Source: Ilyonectria destructans
Taxonomy: Eukaryota > Ascomycota > Sordariomycetes > Hypocreales > Nectriaceae
Assembly: GCA_020740775.1 (NCBI GenBank)
Contig: JAHEWK010000003.1
Span: forward strand, 1,736,001 to 1,800,000
Reading direction: 5' to 3'
DNA length: 64,000 bases
The position numbers were made by a program, and so were the translations under genes. Positions 1 to 64,000 of this stretch are shown one piece after another (the first letter of the stretch is position 1; each line of letters opens with the position of its first letter). The notes beneath the pieces were generated by a model. That model was not told the DNA's origin, ran no database searches, and worked only from the letters and a program-made list of their open reading frames with translations.

Positions 1-399
1 CTTGTATCCGCACAAGGTTCCGCCAAAGTCACACTCTCCTAGGCGAATATTACTCATGCAGCGCATCCCCGCGACAAACTGAGCTTTTCTCAGTTCCTCG
101 GGATCCGCGCACCGTATAGTGGTAATAAAATCGATGAGTTCTTCAGCTTTTGGCGAGTGGCTGCAGGCATCAAGGCTCCACTTCTGGAAGAATTCACACC
201 ATTTCTGGTATGCATTTGGGTGCACAGTCCCCATCCACAAATTCTCGATCTCTTCCTTCATGAGAAGATCACAAGAATCACTATCCTTTATTTTCTCTCG
301 AAAATCAGCGTAGCCGCCATACCTGAACCATTGGTAGAACTCTGCCTCCAGGATAGTCCACTCACGGCGAGCCTCCGAGACTTCAGGTACATAATGCAT
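1..399 (-). CDS. Unknown protein, 5' part only (cut by window edge)
   Basis: On the minus strand a frame is open from the window edge without a stop for more than 130 codons. The first ATG is at 399, giving a start MHYVPEVSEARREW. The encoded stretch is rich in Trp, Phe, Tyr and Cys and looks like a real protein, but I recognise no domain. The same frame stays open upstream to 525, and a pyrimidine-rich cag at 458-466 (read on the minus strand) could be an intron acceptor, so the true N-terminus may lie in another exon. The C-terminal part is outside the window. Confidence 0.5.
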   Translation of the reverse strand, partial: MHYVPEVSEARREWTILEAEFYQWFRYGGYADFREKIKDSDSCDLLMKEEIENLWMGTVHPNAYQKWCEFFQKWSLDACSHSPKAEELIDFITTIRCADPEELRKAQFVAGMRCMSNIRLGECDFGGTLCGYK

Positions 400-3300
400 A
401 GCTTTGGGTGTGCGCACTAGCGTTGCGGATTGATGGAGTGGGTCGAACTGGGTGTATCTGAAAGATGAATAATATTGGAGGAATTTTAAGGAAACATTGA
501 TGACGAGTGCGCGACGCCGTTCGCTTTATAGTTTACCAACGGTTGAAGAGCTCACAAAATACTGCCTCTGTTTTACCAATTATTTCCATGAAATAGTTGA
601 ACACTGCTCATCTATTCCAAATGTTCAGAAAATCAGGCAATCTGTCTGTGGTGATCTTGTCGACGTTCTGTCGTCAACCACTCATGAAAGTGACCGAAAG
701 GTGATCCAAAAGCGACTCAAAAATATCGAATTCACCTTTGTTTGCACACACAAGACGTATTCAAGGGCTAAGCGACGAGAAAAAACTTATTCGGGGCTAG
801 ATTACACGTTCCCAAAGAAGTGTCTATGCTGGGTTCATAAAACACTTGTTCACCTCTGCGTGTCCCGTGAATACTCAGCAAGATACAATAGTAACCTTTG
901 TATTCATTGTAGGTCTTTGTTGTGATTGTTCCCACGCATATAAATTTTGGTACTCACGAGCCGCCGAGAAATGCCACAGACGCCGGTCGAGAGGAAGAAT
1001 AAATCGTTCTCAATTATCCTTTCATTGCGATACATGATCAAATTCACTGACCATCTCGAAAACAAGCACATTTTATAATATCAGACCTTTCTGTGCTTTC
1101 ATTGTTCTACTTGAAATATCGTCCTTTGTCCACACACAGAAATACACTCGAGAAGACTCTTGTTTCAATATGAACAAAGGGAAATTGAAATCCATTGATT
1201 AGATAAGCGACGACAGCGGCGAGTGAATAGAGTTTTCACATGAGCTCTCTAGAATGCTACAGAGCATATCTTAGGCAGGTAATACTGACCTTGGAATTCG
1301 GCAGGATATTTGGTGATTATCGAGGGCAATTTGGTTGGCAGGACTCATCCTCATTAAATGTGTTGTATGTCCTTTGGTTCAGCGAACTAATTAATCATGA
1401 GCCCGTAAGTCCTTTGAGTGAGGGAAATCTGGCGTTAGAGATTTCCTATAATCAAGACAGCGACCCAGAGACCGTGGGAGAGTTTAAGCGCGTTGGGTCA
1501 CCGTTCCTACTTTGGACATGATTATCCCTCGCTTCCCAGACAATCGATGACATCCACAAAGGTGGTACTTATCAGGTTGGTTCTAGTGACGAGTTAGTAG
1601 CACAGTGTGTCCGCGTCGTAGCTTCGCTATGCGCAATTGACTAGAGCGGTACCGACTGGCGCTTTGGAGAATCGGATTTCACACCCTTCAGCTGAAAGAG
1701 ACGACGGTACCACTTTTTGGGAGTAATTCAACCCATACTAGAAAAGAAACAATAAAGTTCGAAGAAGACCTCTGGCCCCGTTCGTGTCGAGTACTTATCG
1801 CTGCGCCTCAAATCGTAGGTATGGACCCACACAACCAATGAACGTACCTCTGTTTTACCAGCCACAAATGGGTCACGATTTTCCACGGACTATACAAATA
1901 CGAGTTCGATTATGCATAGTCGACGTACTGCTCTGGTTTAATCCTACGCGGAACCCTATTCATGTTCCGTGTGTAATCGTAATCCAGTTTATGCATAATG
2001 TAGCAACCGTCTGTGTAGATTGCAATACGGAGTGAGTATTAGAAGTTCGACTGAGAAGATTAGGATTCATACAAGAATCATGCAGACCCAGCCGATTAAA
2101 GTCGTCGCAATTGAGGCTAACAGCGAATCGGACATAACTACAAGCCGGAAATTCAATCCTTCGCCATTATTCAAGACACCGTCGGCCGGGCGGTTGCATG
2201 ATCGGCCCGTCTTGGCGCGATAACAGCGGCGGCACAGCCGTACCAAGCCGGAGGCGAAACCTTTGGATAGGGGCATGCGCCGGAAAAGGCTCAATCCAGG
2301 CCACCAGGACCAACCAGGATCAACCAGGCTGGGAAATGGGGTGAACACGAAAAGTTCCATGGCCCTCACAGCACCCCGAGGGCGTGGCCAGTCCATTGGC
2401 CGAGGCGGTAGCTTCGTGGTCTGAGAAAACGGCTTGAAGCTGGGACGAGCTGGCCGCAACCACAGGGATTGCGACTATAACAGCGATAGGTTCAGCCATG
2501 AGGTCGAGCCTCGGGTCGAAGAGGATGACGACGACAGCGCACTGCCGCGACACTAGTCAATACGACAATGCCGCCTTGGCATATCAGCGCGCCGAGCGTC
2601 AGCGTGTAGCAAATTAATCGATTATTCATCATCCGAACTGCCAAGTTGACGGCCTGACTCATTTCTAGACCTCAGCCAAACAGGCAGCTTCCACCGTATT
2701 CTCACGCTGATAATGCATAGCAGAGCCTCTTTATTTAATCAACAATACTACCCACAGCCTTGTCGCTAAATACAGTTTCGTACTTTTGAATCTTATTTAC
2801 ACCGCCCGCGACGATCATTTAGGGTCCCGTAACCTTGAATATAGATAGGACCCACGCAGCATCGCATGTGGGTTCTAGAACTTGAAATGGATTTCTGCGA
2901 CGCTGCCGACCAACCAGCAGGTCCCCTTCGTAAACTCGGCTTTCCGGGTATGTGCGCGGAACAAAAAGCCCACGATACGAGCAACAAAAGCTCAGAAACG
3001 TAACCACTGTGGTGATCTCGAAACCGGTGACCCCCGTTCGGGTACCATCTTAGAAATATTAATTCCCGTCATACTAACTACTCATGCCCAGAAATATCGA
3101 CAGTGCTTCACCCTGTCCCCGGTTTCAAGTCGCTAGAGTTTGTACTTAACTTAGCGTATCTAGATGCTATCTCAAAACGGGCAAATTGTCGCAGTGATTT
3201 TAAAATAGTGGAGTTGGCTCCAGAGCCTCTAGAGACCACCTCTTTCAGCAGTGAAATGTTCCAAGTAGTGGAGGGAAACGTTCTGTCTACTCAATGGCTA

Positions 3301-3786
3301 GAGGGATCGAAATTTTAATGGGGAATAAAAAATCTCCGATGGATCAAGCTACCCAGCTGTTGCCTGCCGATCTCAGCCTTAGTGACCTGAGTGCCGATAC
3401 CTGGGTCTAGGCGCAGGTAGGACGATCCACATGCGGTGTACCCGGAACCTTGGCATGGTCATAAATGCCAAGTCATGGATTATCGCCGATGGTCTTGATT
3501 TGAGACTTGAGAGGATACTTCTCCTTGCACGGCGCTGGTTTTGAAGTGGCGGAGTTCGTATCCAGAGCGTCCAGGCGGGCCACGGTGCCCAGATTCTGAG
3601 GGACACCTCCTGAATTTAATCACACCCGAGCCTTTGCTACGGTAGCTTTCAACTGCCACGAAGGTATATGTATCTTGATATCTTTCTCTTTCACTTTCTT
3701 TTCAAACCATTAAAGCTATCAATTCTATCGAAGACCTTCTAAGCACTTCTAATCAACACAGCCGAACTGAGCCAGCATCCATCAAG
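400..3786. other. Gene-poor stretch, no supported gene
   Basis: About 3.4 kb holding only short open frames on both strands (longest 142 codons at 497-925) with no recognisable domain, no splice-joined extension and no conserved motif. The last 130 bases form the leader of the downstream synthetase gene: a pyrimidine-rich tract at about 3677-3705 followed by an A-rich ACACAGCC..CATCAAG context before the ATG. Confidence 0.5.
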
Positions 3787-6700
3787 ATGGATGAAAGACC
3801 TCTCATCCCAGATATGCCGGCTCTCATGCTCCAGCTCTATGACCTGGCTCCCTCGCAGATCCCAGAGAGTCCACAATTTCAGATGCTTCAAACGGCCGAG
3901 TTGGATAAGGTCCAGCTCTTAGCCTCAATTCCAGCAACCTCAGAGTCTTCATACCGGCCGTTACACTTCCTCTGTGTTCTCTTAACAGAAATTCATGGGC
4001 CATGGCCGACCTTTGATCTCATCAAGTGTCATACGCGACTTTTCAAAATCCTCCCAGAGGAAGCCAAGGCACGCCGCAATGTCGACTGGAGCTGGCTCGT
4101 TGACACCACCGACAAGCTTGTCAAGAAATCTTGCGCTCCATTTTCTCAGTTTATCGGCCGCGATGAGGGGCCCGCCCTTCGAGCAACAACCAGTGACTAC
4201 ATCACACATCGTGGACTGCATCGCTTTGTGTCCAACTTTCGGCTGCCAGTCATCCCTGGTCAGACGAAGCCGGTTGTTGGGATTGCTCTGCCCAACGGTC
4301 CCCTGTTAGCAGCAACTTGTATTGCCGTTACCAGTTACTATGTCGCAGCACCTATCAACCAAGCGACAGGTCCAGAGCAATTTCAAGCAGATATCCTTCA
4401 AGCCGGAGCCGATTTTATCCTGACCTCGGATGGTGACTACAAGAAACTTCAGCTAGGCTCTTGGACTACGGAGCGCAATATTCAGGTCTTCATCATAGAC
4501 TGGACTTCCGGCGACGACATCAGTATCCGGACTCTGACGGGAGGGCCTCTTCTAGATTTTGATGCGATGTCAACGGAACCTAACCAGGGAGACGACATCG
4601 GAATGATCCTATTCACCAGTGGCACATCGGGCACGAAAAAGGTGGTTCCACTGACAACGCACTCAATCATTGCGGGTATTGTGTTCGTCAAGGAGTCTTG
4701 GGGCCTGACCTCCAGCGACATCTGCCTTAATATGATGCCTCTGTATCATGTGTAAGTTGTTGGATAACCCGAATTTCGTTGCTCCAAAGCTCTAACTCTG
4801 TACGCAGTGGCGGCCTCGTTAGAAACATTTTTGCTCCTGTCTTCTCGGGCGGTTCAACGGTATGCTGTGCAGCCTTTGACCCGAACACTTTTTGGGATGT
4901 TGTTCAGGATATTCAACCAACTTGGTACTATGCCTCGCCATCGATGCATTCTCTGATCCTTGGTGAGGCAACCGGACGCCCCGAGGCATTAAAGAAGAGC
5001 CGTATTCGGCTGGCCTGTAATGCTGCCGGTGGTCTCCTACCATCACTAGCTTGTCGTTTACGAGACACATTCAACTGTGTTGTCCTTCCCAGCTACGGGA
5101 TGACAGAGTAAGTGCCCTTAGCTAGTGTTATATACTATTCCAGAACTAACATTTATCCAGATGCATGCCTATCTCCACCCCGCCTTTGAACTACCAGCTA
5201 GATCGAGAAGGCACTTCTGGAATCAGCACTGGGCCAGAGCTTGCTATTCTGGACGGGTCAGAGGCTGCAGCATCATCTGGAACAGTCGGACGAATCTGCG
5301 TGCGGGGTGAACCTGTTTTTCCTGGTTACCTGAAGCCAGACGGTACCTACGATAAGTCGCCCTTCAACAAAGACGGGTGGTTCGACACTGGCGACCTTGG
5401 ATATATGGATCCTGATGGGTATCTCTATGTCACCGGTCGCAGCAAGGAAGTCATCAATCGCGGAGGAGAATTGATCTCCCCTTTTGAGGTTGAGAATGCT
5501 ATTATCTCCGCCTCTCTATCTGATTCCCCTATCAGCGGACGAATCAGTCAAGCGCTTGTCTTCTCGGCCTGTCACGACATCTTACAGGAGGTAGTGGCAG
5601 TGGTATTGGTCTCTACAGCTAACCAGCCACGCGTAGACCTCAAGACCCTGCATGAGGCCTTAAGATCATCCTTGCAACAAGCAAAATGGCCCGTTTTGAT
5701 TACTTACATGGATGATCTTCCCAAGAAAAACAACAAGGTCCTTCGAATTCGACTTGGTCAAAGGCTGGGAATCCCCGATATTACGGACAAGATGCCATAC
5801 CTTAGCCGACATTTGGAAGCGGCATGTCCACCATGCGACACGGATCTTTCTGTCCCGATTAAGTCCTCCCCTTGCTCAGTCAACTACGAATACCTACGGT
5901 CCCAAATCGAAAAGATAGTCCCCGACACCGTCCAAGTTTATTGTCGACGAGATCCCCAAGGCGGTGGCGTTGAAGCTTTCTTGGCTCCAACAACCATCTC
6001 TGAAAAGCCAGTACAGGCTAGCGCGATCAAGGATCTCCAGCAGCAGCTGGGGCGGTCAATTGACAATTTCATGGTTCCTGGCCTGGGCCAGATTCACGCA
6101 ATGACCGCCCCATTTCCACGGGACACATACGGTAGCATCGATGAAGAGCAACTCCAAGAAGAACTCGACAAGCTCCTCCAAGCGTCAGTGCAGCAACTAG
6201 GGGTCTCTACCGAGGGATTAGTGACGAAGGCTTTTGCAGAAATCCTATCACGTCCACACGGAGATATTCCCAACAACGTCGACTTCTTTACCCTTGGTGG
6301 CGATTCTCTGCGCGCTGGGCGGCTGACGTCGGTTCTGCGTTCCCAATTCAACGTAAACATCCCAATCGGTCTGGTTTTCAACGACGGAACGGTTAAAGCC
6401 GTCGCATCCCACATTGACAAGATGACCGAGGCCGGCCCAATTGACAATGGTGATGGCAGAGACAACATCGTTGGGTGCTCCGAGACATACAGCTCTACCA
6501 ACCCAGTTCTCATGCTGGTGCAGTTGGTCCCACTTGCGTTTATCTATCCGCTTCGGCGGGCGCTCCAATGGACCATCTTCATCACGGCACTCGCGTACAG
6601 TGAATACCTACCCACCAACCACTCGATCCCAGGCAGGTTACTCAATCTGATAGCTTCTATCACATTGGCTGGTATCATTATCGAATTCATTGCACCCATC

Positions 6701-8968
6701 TTTGGAATTCTCTGCAAGTGGCTTATCATCGGCCGGCATCGTGAAGGCCTCTACCCGATGTGGGCTTTCTACCATACCCGATGGTGGCTAGTGCAGAAAA
6801 TTACGAGCATTTGCGGGCCAGGTGTTTTCGAAATCACCAATTCCACTCAGTGTCTCTACTACCGTCTTATGGGAGCTAAGATTGGTAAAAATGTGAGGCT
6901 TGGTGGAGCGGCTCTTGGGGAGTGGGATCTCTTGGAGATTGGAGATAACACTGACCTCAGCGAATGCATCTGCCGGCCTTTTGCAGTTGAAGGCAATACT
7001 ACGATGTATTTGGGACGGATTTCCATTGGAGAACATTGTTCAGTTGGCACAGCTTCTATCATTGCGCCAGGAACAACGATACCACCTAATACCTGCATTG
7101 GTCTCAATTCATCCAGCTGGGAGATGGAAGATGCGGACGAAGCGTACCGATCGTCGAGTTATATTGCGAAGCCACACTGGCTTCTAGTATGCTTATTCAC
7201 CTTACCTCTGCAGCTTTTTTCTGGATTCCTATCACTTGTGCCTTGGATGTGTGGCCTCCTCGGCATGGTAATACATGGGTCATCCGCCGGTCGATCTCCG
7301 ATTCTAAATGTCATCGACTGGTTCACACACCCACAGCGAATAGCATACCACTATCTTGCCCTCGTCTTGAAATGTTTTATTAGCCCGTTTATCATACTCG
7401 GCTTTACAATTCTGATCAAGGCGATTCTGGATATTGCATTCGGGAAGCTTGGACCTGGCTCAGCTGGGCAAGGCACTGTTGCCACCTGGAGGGCGCATCT
7501 TATTAACAGCCTCTGTCCTGTCGATCGGCTTCATGAAGTCACTGGTATGTTTGGGCAGCATTATGAGGCCACCTCAGCCGCCCTACGAATGCTGGGTGCC
7601 AAAATTGGCCAACGTGTGTACTGGCCTGGGACTGGACCTGTTATTGGTGACTACCATTTGCTAAACATTGGAGATGATGTTGTTTTCGGCTCCCGCACTC
7701 ATCTTGTTACGTCGGATATCATTGGCTCTGAGACCATCACGATTGGAGACCGGGCTATGATTGCTGATCGTGTTTGCCTTCTGCCTGGCGTCAAGATTGG
7801 AGACCGCGTTACTATGGGATCTGGTGCTTTAACAAAGAGAGGCAAGCAGTATCCAGCTAATGGGACCTACGTTGGGTCAAAGGGCGGTGATTCCGTGTGC
7901 CTATCCACTGGACGCCAATTGCAACAGCAGAAAGTCACCTCAAGGCCGATAAGCATGAAGCACATGAGCAGTTGCGATACCCTGACAGGAAAGAGTAAGG
8001 AAGCTGCCATGCCTACGCGTCTCCTCCACATCGACAGTCAAGCTACTCTCACTGGCGGAAGTGCCATTCCCGGGCAACACCGTCGTGCCACGACTAATAC
8101 CAGTGAGGACGGCATGACAGAGGAGAGCTCTGATACCGATGTCGATACCTCTACTGAGAACTCTTCACCATTTGGACGAGCTTTCTACTTGAAACAAGCT
8201 CCCTATTGGGTCTTAGGCCCGTTTACCATATTTTGTTACTCATCTTTCCTTACTCTTTTTACCTCCTTTTACTGGAATATCGCAAGCATCTCGTCGATTC
8301 AATTCATTAACGTTATCATTAAATTCCTCCCTTCTGGAACTGGCATTGGGCATGATATCTGGAGGCTCTTTGTACTTTCCTTTGGCGCCATTGCCGTCAT
8401 CACTACTGCTCAAGCGATACTCGCGCTCGCCATTGTGCTTGGTGCCAAGTGGGCCCTACTAGGCCACCGGAAGCCCGGGAATTACGATTGGGACAAGTCG
8501 TCGTATTGCCAGCGTTGGCAAGTCTTTCTTACCGTCGAGAAAATCCGCCGCAGATGCTATCAGGGTAACGGTATCCTTGGCCTACTCACCGGAACAAATT
8601 GGATTGTACTGTATTTCCGGGCAATGGGTAGTACTATTGGCAAGGATTGCGCTTTATTTGCAAATGGGACGCCGAGCTTGATGTTTACTGAGCCTGATCT
8701 GATAACCCTCGGAGATCGAGTTTCGATTGATGATGCTAGCGTTGTTGCGCACATCAATACCAGAGGGAGATTCGACTTGAATAGGCTAGAAATTGGCGAT
8801 AGGTGTGTGCTCAGAACGGGAAGCAGGCTTCTCAGTGGCGCAACCATGCAGAAAGATAGCTGCCTGCTCGAGCACACTCTTATCATGGGGGGCGACGTGG
8901 TGGAAGAGAATTCAACTATGCAGGGCTGGCCGGCAGAACCATTCTCAAGAAAGAGGGCGAATCTGTAA
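3787..8968 (+). CDS. Pls-type membrane NRPS (A-T-three LbH domains), candidate poly-lysine-type isopeptide synthetase
   Basis: Three exons, join(3787..4751, 4808..5107, 5161..8968), give 1690 residues. Adenylation domain at about 130-720 with A3-like FTSGTSGTKKVVPL, PLYHVGG (split by intron 1), SYGMTE (intron 2 within the E codon) and GWFDTGDLGYMDPDGYLYV; the A10-like motif is LPKKNNKVLRI. A carrier domain follows, with phosphopantetheine Ser804 in LGGDSLRAG. The rest, about 865-1690, alternates hydrophobic segments with three hexapeptide-repeat left-handed beta-helix domains (about 1000-1072, 1249-1319, 1598-1685). There is no classical condensation or thioesterase domain. This is the architecture of bacterial epsilon-poly-L-lysine synthetase and its fungal relatives, in which tandem membrane-tethered domains join amino acids by isopeptide bonds at a membrane. 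The substrate is inferred: the A-domain pocket cannot be read reliably by eye. It stands alone, with a nitrilase 2 kb downstream. A diamine or other amino acid product is possible. Confidence 0.88.
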
Positions 8969-10943
8969 GGCTACTTGTAGTGTTCAGGCAACACCTCTGG
9001 CGTTAAAAAGAACATCTCCTAGCTTTATTTCATTCGATAGCGTATACAGATATTTATGCACCATTCTTTGTTCTCACATTTCGGAAAAGACTCTCGCCCT
9101 GATACAGCGATGTAATCTTCCGCTCTTGCTCTTCTTTTAATTTTTCAGGCACATTGCAGAAAGTGACTGTGTTAGTGTGCAGACCAGGCCCGTGAGCAGA
9201 GAGCATTAAAGCCCTGAAACGCGAGTTCTTTGGTATATATCAAGCTTTCCTCAAACCTAAATCGATTCCGAGAATCGCATTAGAAGGCATTGACCCAGAA
9301 GGACCCTCGTCTAAGGTGGGCAGACAGACTTGTGTCACGCAATTTCACTCTGGGAATGGAGACCGAACAGGGTTGAGTGGATCTCCAAAACCTCGGACAA
9401 GCCGGGCAGATTCCTGGAGCCCCAGATCCCTGTGGATCCCTCATTTCCAGGGCGCCAACTGCAACGCCGCCTAGTTGGTACAGGGTAACTTAAGCGCCAT
9501 TTCATCGGCCATTGCAAGAACGAAGGACAGACGTAATGCGATTGGAAATTATGTGGTTAACTAGCTTCTAGTCTGCTGTAGCTGGATGACATCCAGATAC
9601 ACAGGAAAAATATATGGTAATGAGCACCTAATGCTTCACCAATTATTGATTGATGAGTGGGACCCAAGACACCCAGGCTATCACACACGCTAGGAGAGTT
9701 ACTAGATTTCTTGATATAACCAACTTGGTTTAGCTGCTGTAGTAAGGTTAATTGACAAACAAATGCTAAACCAGCTGAGAGTGCAATGTGACGAAGATAA
9801 TAGATAGTGACTGTAAGCTCTCCGCAAACTTTGCCTTTTAGAGCAGATTGACTCAAGCCCTTCCGCAATCCTTTTGCAAGCGGATTGATCCCAGCGCCAC
9901 CGAGTTGCCGTATTCCTACGGTTGTGATTTATGTACCAAAATCGCTGTCTATCCTCGGTGGTTACTCTCCTGCACAGTGCCAACGGCTTGAGAATACAGC
10001 TAAGTACGCTCTAGCAGCAAAATGACCAACCAGGAGACATGGAATTTGCATGCCGCGATTGCAGCTCGAATTTCAACGCTTTATTAGACGGATAGTCTCT
10101 TCACCGCTAGACAACAGAGGAGATCCAAGACTCACGCGCCAATATTGTGCTCCCATTGAGCCTCTAAAATCTAGAAAGAGATGTTGAGAGAGGCTTCCAC
10201 GACATGCTCCAAATTTTGATACCCCTCCTAACGCAGCCTGTCCCAAAAACTTCAGGGTTTGTTGGGAAGTTTGCGGATATGGAAAATAGCGTCCAGTAGA
10301 TGGATGAGCAAGTATTATGAAACAAACTACTGATGTAGATCCCGATTACTGAAAACTGGAGCCACAACAAGCATGTGGGTATAGAAATCGGTGATTTATC
10401 GGAGTCCGGAATTGTAGTCTTCGCTGCCTTGCCTCGCTTCTCCCGTCGGCTCCGGGAACATGTCGTGCAAGCACGACATAAAGTCATACGACTGAGTGGT
10501 TTTCGTTTGACGTCAATGCCGAGATCGAGCGAAGGGTTCGTATAGGAGGAGCCCCGGATTGCGGCGAATGCGGTGTCGGTGGGTGCGGCTGCGGCGAGTG
10601 CGGCATCCGCAACGGAACGCACCGACGTGCGGTGCGGCATGCGCCCAAATACGTAGGAAACTTGGTCTATCATGGGGTTTACATGGATAGATGCAGAAGG
10701 ATTACTACACAAATACGTAACTGAATGATATTTCATTTACTCTTGCATGAAGTGCCGAGGCAGAGGCGGCATTCGCGGTGACAGTGTCATCTTGACAAGT
10801 TGATCGAGGTATCCACTCTAAGCTAGCCAAGATATTAGAATTAGATATAAAACAAGTCAATTGCCCTTTCAGTTGAAGAATCACCAACAAATCATTCTAT
10901 CATCTCCATTCCAATCACAACTCCAATTCAAACTCCATTCAAA
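8969..10943. other. Intergenic stretch, no supported gene
   Basis: No coding frame with recognisable content. It includes a short Gly/Cys-codon-rich low-complexity patch at about 10555-10620 (repeated tgcgg triplet pattern). The end is the nitrilase promoter, with a TATA-like agatataaaac at about 10844-10854 and a run of CAAT/TCC-rich leader sequence before the ATG. Confidence 0.5.
10843..10856 (+). promoter_or_regulatory. TATA-like box of the nitrilase gene
   Basis: The sequence tagatataaaacaa lies about 90 bases upstream of the nitrilase ATG at 10944. The leader between them is unusually pyrimidine/adenine rich and purine-stop poor, as is common in strongly expressed fungal genes. Confidence 0.45.
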
Positions 10944-12235
10944 ATGGTTGCCACGATCCGCCAGTACAAAGCTGCCTGCGTTCAGTCTGAGCCAGGATGG
11001 TTCAATCTCGAGAAGTCGGTCAAGAAGACCATCGCTCTCATTGAAGAGGCCGGCGAAAAGGATTGCAAGTTGATTGCTTTTCCTGAGCTTTGTAAGTTTT
11101 GCAATCTAATCCGATGTATTCCGGCATTTTTAACCAGATTTTAGGGATCCCGGGGTATGAAGCGCTGATAACACCTTTTTATGGACGATTCTAACTAGAC
11201 TCTAAAGATATCCCTACTGGCAATGGCGCGTCAACTACCAAGACTCTCTGCCTTTGCTCAAGGAGTACCACCAGAACAGTCTTCGACCCGACTCGGACGA
11301 AATGAGACGCATTCGTGCTGCAGCCAAGGCTGCTAAGATTTTCGTCTCCATCGGCTATTCGGAGATTGACGGACATACTCTCTACACGACCCAGGTTATC
11401 ATTGACCCCCGAGGCGAGGTCATCAACCACCGTCGCAAGATCAAGCCTACCCACGTTGAGAAGCTTGTCTTTGGTGAGGGTACTGGTGACACCCTTGACA
11501 GTGTCGTTGAGACTGAGATTGGTGCCCTCGGCCACCTTAACTGCTGGGAGAACGTAAGCAAACCGTCTCTAAATATCAGTCTAGCGTAACTAACCAGAAC
11601 AGATGAACCCCTTCCTCAAGGCCCATGCTTGCACCCAGCATGAGGAGATTCACGTCGCCGCTTGGCCTGTGTACCCCCCTGCATCCAGTCTTAAGTACCC
11701 GGACCCCTACACCAACATCTCCGAGGTTCAGTCGGACCTAGTCACACCCGCCTATGCCTACGAGACTGGCACGTGGACTCTTGCGCCCACCCAGGTTGTC
11801 ACTCGCGAAGGCGCACGCCTGAACCTCCCCAAGCGCCTCCAGGATGATGAGGCTGCTGTCGACGCCGAGGCCGCCGTCATCGGCAATGGCTTCGCTCGCA
11901 TCTACCGCCCCGATGGCTTCCGTGCCGTTGAGGACCCTGCTAAGACGTTCGATGGCATCTTCATCGTCGACGTTGACCTTGATGAGAACCTCCTTACTAA
12001 GCGACTCGCTGATTTTGTATGTTTCTCCCACCTTTAGTTCCTGAGGATGTGCTTGTGCTGATAGATATTATGGAAACAGGGCGGTCACTACATGCGCCCT
12101 GATCTCATTCGCTTGCTGGTGGACAAGACCCCGAAGCATTATGTGGTGGATGCCAACTCTACTGACCCCAAAACCTTCACCAGCACCATGGAGCGACTCG
12201 GCCTTACCAAGCCTCTCCCGGCCGCGGACGAATAA
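10944..12235 (+). CDS. Nitrilase / cyanide hydratase family enzyme
   Basis: Five exons, join(10944..11091, 11145..11154, 11208..11553, 11603..12016, 12080..12235), give 357 residues, the usual family length. The carbon-nitrogen hydrolase triad is visible: Glu48 in AFPEL, Lys130 in [11 protein letters not shown] and Cys165 in [13 protein letters not shown]. Exon 2 is only 10 bases and supplies the W-I-P-G part of the conserved FPELWIPGYPYW motif; without it the motif and the frame are lost. All introns are 49-63 bases with GT..AG ends and CTAAC-like branch sites. Fungal relatives convert nitriles to acids and ammonia, or cyanide to formamide; the LNCWEN and WP-YPP context fits the fungal cyanide hydratase/nitrilase group, but the substrate cannot be decided from sequence. 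The protein ends soon after the conserved GGHYMRPDL segment. Confidence 0.93.
11145..11154 (+). other. 10-base microexon of the nitrilase gene
   Basis: Exon 2 is ggatcccggg, flanked by ..ttttag on the left and gtatga on the right; both flanking introns are 53 bases. It joins the T ending exon 1 and the A starting exon 3 to encode W-I-P-G, exactly the residues expected in nitrilases. Confidence 0.88.
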
Positions 12236-12625
12236 TTCTGCAACTAAAATTTCCATACCGGGAGCGACTAGGAACTTACTGCATCTAGATAGCTATCTCA
12301 GGGCTGGCAGAGACTTTAGTCTCCGATGATCCTCGCACCTCTGTTCAATTCAATCATCAATCTTCAGACTCAATTTGTGCATCAAGTGGACTTGCGTGAC
12401 TGCCATACGCATCAAACGTACTCGCTTAATCACTTACTTTGCGGAGTACAAAGTCTTAGATACTTGTAATTGCTTTCCCTTTATATCACATCCTGTCTAC
12501 TCTTTCATGAAGTCATCCATCAGACCCATGGAAGCAAAGCCCAACGTCTGGAAAGCCTCGATCTATAAATTAGACCGAATATGCTATCTATGACAGCCAT
12601 TGCACTGGAGCCGTCCTCTCGTGTA
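12236..12625. other. Convergent intergenic spacer
   Basis: Lies between the 3' ends of the nitrilase gene and the minus-strand F-box-like gene. I see no gene and no marked repeat, only 3' untranslated-type sequence. Confidence 0.5.
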
Positions 12626-13769
12626 TCATCTACGCCCAGACAATGCCTCTGCCCACAACGTACCGTTCACGGCTCGATCCTTTATCCAACTCTGGCAGGT
12701 AGCAATAGGATTAGGCTCACCATATGGAGTCATGTGTCCTTCTTCCTCTGGGATCTTCAGAACGCGTATGTCCACACAGTGGTTCGGATCAAGCTCTTCT
12801 GGAGTATGCCCAGAACTCGAAAAATCCACTAATGTATGAAAGTCTTCGACGAAGACCAGTGAGATTGTCCTTGGATCCCTGTGCTGATTCTCCGAGTTTG
12901 ATCCTGCTCGCCTTCGGGTGCCTACAACTGCGTTTACCCATTCCTGCTTTACCCCAAACCCATCAATGCCATGCATGTCAGCCCTAGTGAAGACCCCAAG
13001 TTCCAAGTGAGGAAGCCTGGCCATATCTACCCAGATATCATCTCCCGGATCCATGTTCGGGTTGTAAATGGCCAGCCGTCGCAGTTTCGGCCAACACGTT
13101 GCCCAAACCTCAGGTTCGTTTCGTTCGTCATCTGTCGCAAGAAAAAGTTCATCGCGAACGCTGACGAATTCTTCTAGGTGTACGAGAGCTTCGAACGCCT
13201 TGTCTCAGGATCGGCCGAACTCCCCCTCTGTCATAATATGGGTAGAGTGTCCGTAGTGGCATATCAACGACGAGAGATCGCAGCATCGGGGCTAGCGCAA
13301 GAAGAATATCCCGGACAATGATAGCAGTTGGAACATCTGCAAGAGGCGAAGTGAACAAGTATGTACTGGATGACATGCTAGCCGAGCTAGTCCCAGACGT
13401 CCTCGGTGATATCTCCTGATCGGGTTCGATAGCATCGACTGGAGGCGGCGGGGCACTACCCCGTTCATCTTCAGAACGGAAGGGCTGAAGAAAGAGCCTA
13501 GCTCGGCGATGGTTTGAAAAGATTCTTTCAAGGGGTGCCGATTTTAAGGACGCCGAAAAATTAGCGGCTCTGCTTTTCGAGTCGATGTAGAGGCAGAATT
13601 GCAAAAGCAGTTTGGAGGCGGGTGGATATGTTGCCCGGCAAACCCTTGTAAAGGCGAGGAGCGATTTGGTGACTAAATGAGACGGCGGATAGATCTCGTC
13701 CGAGTTTCTGGGGACTAGGGACTCAACCACCAAGAGAATGATCTCGGTGGGGAACCTTTGCGTTGGCAT
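12626..13769 (-). pseudogene. F-box-like protein gene with a one-base frameshift
   Basis: The minus strand begins with MPTQRFPTEIILLVVESLVP, an F-box-like start (LP-x-E-I-hydrophobic), followed by a helical FTRVCRATYP segment; this is typical of fungal F-box proteins that recruit substrates to SCF ubiquitin ligases. The first frame runs to about 13199 and then turns to a basic nonsense tail. The adjacent frame is open from that point to 12626 and continues the protein sensibly, with EALVHLEEFVSVRDELFLAT, WPKLRRLAIYNPN and a C-terminal acidic region. Removing one base in the CCTT (plus strand) run at about 13198-13202 would give one frame of about 380 codons. No intron of fungal size fits there. 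So this is either a recent pseudogene or a sequencing indel. The target is unknown. Confidence 0.6.
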
Positions 13770-15177
13770 CTTGATCGTGGGTGCTAACCAGGGTGGGTTT
13801 GTTATTTCCAGAGAGTAAAACTGCGTGGCAGGAAAGCGGGGGATTTAAGATAAGACGAGTGTTTTAATTGGTGGGTCAACGCTTCTCCGATGAGCGAGCT
13901 GCTGTTATGAGATGTGGCTTTGATTGTGGCTGAAGTGTAACACTGATTATCTCCCTCATCCTCCAGCAATGCTGGCACTCAAGCTCGTTACTTTCTATGA
14001 TCGATCAGACCCCGGGGTTTCGTCCCATGTGCCTGAGATGTATACAAATATTCCCTTGCTGTTGTTGTTTGCAGTTATATAGACGTCAAACGTCAATGCA
14101 CACTAAAACATGATTCAAATAACATCGCCATAATCTACTTGGGTCCGCTTCCTTCTCGTCCCCCCGCATTTCTAAAACGACCCGAAATGGTGCATGACGG
14201 AGGCTGCCGTTAAAGCGTTCTCCGAGGAAAACCCATGGCTAACGAGTTGCGAGGGTATTAGGTCTCGAATTTATCGAACCATACGATCCACATACTTGCT
14301 AGCAAGAGTAAAGCCTAATTAGCGAACGGAGACACCAGACCCAGAAGAGCAGTGCACATGATAACAGAGTGAGTGCATCATAAGTTTCGGAGAGAACCCT
14401 ATCGGTAGCTGTGGGTAGTGTCAGTATCGCAAGAAAAGTAAGCTTGTCTATATTTCTGTGACGATCAATTAAGCTTCGCTACTGGGAGACGCGATAGACG
14501 GCGGTGACCCTTGAACGGAAGGTGGCCGGCACTCGGCATTACCCTGGACTGCGAAAGTCATGCACTATGCCAGGCCTTTTGTGTTGTACAATTTAGCTAA
14601 GACGGAAGCTCGGTGAAGCAATTAGCGCTGATTGGCCCACTTGGTACAGGAATGCCTTCAGGGCGGATCCTGGGCTTGCCAATCACTCACCCATCCGAGG
14701 CCGGTTGGCGATCTTCTGGATGCGGATTGGACGATCGTCTCGAATAAAAACCGTTTCTCGCACGGAAGTCGCCTCGATCTGGCATCCGCCAGGCGCGCCA
14801 TCGGCAGCTTGAAACTTTACGTCTGATTCTCTGATTCAAAAGGTCCAGGGCGTGTCGATCAGTCTACGCCAGCGCTCGCTTCTCCTCTCTCATTGGCTGC
14901 GTGCCCTTGGCCACCTCATTTAGGAGTGTCGCACACGTGGGCCTCGGGAAACATCTTGATGGTTGTTATCGCACCGCGTTAATCGAGACTCCATCGAAAA
15001 TCACCTTCTTTTTTCGTCAGACTACTCGGCTTCACTGTGCCATTGCCCCTGTTTCAGTACATGTTACCTTATCGAAATGTGTATATATTTCATGCCTCGC
15101 CCAGCAAGGAATGAATCAATCCACTCTGTACATTTCAGCTACATATTACTTTACAGAAAACATCATCAAAATATCCC
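13770..15177. other. Intergenic stretch, no supported gene
   Basis: 1.4 kb between divergent genes (F-box-like on minus, RNase T2 on plus), so it should hold both promoters. Only short frames without recognisable content. The last 100 bases before the RNase ATG are an A/T-rich leader. Confidence 0.5.
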
Positions 15178-15999
15178 ATGATGGCTCGTCTTCACTTGGT
15201 GGTTCCCATTGTGGTCGCCATCTCCAGCATCGTCACTGCTACAACTGTTTCGTGCCCCAGCAACCTGACTCTGTCTTGCCATAACACGACTGCGGTGGCC
15301 AACACATGCTGCTTTATTCCTGCTGGACAAATTCTCCAGACTCAATTCTGGGACTCTGATCCTTCTGCTGGGCCATCTGGTGAGTCTCAATCTCATTTAT
15401 CTGCAGGTGTCCATATTTTAATAATTTTAGATTCCTGGACAATCCATGGTCTGTGGCCAGATTATTGCGACGGAACCTACCCCCAGTTCTGTGACTCTAG
15501 CCGAGCATACACCGACATCAGGGGGCTTGTGTCCAAGTTCGCTTCTGCGGCTACGTTGTCCTACATTGACACGTATTGGGTCAGTAATACCGGCGATGAT
15601 GAGTCACTCTGGGAGCACGAGTTTAGCAAGCACGGTACCTGCATTAGCACCCTTAACCCGAGTTGCTATGTCGGCTATCAAACTGGCCAGGAAGTGGCGG
15701 ATTACGTGACCAAGCTTGTATCTCTGTTCAAGACGCTACCGACTTACGATTGGCTCGAGGAAGCAGGCATCACACCCTCCACCTCCAAGACGTATACATT
15801 GAGCGAGATCCAAGATGCTTTGGAGACGCAACACGGTGCTGGGGTCACTCTCGGCTGTTCTGGAAAGGTCCTGAGCGAGGTGTGGTACCACTTTAATGTT
15901 AGGGGCTCTCTCCAGCAGGGTACCTTTGTTGCTGCGAACCCTGATGGGAGCAAGAGCACATGCCCTAGCACGGGCATCAAGTATGCTCCTAAGAGCTAA
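15178..15999 (+). CDS. Secreted ribonuclease T2
   Basis: Two exons, join(15178..15379, 15431..15999), give 256 residues. The 51-base intron is a multiple of three and has no stop, so an unspliced reading would wrongly add 17 residues just before the catalytic site. A signal peptide of about 20 residues precedes the mature enzyme. Both conserved RNase T2 active-site segments are present: WTIHGLWPDYC (His73) and EHEFSKHGTC (His130 and His135). Many cysteines in family-typical spacing fit a disulfide-bonded extracellular enzyme. RNase T2 cleaves single-stranded RNA through a 2',3'-cyclic intermediate; in fungi roles include phosphate scavenging and stress. Two ATGs occur in tandem; the first is used here. 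Confidence 0.93.
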   Translation: MMARLHLVVPIVVAISSIVTATTVSCPSNLTLSCHNTTAVANTCCFIPAGQILQTQFWDSDPSAGPSGESQSHLSAGVHILIILDSWTIHGLWPDYCDGTYPQFCDSSRAYTDIRGLVSKFASAATLSYIDTYWVSNTGDDESLWEHEFSKHGTCISTLNPSCYVGYQTGQEVADYVTKLVSLFKTLPTYDWLEEAGITPSTSKTYTLSEIQDALETQHGAGVTLGCSGKVLSEVWYHFNVRGSLQQGTFVAANPDGSKSTCPSTGIKYAPKS

Positions 16000-17166
16000 A
16001 TCTGAAAGACTCAGACGTCAATTGTGTGACAGAAATAGTCCATAAATTACTCTACATAGTGTGTGTGGGAGATGAAATAGAGAAACTGAAAGTCCAACAA
16101 GTCACGCCAAAGCCAGATTGACAGTGACCGTTGCAATGTTTGATATGTAAAAGCAGAGAAGACAGAGATTGAAGATAACGGAATTGAACAACATGGTCAA
16201 AATGCTATAAATGCTACTATCGGTATCGTCTAATTAAACATTCCACACGGAATACCGCAACAATAGGCTAACACTAGTATAAATTGAGCATGCTAGTAAC
16301 AGTGTCGCTGGCAAATGTAGGTGGTCTATATCTCTGTCCCGAAGACCTCCTCTACTAGTTTGTAAGACTGACCAATTTGATTGCGCCCATAGCCTAAAGG
16401 TAAGACGGAACTCCCTGCTGGAGGAAGCCCGCTGTGGACTGCTTCCAAGCAGGATAGAAAGTCTCTGGCACAACATATGTGAAATGACTACGTCGAAGTT
16501 AACAGACATATCGTGATAAAGGTGAAACCAAGAGAGAATTTCAATAAATATTGATCCCAAGTACTGTTCTTGTGACTGCATGCCGTTAAGAGAACGACAC
16601 TACCTTGGCAAGGAATTTAAGTTCCACTTTCAGCAGTACAGACATCAAGGAGCAACTCGCAGCTACTTAGGACTAGGCATGCTGTAGTGTAAGATGATCT
16701 CTCAGTCGAATACAACAGTCGGACGAGAATCAGACGAAACTCGTTGCCGTCGCTTATGTTAGTAATTCAACGATAACATGGGGGAGCTAGACAGGCTCTT
16801 CCCGATGTTTGCCGATCACTTGCCGACGCAGCCTCGAATTGCATGCCAAGCGATGAATTTCACGCAGCCTCATTGGAGCACGTGGCATATGTGGCTTTCT
16901 ATTCTATCGCCCCCTTATCCCTTCGTAGAGCGGGGAAAAATTCGAGGACGAAAAACCCCTCATGCCTCTGTCCTCCATGTTCATGTAGCGCAAACTAACG
17001 GAATCTAAACGACCTTAGATCCCATCTTGACCCTTGTAAGTAGGAAGGAGGCCATCGCTACAAGGCTCCCAAATCTGACTTTGCCCTAATGCCGTGTTAC
17101 AATTTTGCGAGGAAAGAAGCCTAATTAACAAAGTGCTGCAGATACACAGCCAAGACTCAATCAGCA
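16000..17166. other. Intergenic stretch, no supported gene
   Basis: No recognisable gene in 1.2 kb. Short frames at 16234-16581 (minus) and 16778-17008 (plus) lack any domain or splice-supported extension. The 3' end serves as the upstream region of the TPR-CHAT gene. Confidence 0.5.
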
Positions 17167-20100
17167 ATGATGGCCAACGTCGAAAGAACTCAATCGTCCC
17201 AGGGAACTTTGGATGCAACTGCACTAGAGGATTCTGACCAAGCAACCCGATTAGGTCAGCTTGGAAGCGAATTCTTTACTAAATTCCACGAAAATCGAGA
17301 CGTGAAAGACCTAGACGATGCAATTCGCGTTACCCGCGAAGCTATCGACGCAAATTCACCTAGCCAGCATAACCAAGCAATGTTTCGATACAACATTTCT
17401 GTGTTCCTTCGGGATCGCTATGAGGCAACCAAAGAAATTGCAAACATCGAAGAGGCAATTCAATTCGGACGAGGGGCCGTCAAGTCAGTCCCACACGGCG
17501 ATCTCAATCGACCTTCTTTCTTATTCAACCTTGGGTCTCAACTTCTCCTCAAGTACTCAGTGACAGGAGAACTGGGCGACCTTGAAGAGGGAATCCAGTT
17601 TGGGAAAGAATCGATCTGTGCCACCTCAGTGGATCATCCAGATCGAAGAGCACATTTGACTGGACTTTGGAATCTTGTTCGGGCTAGATACCTGACAACA
17701 AGATTGATGAGCGACCTCCAAGACGCCATCCGAATAGGAAAGGAAACCATTGATGCAACTCCAAAGAGCACGCCAACCGAGCCATGCTGCTAAGAAGTTT
17801 TACACCGATCGTCACTGAGAGGTACGACAAGACCAGAGACCTGAGCGACCTAGAGGAGCTCATTTCGGTAATGCGAGAAGGGGTGGAAGCAACTCCGGAC
17901 GAGGAACAGTACAGGGCAGGTCTCTTGACAAACCTCGGATTTTATCTTCGGCAAAGACATTTGCAAACCAAAGCGCCATGCGACCTTGATCAAGCCATTC
18001 TGGTTGCCCGACAGGCTACCAATTCAACCCTACCGGATGATGAAAATCGAGGAAATATGTTTATAAACCTGTGTGATGGACTCTGGACTCGATATTCGAT
18101 CACGGAAAATATGACAGATCTCGACGATACCATCCAAGCTACACAGGAAGCTATCGATACTACCTCAAACAATCATCCAAGCTATGCAAGATTGCTCAGC
18201 ATGCTTAATGCTCAACTATACCAGAGGTTTGGCAGAACAGAAAGAGTGATCGATATTGACGAGAGCATTCGAATCGCGAGAAAAAAGATCAATGCAACTG
18301 AACAAGACGACCCGGAAAGATGCTTCCTGGTCACGGACCTCGGAAATCTACTTGGCGCGAGGTTCCGCAGAACAGGAGCAATTGCCGACCTTGAAGAAGC
18401 CGTTCAGTTTGGAAGGGAAGCAGTAGATGCTACTCCAGAGAGCCACCCAAAGAGGTCACGAGTCTTGAATAATCTCGCAGTTCATCTCAGCGAGAGATAT
18501 TCGAGAACAGAAACAGTGGCTGACCTCGAAGAGGCCATTCAAGTAGGGCGTGAGGCTATTACGAAAGCTATCAACGACTTCCCTGACCGAGCACAACTTC
18601 TAAGCAACCTTGGAGCTCGGCTTGTTAGTCGGTTTAAGAGAAATGGAGTGATGGCAGACGTGGATGAGGCTATCGAAGTTACAAGAGAAGGTCTCAATGC
18701 GATTCCGAAAGGAGATTCAGCTCAACTCGGATTCATGACCAATCTCGGGGCCCGCCTAAGCATCAGATTCCAGAGACTAGGGACTATGATTGACCTTGAG
18801 GAGGCTATTCATTTAACCCAGCAAGTTGTCGACATGACTCCTCCAGCCCACCCATACCGAGCACTACGACTGCAAATCATCGGAGATTTATTCAGCTTAA
18901 GATACGGGAGATCCGGGATGATGACTGACTTGGACAAGGCCATTGTAGCTTCACAGCAAGCTATCACCGAAACGCCATCAGACCACCCCGAGCGGGCGAG
19001 GCGCCTGAATGGCCTTGGAAATACACTGAGAATCAGGTATTTAAAAACAGGAGCATTGTCTGACCTGGAGGAAGCCATTCGAGTCACAAGGGAGGCCGCA
19101 AACTCAGTTCCTAGTGATCATCCAGATCGACCTGGTTTATTTAATAACCTAGGTAGTTACCTTCGTGACAAGTTCGCAAGAACGGATAAAACAGGCGATC
19201 TTGAAGAGGCCATTGAGTTTGGAAGGAAAGCGGTTTCTGCCATCTCGCCTGGCCACGAAGATCAGCGTATCTTCTGGAGCAATCTGGGGACTCTTCTTCG
19301 TACGAGATATCAGAAGACCGAACACTTGGTTGATCTTGACGAGAGTATCGAGGTTGGACGAGAAGCGGTTAAAGCTACCCCAAAAGACCATTCAGAGCGG
19401 ATGCGACCGTTGGTCAACCTTTCAGCTCATCTCCTTAGCCGATTCTCTAGAACAGAGATGATGGGCGACTTAGAAGAGGCAATTCAAGTTGCGAAGGAAG
19501 GCATCAACGCAACTCCACAGGACCACACAGAGAGAGCAGAGGTTTTGATCAACCTTGGAGATTGTCTTGCTGCGAAGTACAGGACAACAAAGTCAATTGA
19601 GGATCTAGCTTGGGCCGCTTCTCACTATCAAGAAGCCCTGCAAAACGACCCATCACCAACAACAACGCGTATTAAGGCAGGGATAAAGGCCATCGCATAC
19701 ATCGGGTGGATAGCGAATTGGCAGCGTGCCTACGAGATATCAGAAGTTGTTGTAGAGCTCGTTCCTAAACTGACAATACGATCACTCAACAACATGGATA
19801 AGCAACACCTCCTTGGCCAGATAGCCGGTCTTGCTTCCGACGCTGCGGCCACGGCTTTCCATGCCGGGAAAGGTCCACTTTCTGCACTGGGCTTTCTTGA
19901 GCTGGGACGTGGTGTTATTGCTACGTCCCTCGAGGAGATTCGAACAGATGACCAAGATTTGCTGGACCAACACCCCATACTTGCAGAGAAATTTGCATGT
20001 CTGCGAGATGAGTTGGAAATCACTGTCCAAGGCACTACCGCCGGCAATGACGGCGAGACGTTGTGGCAGACACAATCACAGCGTCGCTACGAGAAAGGGC

Positions 20101-21362
20101 AAGAGCTGGACCAGCTGATTTCTGATATTCGCAAGATGCCTGGATTCGAAGACTTTTTGCGTCCGCCAAGCGAAGATGCTATGCGCGATGCTGCAAGATG
20201 TGGCCCTATCGCAATTGTCAACGTCAGCAGGTTCCGCTGCGATGCGATACTTGTCGACCAGGATCAAATTCGGTCAGTCCAGTTATCACAACTCACCAGT
20301 AATGAGATCGAGCAGAGGGCCCTTAGGGGCAATCTAGGGAGTCTAGAGATTCTTAAATGGCTCTGGGATGTTATTGCTAGGCCAATTCTAGACACCCTGG
20401 GCTTCACTGGCCCTCCCTCTTCCAACGATTGGCCTCACATATGGTGGATCCCGACGGGACCTTTGAGCAAATTCCCACTCCATGCAGCTGGACATCACCT
20501 GAACACGTCACACACGGTGCTTGACAGGGTTATGTCATCCTACAGTTCGTCTGTAAAAACTCTCATCCATGGGCGAAGGCGTCCTGTGACTCCTGTCATT
20601 CCGACATACTCGCCAGGATCACAACTCTCGGCCGAAGTCGTTCTTGTAGCTATGGAGCATACATCTGAAAGCTCGTGGCTACCGTTTGCGACAAAGGAGG
20701 TAGAGATATTACGGCAGATGTGCCACTCAATGAAGCTGAATCCTGTTGAGCCGAGGCGACAAAAGCAAGACATCCTACCGCATTTGACAAAATGCAAGAT
20801 CTTCCATTTTGCGGGCCATGGGCACACAAACACCAATGATCCGTCCAAGAGTTATCTGCTTTTAGAAGATGGTCGTGAAAATGCCCTAACCGTTGCCGAT
20901 CTGTTGGAGATAAACCTGCGCAAGCATTCTCCCTATCTTGCCTACCTCTCAGCTTGCGGGACCGGGCGAATCAACAATACAAAATTTGTCGATGAGAGCA
21001 TTCACCTAATTAGCGGGTGCCAACTAGCAGGATTCCGGCACGTTATTGGTACTTTGTGGGAGGTCAGTGATGAACTTTGCGTAGATATGGCTAGGATAAC
21101 ATACGAGGGGTTGAGAGACGGAGGCATGACGGATGAATCGGTATGCCTAGGGCTCCACAAAGCCTCTCGGCAACTCCGAGATCAGTGGCTGGCCGCTCGA
21201 GCAAAAGTCAGGGATGGAAATCAACTGTTGGAAAGGCGAGTTGAACAGGACATAGGTTCACAGAACATAGTTGAGAGGGATACGAGAGATGTGATTCTCG
21301 ACGATGACGAAGAGGAGGTGGGATGGGCACATTGGGTTCCATATGTTCATTTTGGCGTTTGA
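17167..21362 (+). pseudogene. TPR-CHAT protein (clan CD protease-like) with one frameshift
   Basis: Two frames form one gene: 17167-17793 and 17784-21362. At about 17768 the first frame reads ATPK and then goes wrong, while the next frame continues EHANRAMLLRSF; one missing base in the AAAG run explains this, and no intron fits. The N-terminal part has 18 degenerate TPR-like repeats of about 47 residues, each marked by a D-[LIV]-[DE]-[ED]-A-I core followed by an alanine-rich ATP-DHP-RA turn. The C-terminal CHAT domain (about 20180-21350) keeps the caspase-like pair: His in KIFHFAGHGHTN (about 20800) and Cys in LSACGTG (about 20950). CHAT proteases in bacteria are TPR-regulated death or defence effectors; fungal TPR-CHAT proteins are suspected of similar roles. 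The catalytic pair is intact downstream of the break, so the shift could be an assembly error, a recent lesion or a recoding site. Confidence 0.8.
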
Positions 21363-21891
21363 ACGGTATTCTTGAATCAACAATCGTCATTTCCCCGGTC
21401 TGTTAGCCCTGCACACCATCTTCTTTCTTCACTGAGAAAGTGACGCATGGATTTATGAGTATTCTAACGATATTATGATGTTCACGTGATCGCCTGGCAT
21501 AGAAAACCATGGGAGGCGTTGGAAGGAGCGCACGGCCACGGAAAGTTAAGGACAGGTGTCCTTGTCCCGCGTTGGGAGAGAGCGAACGTTGAAGCGGCAA
21601 GGCAGACACATCCCTTTGCAAGCATTTGAATCCTTCAACACTATTCCCTGAAAGGCAATAGCCGAGACGAAAATCATACCACTCAGCGCTTGGAATTCAG
21701 CAGACTCGAGACAGTTCTGCAATCACAACACATAATAAGTAAATGGTCCACGTAACACTTGCTAGGCACCAATTTAATCATCGAATTTCTGAGAATATTT
21801 AACATCAGCTGTCTCTGGTTCATCACCCTTATTACTCAACACCTTCTCAAGACAAAACAACCTCAATCCAAATCCCAGACCGCTTTCAACA
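21363..21891. other. Intergenic stretch with promoter
   Basis: No gene seen. The 3' part before 21892 contains a TATA-like aatatttaac at about 21791-21800 and a CAAAACAACCTCAATCCAAATCC-like leader, so it is the likely promoter of the small secreted protein gene. Confidence 0.4.
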
Positions 21892-22338
21892 ATGCAGACC
21901 AAGGCCTTCATCACCGCTCTTCTCGCTGCGCTTCCCGCCATCCAAGCCTTCAAGTTCACAGGCCCCGATCCCTCCAAAGTCCTCGACGTCAGCAAGGAGA
22001 TCACCATCACTTGGAGCGGTGGCGTCCCCGATAATCTCCCACGCAAGCTTGATTTCGGCTGGCATTGTGAGCCTGACCAGCTCAATACTCTCGAATCAGA
22101 TATCAGCCAAATGCAGGATGACATTTATCTGTCCGACGGCGAGTACAAGATCAAATTCGGCGACAACTTCCACCGCATGCTTGACGAATTTGCCGACAAA
22201 CTAGCTAAAGACAAGCTGTTCACTTTCCAGGCTATCTTCAATGATCGAACAGATGACCGTGTTGTTTACTGGAGCCAGAACTACACTCTTACTGGTCTGG
22301 ACAAGGGAGCTGGTTCGGAGCCTGAGGTTGAGCTATAG
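21892..22338 (+). CDS. Small secreted Kre9/KNH-like protein
   Basis: A single exon encodes 148 residues. Residues 1-19 (MQTKAFITALLAALPAIQA) are a clear signal peptide. The mature part starts FKFTGPDPSKVLDVSKEITITWSGG, which matches the N-terminal beta-sandwich of fungal Kre9/KNH1-family and Ser/Thr-rich GPI-anchored wall proteins. Here the C-terminus ends EVEL, without a GPI-attachment tail or a Ser/Thr-rich stalk, so the protein is probably soluble and secreted. It is acidic and has a single cysteine. It lies between the TPR-CHAT gene and an AT-rich mutated stretch. An effector-like role is possible but not shown by the sequence. Confidence 0.72.
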   Translation: MQTKAFITALLAALPAIQAFKFTGPDPSKVLDVSKEITITWSGGVPDNLPRKLDFGWHCEPDQLNTLESDISQMQDDIYLSDGEYKIKFGDNFHRMLDEFADKLAKDKLFTFQAIFNDRTDDRVVYWSQNYTLTGLDKGAGSEPEVEL

Positions 22339-23045
22339 GGAAATGATATGTTGGCCTTGAGGCTGGTATCGACGAGTTGCAATGTCATAGGTCTTTCGCT
22401 ACGATTGTTTCTTTCATAGTGGAAAGTCAGGCTTTTGCTTCTATAGAAATGAAGTAGTTAGTTTGGAAATGTCTTGACGGGCGAATTACGAGTTACACAA
22501 AGTTATTTGTATTAAGTTTAATTATCAAGCTATTATTAGCCCTATGAACTACTAGGTAAATATCTATATATCAAACTATATAAGCTCCCAACTCTTCTCT
22601 AAGTATTAGACGCTAATTGAGTAGAGGAAGTCTCAAGCCTTATGTCATTCAACTGTTACTCGTAGTGTTATCGCGAGTGTTGGTATAGATAGCCTAGTCC
22701 TTGTCTTTGACCAAATTTACCCTATTTACAATTCTTTCGACTGCTTGAATCTTAGTGCTAATGATGCGGAAAGCCCTTCCCTTGGCCTCACAGCCAGGGA
22801 CTGGGCTTGATGCCTCAGGCCTCGGGCCTGCGGGTCGGAACCTTACGGCTCCGACCGTAGCTAGCTAGCTGTAGAGATCATCAATCCTTCATCACACACA
22901 TTTAGACCTACGGTCCCATCCCATCTCGTATCAGCTAACCTATTTTAGTGAGTGGTAACGGAATCGTCATTAAGAAGAAAGGAGAACTATAGCCGCAGGA
23001 ATAATAGGTTGCTTTTTACTATAAATAAGCTAGATTTACTTACAG
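22339..23045. other. AT-rich, probably RIP-mutated stretch
   Basis: No gene. 22490-22620 is strongly AT-rich with TA steps (tatctatatatcaaactatata), as seen in RIP-altered repeats. At about 22834-22857 the sequence ggtcgga-accttacggc-tccgacc forms a 7-base-pair hairpin next to a GC-rich CTCAGGCCTCGGGCCTG patch. This block replaces the expected 5' exon of the NLR-like gene that follows, so it probably contains a degraded mobile element. Confidence 0.45.
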
Positions 23046-24474
23046 ACTAGATCAGCTTTTGCCACCGACGCCGGGATCCCGTAGCGCCGCTCTCTGGGGC
23101 CTAGGAGGGTCAGGGTAGGTCTCCACTCTCGGCATGCTACGGTTATCACGAAAGGGCTAATGGAGGAACGAACCAAGCAAGACACAGATCGCGCTAGACT
23201 ACGCGTATCGACGATGCGACGCCGACGACGACTGCTGCGTCTTCTGGGTGCACGCCGATAACGAAGCGACTTTTTTGGCCGATTATAAGACGATCGGCAA
23301 GAAGCTCGGGGTCGACGCGCGGCTTGACGGGCCAGACCTGCTTGATGCGGTACGCAACGAGATCGAAGATCGATCGAAATGGATAATGATTCTTGACAAC
23401 GCGGATGACTTGAGGTTGTTCGGAGTTGGTCAACAAGCAAAAGCAGAAGAAATGAGCGAGCATCGGAACCAGAACCTCCACAAATACGTGCCTTGCACAT
23501 CACAAGGGACGGTGCTACGGACGAGTCGAGACGCGCACATTCTTGGCCCCCTTGTTGGATCTCGTCGCGGCATCAAAGTGCGGTCTATGGCGATGAACGA
23601 GGCAACAACACTTCTTGCGAGGACCCGAGATGAGCCATCGACTGCAGAAGAGGCATTGGGGGAGACAGGAGTGGATGCTCAGCTGGAAGAGCCACAACGT
23701 CTCCCGCTAGCGATCTCGCAAGCCGGGGCATATATGCGGCGCATGTCGATGACGGCCGAGCAGTACCTGAGCCTCCTCAGACAAGGCAAGACTCGATGGG
23801 AGGTGCTGAAGGTGAGCGACGCTGACCGACATCGACGGCCCGAGGTATCGAACAGCGTGCTTGAGACGTGGAGGATCTCGACAGAGCGGATCCGAGCGGA
23901 GAGCGAGATGTCTTACCAGATATTGCACGTGATTGCATATGTTGACAGTCAAGACATACCGCACAAGCTAGTAGCAGAGGCGGCTCGTCGATATGATGAA
24001 GACGATGAAGACTTAACTAGGCAAGCCTCGGAGCTTGAGGTCCTGGAGGCTGTCGCACGACTGAAAGAGTTTTCTTTCCTCAGCCTGCGTGAGACAGAGG
24101 ATAGTGGCCGAAGGTACGAGGTGCACAAGCTTGTGCAAGAGGCTATACGATATAGGCTGAGGGTGAGAAGCTCTGCAGCGACGACCGTTGGCAAGGCATC
24201 AGGGGTAAATAACGGGCCAAAAGAGGATGAGGCATTCTACAGTGGCAGGGCGCTGCAGGTAGTGGATGACCTCTTCCCGTCATCGGAACCTGCTGCATGG
24301 GCACGATGCGAGCGCTACCTGACGCATGCCATTCGAGTAGGGGAGTGGGCGGAGGTAGGCGAGACGGAGACGGAGACAGCAAACTTACTTCAGAGAGTAT
24401 CATACTTTCTGTACGAGCGAGGTCGATGGAAAGAGAAGCAGCCGGTAGACAGTCGCGCTTGGGGTCTCCGGCGG

Positions 24475-24502
24475 GAGAGAGAGAGAGAGAGAGAGAGAGA
24501 GA
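24475..24502. repeat. (GA)14 microsatellite
   Basis: A perfect GA dinucleotide run of 28 bases at the exact point where the NLR-like frame is interrupted. In the ORF it reads as alternating Arg-Glu. Confidence 0.9.
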
Positions 24503-24694
24503 TATTTATTTAACGCCAAGGGAGCGCAAGGCGCTCCAGCCTCCCGAGGGGCATGTGGCGTGCAGAAGACTATCTAACGGCTAAGGTAAGTCTAGGATAT
24601 CCTGCACATCTGGCCTAGTAGCTAGGAAAAATGCGATCCGCACCCGTGGGCTCCTTCATTCGAGCTCGTGTTCGGCCTAGAAAAGCTGTTATAG
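24503..24694. mobile_element. Possible insertion remnant inside the NLR-like gene
   Basis: About 190 bases separate the last pre-break codons (..LRRE) from the first post-break TPR codons (..LRREVLGEKHP). The stretch has no coding sense in the NLR frame and has stops. Its edges are a GA microsatellite and a repeat of the LRRE codons. It could be a solo LTR or another small insertion, or the trace of a collapsed TPR array. No terminal repeat was verified. Confidence 0.3.
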
Positions 24695-25152
24695 GGGCAC
24701 TCCGACGAGAGGTGCTTGGGGAGAAGCATCCAGATACGATCAGCAGCATGGCGGACCTCGCGGCGACGTATCATGCTCAGGGCCGATATGACGAAGCCGA
24801 AGGCATCTACCAGCAAGTACTGAAAGTCAGACGGGAGGTGCCTGGGGAGAAGCATCCAGATACGATCAGCAGCATGGCATCCCTCGCGACGACGTGCCAT
24901 CAGCAGGGTCGATATGCTGAGGCAGAACAGCTCCACCAGACCGCTCTAGACCTCCGTCGTCGTGTTCTGGGAGAAAGTCATCCCGCCACAATACAGAGTA
25001 TAGAGTACCTCGCCTTGACGCAAGAGGCATTACAACAATTTCCGTCTCACAGAATCTCTGCAGTCTTTGGCAGTGACGCAAGTAGGCAATTCGAAAGGAC
25101 GGGAGAAGCTAGGGCAAGGATCTTTGCGGGAGACTATACGCAGGAAAGCTGA

Positions 25153-26278
25153 TAATTTCTGCAAATTGAGGTTTTCTCGAACACAAGGGCCTCGATGAAG
25201 CTGTATTTCTACATGTGCGAATCTATCTGTTTCTACTCGATTGTCTGGCATAGTAATCAACGAACGTTCTCTGTGCTTACTATACATAGAATTGAGTGTG
25301 CGGGTGTCATTTTTTGGGTAATCGTAGCTTTCGGCCAGAAGGAGACCATGGGACAATTATGGATAGTGTTCAGAGAGATACATGACAAGACGTTGGCAGC
25401 TGTTGGGTTTGTTGATGCCCGAACGGTAATTAGTAAAATAGGAAGCTAATTATGCCCAAAACTGTATCTGTCACTTGCACACTCCAGTTTAAGTGAATCA
25501 GCCTACGTTTCCGTTGCTCCCAGCTTGTTGTCGGGCACAGACACATCAGCCTTCAACACGATGGGCACGATTAAGGATGGACATCAAATGTCCTCGACGA
25601 AGGCATCTGTAGCAAAATGCCAAGGAGCCCCAAAGCTTGTTCATCGACATCGGTACCGATATTAGCGTTTCCCATTGTGCTTGGGCAATTGCTGGTGTGA
25701 CGCTAGCACGGCCCCAATACCGTGATGGGCTAAGCCCCTGCTCAGCAGATTGTGAAGGCTAGATTTAGACTGGTAACAAAGGAATGCTCTTTCTGAACCT
25801 TTTCCGGGGAGCATATGTGAACAGTCTTATGCCATTGGTTGGCTCAGCTCGAGCCTGGTAGGGGACAATGACATGCCGATCCACGGAGAGGTCCATTGTG
25901 AGAGATACAAAAGTAACAAATGCGGAGCAAGAAAACAGTTCTAGGAACATTGGCAAGAACATGGCAGGACAAGGAGGAGATGAGAACAACAACCTGGAAG
26001 CTTAATCCTAGCCAAGTGCTCAGAGTGAACAAAAACAGTTAGCGATGGCAATGGATAAAAAGGAGAGCACGATGGTTTGAACAAAGAACCATTAAGAATA
26101 ATTCAGAAGACAGAAAGAGGTGTTACAAAATTCTAGCTTGGGGCAGCTCAGACAGTAGGGGTATAAATGGTTAGGTCTCACCCCTTCTCCTTCCTTCCCC
26201 ATAACACATAACACAACGCCATCACGCAAATATCGACCAGTACCAAGTCACGATTGTTAACAATCAACTCTTTCTACA
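25153..26278. other. Intergenic stretch with TATA box
   Basis: No supported gene. A TATA-like gggtataaatgg at about 26158-26169 lies 110 bases before the ATG of the next gene, followed by a CAC/CCAT-rich leader. Confidence 0.5.
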
Positions 26279-27529
26279 ATGTCAAACATCGAGAGGCCTT
26301 ACTACCAGCTTCAGGAGATTGACGATAACTCCTGGCTCCTTGCAGGGCAGGTCGTAATCTCCCGACAAAGCGCGCGCGCCTCAGATCGCCCATGTTGGGA
26401 GACCTCGCAGGGCGACTTCTTCACAATCTCCGAAGGCCCAACTCCGGCACCACAAACACGCCCGTCTACCTTTACAGGCAACAAGTTGTTTGGACAATTC
26501 CCACATCCAAATGATTCATCAACCTTTGGCCTCTGGGCCATGGGTGATGCCTGGATACATTTGGAGAGAGCACCTTCGGCCTGGATTTCAAATGAGTACC
26601 ATGCCTTGAAACTCGTTCAAAGTAAAGGAGACTTGGGCTTTGTTACGCCTCCAATTCATTACTTTGCGGAGTTTGATGGCTGGGTTTGTCTTGTCATTGG
26701 TCAATTAGATGGCCCAACCGTTGAGGACATTTGGCATACATTGCAGCCCAATGAAAAAACCCACTACATCAAACAAGCAGCGAACATGGTCCAAAAGCTT
26801 GCAGAGTTTGAGTCTGACAAGATTTGCGGAGCTAGTGGCATTGAAGTCGCTCAATCATTCTTACACGAACCGGTTGACAGTGACCAGGTCGGCGAAGAGA
26901 ACCGTCCCGTGTCTGGGAGTCTTGCCATGGATTGCTCCACTTTCCATTTCAGCTACAACAACTTTGGACCGTGGAACATTATTCTAAATGGTGTAGACAA
27001 GCCAATTGGAGTCGTTCGATGGATGGACGCGGGCTTTTTCCCCAAGGCCTGGACACGAACTTTGCTCCGTACGACATGTTATATGGACATTTCTGAGCAT
27101 ACTCCTCAAACCAAGAAGGAAATCGAGGATTTGATAGAAACCATTGACCGCCTAGAGGAGGGTCAGGAGCCGCCGTCCCTGTTGCAGCGAATCTGCACAA
27201 GCTTCCTGGAAGCACTAACTCAACCCAAATATCAAACGATCACCAACAGCCCAAGTGAGTCTCCAGAAAATAGGTCTCTATACGCGAAGCATATGAAAGG
27301 TTTGGAGGAAATCCAGGAATGGAGGTCTTTGCTTGAGAAGCGATTAGCAGAGAAGGGATTTCCAGAGTGCGCAGATGAGTATCTGAGATATGGAGGAGGT
27401 ACGGTGTCACCTTCAACTCACTTCAAAACAAACCATACCAGGCCTCTTGTGGAACTTCTACACGAGCCAATCACCTTCAAAAGAGAACGCGAGGACAAAA
27501 GATTTTTCCCTGCTGACTGGTTTCTTTAA
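26279..27529 (+). CDS. APH-like phosphotransferase fold, predicted pseudokinase
   Basis: A single exon encodes 416 residues. The layout matches fungal aminoglycoside-phosphotransferase-like proteins: NEYHALKLVQSKGDLGFVTPPIHYF near the N-lobe, a hinge-like LVIGQLDGPTVEDIWHTL, then a catalytic-loop position and a following strand. The usual H-N-D-x-x-P-x-N loop reads Y-N-N-F-G-P-W-N, so both the His and the catalytic Asp are replaced. The usual I-D-W-E metal-binding strand reads V-R-W-M before AGFFP, so the second Asp is lost too. The fold is likely kept while catalysis is probably absent. The C-terminal third contains a long helical region (LEEIQEWRSLLEKRLAEKGFPECADEYL). It sits between the NLR relic and the caspase gene. 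A binding or regulatory role is inferred; no substrate can be named. Confidence 0.68.
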   Translation: MSNIERPYYQLQEIDDNSWLLAGQVVISRQSARASDRPCWETSQGDFFTISEGPTPAPQTRPSTFTGNKLFGQFPHPNDSSTFGLWAMGDAWIHLERAPSAWISNEYHALKLVQSKGDLGFVTPPIHYFAEFDGWVCLVIGQLDGPTVEDIWHTLQPNEKTHYIKQAANMVQKLAEFESDKICGASGIEVAQSFLHEPVDSDQVGEENRPVSGSLAMDCSTFHFSYNNFGPWNIILNGVDKPIGVVRWMDAGFFPKAWTRTLLRTTCYMDISEHTPQTKKEIEDLIETIDRLEEGQEPPSLLQRICTSFLEALTQPKYQTITNSPSESPENRSLYAKHMKGLEEIQEWRSLLEKRLAEKGFPECADEYLRYGGGTVSPSTHFKTNHTRPLVELLHEPITFKREREDKRFFPADWFL

Positions 27530-27876
27530 AAATAACCCCTTCTAAACGGCGTCGAACTGATATGGATGGGAACAGCTGGGGTAGCGGGTGCAATTTGTAC
27601 CTCTCTTTTGTTTTGGAGTTCTAATAGTGGAATGATAAAGGTAGTTAATCGGCAGTTACATTTTAGAGTATTAGGGGACGTGAATTTCACTTGGTCTTTA
27701 AATTGGTATTGACACATGGTATTTTTGACTCCGTCATGAATCGTTCATCCATTCTATTCTCGCTATCATGATCGACTGAATTCTAATCTGGGTCTCTTCC
27801 ACCTCCACTCTAATCCTTTGCAACGATCGGTCTCTCACAGCCCAGCGCTCCTCACATTGCGTGTTCTGGATGTCAT
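27530..27876. other. Convergent 3' spacer
   Basis: Lies between the 3' ends of the APH-like gene (plus) and the zinc-ribbon gene (minus). Nothing recognised. Confidence 0.5.
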
Positions 27877-28086
27877 CTAGACATACACCTTAGCTGCGAC
27901 CGCCACAGCGACGTACGCAGACAAAACCACCACAACAGCCACCAACGGAGATAGCTTCCCTGCTATAGCCCCACAGTTTGGGCAAGGCCCTTGGTGCTTA
28001 CGGATAAGGTTTGCATTGCATCTGAAGCAAGTCTGGCTGGGGCGGGGGACCATGTTCGCCTCGCTCGTGTCCAACGTCTCATACAT
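27877..28086 (-). CDS. Small zinc-ribbon protein with C-terminal membrane anchor
   Basis: From the ATG at 28086 it gives 69 residues. It has a CFRC..CPNC pattern with 13 residues between the pairs, which is a short zinc-ribbon-like finger. After it comes a hydrophobic stretch of about 22 residues rich in Val and Ala near the C-terminus, consistent with a tail anchor. Upstream on the minus strand, gtacgt at 28147 to ttag at 28088 marks a likely 5'-UTR intron ending just before the ATG, and a TATA-like tctataaag lies at about 28369-28377. Those features support a real gene; conservation cannot be judged from here. The function is unknown. Confidence 0.4.
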   Translation of the reverse strand: MYETLDTSEANMVPRPSQTCFRCNANLIRKHQGPCPNCGAIAGKLSPLVAVVVVLSAYVAVAVAAKVYV

Positions 28087-28149
28087 GGCTAACGTCTTTT
28101 CAAGATTAGTGGGAAAACGGGCACATTGAAGTTCAGGGTTACGTACCAC

Positions 28150-30603
28150 GATGGACTTGCGAAAGTTGGCTTGTTAGGTGTCGTGTAGGTATTGCATTGG
28201 CTTACGACTTGAATTTGTCGAAGTCGGCTGATTGAAGAAGGCGACTGAATGATGAAGACGACTGGGTGTGTGTGGCTTTGCTTGCGTTGGCGGGTATCTG
28301 AAAGAGGAATGTCGGGAGGAATGTCAAGAGGAAGAGATGGAGGGGGGGAGATGAAGAGGAACCAGGAGCTTTATAGACAAAGATGAAAAGTTGGAGCATG
28401 TCGTCTTTCAACTCCAACCTGTCCCAACAGAGAGCGCACCATGGCTTGAAGCAAACATCAAAAGGGGGGCGGAGGTACAGGAAGAGAAGGAAGGGTGGGG
28501 CAACCATCCAACCTAGGAGTGATATAAATGGAGGGCAGTGTGGTGGCGTTGGAAAAGGCGGAAAACGACAGCGGTCGGAGCTGTGTAAAGAGACAGAGTA
28601 TTGGAAAATGTGACATGCTAAATCAGTGACATACATTTCAGCCTCTTCAATCACTGTGGTCTGGACTAGCCTCGCTTATTCTGTGACCGCTCCGTCCAGT
28701 GGCGCAAGTTTGCATGCAGATCCTCCGTTCGCCAACACTTGTCTAGAGCGACAGGTCCCAGCGCCGCCAGCGGTGTGGTGGCAATGGGGGCGCCATGTGC
28801 TCAGCGACAGGGGGCAGCGTGAGTGGGAATATCGCGGGGTCTCCTTGCTGGTTCATGAAACGGGAAGCTTGGGTTCGTATAAAAAACGGGCAAGCCAAGT
28901 CTGGATACATCACGCCCCTCCACACAGCTGGATTGCCTACCGTGCAGACCAGATTTGGACACTGATATTGAATCCACCTGAGTCTGCAGCGCTTGCCCAA
29001 TTATCCTTGAGAGCCCTGTTTTCTTTTCTTTTTCGTGTCTGCAGTGAGACCTCAGGCTCCCCGCAATCACTGTTGGCAGTGCTAGGGAAATCACGGAAAA
29101 AAATGGCCGGGGAGTTTCTTTGTGACGTGGTAGTAGCTCCGCCGTCTTGAGTGGACTAAAAGGGCAAGCAGAAGAGGGGTCAGGGTGGGCTGCTATTTTC
29201 CATGTACAGTCTTGTGCTGGCAGAGATCTGCACTCCACCAGGTATTGGCTAGGAGCTTGCCGAATGAGCAAGAGGTACAGCCTTGTGCTGGCAGAGACCT
29301 CCATTTTACCAGGTATTAGCTGGGAGCTTGTCGGATGAGCAAGAGGCACAGCAAGAAATGTGCTCCAAACTGTTGTTCCTCATTCTTGGTTGTTGGTAGA
29401 GGTCTACAAAAGCTTTGTGAATAAGCCACGTTGCCACGTCACTGAGCACTTGTCGTACAGAGCCCAGAGGAAATGGGATCAAGCTCAAAGAGAGAGAGAG
29501 CTACGGCAAATGCCGGAGTCTGTTGGCACTAAAAACGGCCGTGGCTGGTTCCCGATTGATTGCATGCATGATATGTCTACGCGAATGCCCGCCTCACGCA
29601 CCACGGCTCCCCGCCCATGGCGGCCAAATTCTTCTCATCCTTTCGACGTACCGATCATGGCATGTCCGTATTCACCAACCGGGACTCTAGCTTACAAGCG
29701 GGGATGGAAATGATATACCTTGGCCAGCGCCGGGGTCCAGCCTGGGGAACAGCATATGGAGCTGGGAAATGGAACGCCACTATCGCAAGGTCAGCCAAAG
29801 AGCGGGAGCCCTCCCTGCAAGGCCCCAATAGCCCCAGCTAGCTAACTCAAGCAGGCCGTTTCAATCGCATAACCTCAAGCCCACCAGGTCAGACTCCAGC
29901 CAATCCAGTACCTGCAGCAAAGGCAGCCACCTTCCCGACCCCCGTCAAGAGACATTGTGCCCACCTAACAGCGCGTAGTACTGCAGCAAGTAGTAAGTCA
30001 ATCCATCAGTCCGTCAGGCAGTCGATCAATCAGCGAACAGCCCAGCAGCCTAGGAGCTCAGCAGTGTAAGCCGTAGACCGTAGACTGTAGAGCAGGCTGC
30101 GCGGCCAATCTCAGAGACTTTTTCAGGCCGTCGTTGTGACGTCTGTACGCGGGAGGAGGCGTCTCAACATGGGGTGTGGGCTTATTTTCGGGCCAATCAT
30201 ACAACGTTATTGCATCGAGCATACTCTCAGCAGGTGCAAATTATGTGTTACTGTGTAAGGGAATTGCTTTATTGGGCTCTTGAATCTGCTAGAGAGGGAA
30301 ATTCAATTGCAGTCTAGAAGTGAATTTAATAGCAATATATATCTGCTATTTGATGTTATTTTAAGCTGTGGGAAACTAGGTTGCTGTGGATGTACCAGCC
30401 GTAGCCACAGCCCGCCTCTGCCCACCCGCCCTATGAAAGTTCCGAGATCCGTTCACAGGTCCTTCGCCATCAAGACTACATCCAACAAAAATACAATTTC
30501 CCAAATCACTAACAAGTGCATTGTGTATAAGACATACTATTAAACTGCATGTACCAAGTTGTTTATTTTCAGCGCTACCTTTTCTCCACAAGCTCTGCTC
30601 GTG
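28150..30603. other. Gene-poor stretch with a tandem repeat
   Basis: 2.4 kb with no supported gene. Overlapping frames on both strands (28626-29150 plus, 28801-29349 minus) have no domain, and the longest runs through a tandem duplication. The stretch also holds cag/gca low-complexity segments at about 29985-30085. Confidence 0.45.
29205..29346. repeat. 71-bp tandem repeat, two copies
   Basis: 29205-29275 and 29276-29346 are head-to-tail copies of the same 71-base unit (tacag[tc]cttgtgctggcag..gagcaagagg). They differ at about a dozen sites, mostly transitions, so the duplication is not recent. Confidence 0.9.
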
Positions 30604-31686
30604 CTAAACACCCCACTCGAGTCCTGCAACCATACTATCGTAACCCAGATCATCTATCTCCCATGCCACCTCTTCCTGGTTGGCACAATACAGGACTGTC
30701 TCGGCATATCGTTCATCCAACCATGTTCTTCGCGCGAACTTCCAAGCAGTGCAAGCTTGCTGTACCCAGCTGGTGTCATTTTGGTCCGGCTCTTCAAGGT
30801 CTGTCCACATGTGATATGGCTCATCAACCGGGCTTTCTCCACGTTCGATAAGCGATACTTTGATCACGAGTGGATTATCGACGTCGTAGTGAGGGAGTCT
30901 GTTTCGATAGATCTTCTTAGCCTCTGAAATTGCAAAGCTGGTCTCGTCTGCGATTAGGGGCGTGAACTGAATACGACCCGTTTCCTTGAAGTAGCGGAAC
31001 CCCAGCCAGATACCTTTCTCAGGGTCAGACCCGAGGGCATAGGCAGCCAGTTTGTCACTAGAGACATCCCACTCCTGGAACCCGTTGATCGAGAAGTCTG
31101 CTGTGCCGAACCTGGTGACAAGTGTCACCTCCTTGACCAGAGGCAGTGTGGCTTTCGCCGGCCAAGATTCCAACGGCATGAATCGCAATCTTTCTGCCGT
31201 AGAAGCTTCGGGATACTCCTCTTCCAGGTCATCGTTCGACGGAAATTTCCAACCTTTTTTCGAAATTGACATGACTCTTCGGAAGGGAAGCGGAAGACTT
31301 GACCGTAGTCGGAGGCGATCAGGGGGGTCGCCGATTTCGCTTGTCCGTACCTCCGCCGTGGGGAGTTCCATGTCGAAGATCTTGAGTGTGGCCGATTTCA
31401 AGTCGAGCCGTATTGTCTGTTCTTTCCTGCCGGCGTAAACATCGATGGCATCGGGAAAGTGGCCCATTTCTATCACAGACCCATCTTCTTCCTTGCGTGT
31501 CAAAATGGCCCTCGTCTCCGTATCGACTTGAAGGAGGGATCTTTCAAGAACGGCTGCGTCCAGGATATGGTTCTTCCACACAGTCACAATCTTCTCAGAC
31601 ATTGCCTCTTCGAGAATCATGGTCTTGATCTCCATGGGCATGGATCTGTAATCAAATTGGTTGTTCAGTTCCTTGGATTCTTCCAT
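30604..31686 (-). CDS. 2EXR-like domain protein, function unknown
   Basis: A single exon encodes 360 residues. The N-terminus FDYRSMPMEIKTMILEEAM resembles the start of the fungal 2EXR/F-box-like domain (phi-x-x-LP-x-E-I-R-x-x-I-W). No catalytic motif, signal peptide or membrane segment is seen. The protein is rich in charged residues, with Trp-containing segments at regular spacing (KKGWKFP, LESWPAK, FQEWDV, GIWLGFRYF). Fungal genomes carry many such proteins of unknown role in variable regions. It is divergent from the caspase-like gene at 32540, and the two share about 850 bases of upstream DNA. Confidence 0.65.
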   Translation of the reverse strand: MEESKELNNQFDYRSMPMEIKTMILEEAMSEKIVTVWKNHILDAAVLERSLLQVDTETRAILTRKEEDGSVIEMGHFPDAIDVYAGRKEQTIRLDLKSATLKIFDMELPTAEVRTSEIGDPPDRLRLRSSLPLPFRRVMSISKKGWKFPSNDDLEEEYPEASTAERLRFMPLESWPAKATLPLVKEVTLVTRFGTADFSINGFQEWDVSSDKLAAYALGSDPEKGIWLGFRYFKETGRIQFTPLIADETSFAISEAKKIYRNRLPHYDVDNPLVIKVSLIERGESPVDEPYHMWTDLEEPDQNDTSWVQQACTAWKFARRTWLDERYAETVLYCANQEEVAWEIDDLGYDSMVAGLEWGV

Positions 31687-32539
31687 GGTCGTAAGAAGCT
31701 CTGGGTGTGATGATGGTATGATGGTGTTTATCCTGTGTGGACTGATGCTTCCTGGTTGGAGGTATCGGGGTGTGATCAGAGGTGTGGATTATAGAAAGTT
31801 CAGATTTACTCAGGGAGGATGAGCTAGAATTTATACCATTGGGCTGCCTAATTGAAGTGTTCGATAGAACATTGGGACACTATGACAATCCAGGATGGAT
31901 TTGTACTCATCCATCTTTGTCAAAGGAACATGTTGAAACAGACAATCTTCCGAACGCACGACGACGTTCAAGAACAGTCACTCAACATAGCTTGTTACTC
32001 ATGAGTCTTGGAAACGGCACAGCCAATAGCGAAATAACATGGAATACATGGAGGTTCGTGCTGGGTGTAGCACTAAAGGTTTGTCTCAATTGTTTGAAAA
32101 CACTGTATGGCTTTGATCAATCTGATAATATTGAGTAAAGCTATAAAAAAAAATGGAGGAATGCCGTGCTAATCACAGCTCTCGATTTCATCAGATCTGC
32201 ACTTTGATATGCACTTCGCCCCGCCGCAGCCTCAATTTCCCACCTGCCCAACTGCAATGATGCCTGATAATCACGGTGTTCACTGCAACGTAAGCCATGT
32301 TCCACTGCCCTTGTATTACCCCGCCCCTAGCAGAAGGCAGATTTGACCTCACTCACATTGAATGTCAGCAGCCGAGGAAGCACTCATCTTCCAGGTTCCA
32401 TCATTATATCCTAAGAATTAATTCTCTTTTACAAACTACCTTGCCAGCCTGGATCCCGTCTACATCCCCGATACCATTGTCTAGCGACCAACCACATCTT
32501 GCAACCCGGAGCACGCTGCCGTTCACTGCTGGATGCGCC
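31687..32539. other. Divergent promoter region
   Basis: Shared upstream region of the 2EXR-like gene (minus) and the caspase-like gene (plus). An open frame extends the caspase ORF upstream to 32297, but its residues look like translated leader sequence (Pro/Ser/Thr/Leu rich). Confidence 0.45.
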
Positions 32540-34501
32540 ATGGCAGAACATCGCGACATCGTTCAGCACCACGCGGTTTTGATCGGAATTGATTCTTATC
32601 CCGACAGGCCCCTATATGGCTGTGTACAAGATGTTCGGGAAATTAAATCCCTTCTTGAGGTCCAGTCGCTGCCTGTGAACGTACACACGTTGGTCGGAGT
32701 CCGTAACATCAACGACGGGGCATGCACTCCAGCTGAACGCAACGCGCGTTTGCCAACATACGAGAATGTTATTTCTGCTTTCCAGATCGTTCTTTCTCTC
32801 GCAAACCCTGGGGATTTTGTCTACATTCACTACGCTGGACACGGGACTCGAGGGGATCCGACGAGCAAGTTTTCGAATGAATCCACAGGAGACCTCGCGT
32901 TGGTTTTACTTGATGAAAAATCCGAGGATGGCGTGAGGCTTCTGTGGGGTCACAGGCTCGCCCTCTTACTGAATGGCATGGTTGTGAAGCGATTGGCTGT
33001 CACCCTTGTCCTCGACTGTTGTTTCTCCGCGAGCGTGTACCGCCACGACAACCCCGGTGTCCGTTTTCTACCATACGACCCTGAGGCCGGTTCAAAGTTC
33101 TCCTCGGATCCGGACGATATTTTGGAAGATGAGAAGCTTGATCTACCTACAAGCCGCGACGCTTCTATGCTACCAAACTGGCTCATCAACCCAGATGGAT
33201 ATGCCATCCTCACGGCCTGTGGGCCACACGAAGAAGCGATTGAATTCAAACCAAAGAATGGACCTAAACACGGGGCCCTTTGTTATTTTCTTCTCCCTTT
33301 GATCAGAAGCGGTGGCCTCACAAAAAAACACAAGGACATCTATCATTACCTGTGCGCCAAGTTCCGAGAATCTACCCTGCAACAAAACCCGGTATTGTAT
33401 GGGAACAAAGACCAAGGCTTTTTCGGTCGCATCACCGGAAAATCCACAAGCACCCCAATTTCGATTGTCAAGAGGGGCAAGAGTCTTGAGTTGCAAGCGG
33501 GCAAAGCTCATGGTGTTTGTACCGGTGATCAGTTTGCCGTATACCCTTCCGACCTGGCAGAAACCGCCTCTAGACCAGCAGGGGAATTGGTTCTTGCTAG
33601 GGTCTCCCAAGTCAAAGCTTTGACATCAGATCTTGAGCTACTGGATGGATCGCCCACTGTCCAAGTCCAGACCGGGTGGATGGCAAGATCACACATTCGA
33701 TCTTTGCTTCACAAATTTCCGATACAGCTTGCATCCAACCTGTCAAATTTAGAGGAATGGATGGCAATTCTGGCTGAAAGATTGCTTGATGGTTATACCA
33801 GCCAGGGGCGCTCTTCGTGCTCATTTCAGGTGGTGCTGAACAACGGAGAGTATGAGATCCTGGACAGTTCTGGTCAAAATATGCTCAATCTTCCAACTAT
33901 GCCACAAGATCGAACTGACGTCAGTTACATCTGCGATATCTTGGAGCACTTGGCTCGATTCAAGTTGGTCGAAGACATTGCCAACGAGACGCCCCAGGAC
34001 TCTTTCCGAGATTCAATTGATGCCAAGATAATTACCCCCGCCGGCAGCATTTACACTCCAGGATCGGTAGTAGAACTCGAACAGGACGAAAGTGCAAAAT
34101 ACACATTCGAGTTACAAATCTCAAACAAGGGGACAGAGAGTCTTTACGCGTTTCTGTACAACATGGGACCTTTCTGGCAGGTTGAGGATCTTTACCGTGG
34201 CACGTACGAAGTCATCCCACCGCAGAATCGGAGTGAAATGTTTACGGGCACATTTCGGAAGAAGTTGAAGACGAGCATACCAGTTGAGATGCTAGACAAG
34301 GGGCACCTTCAATGCGAAGACATCATCAAAGTCTTCATCACATCTCAGCCGACTTCATTCGATCTCCTGGACTTACCCAAGATCGACGGAATACCCAAGA
34401 AGAGTTCAAGCAGCAGGACTGGTGAAGGGGGGCCGAATCTCTCTGAGGATTGGGTTGCCCTGAATTTTCATATTCGAACTTCAGTAAATGAGGAGTTTTG
34501 A
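32540..34501 (+). CDS. Caspase-like (peptidase C14) domain protein
   Basis: I chose the ATG at 32540, which has a strong CGCCATGGC context and directly precedes the domain, giving 653 residues; the frame is open further up to 32297. The caspase fold begins HHAVLIGIDSYPDRPLYGCVQDV. The dyad is visible: His101 in YIHYAGHGTRG and Cys161 in VLDCCFSASV, the D-x-C arrangement of metacaspase-like enzymes. After the peptidase domain (about 1-310) comes a second region with SLELQAGKAHGVCTGDQFAVYP and a C-terminal beta-rich part with LYAFLYNMGPFWQVEDLY. This two-part layout recurs in large fungal caspase-domain proteins. Such enzymes are linked to regulated cell death and stress. The neighbourhood with CHAT and NLR-like genes suggests the same here, by inference. 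Confidence 0.88.
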   Translation: MAEHRDIVQHHAVLIGIDSYPDRPLYGCVQDVREIKSLLEVQSLPVNVHTLVGVRNINDGACTPAERNARLPTYENVISAFQIVLSLANPGDFVYIHYAGHGTRGDPTSKFSNESTGDLALVLLDEKSEDGVRLLWGHRLALLLNGMVVKRLAVTLVLDCCFSASVYRHDNPGVRFLPYDPEAGSKFSSDPDDILEDEKLDLPTSRDASMLPNWLINPDGYAILTACGPHEEAIEFKPKNGPKHGALCYFLLPLIRSGGLTKKHKDIYHYLCAKFRESTLQQNPVLYGNKDQGFFGRITGKSTSTPISIVKRGKSLELQAGKAHGVCTGDQFAVYPSDLAETASRPAGELVLARVSQVKALTSDLELLDGSPTVQVQTGWMARSHIRSLLHKFPIQLASNLSNLEEWMAILAERLLDGYTSQGRSSCSFQVVLNNGEYEILDSSGQNMLNLPTMPQDRTDVSYICDILEHLARFKLVEDIANETPQDSFRDSIDAKIITPAGSIYTPGSVVELEQDESAKYTFELQISNKGTESLYAFLYNMGPFWQVEDLYRGTYEVIPPQNRSEMFTGTFRKKLKTSIPVEMLDKGHLQCEDIIKVFITSQPTSFDLLDLPKIDGIPKKSSSSRTGEGGPNLSEDWVALNFHIRTSVNEEF

Positions 34502-34928
34502 TCTGTTGCTCAGAGTCTTGGGATATGCCAGCTTGCCACTGCCCTTTGACAAAATACGAGACATTCCAAGAAGAGATCTCTGGATGAACAGACAGTACTC
34601 AACGCAATGACATCATGTTATAAAAGTCCCTTCCTTTTATCTAGAAGTGATTTGGGGCCATGACAGCAAGAAAATGAGAGCGCCTTCAACATGTGATGTC
34701 CTCTCAACCCTAAAGTTCAACATAGCCAAAACATTATTTTGGCACAAGCCTACATCTGCCAATCACCTATTACGACTCAATCCAAGTTAGTGGTGCACAA
34801 TCATCTAGTTGGTGGTAAGTTCTGCTACCAAGGTAAATAAAGGCGGCACGCGAGGTAATAGTAAATAAACCAAGGTTCTATGTTCCGCAATTAAACATTA
34901 AGTAACAGGTTGCCAACAAAGGAATGGC
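34502..34928. other. Convergent 3' spacer
   Basis: Lies between the 3' ends of the caspase-like gene (plus) and the GH16 gene (minus). Nothing recognised. Confidence 0.5.
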
Positions 34929-35858
34929 TTATTTAGAAACATATTGAGCGACATAACCGATTTCCATCAAGCTGCCTGCTCCTCCCCACGTCTTAGAGTT
35001 CGGGGCGCCAGGCTGTTAAAGTTATTAGCGTTAAGTTCCATGCACGACGGTTTGAAATCACAGTTCATGGCAACGTACCCAGTAACCGCCAACGGCGACG
35101 TTAAAAATGATGTAGAGCGGGCTCTGGCAAAGGGTCTTCCACACGGCAGCATTGCCAATATTCGCGCCAGTGACAGTGTTGAACACCTTGCCATCCACGG
35201 ACCAGGTAATCGACTGGCTCTTCCAAGAGCTGCTCTTGCGGTTGAAATCGACTCGCCAAATGTGATAGCTAGCATCGGGGATGTTGGTAGTGTCGACAAT
35301 GCCCGATGGCTCGTGGCAGATACCGCCCTGGGACACGTCGCAGTGGACACCGCCATAAGCAAGCTTCTGACCGTTGATGTTTTCCAGGATGTCGATTTCT
35401 CCGCAAGCAGGCCATTTGGTACCCTTTCGATAGGAGTTGCCGAGAATCCAGAAAGCAGGCCAAAGACCCTGCTTGTGGATCTTGGCGTTGCCGCCGAGGC
35501 GGAGTTTGGACTCGACTCTGGTGATCTTGCCCGCTGTAGGCGTGAAGGTGTATTTCGATTCGATGCGTCCGGAAGTCCACTTGTTGGGAGCCGAGGTGTC
35601 GTAGCGGGGGATCAGCTGAAGCGTGCCTTTTCCGCTGATGCGCATGTTCTTGTTCGACTTGGTGTATCTCTGATATTCAGCGTTGCCGTTCTTATCGCCC
35701 GTGATGAGGTTCCATTTGGTCGTGCTCGGCAGTGTTTCGGCCTTTCCGGCGAAGTCGGAGGTCCAAACCTTGGAGAAACCCGCGTAGGAGGGCGGCGCCA
35801 AGGCGAATGCAACAGCAAAGAGCGAAAGGAAAACGGTAAAGACGCGTTGGTAAAACAT
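34929..35858 (-). CDS. Secreted GH16 beta-glucanase-like enzyme
   Basis: Minus-strand exons complement(join(34929..35012, 35079..35858)) give 287 residues. I start at the ATG at 35858 because it opens a signal peptide (FYQRVFTVFLSLFAVAFALA); the frame extends further up to 36044 but without sense. The GH16 catalytic segment is GEIDILE with Glu154 and Glu159 as nucleophile and acid/base, preceded by GLWPAFWILG. A 66-base intron (35013-35078) splits the last beta strand. The second exon encodes PGAPNSKTWGGAGSLMEIGYVAQYVSK, needed to finish the jelly-roll. GH16 enzymes hydrolyse or transfer beta-1,3(4)-glucans in cell walls; whether this one is a laminarinase, lichenase or wall-remodelling enzyme is not decided. 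No GPI signal or CBM is seen. Confidence 0.9.
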
Positions 35859-37185
35859 GGCTACGGTAAACGAGTGTGTAGCAGCGGGAACGAGTGACTG
35901 TGAACTACTGTTGGCCAACAAAAAACACCACGGACAAGGCAAAGGGCTGCTCTTGTACTTGTATTTAACAAACCCCCTTCTTCCAGTTGCCCCTTCTCGG
36001 TTCCACCAGCCAATACTCCCTTGCCTTGCCTGACCAAGAGTCACAGCCCTGGCAGAACAAGCCCAACAGGCAGGTCGTATCCATATCCTGTCCGGGGGAT
36101 ATTCAATAGTCTCTTATCTGAACCAGTCAGACGCCGCTTGGCCCACTGACAGTCTCAATATGGGCAGCGTTCCGGCTGACCAACACGCGAGCCCTGGTCC
36201 GGATCCCAGATGAGGAAATGTGACAGCGCCACGCCGGCCGCCACAGTCTTGCCCAAGCCTTTTCCAGCAGCCAAACATGCCACGCGCGGCACGGGGAATG
36301 CGACGCGCCACCCGCCTGTTCGCTGTTGGCCTGGGGTCTTGATCCGGATTTCAGAGGGATCCGGTATTAATTACGGGTATTAGTAGCGTGCTTACGAGGT
36401 CATTATATATAGCCGTCGAGCTACGGCCGAATCGGCTTAGAGGATTTGCCTTAGCGTCCGCGTACACGATCTGTGCAGATTGAGTTCAAAAAACTTGGAC
36501 GACGGTCCAATGTGAGGAATTATTATGGCTCAGACGGTGCTAGCATCCGAACTGGTCTCACATGACTGGCATTAATCAGTGCTTGGGAAGCATAGTGTCA
36601 GGCTCAACATACCTACTGCACCAGCTGCCTTTGTCGTTTACAAATACATACGCCACCACCAAGATGGGGGGCAAATCCCTGCCGATACGCCGTATAGCAA
36701 ATTACATCCTCCCCAGGCCCATAAAGTTGATCGGTCCACAACTGTGCACATTCTACGCTCCACTCCCACGCCATGTTGCATGGTTGACTTCGATCTCTCG
36801 CCCTACAGCCTGGATGGGTGGGGGCCAGTCAACCCTGACTGATGATGATGTTTTCTCGTATATTATGCTTGTTCACTTGTCCGGTCCATCCGCTCGCGTA
36901 GTCTGATTACCTTTTATTCCCCGAACTATTGCCCAATGCCTGAAACTTGCACCGTGGCTGCTTGTTGGGTACTATTTCGAGACCTGTCTCTCTTCTCCCC
37001 CTGGCCATCCACACCCCCGCTAAATCTCCTGTGCTCGCTAACGTCTTTTCAGGTTGACCCTGTCTTTTGTGATAGCGTGCGAGGTTTGCTAGCCGTTCGC
37101 CACAGCTTCCCTGTCTTAGTCTTCGTCGAGTCCACCCGATCGGGCTTATTCACGATATCGTGGCGAATGATGCGGCTTAATATCG
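35859..37185. other. Intergenic stretch, no supported gene
   Basis: Contains the GH16 upstream region and about 1.2 kb with only short unrecognised frames (for example 36562-36906 and 36936-37262, plus). No repeat seen until the copy at 37186. Confidence 0.45.
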
Positions 37186-37500
37186 CCGCTACAGTCATCA
37201 CTAACGCTCAGTCAACCCACGAGCTCATTGCTTACCAACATTTGGAGCGAGGCAGATATTAACACCCTCTGACTGAATGTAACCATGAAGTCCATACTGA
37301 GACATACTGCGAGGCTTGCTACTCATTCTCGGACATCTTATATAGAGTTACTCAACGGCTAATTGCTTCGAATTACCTTTGCATGTTAATACCACGAATA
37401 GACTTAATGTTAGTCCCAAGAACTCGAGTTCCACCTAGCCACCTCCAGAAGTGTTGGGATCATGCTTGTATCTACAGCGGCAACACAAATAATGAATGAA
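37186..37500. repeat. Dispersed repeat, copy 1
   Basis: Aligns by eye over about 300 bases to 48705-49025 in the same orientation. Shared anchors are cgctac-agt, aaccc-acgagc, gcttaccaa, ccctctgactga, gagttccac-tag and cacctccag. Differences are mostly transitions, fitting an old repeat altered by RIP. No terminal inverted repeats or target duplication could be verified. Confidence 0.75.
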
Positions 37501-37965
37501 TGAGCCTCTTGTTGCCTATCCCCGTTCGCTAGAAAAGTACTAGGAAAAGTACAAGCAAGTAAACATATCCTCACACTTCTTATGAGAGAGTATACAGTGG
37601 CCTTCCGCGAGGCAGACTTCATCGCGAACACCCTACTCTTCTATTCCCAACTATCGTCCACCCTGGATCGTCGCCTACCTCCTGTTGAGGCCTTCACCTA
37701 CCGGATGTCACATGAAAGGGCAAGTCGATGACTTGGTTTGATCGTTCCTAATTACTGTATCCGCAACTTTGCTTGAACGTCTGGCAGTTCTTCTCCTCTA
37801 TGACATCAATTGCTCAGGGCAAGTCCAAGATACACCAACGAAAATTACATATCTCATAAATGCAACCCCAATTTCATCAAATCAAGTTGCTCAATGGTGG
37901 CAATATTACATGCTCTCAAGACCCGAGGAGATAAGGTATCGTATTGGTACGGAAGCTAATTTTCA

Positions 37966-38000
<35 letters not shown>

Positions 38001-38247
38001 TTGAAACACTTACTTCCAATCCCTTCTCTCCAATTACAGGACTCTGGGCCGCTATCATTACCCCGAAGATGCCAGCCCGTGAATCCGTTGCGTTCTCCCA
38101 ACTGTGCATCCCAGCTCGAAGACTGCAAATGTCACCTTTATGCAACGTTGTTTTGGAACTGATATATACCTTTAGGGGCTGCACTCTCAGTACTTGGCGC
38201 TGCAGTAATAACACACGTACTGGAGTTTAAAGACTATTTGGCTATAA
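37501..38247. other. Intergenic stretch with poly-T
   Basis: Unique-looking DNA between repeat copy 1 and the SDR relic. It holds a 25-base T run at 37978-38002 (A25 on the minus strand), possibly the tail of a reverse-transcribed insertion, but no coding part is seen next to it. Confidence 0.4.
37978..38002. repeat. Poly-T run (25 bases)
   Basis: 25 consecutive T; TTTCTTC directly precedes it and gaaac follows. Confidence 0.9.
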
Positions 38248-38751
38248 TTAAACGACTAGCAGAAGGAACTTAATCAGGAGAGCGTAATCCGTATACTTAA
38301 TTCCAAACTGGATTTCATATCTCTCCTCAGTCAGTCTTTCAGGCATTATTCTAACTCCAGCATTGTTCAGTAGCAAACCAAAGCATAATTCAGAGGATTT
38401 TGACTTGTGAATAGTAACTGTAACGCTCACAATGGACAAGACAAACTCGTGTAGTTTGTAAGTAGCTGTTCTCCTTTTTAATAGGCTGATAAGTAAGGCA
38501 TAACAAGCAGTAGTATGTTTGGCCAGGGCTTAAATTATTTCTAGACCCAGTTCAGAGTTATTTCCAGTGACTCTGAAAACCTTACTGCTAAGATCGAGAA
38601 TGTCCCGATCCTGGTAAAAGTTCACGTCTCCTTGCCAAAATAAAGCCATTGTCGGGTAGCGGTTTGTAGTTGTGTACAGGTCAGAAACTGGCTTGTCAAG
38701 TGAGCCAGTATGAAGGGGGGGTGGTCGGAAGACTATTGGTTGTAAAAGCAC
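38248..38751 (-). pseudogene. Short-chain dehydrogenase/reductase relic
   Basis: Read on the minus strand, two segments match the N-terminal third of an SDR. At 38530-38650 there is KVFRVTGNNSELGLEII, a damaged version of the NAD(P)-binding motif TGxxxGxG. Further on at 38248-38439 there is LLLNNAGVRIMPERLTEERY, the NNAG structural motif. Between them lies the correct amount of sequence, but stops occur, the glycines of the cofactor loop are partly replaced and the catalytic S-Y-x-x-x-K region is missing. It is a truncated, mutated gene. It may be a RIP casualty, since G-to-A type losses of Gly codons are visible. Confidence 0.7.
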
Positions 38752-41634
38752 AGTCAGTCAGACCTGTAGAGGGGAAGCAACCGATCCCCAAGTCCTGCCA
38801 GTGTGGATAAGAGGTGCGACGCCGAGACATGTTTTAAGACGAGCAGAAGTCATGCCAGAGTAAATAGTCCCGAAGGGAATAACAACGGAGCTGGAAAGGT
38901 AGCTCTGCCTTGATTAGCCTGTTGCAGCTGCTTTGCTAGTCATGCCAAGGGGTTACCGCCATATAGCATACTCACTCTCCTACATAAGTAGCCAGCTTAT
39001 TCCCCTGTAATGGACTTACTCCCTTTTCACAATAGTCGGCACAATGGATCACATTCAGACCTATTTCCATTTCAGATGCCTTATAAAGTTAAACTAACAG
39101 ATATGTTTCTGTTGAGGAAATAGCACTACTTTCCCTGCAACCAATATTAGTAGAGCGTCAACCACCCTTTGAACAAAATCATGCAAATTAACATGGATTA
39201 CAACATGCAGCCTATGTATCATAACGTTATTCAGGTGTAAGGTGTCAAAACCCCCCTACTATTCGCACCTCTAACCCTCAGATCTATTCAGCAAATAACT
39301 ACTGCCACCTTACTATACTGACCTCTATTCAGGAAATCCTCGGGCAGCTGGGTCGCATAAACGGAATCTTGCCCGGGCTTGTACGTGTCTTTAGTAAGTG
39401 TGGCTGATTTCCTCTTTCTTTCCTTCTGCGTTGAATTGTGCAAAATAGGAAAGCTAAGATGGCGCTCTTAATACAGTTAGAGAGACCGACGTATCACGGC
39501 TGCGTAAGTGGACAAGGTGTGCAAACAGATTAGGGCGCGAGAGGATAAAGCCAATATCTTGTTTCTCACTGCTGGCCTCTTTTACTTCGGAGGCGAGAGG
39601 GTAAGAGCTTTTCACGCGTCTCCCGCTGGTTAAGAAATCTCCCCAAACCACAACTAACGTGACAACAAGTAGAAACAACGGAAGGTCTCGGTCGCAAGAT
39701 AGCCATCGACTTGTACTCCCGTTTACGATTCTCCGAAAATCTGCTGTCACTTCTAAGGCCTGCGTTCACCCTTGCTAGCGCCGAAACGGAAGCTGGTGCT
39801 TCCACTCCGCCCTCACCGCTCGCTCGCATAGTATCAGTTCTTGGCGGAGGTACTGAAACCTCTATTGACCCGTCTGATCTCTCTCTCAATCTCTCAATCA
39901 AGAGTACACATTAAGTGCTTCCACCAAGCATGCCATCACTACAGCCACTCTCTCCTTTGGCCGTCTAGTTGAGGCTCCGGAAAGTGCCGGCATATCGCCC
40001 TTCCACACTCGGCCGGGTATGTCAAGACCAGAGGGGACGGTGAGCCAGGCTTCTTCTTTAAGTCTTTCTTTGACGCAATCATCCGCGTGCTCAAGTCATG
40101 GATCATACCAATGCAAGAGTGTGGAGAGTGACACCTTTAGGCAACAACCAGTGGCACTTTCGATGACGGGCAGCTGTATTTAGTCGGCTAGAGAAATCAA
40201 CTTAATGGAAACACAAAAGTCATGAATAAGCTGAAGGACGAAGGACTATCTGACAAGGTCTGGGAACACACTCGGGTAGTGTTTGAGAAGATTTGCAACA
40301 GTCAAGATGGTACCTAGTGATCCAGGGCGACTCAGCTCACTGGCACAAGGTGATCTGCTCTACCAGTGATCACCACCCTACTAGTGATCTATTCAGAAGT
40401 GCAATCTATAAGTATAAACCCTCTGAGATTACCACGGGCTTAACCCATTGGCTCTTAGCTATCAACAAACTTGGTTACCTAGTTCGGAGGCACTGCCCTG
40501 CCGTGCGCTCAGGGCCTACCTCAGGGACGGCTCTGTAAAATAAAATCGACAGTCTTTGGGCTAAGTTCACGTCGGGCCCAGCTCCCGACTTTTCTCAGGA
40601 TCTCTGGAGTGGCGATCTGACTCTGGAGGGTCTGGATCATCGTTTTTGGCGTCTTCCTGGTCTTGAGAGTCTAACTTCTTCTTCTTCTTCTTATCAGCTT
40701 GCTTCTTGCCTTCGGTAGACAGTTGGACGTACGCTACGAACAAAGGGTACCAATCGAGCAATCGACGGACAGCGGGGAGATAACACATTGCGGACTTCAA
40801 AATGGAGGGAGAACAGAGGAAGCAACATAAGTGAAGTATGAAGGCCGCGCCTGAGCTAAATTCAAGGTGGTTACTTGGTGCAAATATCGCTGGTACTGTA
40901 ACATGCATGTTGCCGTCGGATCCGCGTATTCGTCATCCCAAGATGACTGCGGACTCCAATAAGCGTAAGGGGATGGACTCAAATGGCTGGCTTACACAAA
41001 TGCTACAGGGCAGCAAAGAATAAAGTTGGCTCCAGGCCGCATTGACAGTTCACGACCAACCGTTACGCCAGCATGGCCACGACGGCAGATAAAACGATTG
41101 CCGCACCGGTAGCTACGAGTGTGCTCTCGGAAGCCGGGGTCTAGGTGAGGATGCAGCGAGCCTCCAAACAGGGAGCCGCAGGGGCTGTGTAACTGGAGGA
41201 GGGTTCCCGATGTCAATGTGCATGGAGATGGTTTGGGTTGTTCTACCAATCATAGTTCGATGGCGTACATCCGGGAAAGCCGTAAACGAGGGTAAACGAG
41301 ATGCGAACGAGGGCAACATGGAGTAAGCAAGCGCCTAGCCGGGGTTCGGAGTGCGTGCGTGGCAGAGTGTCTCCACCTCCACTGATAGCCGGTAGCCTGG
41401 CCTCTAGCCTGGTTTCAATGATGCTGTAAACGAACCCGAGAACGCGATGGCGATGCGATGGCGATGCGATTTCAAAATGGATTTGAGAAAAAGGGTGGTG
41501 GTATTTATTCTCTGAGCGTCCGCCTAGGTAATTGGGATTCATCTTCAACGCCACATTCATTCTCTCAGCACCTTGGTTGAGTTCCTTTGCAAAAGTACAC
41601 GGCTATAAAGTCTTCTCTTCCCTCTGCCAGCATG
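38752..41634. other. Gene-poor stretch with coding debris
   Basis: 2.9 kb without an intact gene. At about 40160-40320 (plus) the reading GTFDDGQLYLVG, stop, RNQLNGNTKVMNKLKDEGLSDKVWEHT looks like a piece of a decayed protein gene. A minus-strand frame at 40567-40908 ends in a Lys/Asp-rich low-complexity tail. A TATA-like ggctataaagtc at about 41600-41611 precedes the RTA1 gene. Confidence 0.4.
41600..41611 (+). promoter_or_regulatory. TATA-like box of the RTA1 gene
   Basis: ggctataaagtc about 25-35 bases upstream of the ATG at 41635; a short leader is implied. Confidence 0.4.
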
Positions 41635-42637
41635 TCAACTCCGGAGGAGGAATTCAAGCTCTACCACTATGATCCGTCCACGGGGGCAGCAGTCACCTTC
41701 ATCATATTCTTCTTGGCCATAACGGGTATACACGCGTATCAGATGATTCGCACGAAGACTTGGTTCTTCACCGCCTTCATTATTGGCGGCTGCTGTAAGA
41801 GACAACGTTGATGTGGTAGATGCTTTGGCTAACCAAGCGTTTCTTGGTAGTTCAATGGGTCGGTTACGTTGGGGTAAGTCCCCTAGTTGACGGCTTTGGA
41901 TTCCCATTCTGACTGCATACAGAGAGCAATATCGAGTACACAGAGCCCCGACTGGGCCCTCGGACCTTACCTTATTCAATCCGTCTTACTCCTTGTATCG
42001 CCTGCCCTCTTTGCCGCCAGCATCTATATGATACTCGGACGAATCATCCTTCTCACCGATGGTGAGCCACACTCGATTATTAGAAGGAAATGGTTGACAA
42101 AGATATTTGTCTGTGGCGATGTGCTGTCCTTCGTCATGCAAGGAGCTGGTAAGGTCATAGCAGCTCTTTTTGCCCGAACGAGGAGCTAAATCACATATAG
42201 GTGCGGGTATTATGGCCAGCAACTCAGAAGGATCGATGTCGAGAGGAGAGCGTATTGTGACCTGGGGCTTGGTGGTACAGGTCGTCGTCTTCTCGCTGTT
42301 TGCTGTTACAGCTGGCATCTTCCACAAGCGAATGCGGCAGAACCCAACAACTAAAGTATTAGCCCAGAACCTCCCATGGCAGTCGCACCTCTTGGTTCTT
42401 TACGGCGCATCACTACTCATCATGGTTCGGTCGGTGTTTCGACTGATTGAATACGCGCAGGGAAATGATGGATACCTGATTTCACGTGAAATCTTCCTGT
42501 ACCTTTTCGACAGCGTTTTGATGCTTGCGACGATGGTCGTATTCGCGTGGTATCATCCGAGCGAGGTACATGCGCTTCTGAAAGGAACCGGGGGGATGGC
42601 AGTCCGACGGCTAACTTCGGTCTACTCAATGGCCTGA
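41635..42637 (+). CDS. RTA1-family seven-transmembrane protein
   Basis: Four exons, join(41635..41794, 41851..41873, 41923..42148, 42201..42637), give 281 residues. Exon 2 is only 23 bases and encodes the FQWVGYVG segment. Family signatures are FEKLYHYDPS-like start (FKLYHYDPSTGAA), GYVGRAISSTQSPDWALGPYLIQSVLLLV, PALFAASIYMILGRII, DVLSFVMQGAGAGIMAS and SREIFLYLFDSVLMLATM. About seven hydrophobic helices are present. RTA1-like proteins of fungi sit in the plasma membrane and are linked to lipid translocation, sphingoid-base export and resistance to 7-aminocholesterol-type stress. The gene is convergent with a Zn2Cys6 regulator 231 bases away. Confidence 0.92.
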
Positions 42638-42868
42638 GCATAGCCGAGTCTGGAGGAGGGACCCTGGAGATCGTCAATCCTACTCACAGTCCAAAAGTTG
42701 ACCTTGATGGCCTGAGCCTGGCCAGTCCGTCGAGGGAAGGGGGGGGCAGGAGGGAGAGGGATGGGGTGGATGTACTTGTTTTTGTTTTTAACCCAGTCGT
42801 TTAGATGGAATTTTCTATGTACTCCTTTTCGCCTTAGTCTATTTCTATATATAAAAAGCTCCTAGATT

Positions 42869-44080
42869 TTACAAAGAACACGTAACGTTGTTCGCAACGT
42901 ATGCGGACAATGTTCTCGCCCACTCGGTGTGAGAAGCCCACTCGGGGTCGATGGAATGCAGAGATTGTGACATTTCATCGATAAGATCAATTCCAAAGTT
43001 TTTACCCCACCATCTGTCATGAATCTCAAGGGCTAGAGCACCGTAATGTATGCAGATAAGAATGGCTATTGGATCTCCTCGTTTGAAGAGTTCAAGAAGC
43101 TCGTCAGTTACTTCTACTGGCCAGCCAGCTACTACAGCCACCTTTGGACCTTGGGCAACCATGCCAAAGCTCGTTTCAAGACTTTCAATGCCTGACAGGT
43201 AGGCTTGATGTGACTTCGGGGCGGAATACTTTCCGACGGCGTCTGTTTGTTCACGGAGTTCAGCCATGGCTGCCTGAATGCCGTCTCTTGTTAGGCTAGG
43301 TGGACTTGGAGAGTTTGAAGCGCTTGAATTGCTGGCCGGATCCGCCAACGCCCGGAGAGGGCCGGTTTTTATCGAAATTTCCGAGGCGAAGACTACCGTT
43401 CTCACTCCTCGAAGCAGTTGGCAGATGGAGACAAAGTGGTCGGAGACGTTGGATAATTCGTGTCCTGACGAGGTTCCTGGCATCGCGAAAGCTAAGATGG
43501 TGGTGACAATCGAGAATCCGAATACGGCCGTCGCGCTTTCTTCCGAAATACAACCCAGAGCCTCCTTGAAGGCATTGAGTCCTGAGTTTTGGTACTGGAT
43601 GGCAACTTCGGTGTAATGTTCTTTCATGGATTGATCGAGGAATGCCAGATGAAGCGATGCCAGGGCAAGCAGCCCGTCCATGAGGAACCCAAACTTCATG
43701 GCTTCTCTGGGAACGACTCTCTTGAACACCTCGACCGACTCTAGGGAATCGACCAGCGTGTCACAAGTCTCGGTTGCGTAGTGATGCATCATAAAAAGTT
43801 CATTTAGCCTCCTTTGATGCGATGAGATTCGGTTGGACATGGTTGGTACGGATAATCGCTTGTCGGGTCTACTATTGTCTGCCGCAGCGACATCCGGCTT
43901 CAAGCTGCATTCCTCTTCCCGATCCATACATCTTCTGCATGGTTTTTCTTCGTCACACTAGAGTGGACTTCTTAGCTACCTCAGGGGTCTCAAGAGTTGT
44001 AAACATACCTTGACGTGCCGCCGTTTGCATTGAATGCATCCATGCCGGGATTTTCGATGGGGTTTTCGCGGAGGGGGCAT
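42869..44080 (-). CDS. Zn2Cys6 transcription factor, sterol-uptake-control (Upc2)-like
   Basis: Minus-strand exons complement(join(42869..43957, 44009..44080)) give 386 residues. The 51-base intron cuts the zinc cluster: exon 1 ends RHGCIQCKRRHVK and exon 2 starts CDEEKPCRRCMDREEEC. Together they give the six cysteines C15, C18, C25, C31, C34 and C41 of a Gal4-type binuclear cluster. Reading exon 2 alone from its first ATG would miss the DNA-binding domain. The C-terminal part (EVFKRVVPREAMKFGFLMDGLLALASLHLAF) matches the ligand-sensing domain of the fungal sterol uptake control family, which controls ergosterol and lipid genes. Targets here are unknown, but the RTA1 lipid-associated gene next door is an obvious candidate. 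Confidence 0.9.
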
Positions 44081-45985
44081 GTTGGACCTCCAGGGCCAGG
44101 AGCCTACGGCGCCTGGTGTCAAGGCTGGACTCGAAGAATAGAAGAACGCCTCGGACTAGGCACAAAAGTCGAGCCCAAGAACTTTGGGCGCGTGCAGGTA
44201 AGTCACCTGATTGTCGGAGTTCAGGCGGAAGCCGAAGTATTCGCTGTAGAGGTTAAGACACTGACAAAGATTGCTGATGCACTTGGAGAGTTCTCGGTAC
44301 TGTATCCAGGCCCCCAGGATGAAGAAAGATGACGCATAACATCGCTCAGCCACTTTTGGGGAGCGCACAGCCATGGAATGGAGGCGGCTGGTACTTGTTG
44401 TTCAATGCCAGACACTAGACGATGATGCCCCACGGGGCTTGCTTCTGACGAGCTAATGTTTATTCTTCGCCCAGTCTAAACGAATGGAGACAAGTCCCAA
44501 GCATAAGGCGGACTCTAAATTTCCACGAGGCGGACGAGGGGACGAGTGATTACCCCATCAGTTACTCTCTCACAGTGATAGGGAATTTTTATCTTGGATG
44601 AGAATGCCTAAACTTGGTCGCCGGACGTTCCGGACCACCCGCCACTCAGGGAGATCTGAATGGCCCTGAGCCTGGGAATCTGAGACTTCCGGATCATCCG
44701 AAGCAAGGGTCAGGCGAGCCAACAAGTACCCACAATTTGCGCATTTCTGGCGATGTACTGTACTTCCGGCGCATCCGATTTCACACTAGCAGCCAGACTG
44801 TATAAGAGCTGAGGTCCGGGCTCGACCATGCAAGGTCCTACGCATGGCTTTGGTCATAGCCACTGGTAGTCTTAGAAGACTTGGCCTTCGGGTGGGAAGT
44901 GCTATCAAGGCTACCCGCGCAAAAGAAGTCTGGACTGGATGGGAATGTTACTCGCTGACGGGATGCCCCTTGGAAGCAATGCGCCCCGAGCCAACGCCAC
45001 CGCTGGACAGTAGAGGACAGCACGTCCTATGTCCCCAGAGGAGACTTCACTGGCCTCACAGCAGGGCGGTGAGGGTAACGGAAGGGAAAGTCAATCTCAC
45101 CTAACCAAGTCAGCCTAGCTCGGATAGTTGCACAACGCAATCGAGAGTCAATTCAACGCACTGTTGAGGCTATGGTCACGGAGGATACTTGTGGTTCATG
45201 GTGAAAATGCAGATGGTAGCATTGATGAGGAGCTATCTCTAGGACAATCTGGAACGTGGTCAATTAGATGCACAAGGGTACATAGAGCCATCTCTGTCGA
45301 AGAGACCAATGGAGATACTCAAATGGTGGTTTTCTTGTATCTTTAGTGTTTAAATTGAAGCAGTGTGGTTCTAAATATGGTTGGGCTGGGTGAACAGTAC
45401 CCGGTGGTGAACAATGCCCCCCCAAGAGACTTGACCCATTTGCCCGCGGTGTGGCTTTTGTCAGATCTGGAAATGCCCGATGTGCATAAATCCAATATGT
45501 CACTTGGTAGTTTCGTTTTGAGGCTCATGCGTGCCAGGTAGCCTCCCTCGTTGAACTATTGTCCTTTCGGTCTTACTAAAAACAACTGACAGCAACCACC
45601 TCCCTCCTCCTGTACACTGGAATCAGTCGATTTCATCCCCCAAGGGCCAGACTTGTGCCTTTGGAATTGTCATGTCGCCTAAGCATGACCAACCGAGGTG
45701 GACAGCGACGTCGATAGCAGTCTAGTGGATAAGAAAAGAGGTTCACCCGGTTGAGGCCACACTGATTAAGGAATTGGGGAAACGGCTGTGATATAGTGAG
45801 GGGAACTCGGTATAGAGGACGGGTAATCGGTAAATAACAGCGGTAGGGGAGTGGGGCATTAAGAAAACCCGCGTAGTTAACGTGAATGTATTCAAATGTC
45901 TAACCAAAACCCAAGAAGTGAACAGTTGAGGATTATATCCTAGTCTAGCACATTAAATGAGCATTCCTCTTGACCTTCTCAGTTG
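44081..45985. other. Intergenic stretch, no supported gene
   Basis: 1.9 kb upstream of the Zn2Cys6 gene. A minus-strand frame at 44156-44374 (FFILGAWIQYRELSKCISNLCQCLNLYSEYFGF) has protein-like composition, but no partner exon or domain was found. Other frames are short. Confidence 0.4.
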
Positions 45986-47183
45986 CTAAGCCTTTCCTTC
46001 TTTCACAGACTTTGCCAGCGCCACTTTTATTTGCTGATAGACACCCTTACCATCCCCGTTCAACAACTCCTGGCAGTAGGCTTCCAGAGTCTTCCCTTTC
46101 AAGTCTGGATAGAGCTCTTTGGCGTTAAGGTATCCCAGGTAGCGGGCATACTCGGGAGTGTTGTCTCCCCGAATCCCCCAGGTGTGCCAATATTGGAACT
46201 GGGCCAGCTTGTAGAAGGCCGGAGAATCCGGGGTAACTTCTGAGGCCGCCGCTTCAGCTGCCCCGGCTAGGATGTCCTCAACTGGGACCTAATGTTACGC
46301 TCGTCAGTTTCAAGGTCCCGGTATTTCGTAGCTTTAGGCTGACAGGGCGGATATACGTACGTAGTTGCGCTGGATGGTTTCGCCGCTGACCCTTTCGAGC
46401 AAGTCGTACACTTGGGTTTGCGTGAGCAGCTCGTTGTACGCGAAGACCATTTGGTTCAGTGTGCGGGGGTCAGCAATGATGCGAGCAACGTATCTTCCGA
46501 CGTCCCTTAAGTCCGTCAAGGCAGATGGTACGCTTCCGTCTCCGGCAATGGCATCTGGCGCCCCCAGGAGAGCGTAGTCGAGGCGGCCAGAGGGAAGGGC
46601 AGGCAGAGTGAGTTGGAACCACCAGCCAACGTCGATTATGGTGTACGGGACATAAGTCCTCTTGATATGGTTGATGACATCTTCTTTCTATATGGGGGTT
46701 TCGTCACGTTAGCCTCGCCAATTCTGGCCAAGATAAATTGAATTAACGTACCATGTCTCTCAGGCGGAGGATCCCTTTGGGAGGCGCGATGGTGGCGAAG
46801 CTGCAGGGTACGAAACGCTTGACACCCGCGGCTTTGCAACTGTTGATGAGTGGAATCTGGGCCAAAAGCTGGGGTGCGTTGATAGCTGCGATGACAACTT
46901 CCATGCCCCTAAGTAGCTTTGTGAGCTCCTCTTCGGGACCATAGATGTCGGCGGCTGCGACTTTGACACCCCGTTTCTCCAAGGCAAGAACCTCTGGTTT
47001 CTGGAGAGAAGAGGGCCTGATGAGCGCGGTGATTTCCTGGCCGCGAAGGTATGAGTATTTAACATGTCAAGTGCAGCATATGGAGGAAGAAGGTCGCACA
47101 TATCGAGGGTTCACTGATTCGAGAAGACCGTTGAGAATAGAGGTGCCGGTCTCTCCGGTCGCGCCAAGAATTGCCACCTTCAT
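45986..47183 (-). CDS. NmrA-like NAD(P)-binding reductase
   Basis: Four minus-strand exons, complement(join(45986..46288, 46361..46687, 46752..47036, 47115..47183)), give 327 residues. The N-terminus MKVAILGATGETG carries the Rossmann G-A-T-G-x-x-G motif. GMEVVIAAINAPQLLAQIPLINSCKAAGVKRFVPCSFA and the following GWWFQLTLP region fit the NmrA/isoflavone-reductase-like family. These proteins bind NAD(P) and act either as reductases on aromatic substrates or as redox-sensing regulators; which applies here is not decided. Intron 1 directly follows the nucleotide-binding segment, and all joins are in phase. The protein ends with a Lys-rich tail. A 30-base duplication lies upstream. Confidence 0.9.
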
Positions 47184-48543
47184 ATTGGGTTTGTGGTGTT
47201 TGATAAGTTGGTTGGGGATGCTGATGGGGGTATGCCTCAAGTTGGAGTCAGAAGATAGAGAAGAACTTGTCGTTTGGATCGTGGGTGAAAACTTCAGATT
47301 GATGATGGTGATCCTTTGTTTAAATGCGTTGTCGTTGGGGCATGGTTAGGCCGTGCCGAGTCCGCGGTTTATAATCAATGCACATTAATTTGTCTTCGAA
47401 ATAATCAATGCACATTAATTTGTCTTCGAAGTTTCCTAAAGTAGCTTAGATAACGTACCCGCCTGTTGTTCTAGTGCATTTCACGTGCCAAATAGTTGAT
47501 TCTGTAGAAAGCTTACAGATTATAATCTTCGTGTCCTTACAGGCGGACGCATCCGTCTCGCTCAATAATATCAAAGTCAGAGTTCTGAGAAGCGCAATGC
47601 TTTCACGTTCATCCTACACTATACAATATATGAGAGGTAGCTTTACCCAGTCACCCCGGTACATACGTGGTGGACTTGGACCGGCGCTAATCATTGGGCG
47701 AGCACGGTTCTACCTAATCCTAGGTTAGTGAAACATTAGACTATGTCACTAAGATTTATACTTCCGAGTACGAGAAAGCGAGTACGAAGTGCTTGAGGAT
47801 AATTCGCCAAGTACTGTGATAGTGGAGTCCTAGTGCTGTGGCGGTACAAAACTCAATGGCATTTGTCCGCCGCCTATTTAGTCCGCGTTTCGGCCGTGTG
47901 TCGGCCGCTTGGAAGACTCCGAGCGCGCCTACTACAGGGCGCAGGATAGTTAAAATTTCAAATCAATTTACGTATTAAGCGACGGTCCTGCTCGTGTCAT
48001 TCCTTGAGCCAGACTGCCTAGATCCGTACTCATTAGTGCCAGTACTACTCCTAATTCGATTTCTAGTCATTATGACTCATTTTGCACACAAAGTTATTCA
48101 CACCGTGAATTATGTCCGGAACCTACCCGCCCAGGGACCGGGCATGATTCACGACCGGGCCCTGGGAATTAAGTATCTGACACTACGGAGAGAGAGGATT
48201 TGGGGTAAGACCACCCCTAGCGAGAATGGGCCTATATGGAGAGGAGGCATGATTCGGCTAGGGAGCCAATCTTGGTCTGATGTAGCGTGCAGTTCTAAGG
48301 AAGGGGGTTTTATCTAGCTGCATATAGTCAGGGTCGAGCCGGCTTCGGCTGGATCTATACATTTCCGTGCAAAGCGAGTAAGATATAAATAATCCTTTTC
48401 AATGTTACTTCATTGGTAATGTCTCTGAACCATAAGATTAAATAATACTAATATAAATGCAATCTGCTTGATAACTAGGAAACTCCTATAAAACCTATAT
48501 CACGTCTAGTAATAGTTAGCGAGCATAGTAGGTTAGGTAACTA
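47184..48543. other. Intergenic stretch with repeats
   Basis: Upstream region of the NmrA-like gene and unassigned DNA. It contains the 30-base tandem duplication at 47371-47430 and an imperfect palindrome at 48130-48168. AT-rich TA-step sequence from 48400 to 48540 resembles RIP-altered DNA. No gene recognised. Confidence 0.45.
47371..47430. repeat. Perfect 30-bp tandem duplication
   Basis: 47371-47400 and 47401-47430 are identical 30-base units (ataatcaatgcacattaatt..). They lie about 190-250 bases upstream of the NmrA-like start, so they may be in its promoter. Identity suggests a recent event. Confidence 0.95.
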
Positions 48544-48704
48544 AATCCGTGGAGGAGAAGTTTTTTTTTCCTAGCAGTATTAGATAGAGCAGCATACCGG
48601 TAGAAAATATTCAGTCGGCTGGTCTTGGCATATGAGACATGTATAGTGCGAGAAAGTATTGTTATTTATAACTTGAATTAAGTAAGGTGATGGCGGCTGC
48701 GCTA
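48544..48704 (-). pseudogene. Mutated partial copy of the alpha/beta hydrolase 5' end
   Basis: Matches 49954-50110 of the neighbouring hydrolase in the same orientation: aatccgtggaggagaag is shared exactly, then the sequences alternate identical stretches with transitions (for example ggtaccagatgggg versus agtattagatagag). Nearly all readable differences are C/T or G/A. The copied part covers the HGFPSS loop and the presumed N-terminus. It cannot encode a product. Confidence 0.8.
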
Positions 48705-49025
48705 CTACAGTTATTACCTGCGCATAATTAACCCACGAGCCTATGGCTTACCAATATCTGGAGCAAGAAAAATATCATCCCCCTCTGACTGACTGCAGCT
48801 ATAAGGTCTTCGAGACCCACTGCCAGGTTTGCATGTCTATTCTTGGATGTTTTGTGTAGTATCACTTGTACAGTTAATTGCCTCAAATTCGACTTATAGA
48901 TCAAAGACTATGATATATTAAAGACTATGATTGGATCCAATATTAGTTTTCAAGAACTTGAGTTCCACTTAGTCACCTCCAGCAGTACTAAGATTATGCT
49001 TTTGTCTCTGGCGACACGAAAAATA
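48705..49025. repeat. Dispersed repeat, copy 2
   Basis: Partner of 37186-37500 in the same orientation. Here it is fused directly to the mutated hydrolase fragment, while at copy 1 it is not, so the fusion point at about 48700-48705 is a rearrangement junction. Confidence 0.75.
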
Positions 49026-49188
49026 ATGCACATGGAAATCTCAATGCGCACAAAAAACAAGCAGTATTAAGAACACGATACAATCTTAGTATAGAGAGGG
49101 TAGAATCCCCACCAATTGTAACTGGTGACTACTTTGACATTTTAACGCTCCCATCATTCGTCTCCGTGGTGACTAGTTACTGGCCTGA

Positions 49189-50166
49189 TTACTCGAAAAC
49201 CCTAAACTTCTCAAAGAATTTCCCCATAGACTTGGCAACTGTTTCCTCATTCGTCTCAATAGCGAAATGACCCGCATCTAGCCACTGCAACTCCAATTTC
49301 TCCACGTCTTTCTTAAATGCCTCTGCACCTGGTGACACAAAAATCGCATCATTCTTTCCCCATATCGCCAGGATGGGAACCTTAGATTTGCGGAAGTAGT
49401 CCTGGAATGAGGGGTACAAGTCGATATTGTTGCGGTAGTCGTAAAGCAAGTCCAGCTGCACATCTTTATTCCCCTTCCTTTGCATGAGGGCATGGTCGAG
49501 ATGGTAGCTCTCGGGATGGATCTGATCTGGATGCTGAGATCCATTGGTGTACTGCCATTTGACTGAATCTAACTCCAAAGCAGGCCTGAGTGCATCGCGA
49601 TCCTCTGTAGATCCCGAGTCCCAGTACTTCCTAATTGGAGCCCAGAACTCCTCTCCAAACCCTTCGACGTAGGCGTTCCCGTTCTGACTAACAATAGCAG
49701 CAACCTTGTCGGGGTGCTTCAGAGCTAGGCGCAAGCCAGTTGGTGCCCCGTAGTCAAAGATATAGATGGCGAACTTCTTCAGCTCTAACGTGTGTACAAA
49801 GTCGTCAATCGCCGTGGTGAGGTTGGCGAAGTTGTAAACATAGCCTTCTGGGACGACAGTAAACCCATATCCTGGCAGGTCTGGGGCAATGACTCTGTAG
49901 CCCTGAGTGGCTAGTAGAGGTATCAAATTGCGGAATTGGTGAGAGGAGGACGGGAATCCGTGGAGGAGAAGGATCGTTCCTTTAGCGGTACCAGATGGGG
50001 CAGCATGCCGGTAGAAGATTTTCGGACCACTACTCTTTGCATACGAGACATGCATGGTGTGAGAATCCATTTTCGTTTGAACTTGGAATAAGTGACGTGA
50101 TAGCGCCTGAGAGGTAGTCGTGCTTGATGTTGTGGAAGAAGGACGAAGGTGATGAGTATCTACCAC
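49189..50166 (-). CDS. Alpha/beta hydrolase, epoxide hydrolase/haloalkane dehalogenase-like
   Basis: A single minus-strand exon gives up to 325 residues. A TATA-like aatataaag lies only about 25-35 bases upstream of the first ATG, so the second ATG at 50070 (MDSHTMHVSYAK, 293 residues) may be the real start. The fold is marked by ILLLHGFPSSSHQFRNLIP (oxyanion loop), VIAPDLPGYGFT, and the nucleophile elbow FDYGAPTGLRLAL, with Asp in place of Ser. The triad is completed by an acid in WGKNDAIF and His in DAGHFAIE. An Asp nucleophile with this context fits epoxide hydrolases and dehalogenase-like enzymes rather than esterases. The substrate is unknown. A RIP-like damaged copy of the 5' end lies 0.5 kb beyond its 3' end. 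Confidence 0.88.
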   Translation of the reverse strand: MVDTHHLRPSSTTSSTTTSQALSRHLFQVQTKMDSHTMHVSYAKSSGPKIFYRHAAPSGTAKGTILLLHGFPSSSHQFRNLIPLLATQGYRVIAPDLPGYGFTVVPEGYVYNFANLTTAIDDFVHTLELKKFAIYIFDYGAPTGLRLALKHPDKVAAIVSQNGNAYVEGFGEEFWAPIRKYWDSGSTEDRDALRPALELDSVKWQYTNGSQHPDQIHPESYHLDHALMQRKGNKDVQLDLLYDYRNNIDLYPSFQDYFRKSKVPILAIWGKNDAIFVSPGAEAFKKDVEKLELQWLDAGHFAIETNEETVAKSMGKFFEKFRVFE

Positions 50167-51156
50167 AGTCGTCGAAGTGCGACAGGTTTAGACTTTATAT
50201 TCCTGTTCCCACCTTCTATCTTATACATGACTTTGAACTGTAGGTGTATTGTTACAGAAAAGATTCCAGTATTATTGCGCGATTGCGCGATTGCGGTGCT
50301 TGATTGCTCATCTACGCCTTTATAATGTCATTGATGTGGAATCTTGGTCTCATCGCGCGTCTAATTTGTCATCATTGAACCAAGCGAGCTGACCGTCAGA
50401 CAAAAAGTGTGGACAAATTTGGTTAGCAACACTCTTTGGTGCATACTCTCATCAGTATGACTGCACTATGACGACGAACGATGAGCTACCCCATATCTCA
50501 AATCTCACAAACATGTGACGAGCCCAAGGCAACTTTCGTGCGAACTTCAATGAGGGTATAAAATACCTAGTCCCGACATTTTGATGGGTATTATCCCCGG
50601 CAGGGTACTTGCTTATCCCTGTACATAATACCTACCTCAGGGCATATATGGCTCTGGGGCTGACAAGTGGCCTGAAGAAATAGTCCCTCGGATATCAACA
50701 CTCCAACGAGTTAGATGGATCGAGTACAATTTCTGGCGTATTCCATGACCTAGCAATCAATAGACATGTGGAAGGGTGTGTGATCGTACAGATAGAATTG
50801 TGGGGGGCCAGACTTGCCAGCGGCATGGCTTCGCCTAGCGCCCACTGATTGCAACGGAATTGGGGAAGGACTAACGGGAGGAGATTGCTGTTTACGGGTC
50901 ATATGGCTGCGCCTTCAACAGTGGTGAGAATCCAGGGGTATATACGAGAATATCCCAAGAAGGTTCAAGCGAAGGAGCTTGATCCCGGGTTTCGTCGCTG
51001 ACGAGGCGAGCATGCGGAGTACACGTGGCGCCTGCTGCCTATTTCCTTATTGCAATGCCGTCTCACGACAATAATCATAAAAAATGCCTGACTGTCTTCA
51101 AATTACCGTTCACAATTGAAATCGAACCCTCCTATTCATAACGAGACTCAATAACG
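50167..51156. other. Divergent promoter region
   Basis: Upstream DNA of the hydrolase (minus) and the SUKH gene (plus). It includes a short direct repeat gattgcgcgattgcgcgattgcg at about 50274-50296. No gene recognised. Confidence 0.45.
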
Positions 51157-52587
51157 ATGGCGTTCAAAAAGTTCGACGCAGACGCCATCCTCACCGATCG
51201 ATCACTCCCAGATGTTTATCGCTCACTTTTCGCATTGGCCCAGGAGTTCGCTATCCTGGGCCACATCGAAACAGCCAAAACCATGATATCTCTTCTCCTC
51301 TCAGAATACACCTCCGATTGGCAGCGCCGCCAGATCCGATACCTGAGACTTGCCTTTGCGGAGGCAAACCAGTGGCCAGAGGAAATATCCTCAGACGAGA
51401 GAACCGAGGAAGCGCTGAACAAGATCGAACCGCAGATGCCACCAAATGTCAACTATGAAGCCCTAGATTCTCAGAATGATGCTGCCAAGTTGGAGACGTT
51501 GTTGAAGCATGCCGACGGTGAAGATGCGACCACAGGTGGTGGGGCGATGCAGCGCAGCAGTACACTTGCAGATGCCTTGGTAGTCGCCATACGAATCGCA
51601 TCAGAACATGCTTCCTCTTTGGAAGGAATTGAAAACCACGAAAAGGTTCAGGAGGTTCTAGGCCACATCTCGAAAAGACTATCCGCAAATCAGCAGATTC
51701 AATACCTCACCGAGCGCCGAAGCATCTGGCCTCTTCTTTTATCCGGGGCGTTGTCTCGAAGCATCCCGGTTGACACGAACAAAGTCAACGCCCTCGCTAA
51801 AGATGTCATCGACACATTCACCGAGCGTCTCAAGAATGGCCGAAAAGCACATCCCGTTGAAACTAAATCGATCAAAGAGCTTCTGATCGAACTAGAGCGC
51901 AACACTGTGGCAAATGTTGAAAGAGACGCTCTCGAGTTTGGCGGGGAAGTTCCCGAATCCCTTTTCATTTTTCCACCAGCCACAGACGGCCAAGTGTCGG
52001 CTCTTGAGCACAAGCTCAATACCAAGTTGCCAAACGACTACAAGGAATTTCTCAAACTCAGTAACGGATTCGGTCGCACATGGAACGGGTATTACCTCGA
52101 CCCTCCTCTAGATGGGGTTGACGACATTGACTGGGCAGATGTATATACTGAAGATGCGCCCATTGCGTTGCATGAGACTCCAACTGGAAATTTTGACCTA
52201 GATCTGTCCGAAGAGGGTGAATGGCCAATCTACGAGAAAGCTCTACAGCTTGGAACGGAGGACATATTTGATTACTGGTTCCTCCCTCCACAAGAAACCA
52301 AAAAGGCGCTCGAAGCCTACAGGGAAGTATTGAAGACTCCGGAGGTATCAGAGGAGAAAAAGACTCAAACGATAAAGCTGATAACCTCGAAATATCGCAG
52401 TTGGGAGGCATTTGAGAAGCTAGAATGGGTCGTGGTAGAGATGAGCCATGGCGAAGACACGTCTTGTGGTAGCTTTACTCAGTTCCTGCAGGAAAAGGTG
52501 AACAGATCCGCGAAAGGAATGTGGCAAGGAGAAGGTGAGATTGAGGAAGGCTGTTTTTCTTACAGCTGCAAGCCTAGTGGTAACTAA
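51157..52587 (+). CDS. SMI1/KNR4 (SUKH) domain protein
   Basis: A single exon encodes 476 residues. The N-terminal part (about 1-240) is helical and acidic, with SLFALAQEFAILGHIETAKTMI resembling a TPR-like hairpin. The C-terminal part (about 265-400) matches a SUKH/SMI1-KNR4 domain: ATDGQVSALEHKLNTKLPNDYKEFLKLSNGFGRTWNG, where an Lx-LP-xD-YK-x-FL-x-xNG core is the family hallmark. SMI1/KNR4 of yeast regulates cell-wall glucan synthesis and signalling, while bacterial SUKH proteins are immunity proteins. The joint helical plus SUKH layout recurs in fungal proteins of unknown role. No signal peptide or membrane segment is present. The final NG-GN stretch ends in a Cys pair region. Confidence 0.82.
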   Translation: MAFKKFDADAILTDRSLPDVYRSLFALAQEFAILGHIETAKTMISLLLSEYTSDWQRRQIRYLRLAFAEANQWPEEISSDERTEEALNKIEPQMPPNVNYEALDSQNDAAKLETLLKHADGEDATTGGGAMQRSSTLADALVVAIRIASEHASSLEGIENHEKVQEVLGHISKRLSANQQIQYLTERRSIWPLLLSGALSRSIPVDTNKVNALAKDVIDTFTERLKNGRKAHPVETKSIKELLIELERNTVANVERDALEFGGEVPESLFIFPPATDGQVSALEHKLNTKLPNDYKEFLKLSNGFGRTWNGYYLDPPLDGVDDIDWADVYTEDAPIALHETPTGNFDLDLSEEGEWPIYEKALQLGTEDIFDYWFLPPQETKKALEAYREVLKTPEVSEEKKTQTIKLITSKYRSWEAFEKLEWVVVEMSHGEDTSCGSFTQFLQEKVNRSAKGMWQGEGEIEEGCFSYSCKPSGN

Positions 52588-53526
52588 GGAATTAAATGGC
52601 ATTTTTATTGAGGCAGACTCACAAGGGCCCGAATACCATGTCGTGGCGATATGAACTACAGCGTGATGCGATGTCTTGGGCGGCCTTGGCCTAAAATACA
52701 CATTTCCCCCGCTTCCGCACATCCATGCCAAAAGAAAATTCACGAATCTTCGTCAGGCAGCCAAGAGGCGGCGTGTATATATCACGGATATTGTTCGCGG
52801 CTGTTTGGACCAGGGCGTCACGCCCCGAATGGATTGTAAGTAAAATCTACTAGAGTTTTGTCAGTCATTAGAGTCTATACGAAGGTATAGAGGTGATGGT
52901 ATCGGCGCTGACTGATTGCAACTCAAATACGGTAATGGATAGGAGTTGCGTGTGGTCTTTCCAGTCCCTCTCTCCAGGATAGGCAGGGTGGTCATGGACA
53001 TGATCTATTCATCGAACATGTGAAGTTGAGAACGATCCATTCTTATCAAGGTCGTCATTTTCGGTGGTATAAGGTGTGTGAATATATATCCAGCCCAGCC
53101 ATACTTCTTTGCAGACATAATTCCCTGTACGCAAGCATTCGCGCCCGACGAGGGAGTACAGTAGCATCCAAACATATGCCCACCCCGAACTCAATCTCGA
53201 CTGCTAAGTTCCACCTACTGCGAGAGAATACGACACACTTATTCTACCCTTAGAGGAAAAATTAATTTGAGCAACTTTACTAGCAAAAGACCCGAGTTAT
53301 GGCCTTCAAGGGAAGTGATTGATCATGTCTCAGGGGTTGGCTTGGCGCGCTGCCTGCAATTTCAGGCAGAATGCTGAAGCATCCACAAAGGCCCCGACCA
53401 TCGGCGGCCACAATCAATCTTCAACGTCCAACTCTCACTTCATGACTTTACGCTCGCCAGGAAATCTGGAGGACTAAGCTCCTAGCTCATATCTTGAACT
53501 TTCCAAATCCGGCCGACTCTCACTCC
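52588..53526. other. Intergenic stretch, no supported gene
   Basis: Separates the SUKH gene from the next gene on the same strand. Only short frames. The last part is the presumed promoter of the gene at 53527. Confidence 0.5.
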
Positions 53527-55934
53527 ATGGCTGCGTGTCTGTGCAGCAACATCAGCCACCTGGCGAAAGATTTTGACGATGCCAAGGCCAAAGATCTTAC
53601 TCCTGAACTGAACCGGCATCTGGCAGCAATTCGATCAATACTCGCCAAGTCGAAACCATTTGCCCGCGATGTCCAGTATCACATCGCGCCAAATAATCAC
53701 CGGGCGATGAAGGTCCTCTCCATCCAATCCGTCGACATGACGAGAGTGAATCAAGTCTGCGAGAGGTTCAAGAATGATCTGAACGGGTTCTGGACTCCAT
53801 CTGACGATGTGGTTCACGCAGAACTACGTCGGAGACTGGTTTGTATTATCGTATTTCTCAGATCAATACTAGATCCGGAAGCCTTGATTCCACCTCACAT
53901 TGCTCGGTTCGTTCAAGGACAAAAACATTCCGAGCTTCGTTATGCCGGCAAGAAATACCTTAAAATAGCTCGCAAGCTGGGCTGTATCGGATCAGTCTTC
54001 TGCCTTCCTCTGGACATCCCTTCATCAACGTTAGTCGTCTTCCCAGTTCCACCACCAAATTCTCACCGGACTAGGTATGAGAGATACGTCAATATGGACG
54101 ATGAAGAGGTTTTCTCTCACCTGACTACCGTATGCCCCGCGGGTCAAGGATATAACGAATACCTGAAACGCCTGATTTCAAGCCAAGTTAATGGTAGTTC
54201 TTCTCTCATTCTACTTTGTTATCTTGTGTTCCTATCGCTAATAGTCTCAAGATTATTCGTTAACACTATCGTATCACAATCTATTTCTCGAGTATGGTGA
54301 TGTCCTCCCAGACTCAGACCAGCTGATGTTGCTGCTCCACGCTCTCGGTGGCTTAGAAGTCCCCACAATTCTCTTCAAAAATATACGTTTTCCCCAAAGG
54401 CGCTGGAATCTCGAAGGTGAAATCCAAAGCATGGACGCAAAGGAGTTTGGTCTTCCTCCTGAGCTCATAAGCCACTTGTCGGACGATAGTCGTCTCGCCC
54501 AGGCTGCCGCGTGTCCAGCTATTCTTCAAACTCTCCATGAGGACGGCACAATCACTTGGTCTCTTCGACCAGAGGCAATGAGGTTGTTTTCCGTCACTTT
54601 GCTTCCCCAGACAGCAGAGCATTTGGCCATTCTGGTACTGAGATTGATATGTTTTGTCTGCCCTCCTTGTTTTGAAGGCAACATCAGTTGGTATGGCATA
54701 TTCTCACCAAAGTGTAACTTGCTGCTTACAATAAACTTACAGGTCCTCGCAATTGAAAAAGTATATTTGGCCATTACTAGACAAAGCATCGGAAGGAAAG
54801 AAGATACCCCCGTCTCTCAAAAGTTATGTTATTGAGGCCTTGTTGTACTTCTCTGAAAGAGATGCATTCGCTATTCGTCGCCTCGCCGTTGAAAAAGCTA
54901 GGGCTCTTCTTCGCAAATCGATGCCCTACTCCCTCCATGCTTCGGTGGCACTGTTTCAGAGCATTCTTTGCCGCCTCGATGGAAACCTCACCAAGTCGGA
55001 CACCAAGATACGAGAGTTTCTCTGCAAATCTATGGACCCTATTACTCGCAACGATCATGCCCTCACTGGAAGGCTTCACATCTCCCAGATTGAGAACAAG
55101 ATCCAGCGCTGTGATGACGACGTCGCCTCTTGCATCCTTAGCTGGCGAGGTGAGCACCCATTGTCAACTCTTGAAATCGAAGTCACGCGTCGGCTCCAAA
55201 GTACGGCGGCAAAGTTCTTTCAGTCGATAGGGGACTTTCAAACGGCACGGGCTTCCCTAGAACAGTACTTGTATCTGAGCCCAGCAGAACCAATACGAGT
55301 GACTACACGCCGTCTTATCATTGGGAGACTCGCGGACATATACTCTGAGCTACAAGACTACGGGAAGGCCATGGAAATCCTTCAGCCAGAGTTGTGCAAT
55401 TTATCAGACGCAGAAAAGAAAGGCCGTCCCGTGAGACGCCTATTATTGGCATCAGTGGAGGCCAACATTGGACTAGGCAGGCAGGATATTGCAGAATCAA
55501 TACTCCAAGAGCTAGTTGATGTTGAGCCGCCTGGACTTGACGACATTACCGACCAGTTACTACACATGCGCAGGCTCATAGCTGCAGCGCGCACAGTCCA
55601 TGAGCGACTTGAATTCGCCGAGGCCTTAGAACGGTGGAAGTTTGCTTTGGGGGAGATTGACCAGCTTGCGACATTCAAATCCAGGTATTCTTTCACCGCG
55701 GCCATCATTTATTTGTCCATGGCTCATGCTCAACTACACATCGGCGATAGTGAGGGCGGTAGGCAGTCGTGGACCATTGCTGCAGAGATATTCAGGAGTG
55801 AGAAGTGTCAGTACTGGATCCCAGTTGCCGCTACTGCATGGCTACGGAAGATTGTCAGCGCGATATATCAGTTACAGGGCTGGCCATTTAGGATGATGCT
55901 GCCAGGCAGAAAGCCGGACGTCACATGGCCATGA
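53527..55934 (+). CDS. Unknown protein with helical (TPR-like) C-terminal repeats
   Basis: Three exons, join(53527..54186, 54245..54690, 54743..55934), give 765 residues. I use the ATG at 53527 (MAACLCSNISHLAK); the frame extends to a non-ATG codon further up. Intron 1 (58 bases, gttaat..ctaatag) and intron 2 (52 bases, gtatgg..ttacag) restore one frame through YHNLFLEYGDVLPDSDQLML and SWSSQLKKYIWPLLDKA. The C-terminal half reads like repeated helical hairpins (FQSIGDFQTARASLEQYLYLSPAEP, IYSELQDYGKAMEIL, GRQDIAESILQELVDV), consistent with TPR-like units. No catalytic motif, signal peptide or membrane span is seen. An alternative reading of the last 30 codons continues past the stop in another frame (HMAMRMLRLCARNY), so a small terminal intron is possible. 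Function unknown. Confidence 0.72.
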
Positions 55935-57085
55935 GAATGTTGCGACTTTGTGCTCGCAATTACTTACCATTCCATGAGGGGAAAACAAGACAGCAATGCC
56001 ACTTGTGAATTCTCACTAATCTAAATATCGAATGGAGACATGTATCGGTGTTGAATTGAAGGTGAATGATACTCTCCCGGTGATGCGGAAAGTCAAATTG
56101 AGTCACTTGGAAGAGATGAAGAGGTCAGGGTTGACCTTGGAGGCAAATGAGGATATTTCTCAATTTTCCTAAAGAGTAACCGAAATAGTAGTCCCTGGTC
56201 CCCAGCTGCATGCACAGTCAAGTCACGCTTCGACGCACTTAAAACCACATGCATCCCCAGGAGGGAATCTACTAAATGAGACCACATGCCATACCAAGAC
56301 ACCCAGAATCCACTGCCAAGCTGCACACGCCGAGCAATAGACCCCCACGATCCGGCAATCTCATCTCGAGAGCGGTGTCTTTGCTCACAGTGAGGAACAC
56401 GTGCTAGACATTCCCTGCCAACCCTGAAAACTAGCGGCTCGGCGACGCATCAAGGGCGGAGCTATGGGGTGGAGATGGGTCGTGCTAACAAGGACCCGTC
56501 CTGGCATATTTCTCACCGTGAGGAATCAGCTCCGGGAGACCCCTCCACGACAGGGGTCAATCACACACATAACTCTCACTGTGAGAGAAACTGGCCTCCA
56601 AAACCCTCGCAGACAGGGAACTGTTGCCACTTCTTCCACGCGGAGGGCGACGCTTGCACAGTACTTACCCTATACACCGATATCAAGGAAAGTCACGTTA
56701 AGTCTGTCTACTTATGGCTGTGGTGTATTGACGCCATTAAATTGTAACTACAGTATCCTTAAAGTCTTTATTCTGCATTAAAAGCAAGAATATGAACATT
56801 AAACGTGGATAGCTTCAACTAGAAGTCGTGGTAAGCTCCTGCAATGCATGGTTGGATGTCGCACAGGCAACGCTAGGCTCTGATCTGCAGACATGGCCTA
56901 TTCAAGACCCGACAAGTCAATGCATCCTTAATCGATAGACACCATGAAACAATTTCAACAGGGTAAGATGGGTATTATAGTACTTTGCTACGTATTCTGT
57001 ACATTTGACATGCCGCTTCCAACACTACCCAAACAGGAACCTTACAATGCATGTCTAAATATTGGTTGTTGTCCATCGCACTTGA
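55935..57085. other. Convergent spacer, no supported gene
   Basis: Lies between the 3' ends of the TPR-like gene (plus) and the first MFS gene (minus). Frames at 56464-56781 are short and unrecognised. Nothing else seen. Confidence 0.45.
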
Positions 57086-58833
57086 TCAATGAAACATATC
57101 AACATCCTTGATCCAGAGAAGAAGTACCCAATTTACCATGGCAACAATTGCCATTCCCCACAACGGCATTCCAACATAGTTGTGCTCCAATCCCCAGCCG
57201 AGAACTGAACCGCCGATAGTCGGCCCCATGATACGAGCAGCGCTGGAGGTGCTTGAAGCAAATCCATGAACTGTGCCGAGCAGTGTAGGAGATGGTGCTG
57301 ACTCGTTCACCAAAATCATTGTTGCTGGCCCACAAAAGACTCGAGAAATAACATGGATCGACAGAACAACTGTGAGGCATGACCAAACGACGGCAGCCTT
57401 TGTTGGAAGCAGAACAAGGTACGGCAACACGAAATATGCCACAATGCTGAGGGGGAGGAAAGCACGGTAAGACGCGAGAACTCCGAGCCGATCGTTGATT
57501 CGGGGATAGACAAACAGCTGCAGAGGGATTCCAACAGTGCCGATAATCGTATTCGCGAAGCCGATCTTCTGGCTAGAAAGCCCAAGTCCACCAGTGAAGC
57601 GGAATGGCAAGCTGGCGTTCGAGTTGTCTGCTCTTGGTGTTGGCAGGAGGACGAAGAACACGGAATTGAATGCCGAGACGTGGAGAGACTGCAAGAACGA
57701 TTGAAGCAGTGTGATGCACACATTCCTCGTAAATATCGATCTGAATGCTGGCCGCTCCTTGATTGGGTCTCTTTGGGGTTGCGTCTGTTCGGCTTCGTCA
57801 TCCGTTGGAACTGAGATGGCCGCATCATCGTCAAGCTCGTTCTGAAGTGGGTCGTAGGAATAATCGGATACGCGCTTCCTCAGTATTTTCTGCGTGAGCA
57901 TTTTACCAAGTTGTCGGCCACGGTCTGGCTTGTGCCGCAATACCGGATGTGTTTCGTCAAGTCCTAGGATAATACCGAGGGCTGCGGTGATTAAGATTAG
58001 AGCAGAGAACAAGTTGGGGAGCGCATAGGGAAATTTGGCCATCCATTGTACGCCGTCTTTGCCGCCAAAGAAAGATCCAGGTCCGAAAATGCCAGGGAGC
58101 GATGTAATAGGCTCTGCGAGGAAGCCACTCAGGAGCGGTCCGATGATGGCACCGACGTTGAAGCACATTGGCAGGAGGAGAAAGGCGCGGGATTGATATC
58201 TTCGAGGATCAGCATGTAGTTTTACCACGGAAAATGCGATGCGCCATACCGTTTATCGAGAATGACCTCTGACACCATGGTTCTAAGCACACCGATGTTG
58301 CCATTGAGCGCACCAGCCAGAAACCGGAAGAAGAAGACAAAGTAGATGGAAGTCGAGAATCCCATGCCAATTGCAGACATCGTCGTGCCTACGAGGCCAA
58401 TGAGCAAGACGCGCTTCCGGCCAAAGAGAGGACTGTCGGCGGCGTGCCCCCACCACATGGACGTGAGGCACTGCGCAGCCGCAAAGACAGCAGTGAGATA
58501 GCCAGCGCGCTTGGCGATTTCCGAGTCGTTCAGTGCTGGATCGAGCCACCTCAGCTGATAGAAGAGGTACGATGTAAGCGACCGTTCGCTCAATGGTTCG
58601 GCCAATCGTGCAAAGACCATGATGGCCAACTGGCCCTTCCGAGGTATGGATGCCCAGGACACAGGCTGTGGCTTTGGGGCTTCAACGTCAGAGTCCACCA
58701 TTGAGTCCCTCGCGATCACCAACTCTCCATTCTGGGAGATTTTGGGTTGTTCCGAGAGAAGAGGCGTCTCTTCGCTCGACGACGAAGCCGACGACGATGG
58801 CTTGTCAACCACGCGACGCGACGACGAACCCAT
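57086..58833 (-). CDS. MFS transporter, multidrug/ZIFL1-like
   Basis: Minus-strand exons complement(join(57086..58199, 58250..58833)) give 565 residues. The 50-base intron lies after the fourth or fifth helix (LDKR-YQSRAFLLLPM). A Ser-rich acidic cytosolic N-terminus leads to helix 1 (QLAIMVFARLAEPLSERSLTSYLFYQL). The MFS signature between helices 2 and 3 is WWGHAADSPLFGRKRVLLIGLVGT (G-x-x-x-D-x-x-GRK). NIGVLRTMVSEV is helix 5-like. There is a long central cytosolic loop with acidic residues (about 290-330) and 12 helices overall. This is the fungal multidrug/ZIFL1-like proton antiporter type. The substrate is unknown. It is divergent from another MFS gene with about 840 bases between the starts. 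Confidence 0.92.
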
Positions 58834-59670
58834 TTCTGCGGTGGCGTCCGTTTCAATGCACGAGTGGCGATGGCATTCGTCAAGTCAGAAGGAAGAGTTT
58901 CCGACACAGCCAATTGCTGGAAGTTACCGGGAGACGCTTCACTCGTCTGATGTTCCCGATCACCGGAGCTTCGAATCCCGCGTGGCCAGCTTTGCCAGGA
59001 CGACGGCGGTTGGTACCTAGCGTCGCCTGTTGGGTGGGTGGATATCGGTCCTGAACCCCTGTGAAGCCGTGGAAGCTAACGTCCCCTGCCCATGAACCCC
59101 CGATGAGCCCAGTTTATCTTCATTCACCGAGCGAAATTCCCTCATGGCGTTGGCCTCGACTCTCTGTGGAGAAGTCGACTACCGAGCAGGCTACGAATAA
59201 GGACCGCTCTCCACACTTTAAGGCTCTCGGACTGTCGCCATTGCATAACGAGTCCCACCCTCACGAACCCATGCTCAAAAGTCAGGCGTGCTTGGCATGC
59301 GCAGAATTTTCCCAGGGTGACAGTTCTTGCATCGGAGCAGGTTCGGTTCTTCGGTCGTAGGCCATGATGCGTGCGCAAGCGGTTTAGTCGCATCTTATCA
59401 ATCTGATTGTGCCCCACACGTTGCGACTCGCCTCAGCCGGCTTTTCGAGGCCCTATCAATCGCCAAACTCTACATCCTGGCTGGCAAATCGTCCGTCTGA
59501 TGATGCGCGGTGGGGTCCCTGCTTGTGGAAAGATTGATAAAGGCTGTGCAAGCCGGCTGTGCAGTTTCCTCTGCATGCTTCCTTGATTGGGTAAAAACAC
59601 CACATCAACCTTTCTCGCTTCATTGCTCCCCTTGACACTTTGTGTATTCTTCATACCCGCATCGGCAGTC
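58834..59670. other. Divergent promoter region of two MFS genes
   Basis: Lies between ATGs at 58833 (minus) and 59671 (plus). Frames here have no recognisable content. Co-regulation of the two transporters is possible but not shown. Confidence 0.45.
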
Positions 59671-61463
59671 ATGGCTCAACCGCAGCACGATGGCGCAGGG
59701 CAACTCACCCCTGAGCAACGTGTAGAGCTCGGCAACAAGGAGGGAGATCTCATCACCGAGGTCAAGCCATCCAGCACGTCCAGCGATTCAGGTCGCGATG
59801 GCCTCCAGCCAGTGCCGTTGGCGTGGAAGCTCGCCTCCGTCGCGCTGGTAACTGCCATTGGCTTCGGCTCGCAATGGAGTTCCGGCATCACCGGAGCGAT
59901 GAAGAGCACCATGAAGAAGGAAATGAACATCAACAACACTCAGTTTTCCCTGCTCGAGGCCAGTGAGGATTTCATGGTCACTGCCTTGATGCTTCTAAGT
60001 GGCATTGTCACCGATCGAATTGGAGGCGCTGGTGGGTCTTGGTAGTTCTTATTCCCAGAAACCCTGCTGACAAAACTTCCAGGTGCCATGTTGTACGGCA
60101 ATGTCATTTACTCAGTCGGCTCAATCCTGGTCGCCGCAGCCGCGCAGACTCGGTCATACAAGTTCATGATCGCCGGCAGAGTCATTCGCGCTCTCGGAGA
60201 CATTGCCACCCAGGTTGCCCAGTACAAGGTTTTCTCGTCTTGGTTCGCCCCTGGAAATGGCTTTGCCTCCACCCTGGGCTTCGAACTTGGCATTGGAAAG
60301 ATTGGCGCCTTTGCCGGAAAGTCGTCAGCTAACATCATTGCCAAGAACACTGGAGACTTCGCCTGGGTCTTCTGGGTTGCTGTGTTTATGAACATCTTTA
60401 CTAATGTCATGACGGGCGTCTTCTATTGGTTCACAAAGGTTGCCAACCGCCGGTTCCATGGCGTTGATGATCCTGCTACTGGAGAGCGATTGGCAGAGAA
60501 GACCAAGAAACTTCAGCTCAGAAAGGTATTGGAACTCCCGTGGTCATTCTGGTGTGTTATGGGTTTCTCGCTTTTCGAGACTTCAACGGCAATCGTTTTC
60601 CTGCAGAATGCTACTGAGCTTGCTGAGCAACGGTTCGGTACTGATTCCATTGCTGCTGGCTGGTACAGCTCTGTCCTCCAATATTCCGGTAAGAGTGGAC
60701 CTCCGAAGCCGTCGTCTCCAGATCGCTAACTAGTCGTCCAGGATTCTTCGTTGTCCCACTTCTCGGAGTCTTCCTCGACTTGTACGGCCAACGAATCTCT
60801 GTTTGTGAGTACTTCGTGCAGGAAAACGCACACGCATTGTTTGGTTAACATTTATCTAGTGGTTTTCTGCGGCATTGGTGTCTTTGTTTCCATGCTTCTC
60901 GTTTCATTCTCGGCCGGTACTACCGGAACAGCCGCGTCCTTTGCAGTCTTCGCCTTTGCGTACTGCTTCGGCCCCACTACTATCATTGACGGTACCCGCA
61001 CTTCAATGTGGGATAGCACCGTCTTTGGCTCTGCTTATTCCATCAAGATCATGATGAACAATGCGTAAGACGATATCCAGCGTAAAATTGGGTTCTTTGC
61101 TAACTAAGTTACAGGATGAATATTATTGTGCGAGTCATCACTGGTAGAATCCAAGACGCTGACAACAACTCCTACGATAAGGTCACCATTGTCTACGTCA
61201 TTCTTGCTGGCTGCTCCGTCGTTGTGTCTCTGCTCCTTGCCGTTGTCGCCTGGCGATCAGTCGACTTGGGACACCTGCAATGGACACGAAAGATGCGCAT
61301 CGCTCGTGGCGATGTCTTGAACGACAGGAAGGCTAGGTTCTATGAGGAGAAAGGTGGACGAAACAAGAAAATCTCCATGATGTGCTTTGCAAGCCTCATC
61401 GCCCTTACTCTAGGCAGCTGGTGTGCCTACTTCTGGGGAGTGGCCACTGGAAACAACGAGTAA
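59671..61463 (+). CDS. MFS transporter, MFSD1-like
   Basis: Five exons, join(59671..60031, 60083..60688, 60742..60804, 60860..61064, 61115..61463), give 527 residues; introns are 50-55 bases. I start at the ATG at 59671, since the frame upstream begins only with a non-ATG codon. Helix 1 is LASVALVTAIGFGSQWSSGITGAM and GIVTDRIGGAGAMLYGN is the MFS helix 2-3 loop. IRALGDIATQVAQYKVFSSWFAPGNGFASTLGFELGIGKIGAF is typical of MFSD1-like transporters, which export small peptides or amino acids from lysosomes or vacuoles in animals. C-terminal helices run from VFCGIGVFVSMLLVSF to LGSWCAYFWG. The assignment to MFSD1-like is by motif; the substrate in fungi is unknown. Confidence 0.92.
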
Positions 61464-64000
61464 AGGACGAAAGACCTATGTCCAATGACGATACGAATTT
61501 GGAATCGTAACTAGCACTTATCTAATGTAATCCGAATCGGAGCTTGATAATAGGTTATAATAGATAGACCGTCAATTTAAACAATCCCATCAGTTCTAAA
61601 ATTTCCAGTGGATTCAGTTAAGCGTTGTTCAACGAGTCTGAGATGGTGGGAGGAGTGACGGATTGATAACGCCGAGTTCTACCCCACACCACCACCACCG
61701 GGACATCCATGGCCATGGGAGAGACGGATTATGGTTTAGTTTCTTCGTACGGGGTTGACAGAAGATGAAGGAAACTGGTTGGGGATTGGGATTTCCATGG
61801 GCACATTACGCCACTATATTGCATGGTGACAATTGTGAGGCTATGATGCTGAAGATAAATAAAATTCTATTTAGACCCAGAATGAGACAGGGTAGGTGAC
61901 ATGCTCATCAAAGAGACACAAATTGTGTCTGCTCTTCCTAGCCTCAGGCTCTCATTTTTCGGCCCCTAAATTGGGGACAATTCTGCCGCTCAAAAACTTT
62001 TAGGCGGTGAGGAGCGCGAGCTGGGCCCCACTCATTTCCGTATAAAAGTTCGACGAGTCCTCCTCGGTTTGGTCTTTTTTTTTCTTTCTTCTTCACGTCG
62101 ACAATACTTCAGTAAGCCTACCCCTACTAGAGAGCACTCTCCAGAGCGCCTTTGCTGGACTCTGGCGATCTCTCGTACCATCTCTCTTTGCGCAGCCCGC
62201 TAACCCCCATCCGCAGGAGAATCATTTCTATAGTATTCGACCTTCTCTTGGTTCCCTAAAAGAGCCACAGATCCCACCCTGGTTGATGAGTGCATATCCT
62301 CGACACCCTAGAGTGAATACCTTGGTCCTCTCGCTCTGTCCGCAAGGATGGCGGTGCTGCTTCATTGCGGTTACTGTATAGAGAGATGTTCACCTCTTGA
62401 TGATCTCGACCCCGTTTGCGGTCTGCCTTCGGGCGCGCGCTCGGGGTGGGTGTTGATGGACGTCTGACAGGCGTTTCTTTTTCTTTTTCATTACTGTCTG
62501 GGGCTTGCCTTGGACGTGAGGAAGAAGTGTTGTGATGAATGTGACGTCGACATCGCTGTCCCACGTTGAAGCTTCTGGCATTGTTTATGAGACTCATTTC
62601 GGGATGTAGATTGCTCCACTAGTCAACCCGCCAGTGAACAAGCAGTGCATGGCTGTCGCCGGCTCGATGATGCCTGATGCAATTGCTCTGGGTAGACAGT
62701 ACCAACCCCAGATGCCAGAGTAGATCTTCGAGCCCACCGCTACGTATGGCGCAGCGCGTCCAAGGTGTCGCGCCCATGGTGATATCTGAGGAGACAACAT
62801 CTGGTAACTTCGTCCCATAGCAGGAGTTGCCAAATGGCCTGTGCCAATCGAGGTTCGTCACGTCTTGTTGGACATCCGTATGCTGGCCCTTGACGTCGTC
62901 GTAGTCGGCATGAGTTACGTGCCGTGTCCCTCGCTATCTCGATCTTGAAACTCGAGGCTTCCAGCGTCGGGAAGACGTTTCCCCTTGCGCGTGGTAACTG
63001 GGAAGACCTGGTTCGACAAGCTGAGGTCGTGCAGAGACACGCGCTTCTTGGCTCTGCTTGTACCGGCATTCCAGTCCTCGACCCTAGTCAGGCCGTCTCC
63101 CTGCTAGCGAGATACGGCGTAATTCCACAAGCGGGTCTATCCCATGGTGCTCCTCCTATCGCTTTCGATGATCAACGCTGCGAACGGGCTCGAGGTGAGT
63201 GCCAAAGGCTGTCTGTCTGGAGGACTTAAAGGAACAATCTCCCAAGGGTCTTTTATGGGCGGAATGAACCGAGACAGCTGAGCAAGAACTGTTGCTCCCC
63301 GTCAATGATGGTCGACGGGACTAGTAGTGCGAGAGCGGATACGAGCGCCACACTTCAAGGTGTTTTCTGTGCCTATATCGGCAAATAAATGCCAAAAGTT
63401 CATATTGGCCGACACCAGCAGCTTTGTAACCCCCAGTTTGAGCCGCTTGTGAGCCATGCATATCCAGAGCGGTCCATGGAAGCGCTCTCCCACGCTGATT
63501 CGAAGATTAGAGGAGACAAGTACTAAATTACAGCAACTACTGTGCGAGATATTCATATCTTTTATCTAGTACTTTGATCAGCAGTTTAGCGTTGATCCAA
63601 TTAGAGTTGGGAAGTCATTTTGATCGGTAGCGACCTGTCCGCGAGCAGGCAGTGGTGTTTTCAACTTCTTGATGTCCCAATCACCTCAGTCTAATGGTTT
63701 GTTCGCACAGTTTCATATGGGAATCATGCATGGGTGACAATAGTCATTGTTATATTGTTACTGCAAACTGCACTACCCTGGGACACCTCTCACTTAGGCA
63801 CCATTCCCCGCCCTTGCCCTATTCTGCGACCCATAGTGTTATCTTCGATACTAAGTGTGCCACCATGGATGTTATGCCCTGAGCCTCGGGCTGGGCGATT
63901 TTTGACGGGTGAAATTGAGCCCAAACCTTCAATCTTCTGAGATCTGTCGGGTGGTATTCCAGGGTGGTAGGTGCATCTTCTAGGGCGACAACTTGGCTTC
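61464..64000. other. Gene-poor right end, no firm gene
   Basis: A TATA-like gtataaaagt at about 62040-62049 with a CT-rich tract (62070-62095) looks like a plus-strand core promoter, but no convincing plus-strand frame follows. At 62594-63230 both strands show open stretches: minus WARHLGRAAPYVAVGSKIYSGIWGW and plus LDPSQAVSLLARYGVIPQAGL. Each is interrupted or lacks a start, and I recognise neither. 63300-64000 is empty. Confidence 0.4.
62040..62095 (+). promoter_or_regulatory. Core-promoter-like sequence
   Basis: gtataaaagt followed 30-55 bases later by a ttttttttctttcttc pyrimidine tract and cacgtcgacaata, as in fungal transcription starts. The transcript it would drive is not identified and may be noncoding. 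Confidence 0.3.

Follow-up and report, generated by a model that had tools for sequence, protein, structure and literature searches.

A probable polyester synthetase in Ilyonectria, with an acidic product more likely than a polylysine-like antimicrobial

What does the gene at positions 3787–8968 (plus strand) of the window, the whole 64 000-nucleotide stretch of Ilyonectria DNA that was analysed, enable the fungus to make? A reading of the sequence alone had put forward a candidate Pls-type poly-amino-acid synthetase. The best reading of the architecture is indeed a Pls-type, carrier-dependent, membrane-bound homopolymer synthetase, but the diamino-acid and poly-cation part of that claim was not supported. 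The loading domain is similar to enzymes acting on small dicarboxylic acids, and for this reason we regard the gene as a probable polyester synthetase whose product is more likely to be acidic (for example, polymalic acid) than a polylysine-like antimicrobial.

Splice reconstruction gives three plus-strand exons, separated by GT/AG introns and encoding a protein of 1690 aa. Exon 1 (3787–4751) supplies residues 1–321 and two bases of codon 322, comprising the N-terminal region and, as judged by the AMP-binding match, the first part of the adenylation (A) domain; intron 1 (4752–4807) interrupts the Val322 codon in the substrate loop, and its removal restores the frame in line with homologues. 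Exon 2 (4808–5107) runs from the end of the substrate loop (Arg327-Asn328) up to YGMTE and, after intron 2 (5108–5160), exon 3 (5161–8968) encodes the end of the A domain, a probable relict A-subdomain, the carrier, the polymerase domain and the stop codon. The choice of start codon is consistent with the N-terminus of the Ilyonectria homologue P0001, which is 93% identical to the window protein; a search of this Ilyonectria genome found two such genes and no other Pls-type gene. Seven of ten ORFs scanned in the neighbourhood gave matches (carbon-nitrogen hydrolase, RNase T2, CHAT/TPR, DUF7779, caspase-like and GH16), and no clue to the substrate was found in these ten.

The encoded protein contains one A domain, one carrier with Ser804, and three pairs of membrane helices in alternation with three beta-helices, an order which the sequence-only reading had described and which is borne out by Pfam (AMP-binding, PP-binding and Hexapep matches in the two large exons), by the alignment and by the AlphaFold model. 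The claimed lack of condensation and thioesterase domains likewise agrees with the profile scans, in which neither family occurs among the best 25 of 57 and the best 25 of 107 families listed. Beyond this earlier anatomy there is an N-terminal region of ~125 residues for which Pfam gave no credible match. The stretch between A domain and carrier (residues ~646–770; 5831–6205) aligns, together with the carrier, to the ends of NRPS modules, and is on this similarity a probable relict A-subdomain, in which Ser747 occupies the place of the expected A10 lysine. The carrier (PP-binding) domain follows at 6206–6430, with the Ser804 codon at 6305–6307, and Ser is found at this position in all 176 aligned rows, namely the window protein and those 175 of 196 homologues that were 1500–1900 aa in length.

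The A domain (residues ~126–640; 4162–5815, with the introns inside) is of the oxalate/malonate-CoA-ligase type and keeps Lys614. Its best solved relatives are oxalyl-CoA synthetase 6qjz (4e-59) and then malonyl-CoA synthetase (2e-32), and these sequence relatives place it with the dicarboxylate ligases. Within the substrate loop (residues 315–338), Arg327 is present in all 173 rows with a letter at that position, and the residue at 320 depends on the group (Tyr in 79, Asn in 55, Phe in 25 and His in 15 of 174 rows). Several homologues among the matches listed are annotated as oxalate-CoA ligase or peroxisomal-coenzyme A synthetase; a plain oxalyl-CoA synthetase was rejected because the A domain is part of a fusion with a carrier and a polymerase domain.

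We consider it probable, though with appreciable doubt, that the window gene encodes a polyester synthetase bound to the membrane and of the same type as fungal polymalate (PMA) synthetase, with a poly(beta-L-malate)-type product. In such an enzyme, the A domain would adenylate L-malate, the most likely of the small dicarboxylic hydroxy acids, and load it on the phosphopantetheine of Ser804. The six-helix, three-beta-helix Pls-type domain would then link the units by O-acyl transfer, in which a malate hydroxyl attacks the thioester of a second malate (the direction of growth that we infer). The product would be poly(beta-L-malic acid) or a closely related polyester, and the polyanion may perhaps be moved along or through the membrane by the polymerase domain.

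The accessible parts of two reports describe the Aureobasidium PMA synthetase as an NRPS-like A-T-C protein with six membrane segments and no thioesterase, encoded by 5049 bp (PMC9210645; PMC11905612), and the window gene matches this description in its A-T-C-like order, its six membrane segments, its lack of a thioesterase and its ~5 kb of coding sequence. Aureobasidium pullulans, a polymalate producer, has a homologue (P0125) of 1690 aa with the same domains, which aligns end to end with P0001 (49% identity, 1662 columns) and agrees with the window protein at 87 of the 97 positions in core motifs and at 306 of the 514 in the A domain. From its size, domains and helices, P0125 is a putative counterpart of the characterized PMA synthetase QHD40385.1. 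The accessible text of one report assigns PMA to an NRPS-like cluster in A. pullulans NRRL 62031 and describes a NAPAA cluster apart from it (PMC11905612); P0125 could belong to this NAPAA cluster instead. Restoring the gene in a PMA-synthetase deletion strain brought back only one third of the PMA. Penicillium and Physarum are also reported PMA producers; neither appears among the names in the 120 rows listed of each of 1029, 1053 and 872 matches (~8000 candidates scored each time), many of whose rows are nameless. Identity between the window protein and the Aureobasidium homologue is only about one half, so that the monomer may differ. We judge it unlikely that an enzyme of the same class makes its polyester from another hydroxy acid (e.g. 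citramalate, tartrate or a beta-hydroxy acid): this class of A domain suits acidic substrates in general, and the group-wise variation at residue 320 might reflect a diversity of substrates across the family, but malate alone has a prospective producing homologue, and the core motif positions are largely common with Aureobasidium.

The Pls-type polymerase domain (residues 870–1690; 6503–8965) is delimited by TIGR02353 and the AlphaFold model. In the model of residues 856–1690 (mean pLDDT 81.3, pTM 0.80), three long helix pairs alternate with three hexapeptide beta-helices: pair 1 (residues 878–902 and 911–945; 6527–6730), beta-helix 1 (~995–1075; 6878–7120), pair 2 (1095–1125 and 1146–1182; 7178–7441), beta-helix 2 (~1235–1320, with a Hexapep match; 7598–7855), pair 3 (1442–1475 and 1484–1522; 8219–8461) and beta-helix 3 (~1575–1682; 8618–8941), which carries the conserved and possibly catalytic His1619 (codon from 8750). 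The linker at residues 485–570 in the numbering of this model is unreliable, and the structure alignment comprised 36 homologues and the window piece. The C-terminal half matches NCBIfam TIGR02353 (Pls/PosA NRPS_term_dom) at 5e-60 with 203.6 bits, below the curated cut-off of 423.1; matches below the cut-off are common in controls (13 of 14 genomes), so that a weak match alone means little. Residues ~876–1681 also align by BLASTP to Sphingomonas Pls (838 columns, 2e-30), and the C-terminal half is, on sequence comparison, homologous to the Pls/PosA polymerase domain. The net charge of this domain (four fungal rows: +9 to +24, with conserved R+K to D+E of 19 to 15; five bacterial rows: –7 to +13, with 4 to 5) was dropped as an indicator of polyanion or polycation, the contrast not being clear enough. 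Partial matches (best E 5e-4) show that the fold resembles hexapeptide-class O- and other acetyltransferases. A membrane acyltransferase passing a carrier-bound dicarboxylic acyl group to a cell-wall or lipid acceptor, with no polymer made, would suit the hexapeptide beta-helices, which are usual in the sugar and serine acetyltransferases that gave the best fold matches; we think it decidedly improbable, since the whole C-terminal half is homologous to known homopolymerases and an enzyme of the same build has a reported role in polymalate synthesis.

A cationic product, by comparison, can be judged from the substrate loop. According to the accessible part of the report (PMC10522769), PosA holds the two amines through Asp217 and Glu221 and becomes inactive when either is mutated; all five bacterial Pls compared keep this Asp and Glu in the same loop, in the motif F-D-x-S-x-E. 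The window protein has lost these residues, its loop containing Arg327 and no acidic residue, and 170 of 171 family rows likewise lack acidic residues there (5 of the 176 were too short and were left out). MAFFT, BLASTP and hhalign disagree by 1–2 residues on the register of the Pls Asp/Glu against the window loop, so the argument rests on the whole loop. A pocket without acidic residues had been named beforehand as evidence against the diamino-acid claim, and with such a loop, and an A domain that groups with oxalate/malonate-CoA ligases, the cationic reading fails by that standard. A cationic isopeptide poly-amino-acid synthetase like Pls, PosA or Epls, despite the shared A-T-(helix pair, beta-helix)x3 layout and the homologous C-terminal half, is thus highly improbable, and a poly-lysine/ornithine synthetase was rejected, the A domain being of another class without either residue essential in PosA and the TIGR02353 score lying under its cut-off.

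The family to which the putative polyester synthetase belongs is widespread in filamentous fungi, with at least 1029 homologous proteins among ~8000 candidates scored; the tree comprised 58 of the aligned homologues, picked for named taxa, and the window protein. We tentatively suggest that it represents an overlooked, mostly vertically inherited acidic-polyester synthetase of filamentous fungi at large and some chytrids, which may have been born when a Pls-type homopolymerase exchanged its amino-acid A core for an oxalate-ligase-type A domain, the old A-subdomain being left as a scar before the carrier. If this is true, polymalate-like polyesters would be a general fungal product and not an Aureobasidium speciality, and a single polymerase fold would underlie homopolymers of both the amide and the ester kind. 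The search target is now a biodegradable, acidic polyester in place of an antimicrobial polycation, and our analysis suggests that genes which carry the label oxalate-CoA ligase or peroxisomal-coenzyme A synthetase in many fungal genomes may be polymer synthetases. The accessible part of a review (PMC9210645) calls the physiological role of polymalate in fungi incompletely understood; should family members outside Aureobasidium produce polymalate, this role would become testable in tractable species, e.g. Trichoderma reesei.

Among known systems, Pls, PosA and Epls share with the window protein a single carrier and a six-helix, three-beta-helix polymerase domain, without a condensation or thioesterase domain, and the PosA model has the same three helix pairs and three beta-helices. 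However, Pls and PosA have an A domain of another class with acidic pocket residues, whereas the window protein is without these and has the relict A-subdomain in addition; the annotated full-length bacterial Pls compared are ~1340–1370 aa long, against 1690 aa. Epichloe Epls, a fungal relative with a proven cationic product, a 3.9-kb gene and a conserved lysine pocket according to the accessible part of its report (PMC7179176), is a different protein from the 1690-aa window type. The nearest solved relatives of the A domain, oxalate-CoA ligase/oxalyl-CoA synthetase (AAE3, Pcs60) and malonyl-CoA synthetase, are stand-alone enzymes, in contrast to the fused A domain of the window protein, and 6qjz has Ala-Gly in place of Arg327-Asn328. 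Fungal oxalate-CoA ligase (Pcs60/AAE3) has a peroxisomal SKL-like C-terminus, whereas the window protein ends in SRKRANL. Like the window protein, the PMA synthetase of Aureobasidium melanogenum (QHD40385.1) is ~1690 aa long and combines A, carrier and C-like domains with six membrane segments, and its 5049 bp fit the window type and not the Epls type. The accessible part of the review places the PMA synthetase helices N-terminally (PMC9210645), whereas those of the window protein are C-terminal. The closest functional precedent of the window gene is the Aureobasidium polymalate synthetase.

The gene at 3787-8968 on the forward strand is read as three exons (3787-4751, 4808-5107 and 5161-8968) whose spliced product is 1690 aa, intron 1 falling within the Val322 codon, which belongs to the substrate loop. 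The spliced reading, the domain matches and the family alignment confirm the anatomy described in the sequence-only reading, namely its coordinates, the carrier serine Ser804 and the domain order. Its proposal of a homopolymer synthetase of Pls-type build also stands, but the poly-cationic amino-acid product that it envisaged does not; we consider a poly(beta-L-malate)-type polyester to be the likeliest product, and a probable one. Among solved structures (phmmer), residues 111-640 are closest to oxalyl-CoA synthetase 6qjz (3.9e-59), and the A domain then matches the oxalate-CoA ligases 5ie0 (1.6e-56), 8aff (6.6e-47) and 8atd (5.1e-35), followed by malonyl-CoA synthetases (1.6e-32), the remaining acyl-activating enzymes ranking lower (1.3e-28 and weaker). 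BLASTP matches to five bacterial Pls A domains are weak (best 2e-6); a profile comparison (hhalign probability 99.7%) nevertheless confirms a common ancestry.

Asp217 and Glu221 of PosA are described as binding the two amines, and mutation of either abolishes activity (PMC10522769). The substrate loop reads A-F-D-x-S-x-E in the five bacterial Pls proteins and NMMPLYHVGGLVRNIFAPVFSGGS in the query. Among the 176 family rows (query plus homologues of 1500-1900 aa), five are too short to score; the loop lacks an acidic residue in 170 of the other 171, and one has Asp at the first loop position. Residue 322, which we take to be the structural equivalent of the Pls Asp (alignments disagree on the register by one or two residues), is Val in 160, Ile in 13 and Met in 1 of 174 rows. 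Arg327 and Asn328 occur in all 173 rows with a letter there, whereas 6qjz has Ala-Gly; Lys614 is conserved in 175 of 176 rows, the remaining one having a gap. Residue 320, preceding His321, differs between groups (Tyr in 79, Asn in 55, Phe in 25 and His in 15 of 174 rows), a possible sign that the family acts on more than one substrate.

The polymalate (PMA) synthetase of Aureobasidium is reported to be an NRPS-like enzyme that combines A, T and C-like domains with six membrane segments; its coding length is given as 5049 bp and its control as Ca2+/Crz1 (PMC9210645, PMC11905612). The A. pullulans homologue P0125, a protein of 1690 aa from a cluster of 126 sequences, shows the same kinds of domain as the query, has 87 of the 97 core motif positions in common with it, and shares 49% identity over 1662 columns with the Ilyonectria homologue P0001. 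Size and build make P0125 the natural, though not proved, candidate for this synthetase. Against this identity count an additional NAPAA cluster in A. pullulans NRRL 62031 (PMC11905612), the N-terminal placing of the helices in a review (PMC9210645), and the recovery of only one third of PMA on gene restoration. Our search of the open-access literature found neither a link between PMA synthetase and the Pls polymerase domain nor an account of PMA synthetase spread in filamentous fungi.

Three homologue searches gave 1029, 1053 and 872 matches. Among the best 120 of each, P0001 is nearest (93% identity by BLASTP, 96% on tree columns), which points to a probable source in Ilyonectria or close to it (Nectriaceae). 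Relatives of similar length among these matches come from Fusarium, Trichoderma, Colletotrichum, Verticillium, Metarhizium, Elsinoe, lichen fungi (Trapelia for one), Phlyctema, Dactylellina, Uncinocarpus, and two chytrids, Geranomyces and Thoreauomyces. A quick tree of 59 rows mainly tracks taxonomy, with support below 80% on 11 of 56 inner branches and, under midpoint rooting, chytrid rows nested within Ascomycota; it suggests mostly vertical descent with duplications. The same 71.7-Mb genome carries a second member (contig 1, 1833800-1840600, gene at about 953-6135 of that locus), whose protein shares 74-76% identity with the query and 92.5-95% with Ilyonectria P0002, a duplication common to this genome and Ilyonectria. 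The genome's four other matches to TIGR02353, the Pls/PosA terminal-domain model, score weakly, at no more than 30.5 bits, and scoring candidates from a loose first pass with this model found no classical Pls gene. Such weak matches carry little meaning, because the model also matched 13 of 14 well-known control genomes, mostly below cut-off (one exceeded it). Separately, this genome has very long NRPS genes, with open frames of 12667 aa (contig 12) and 11613 aa (contig 34) surrounding adenylation-domain matches. The window also encodes a TPR protein that includes a CHAT protease domain (17784-21362) and a separate caspase-domain protein (32297-34501); both may belong to fungal systems of self-recognition or cell death.

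In the piece that follows the A domain and includes the carrier, the only Pfam match is the carrier itself. Residues ~672-841, carrier included, align to the NRPS chains 2vsq (6e-9) and 6mfz (9e-9); the expected A10 lysine position holds Ser747, and Lys is absent from the six commonest residues of that family column. We infer that the stretch before the carrier is a relict A-subdomain, left from an older A core since replaced.

Homology to the Pls polymerase domain is supported by TIGR02353 matches in three stretches (5e-60; 203.6 bits, below the cut-off of 423.1) and by alignment with a Sphingomonas Pls over 838 columns (BLASTP, 2e-30, 23%). Plasmid-borne bacterial Pls genes adjoin a phosphopantetheinyl transferase gene (5902-6459 and 6489-7106 of loci L009 and L011). 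In Skermanella (locus L012), a diaminobutyrate transaminase gene (917-2209) immediately precedes the Pls gene, pointing to poly-diaminobutyrate as the product in that case. A candidate catalytic residue is His1619 of the third beta-helix, which is conserved in all 174 fungal rows that have a residue at this position and in all five bacterial Pls proteins. Foldseek matches are hexapeptide acetyltransferases, each covering part of the model, among them maltose O-acetyltransferase 3srt (5e-4) and serine acetyltransferases. The AlphaFold model (37-row alignment; pLDDT 81.3, pTM 0.80) predicts three long helix pairs and three beta-helices. A simple hydropathy scan bears this out only in part, as it misses the first helix and helix 5 and marks two segments that lie beyond the domain. 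The fungal clusters in the PosA paper are of fewer than 1500 residues, and PosA, as modelled there, has the same arrangement of helix pairs and beta-helices as our model (PMC10522769).
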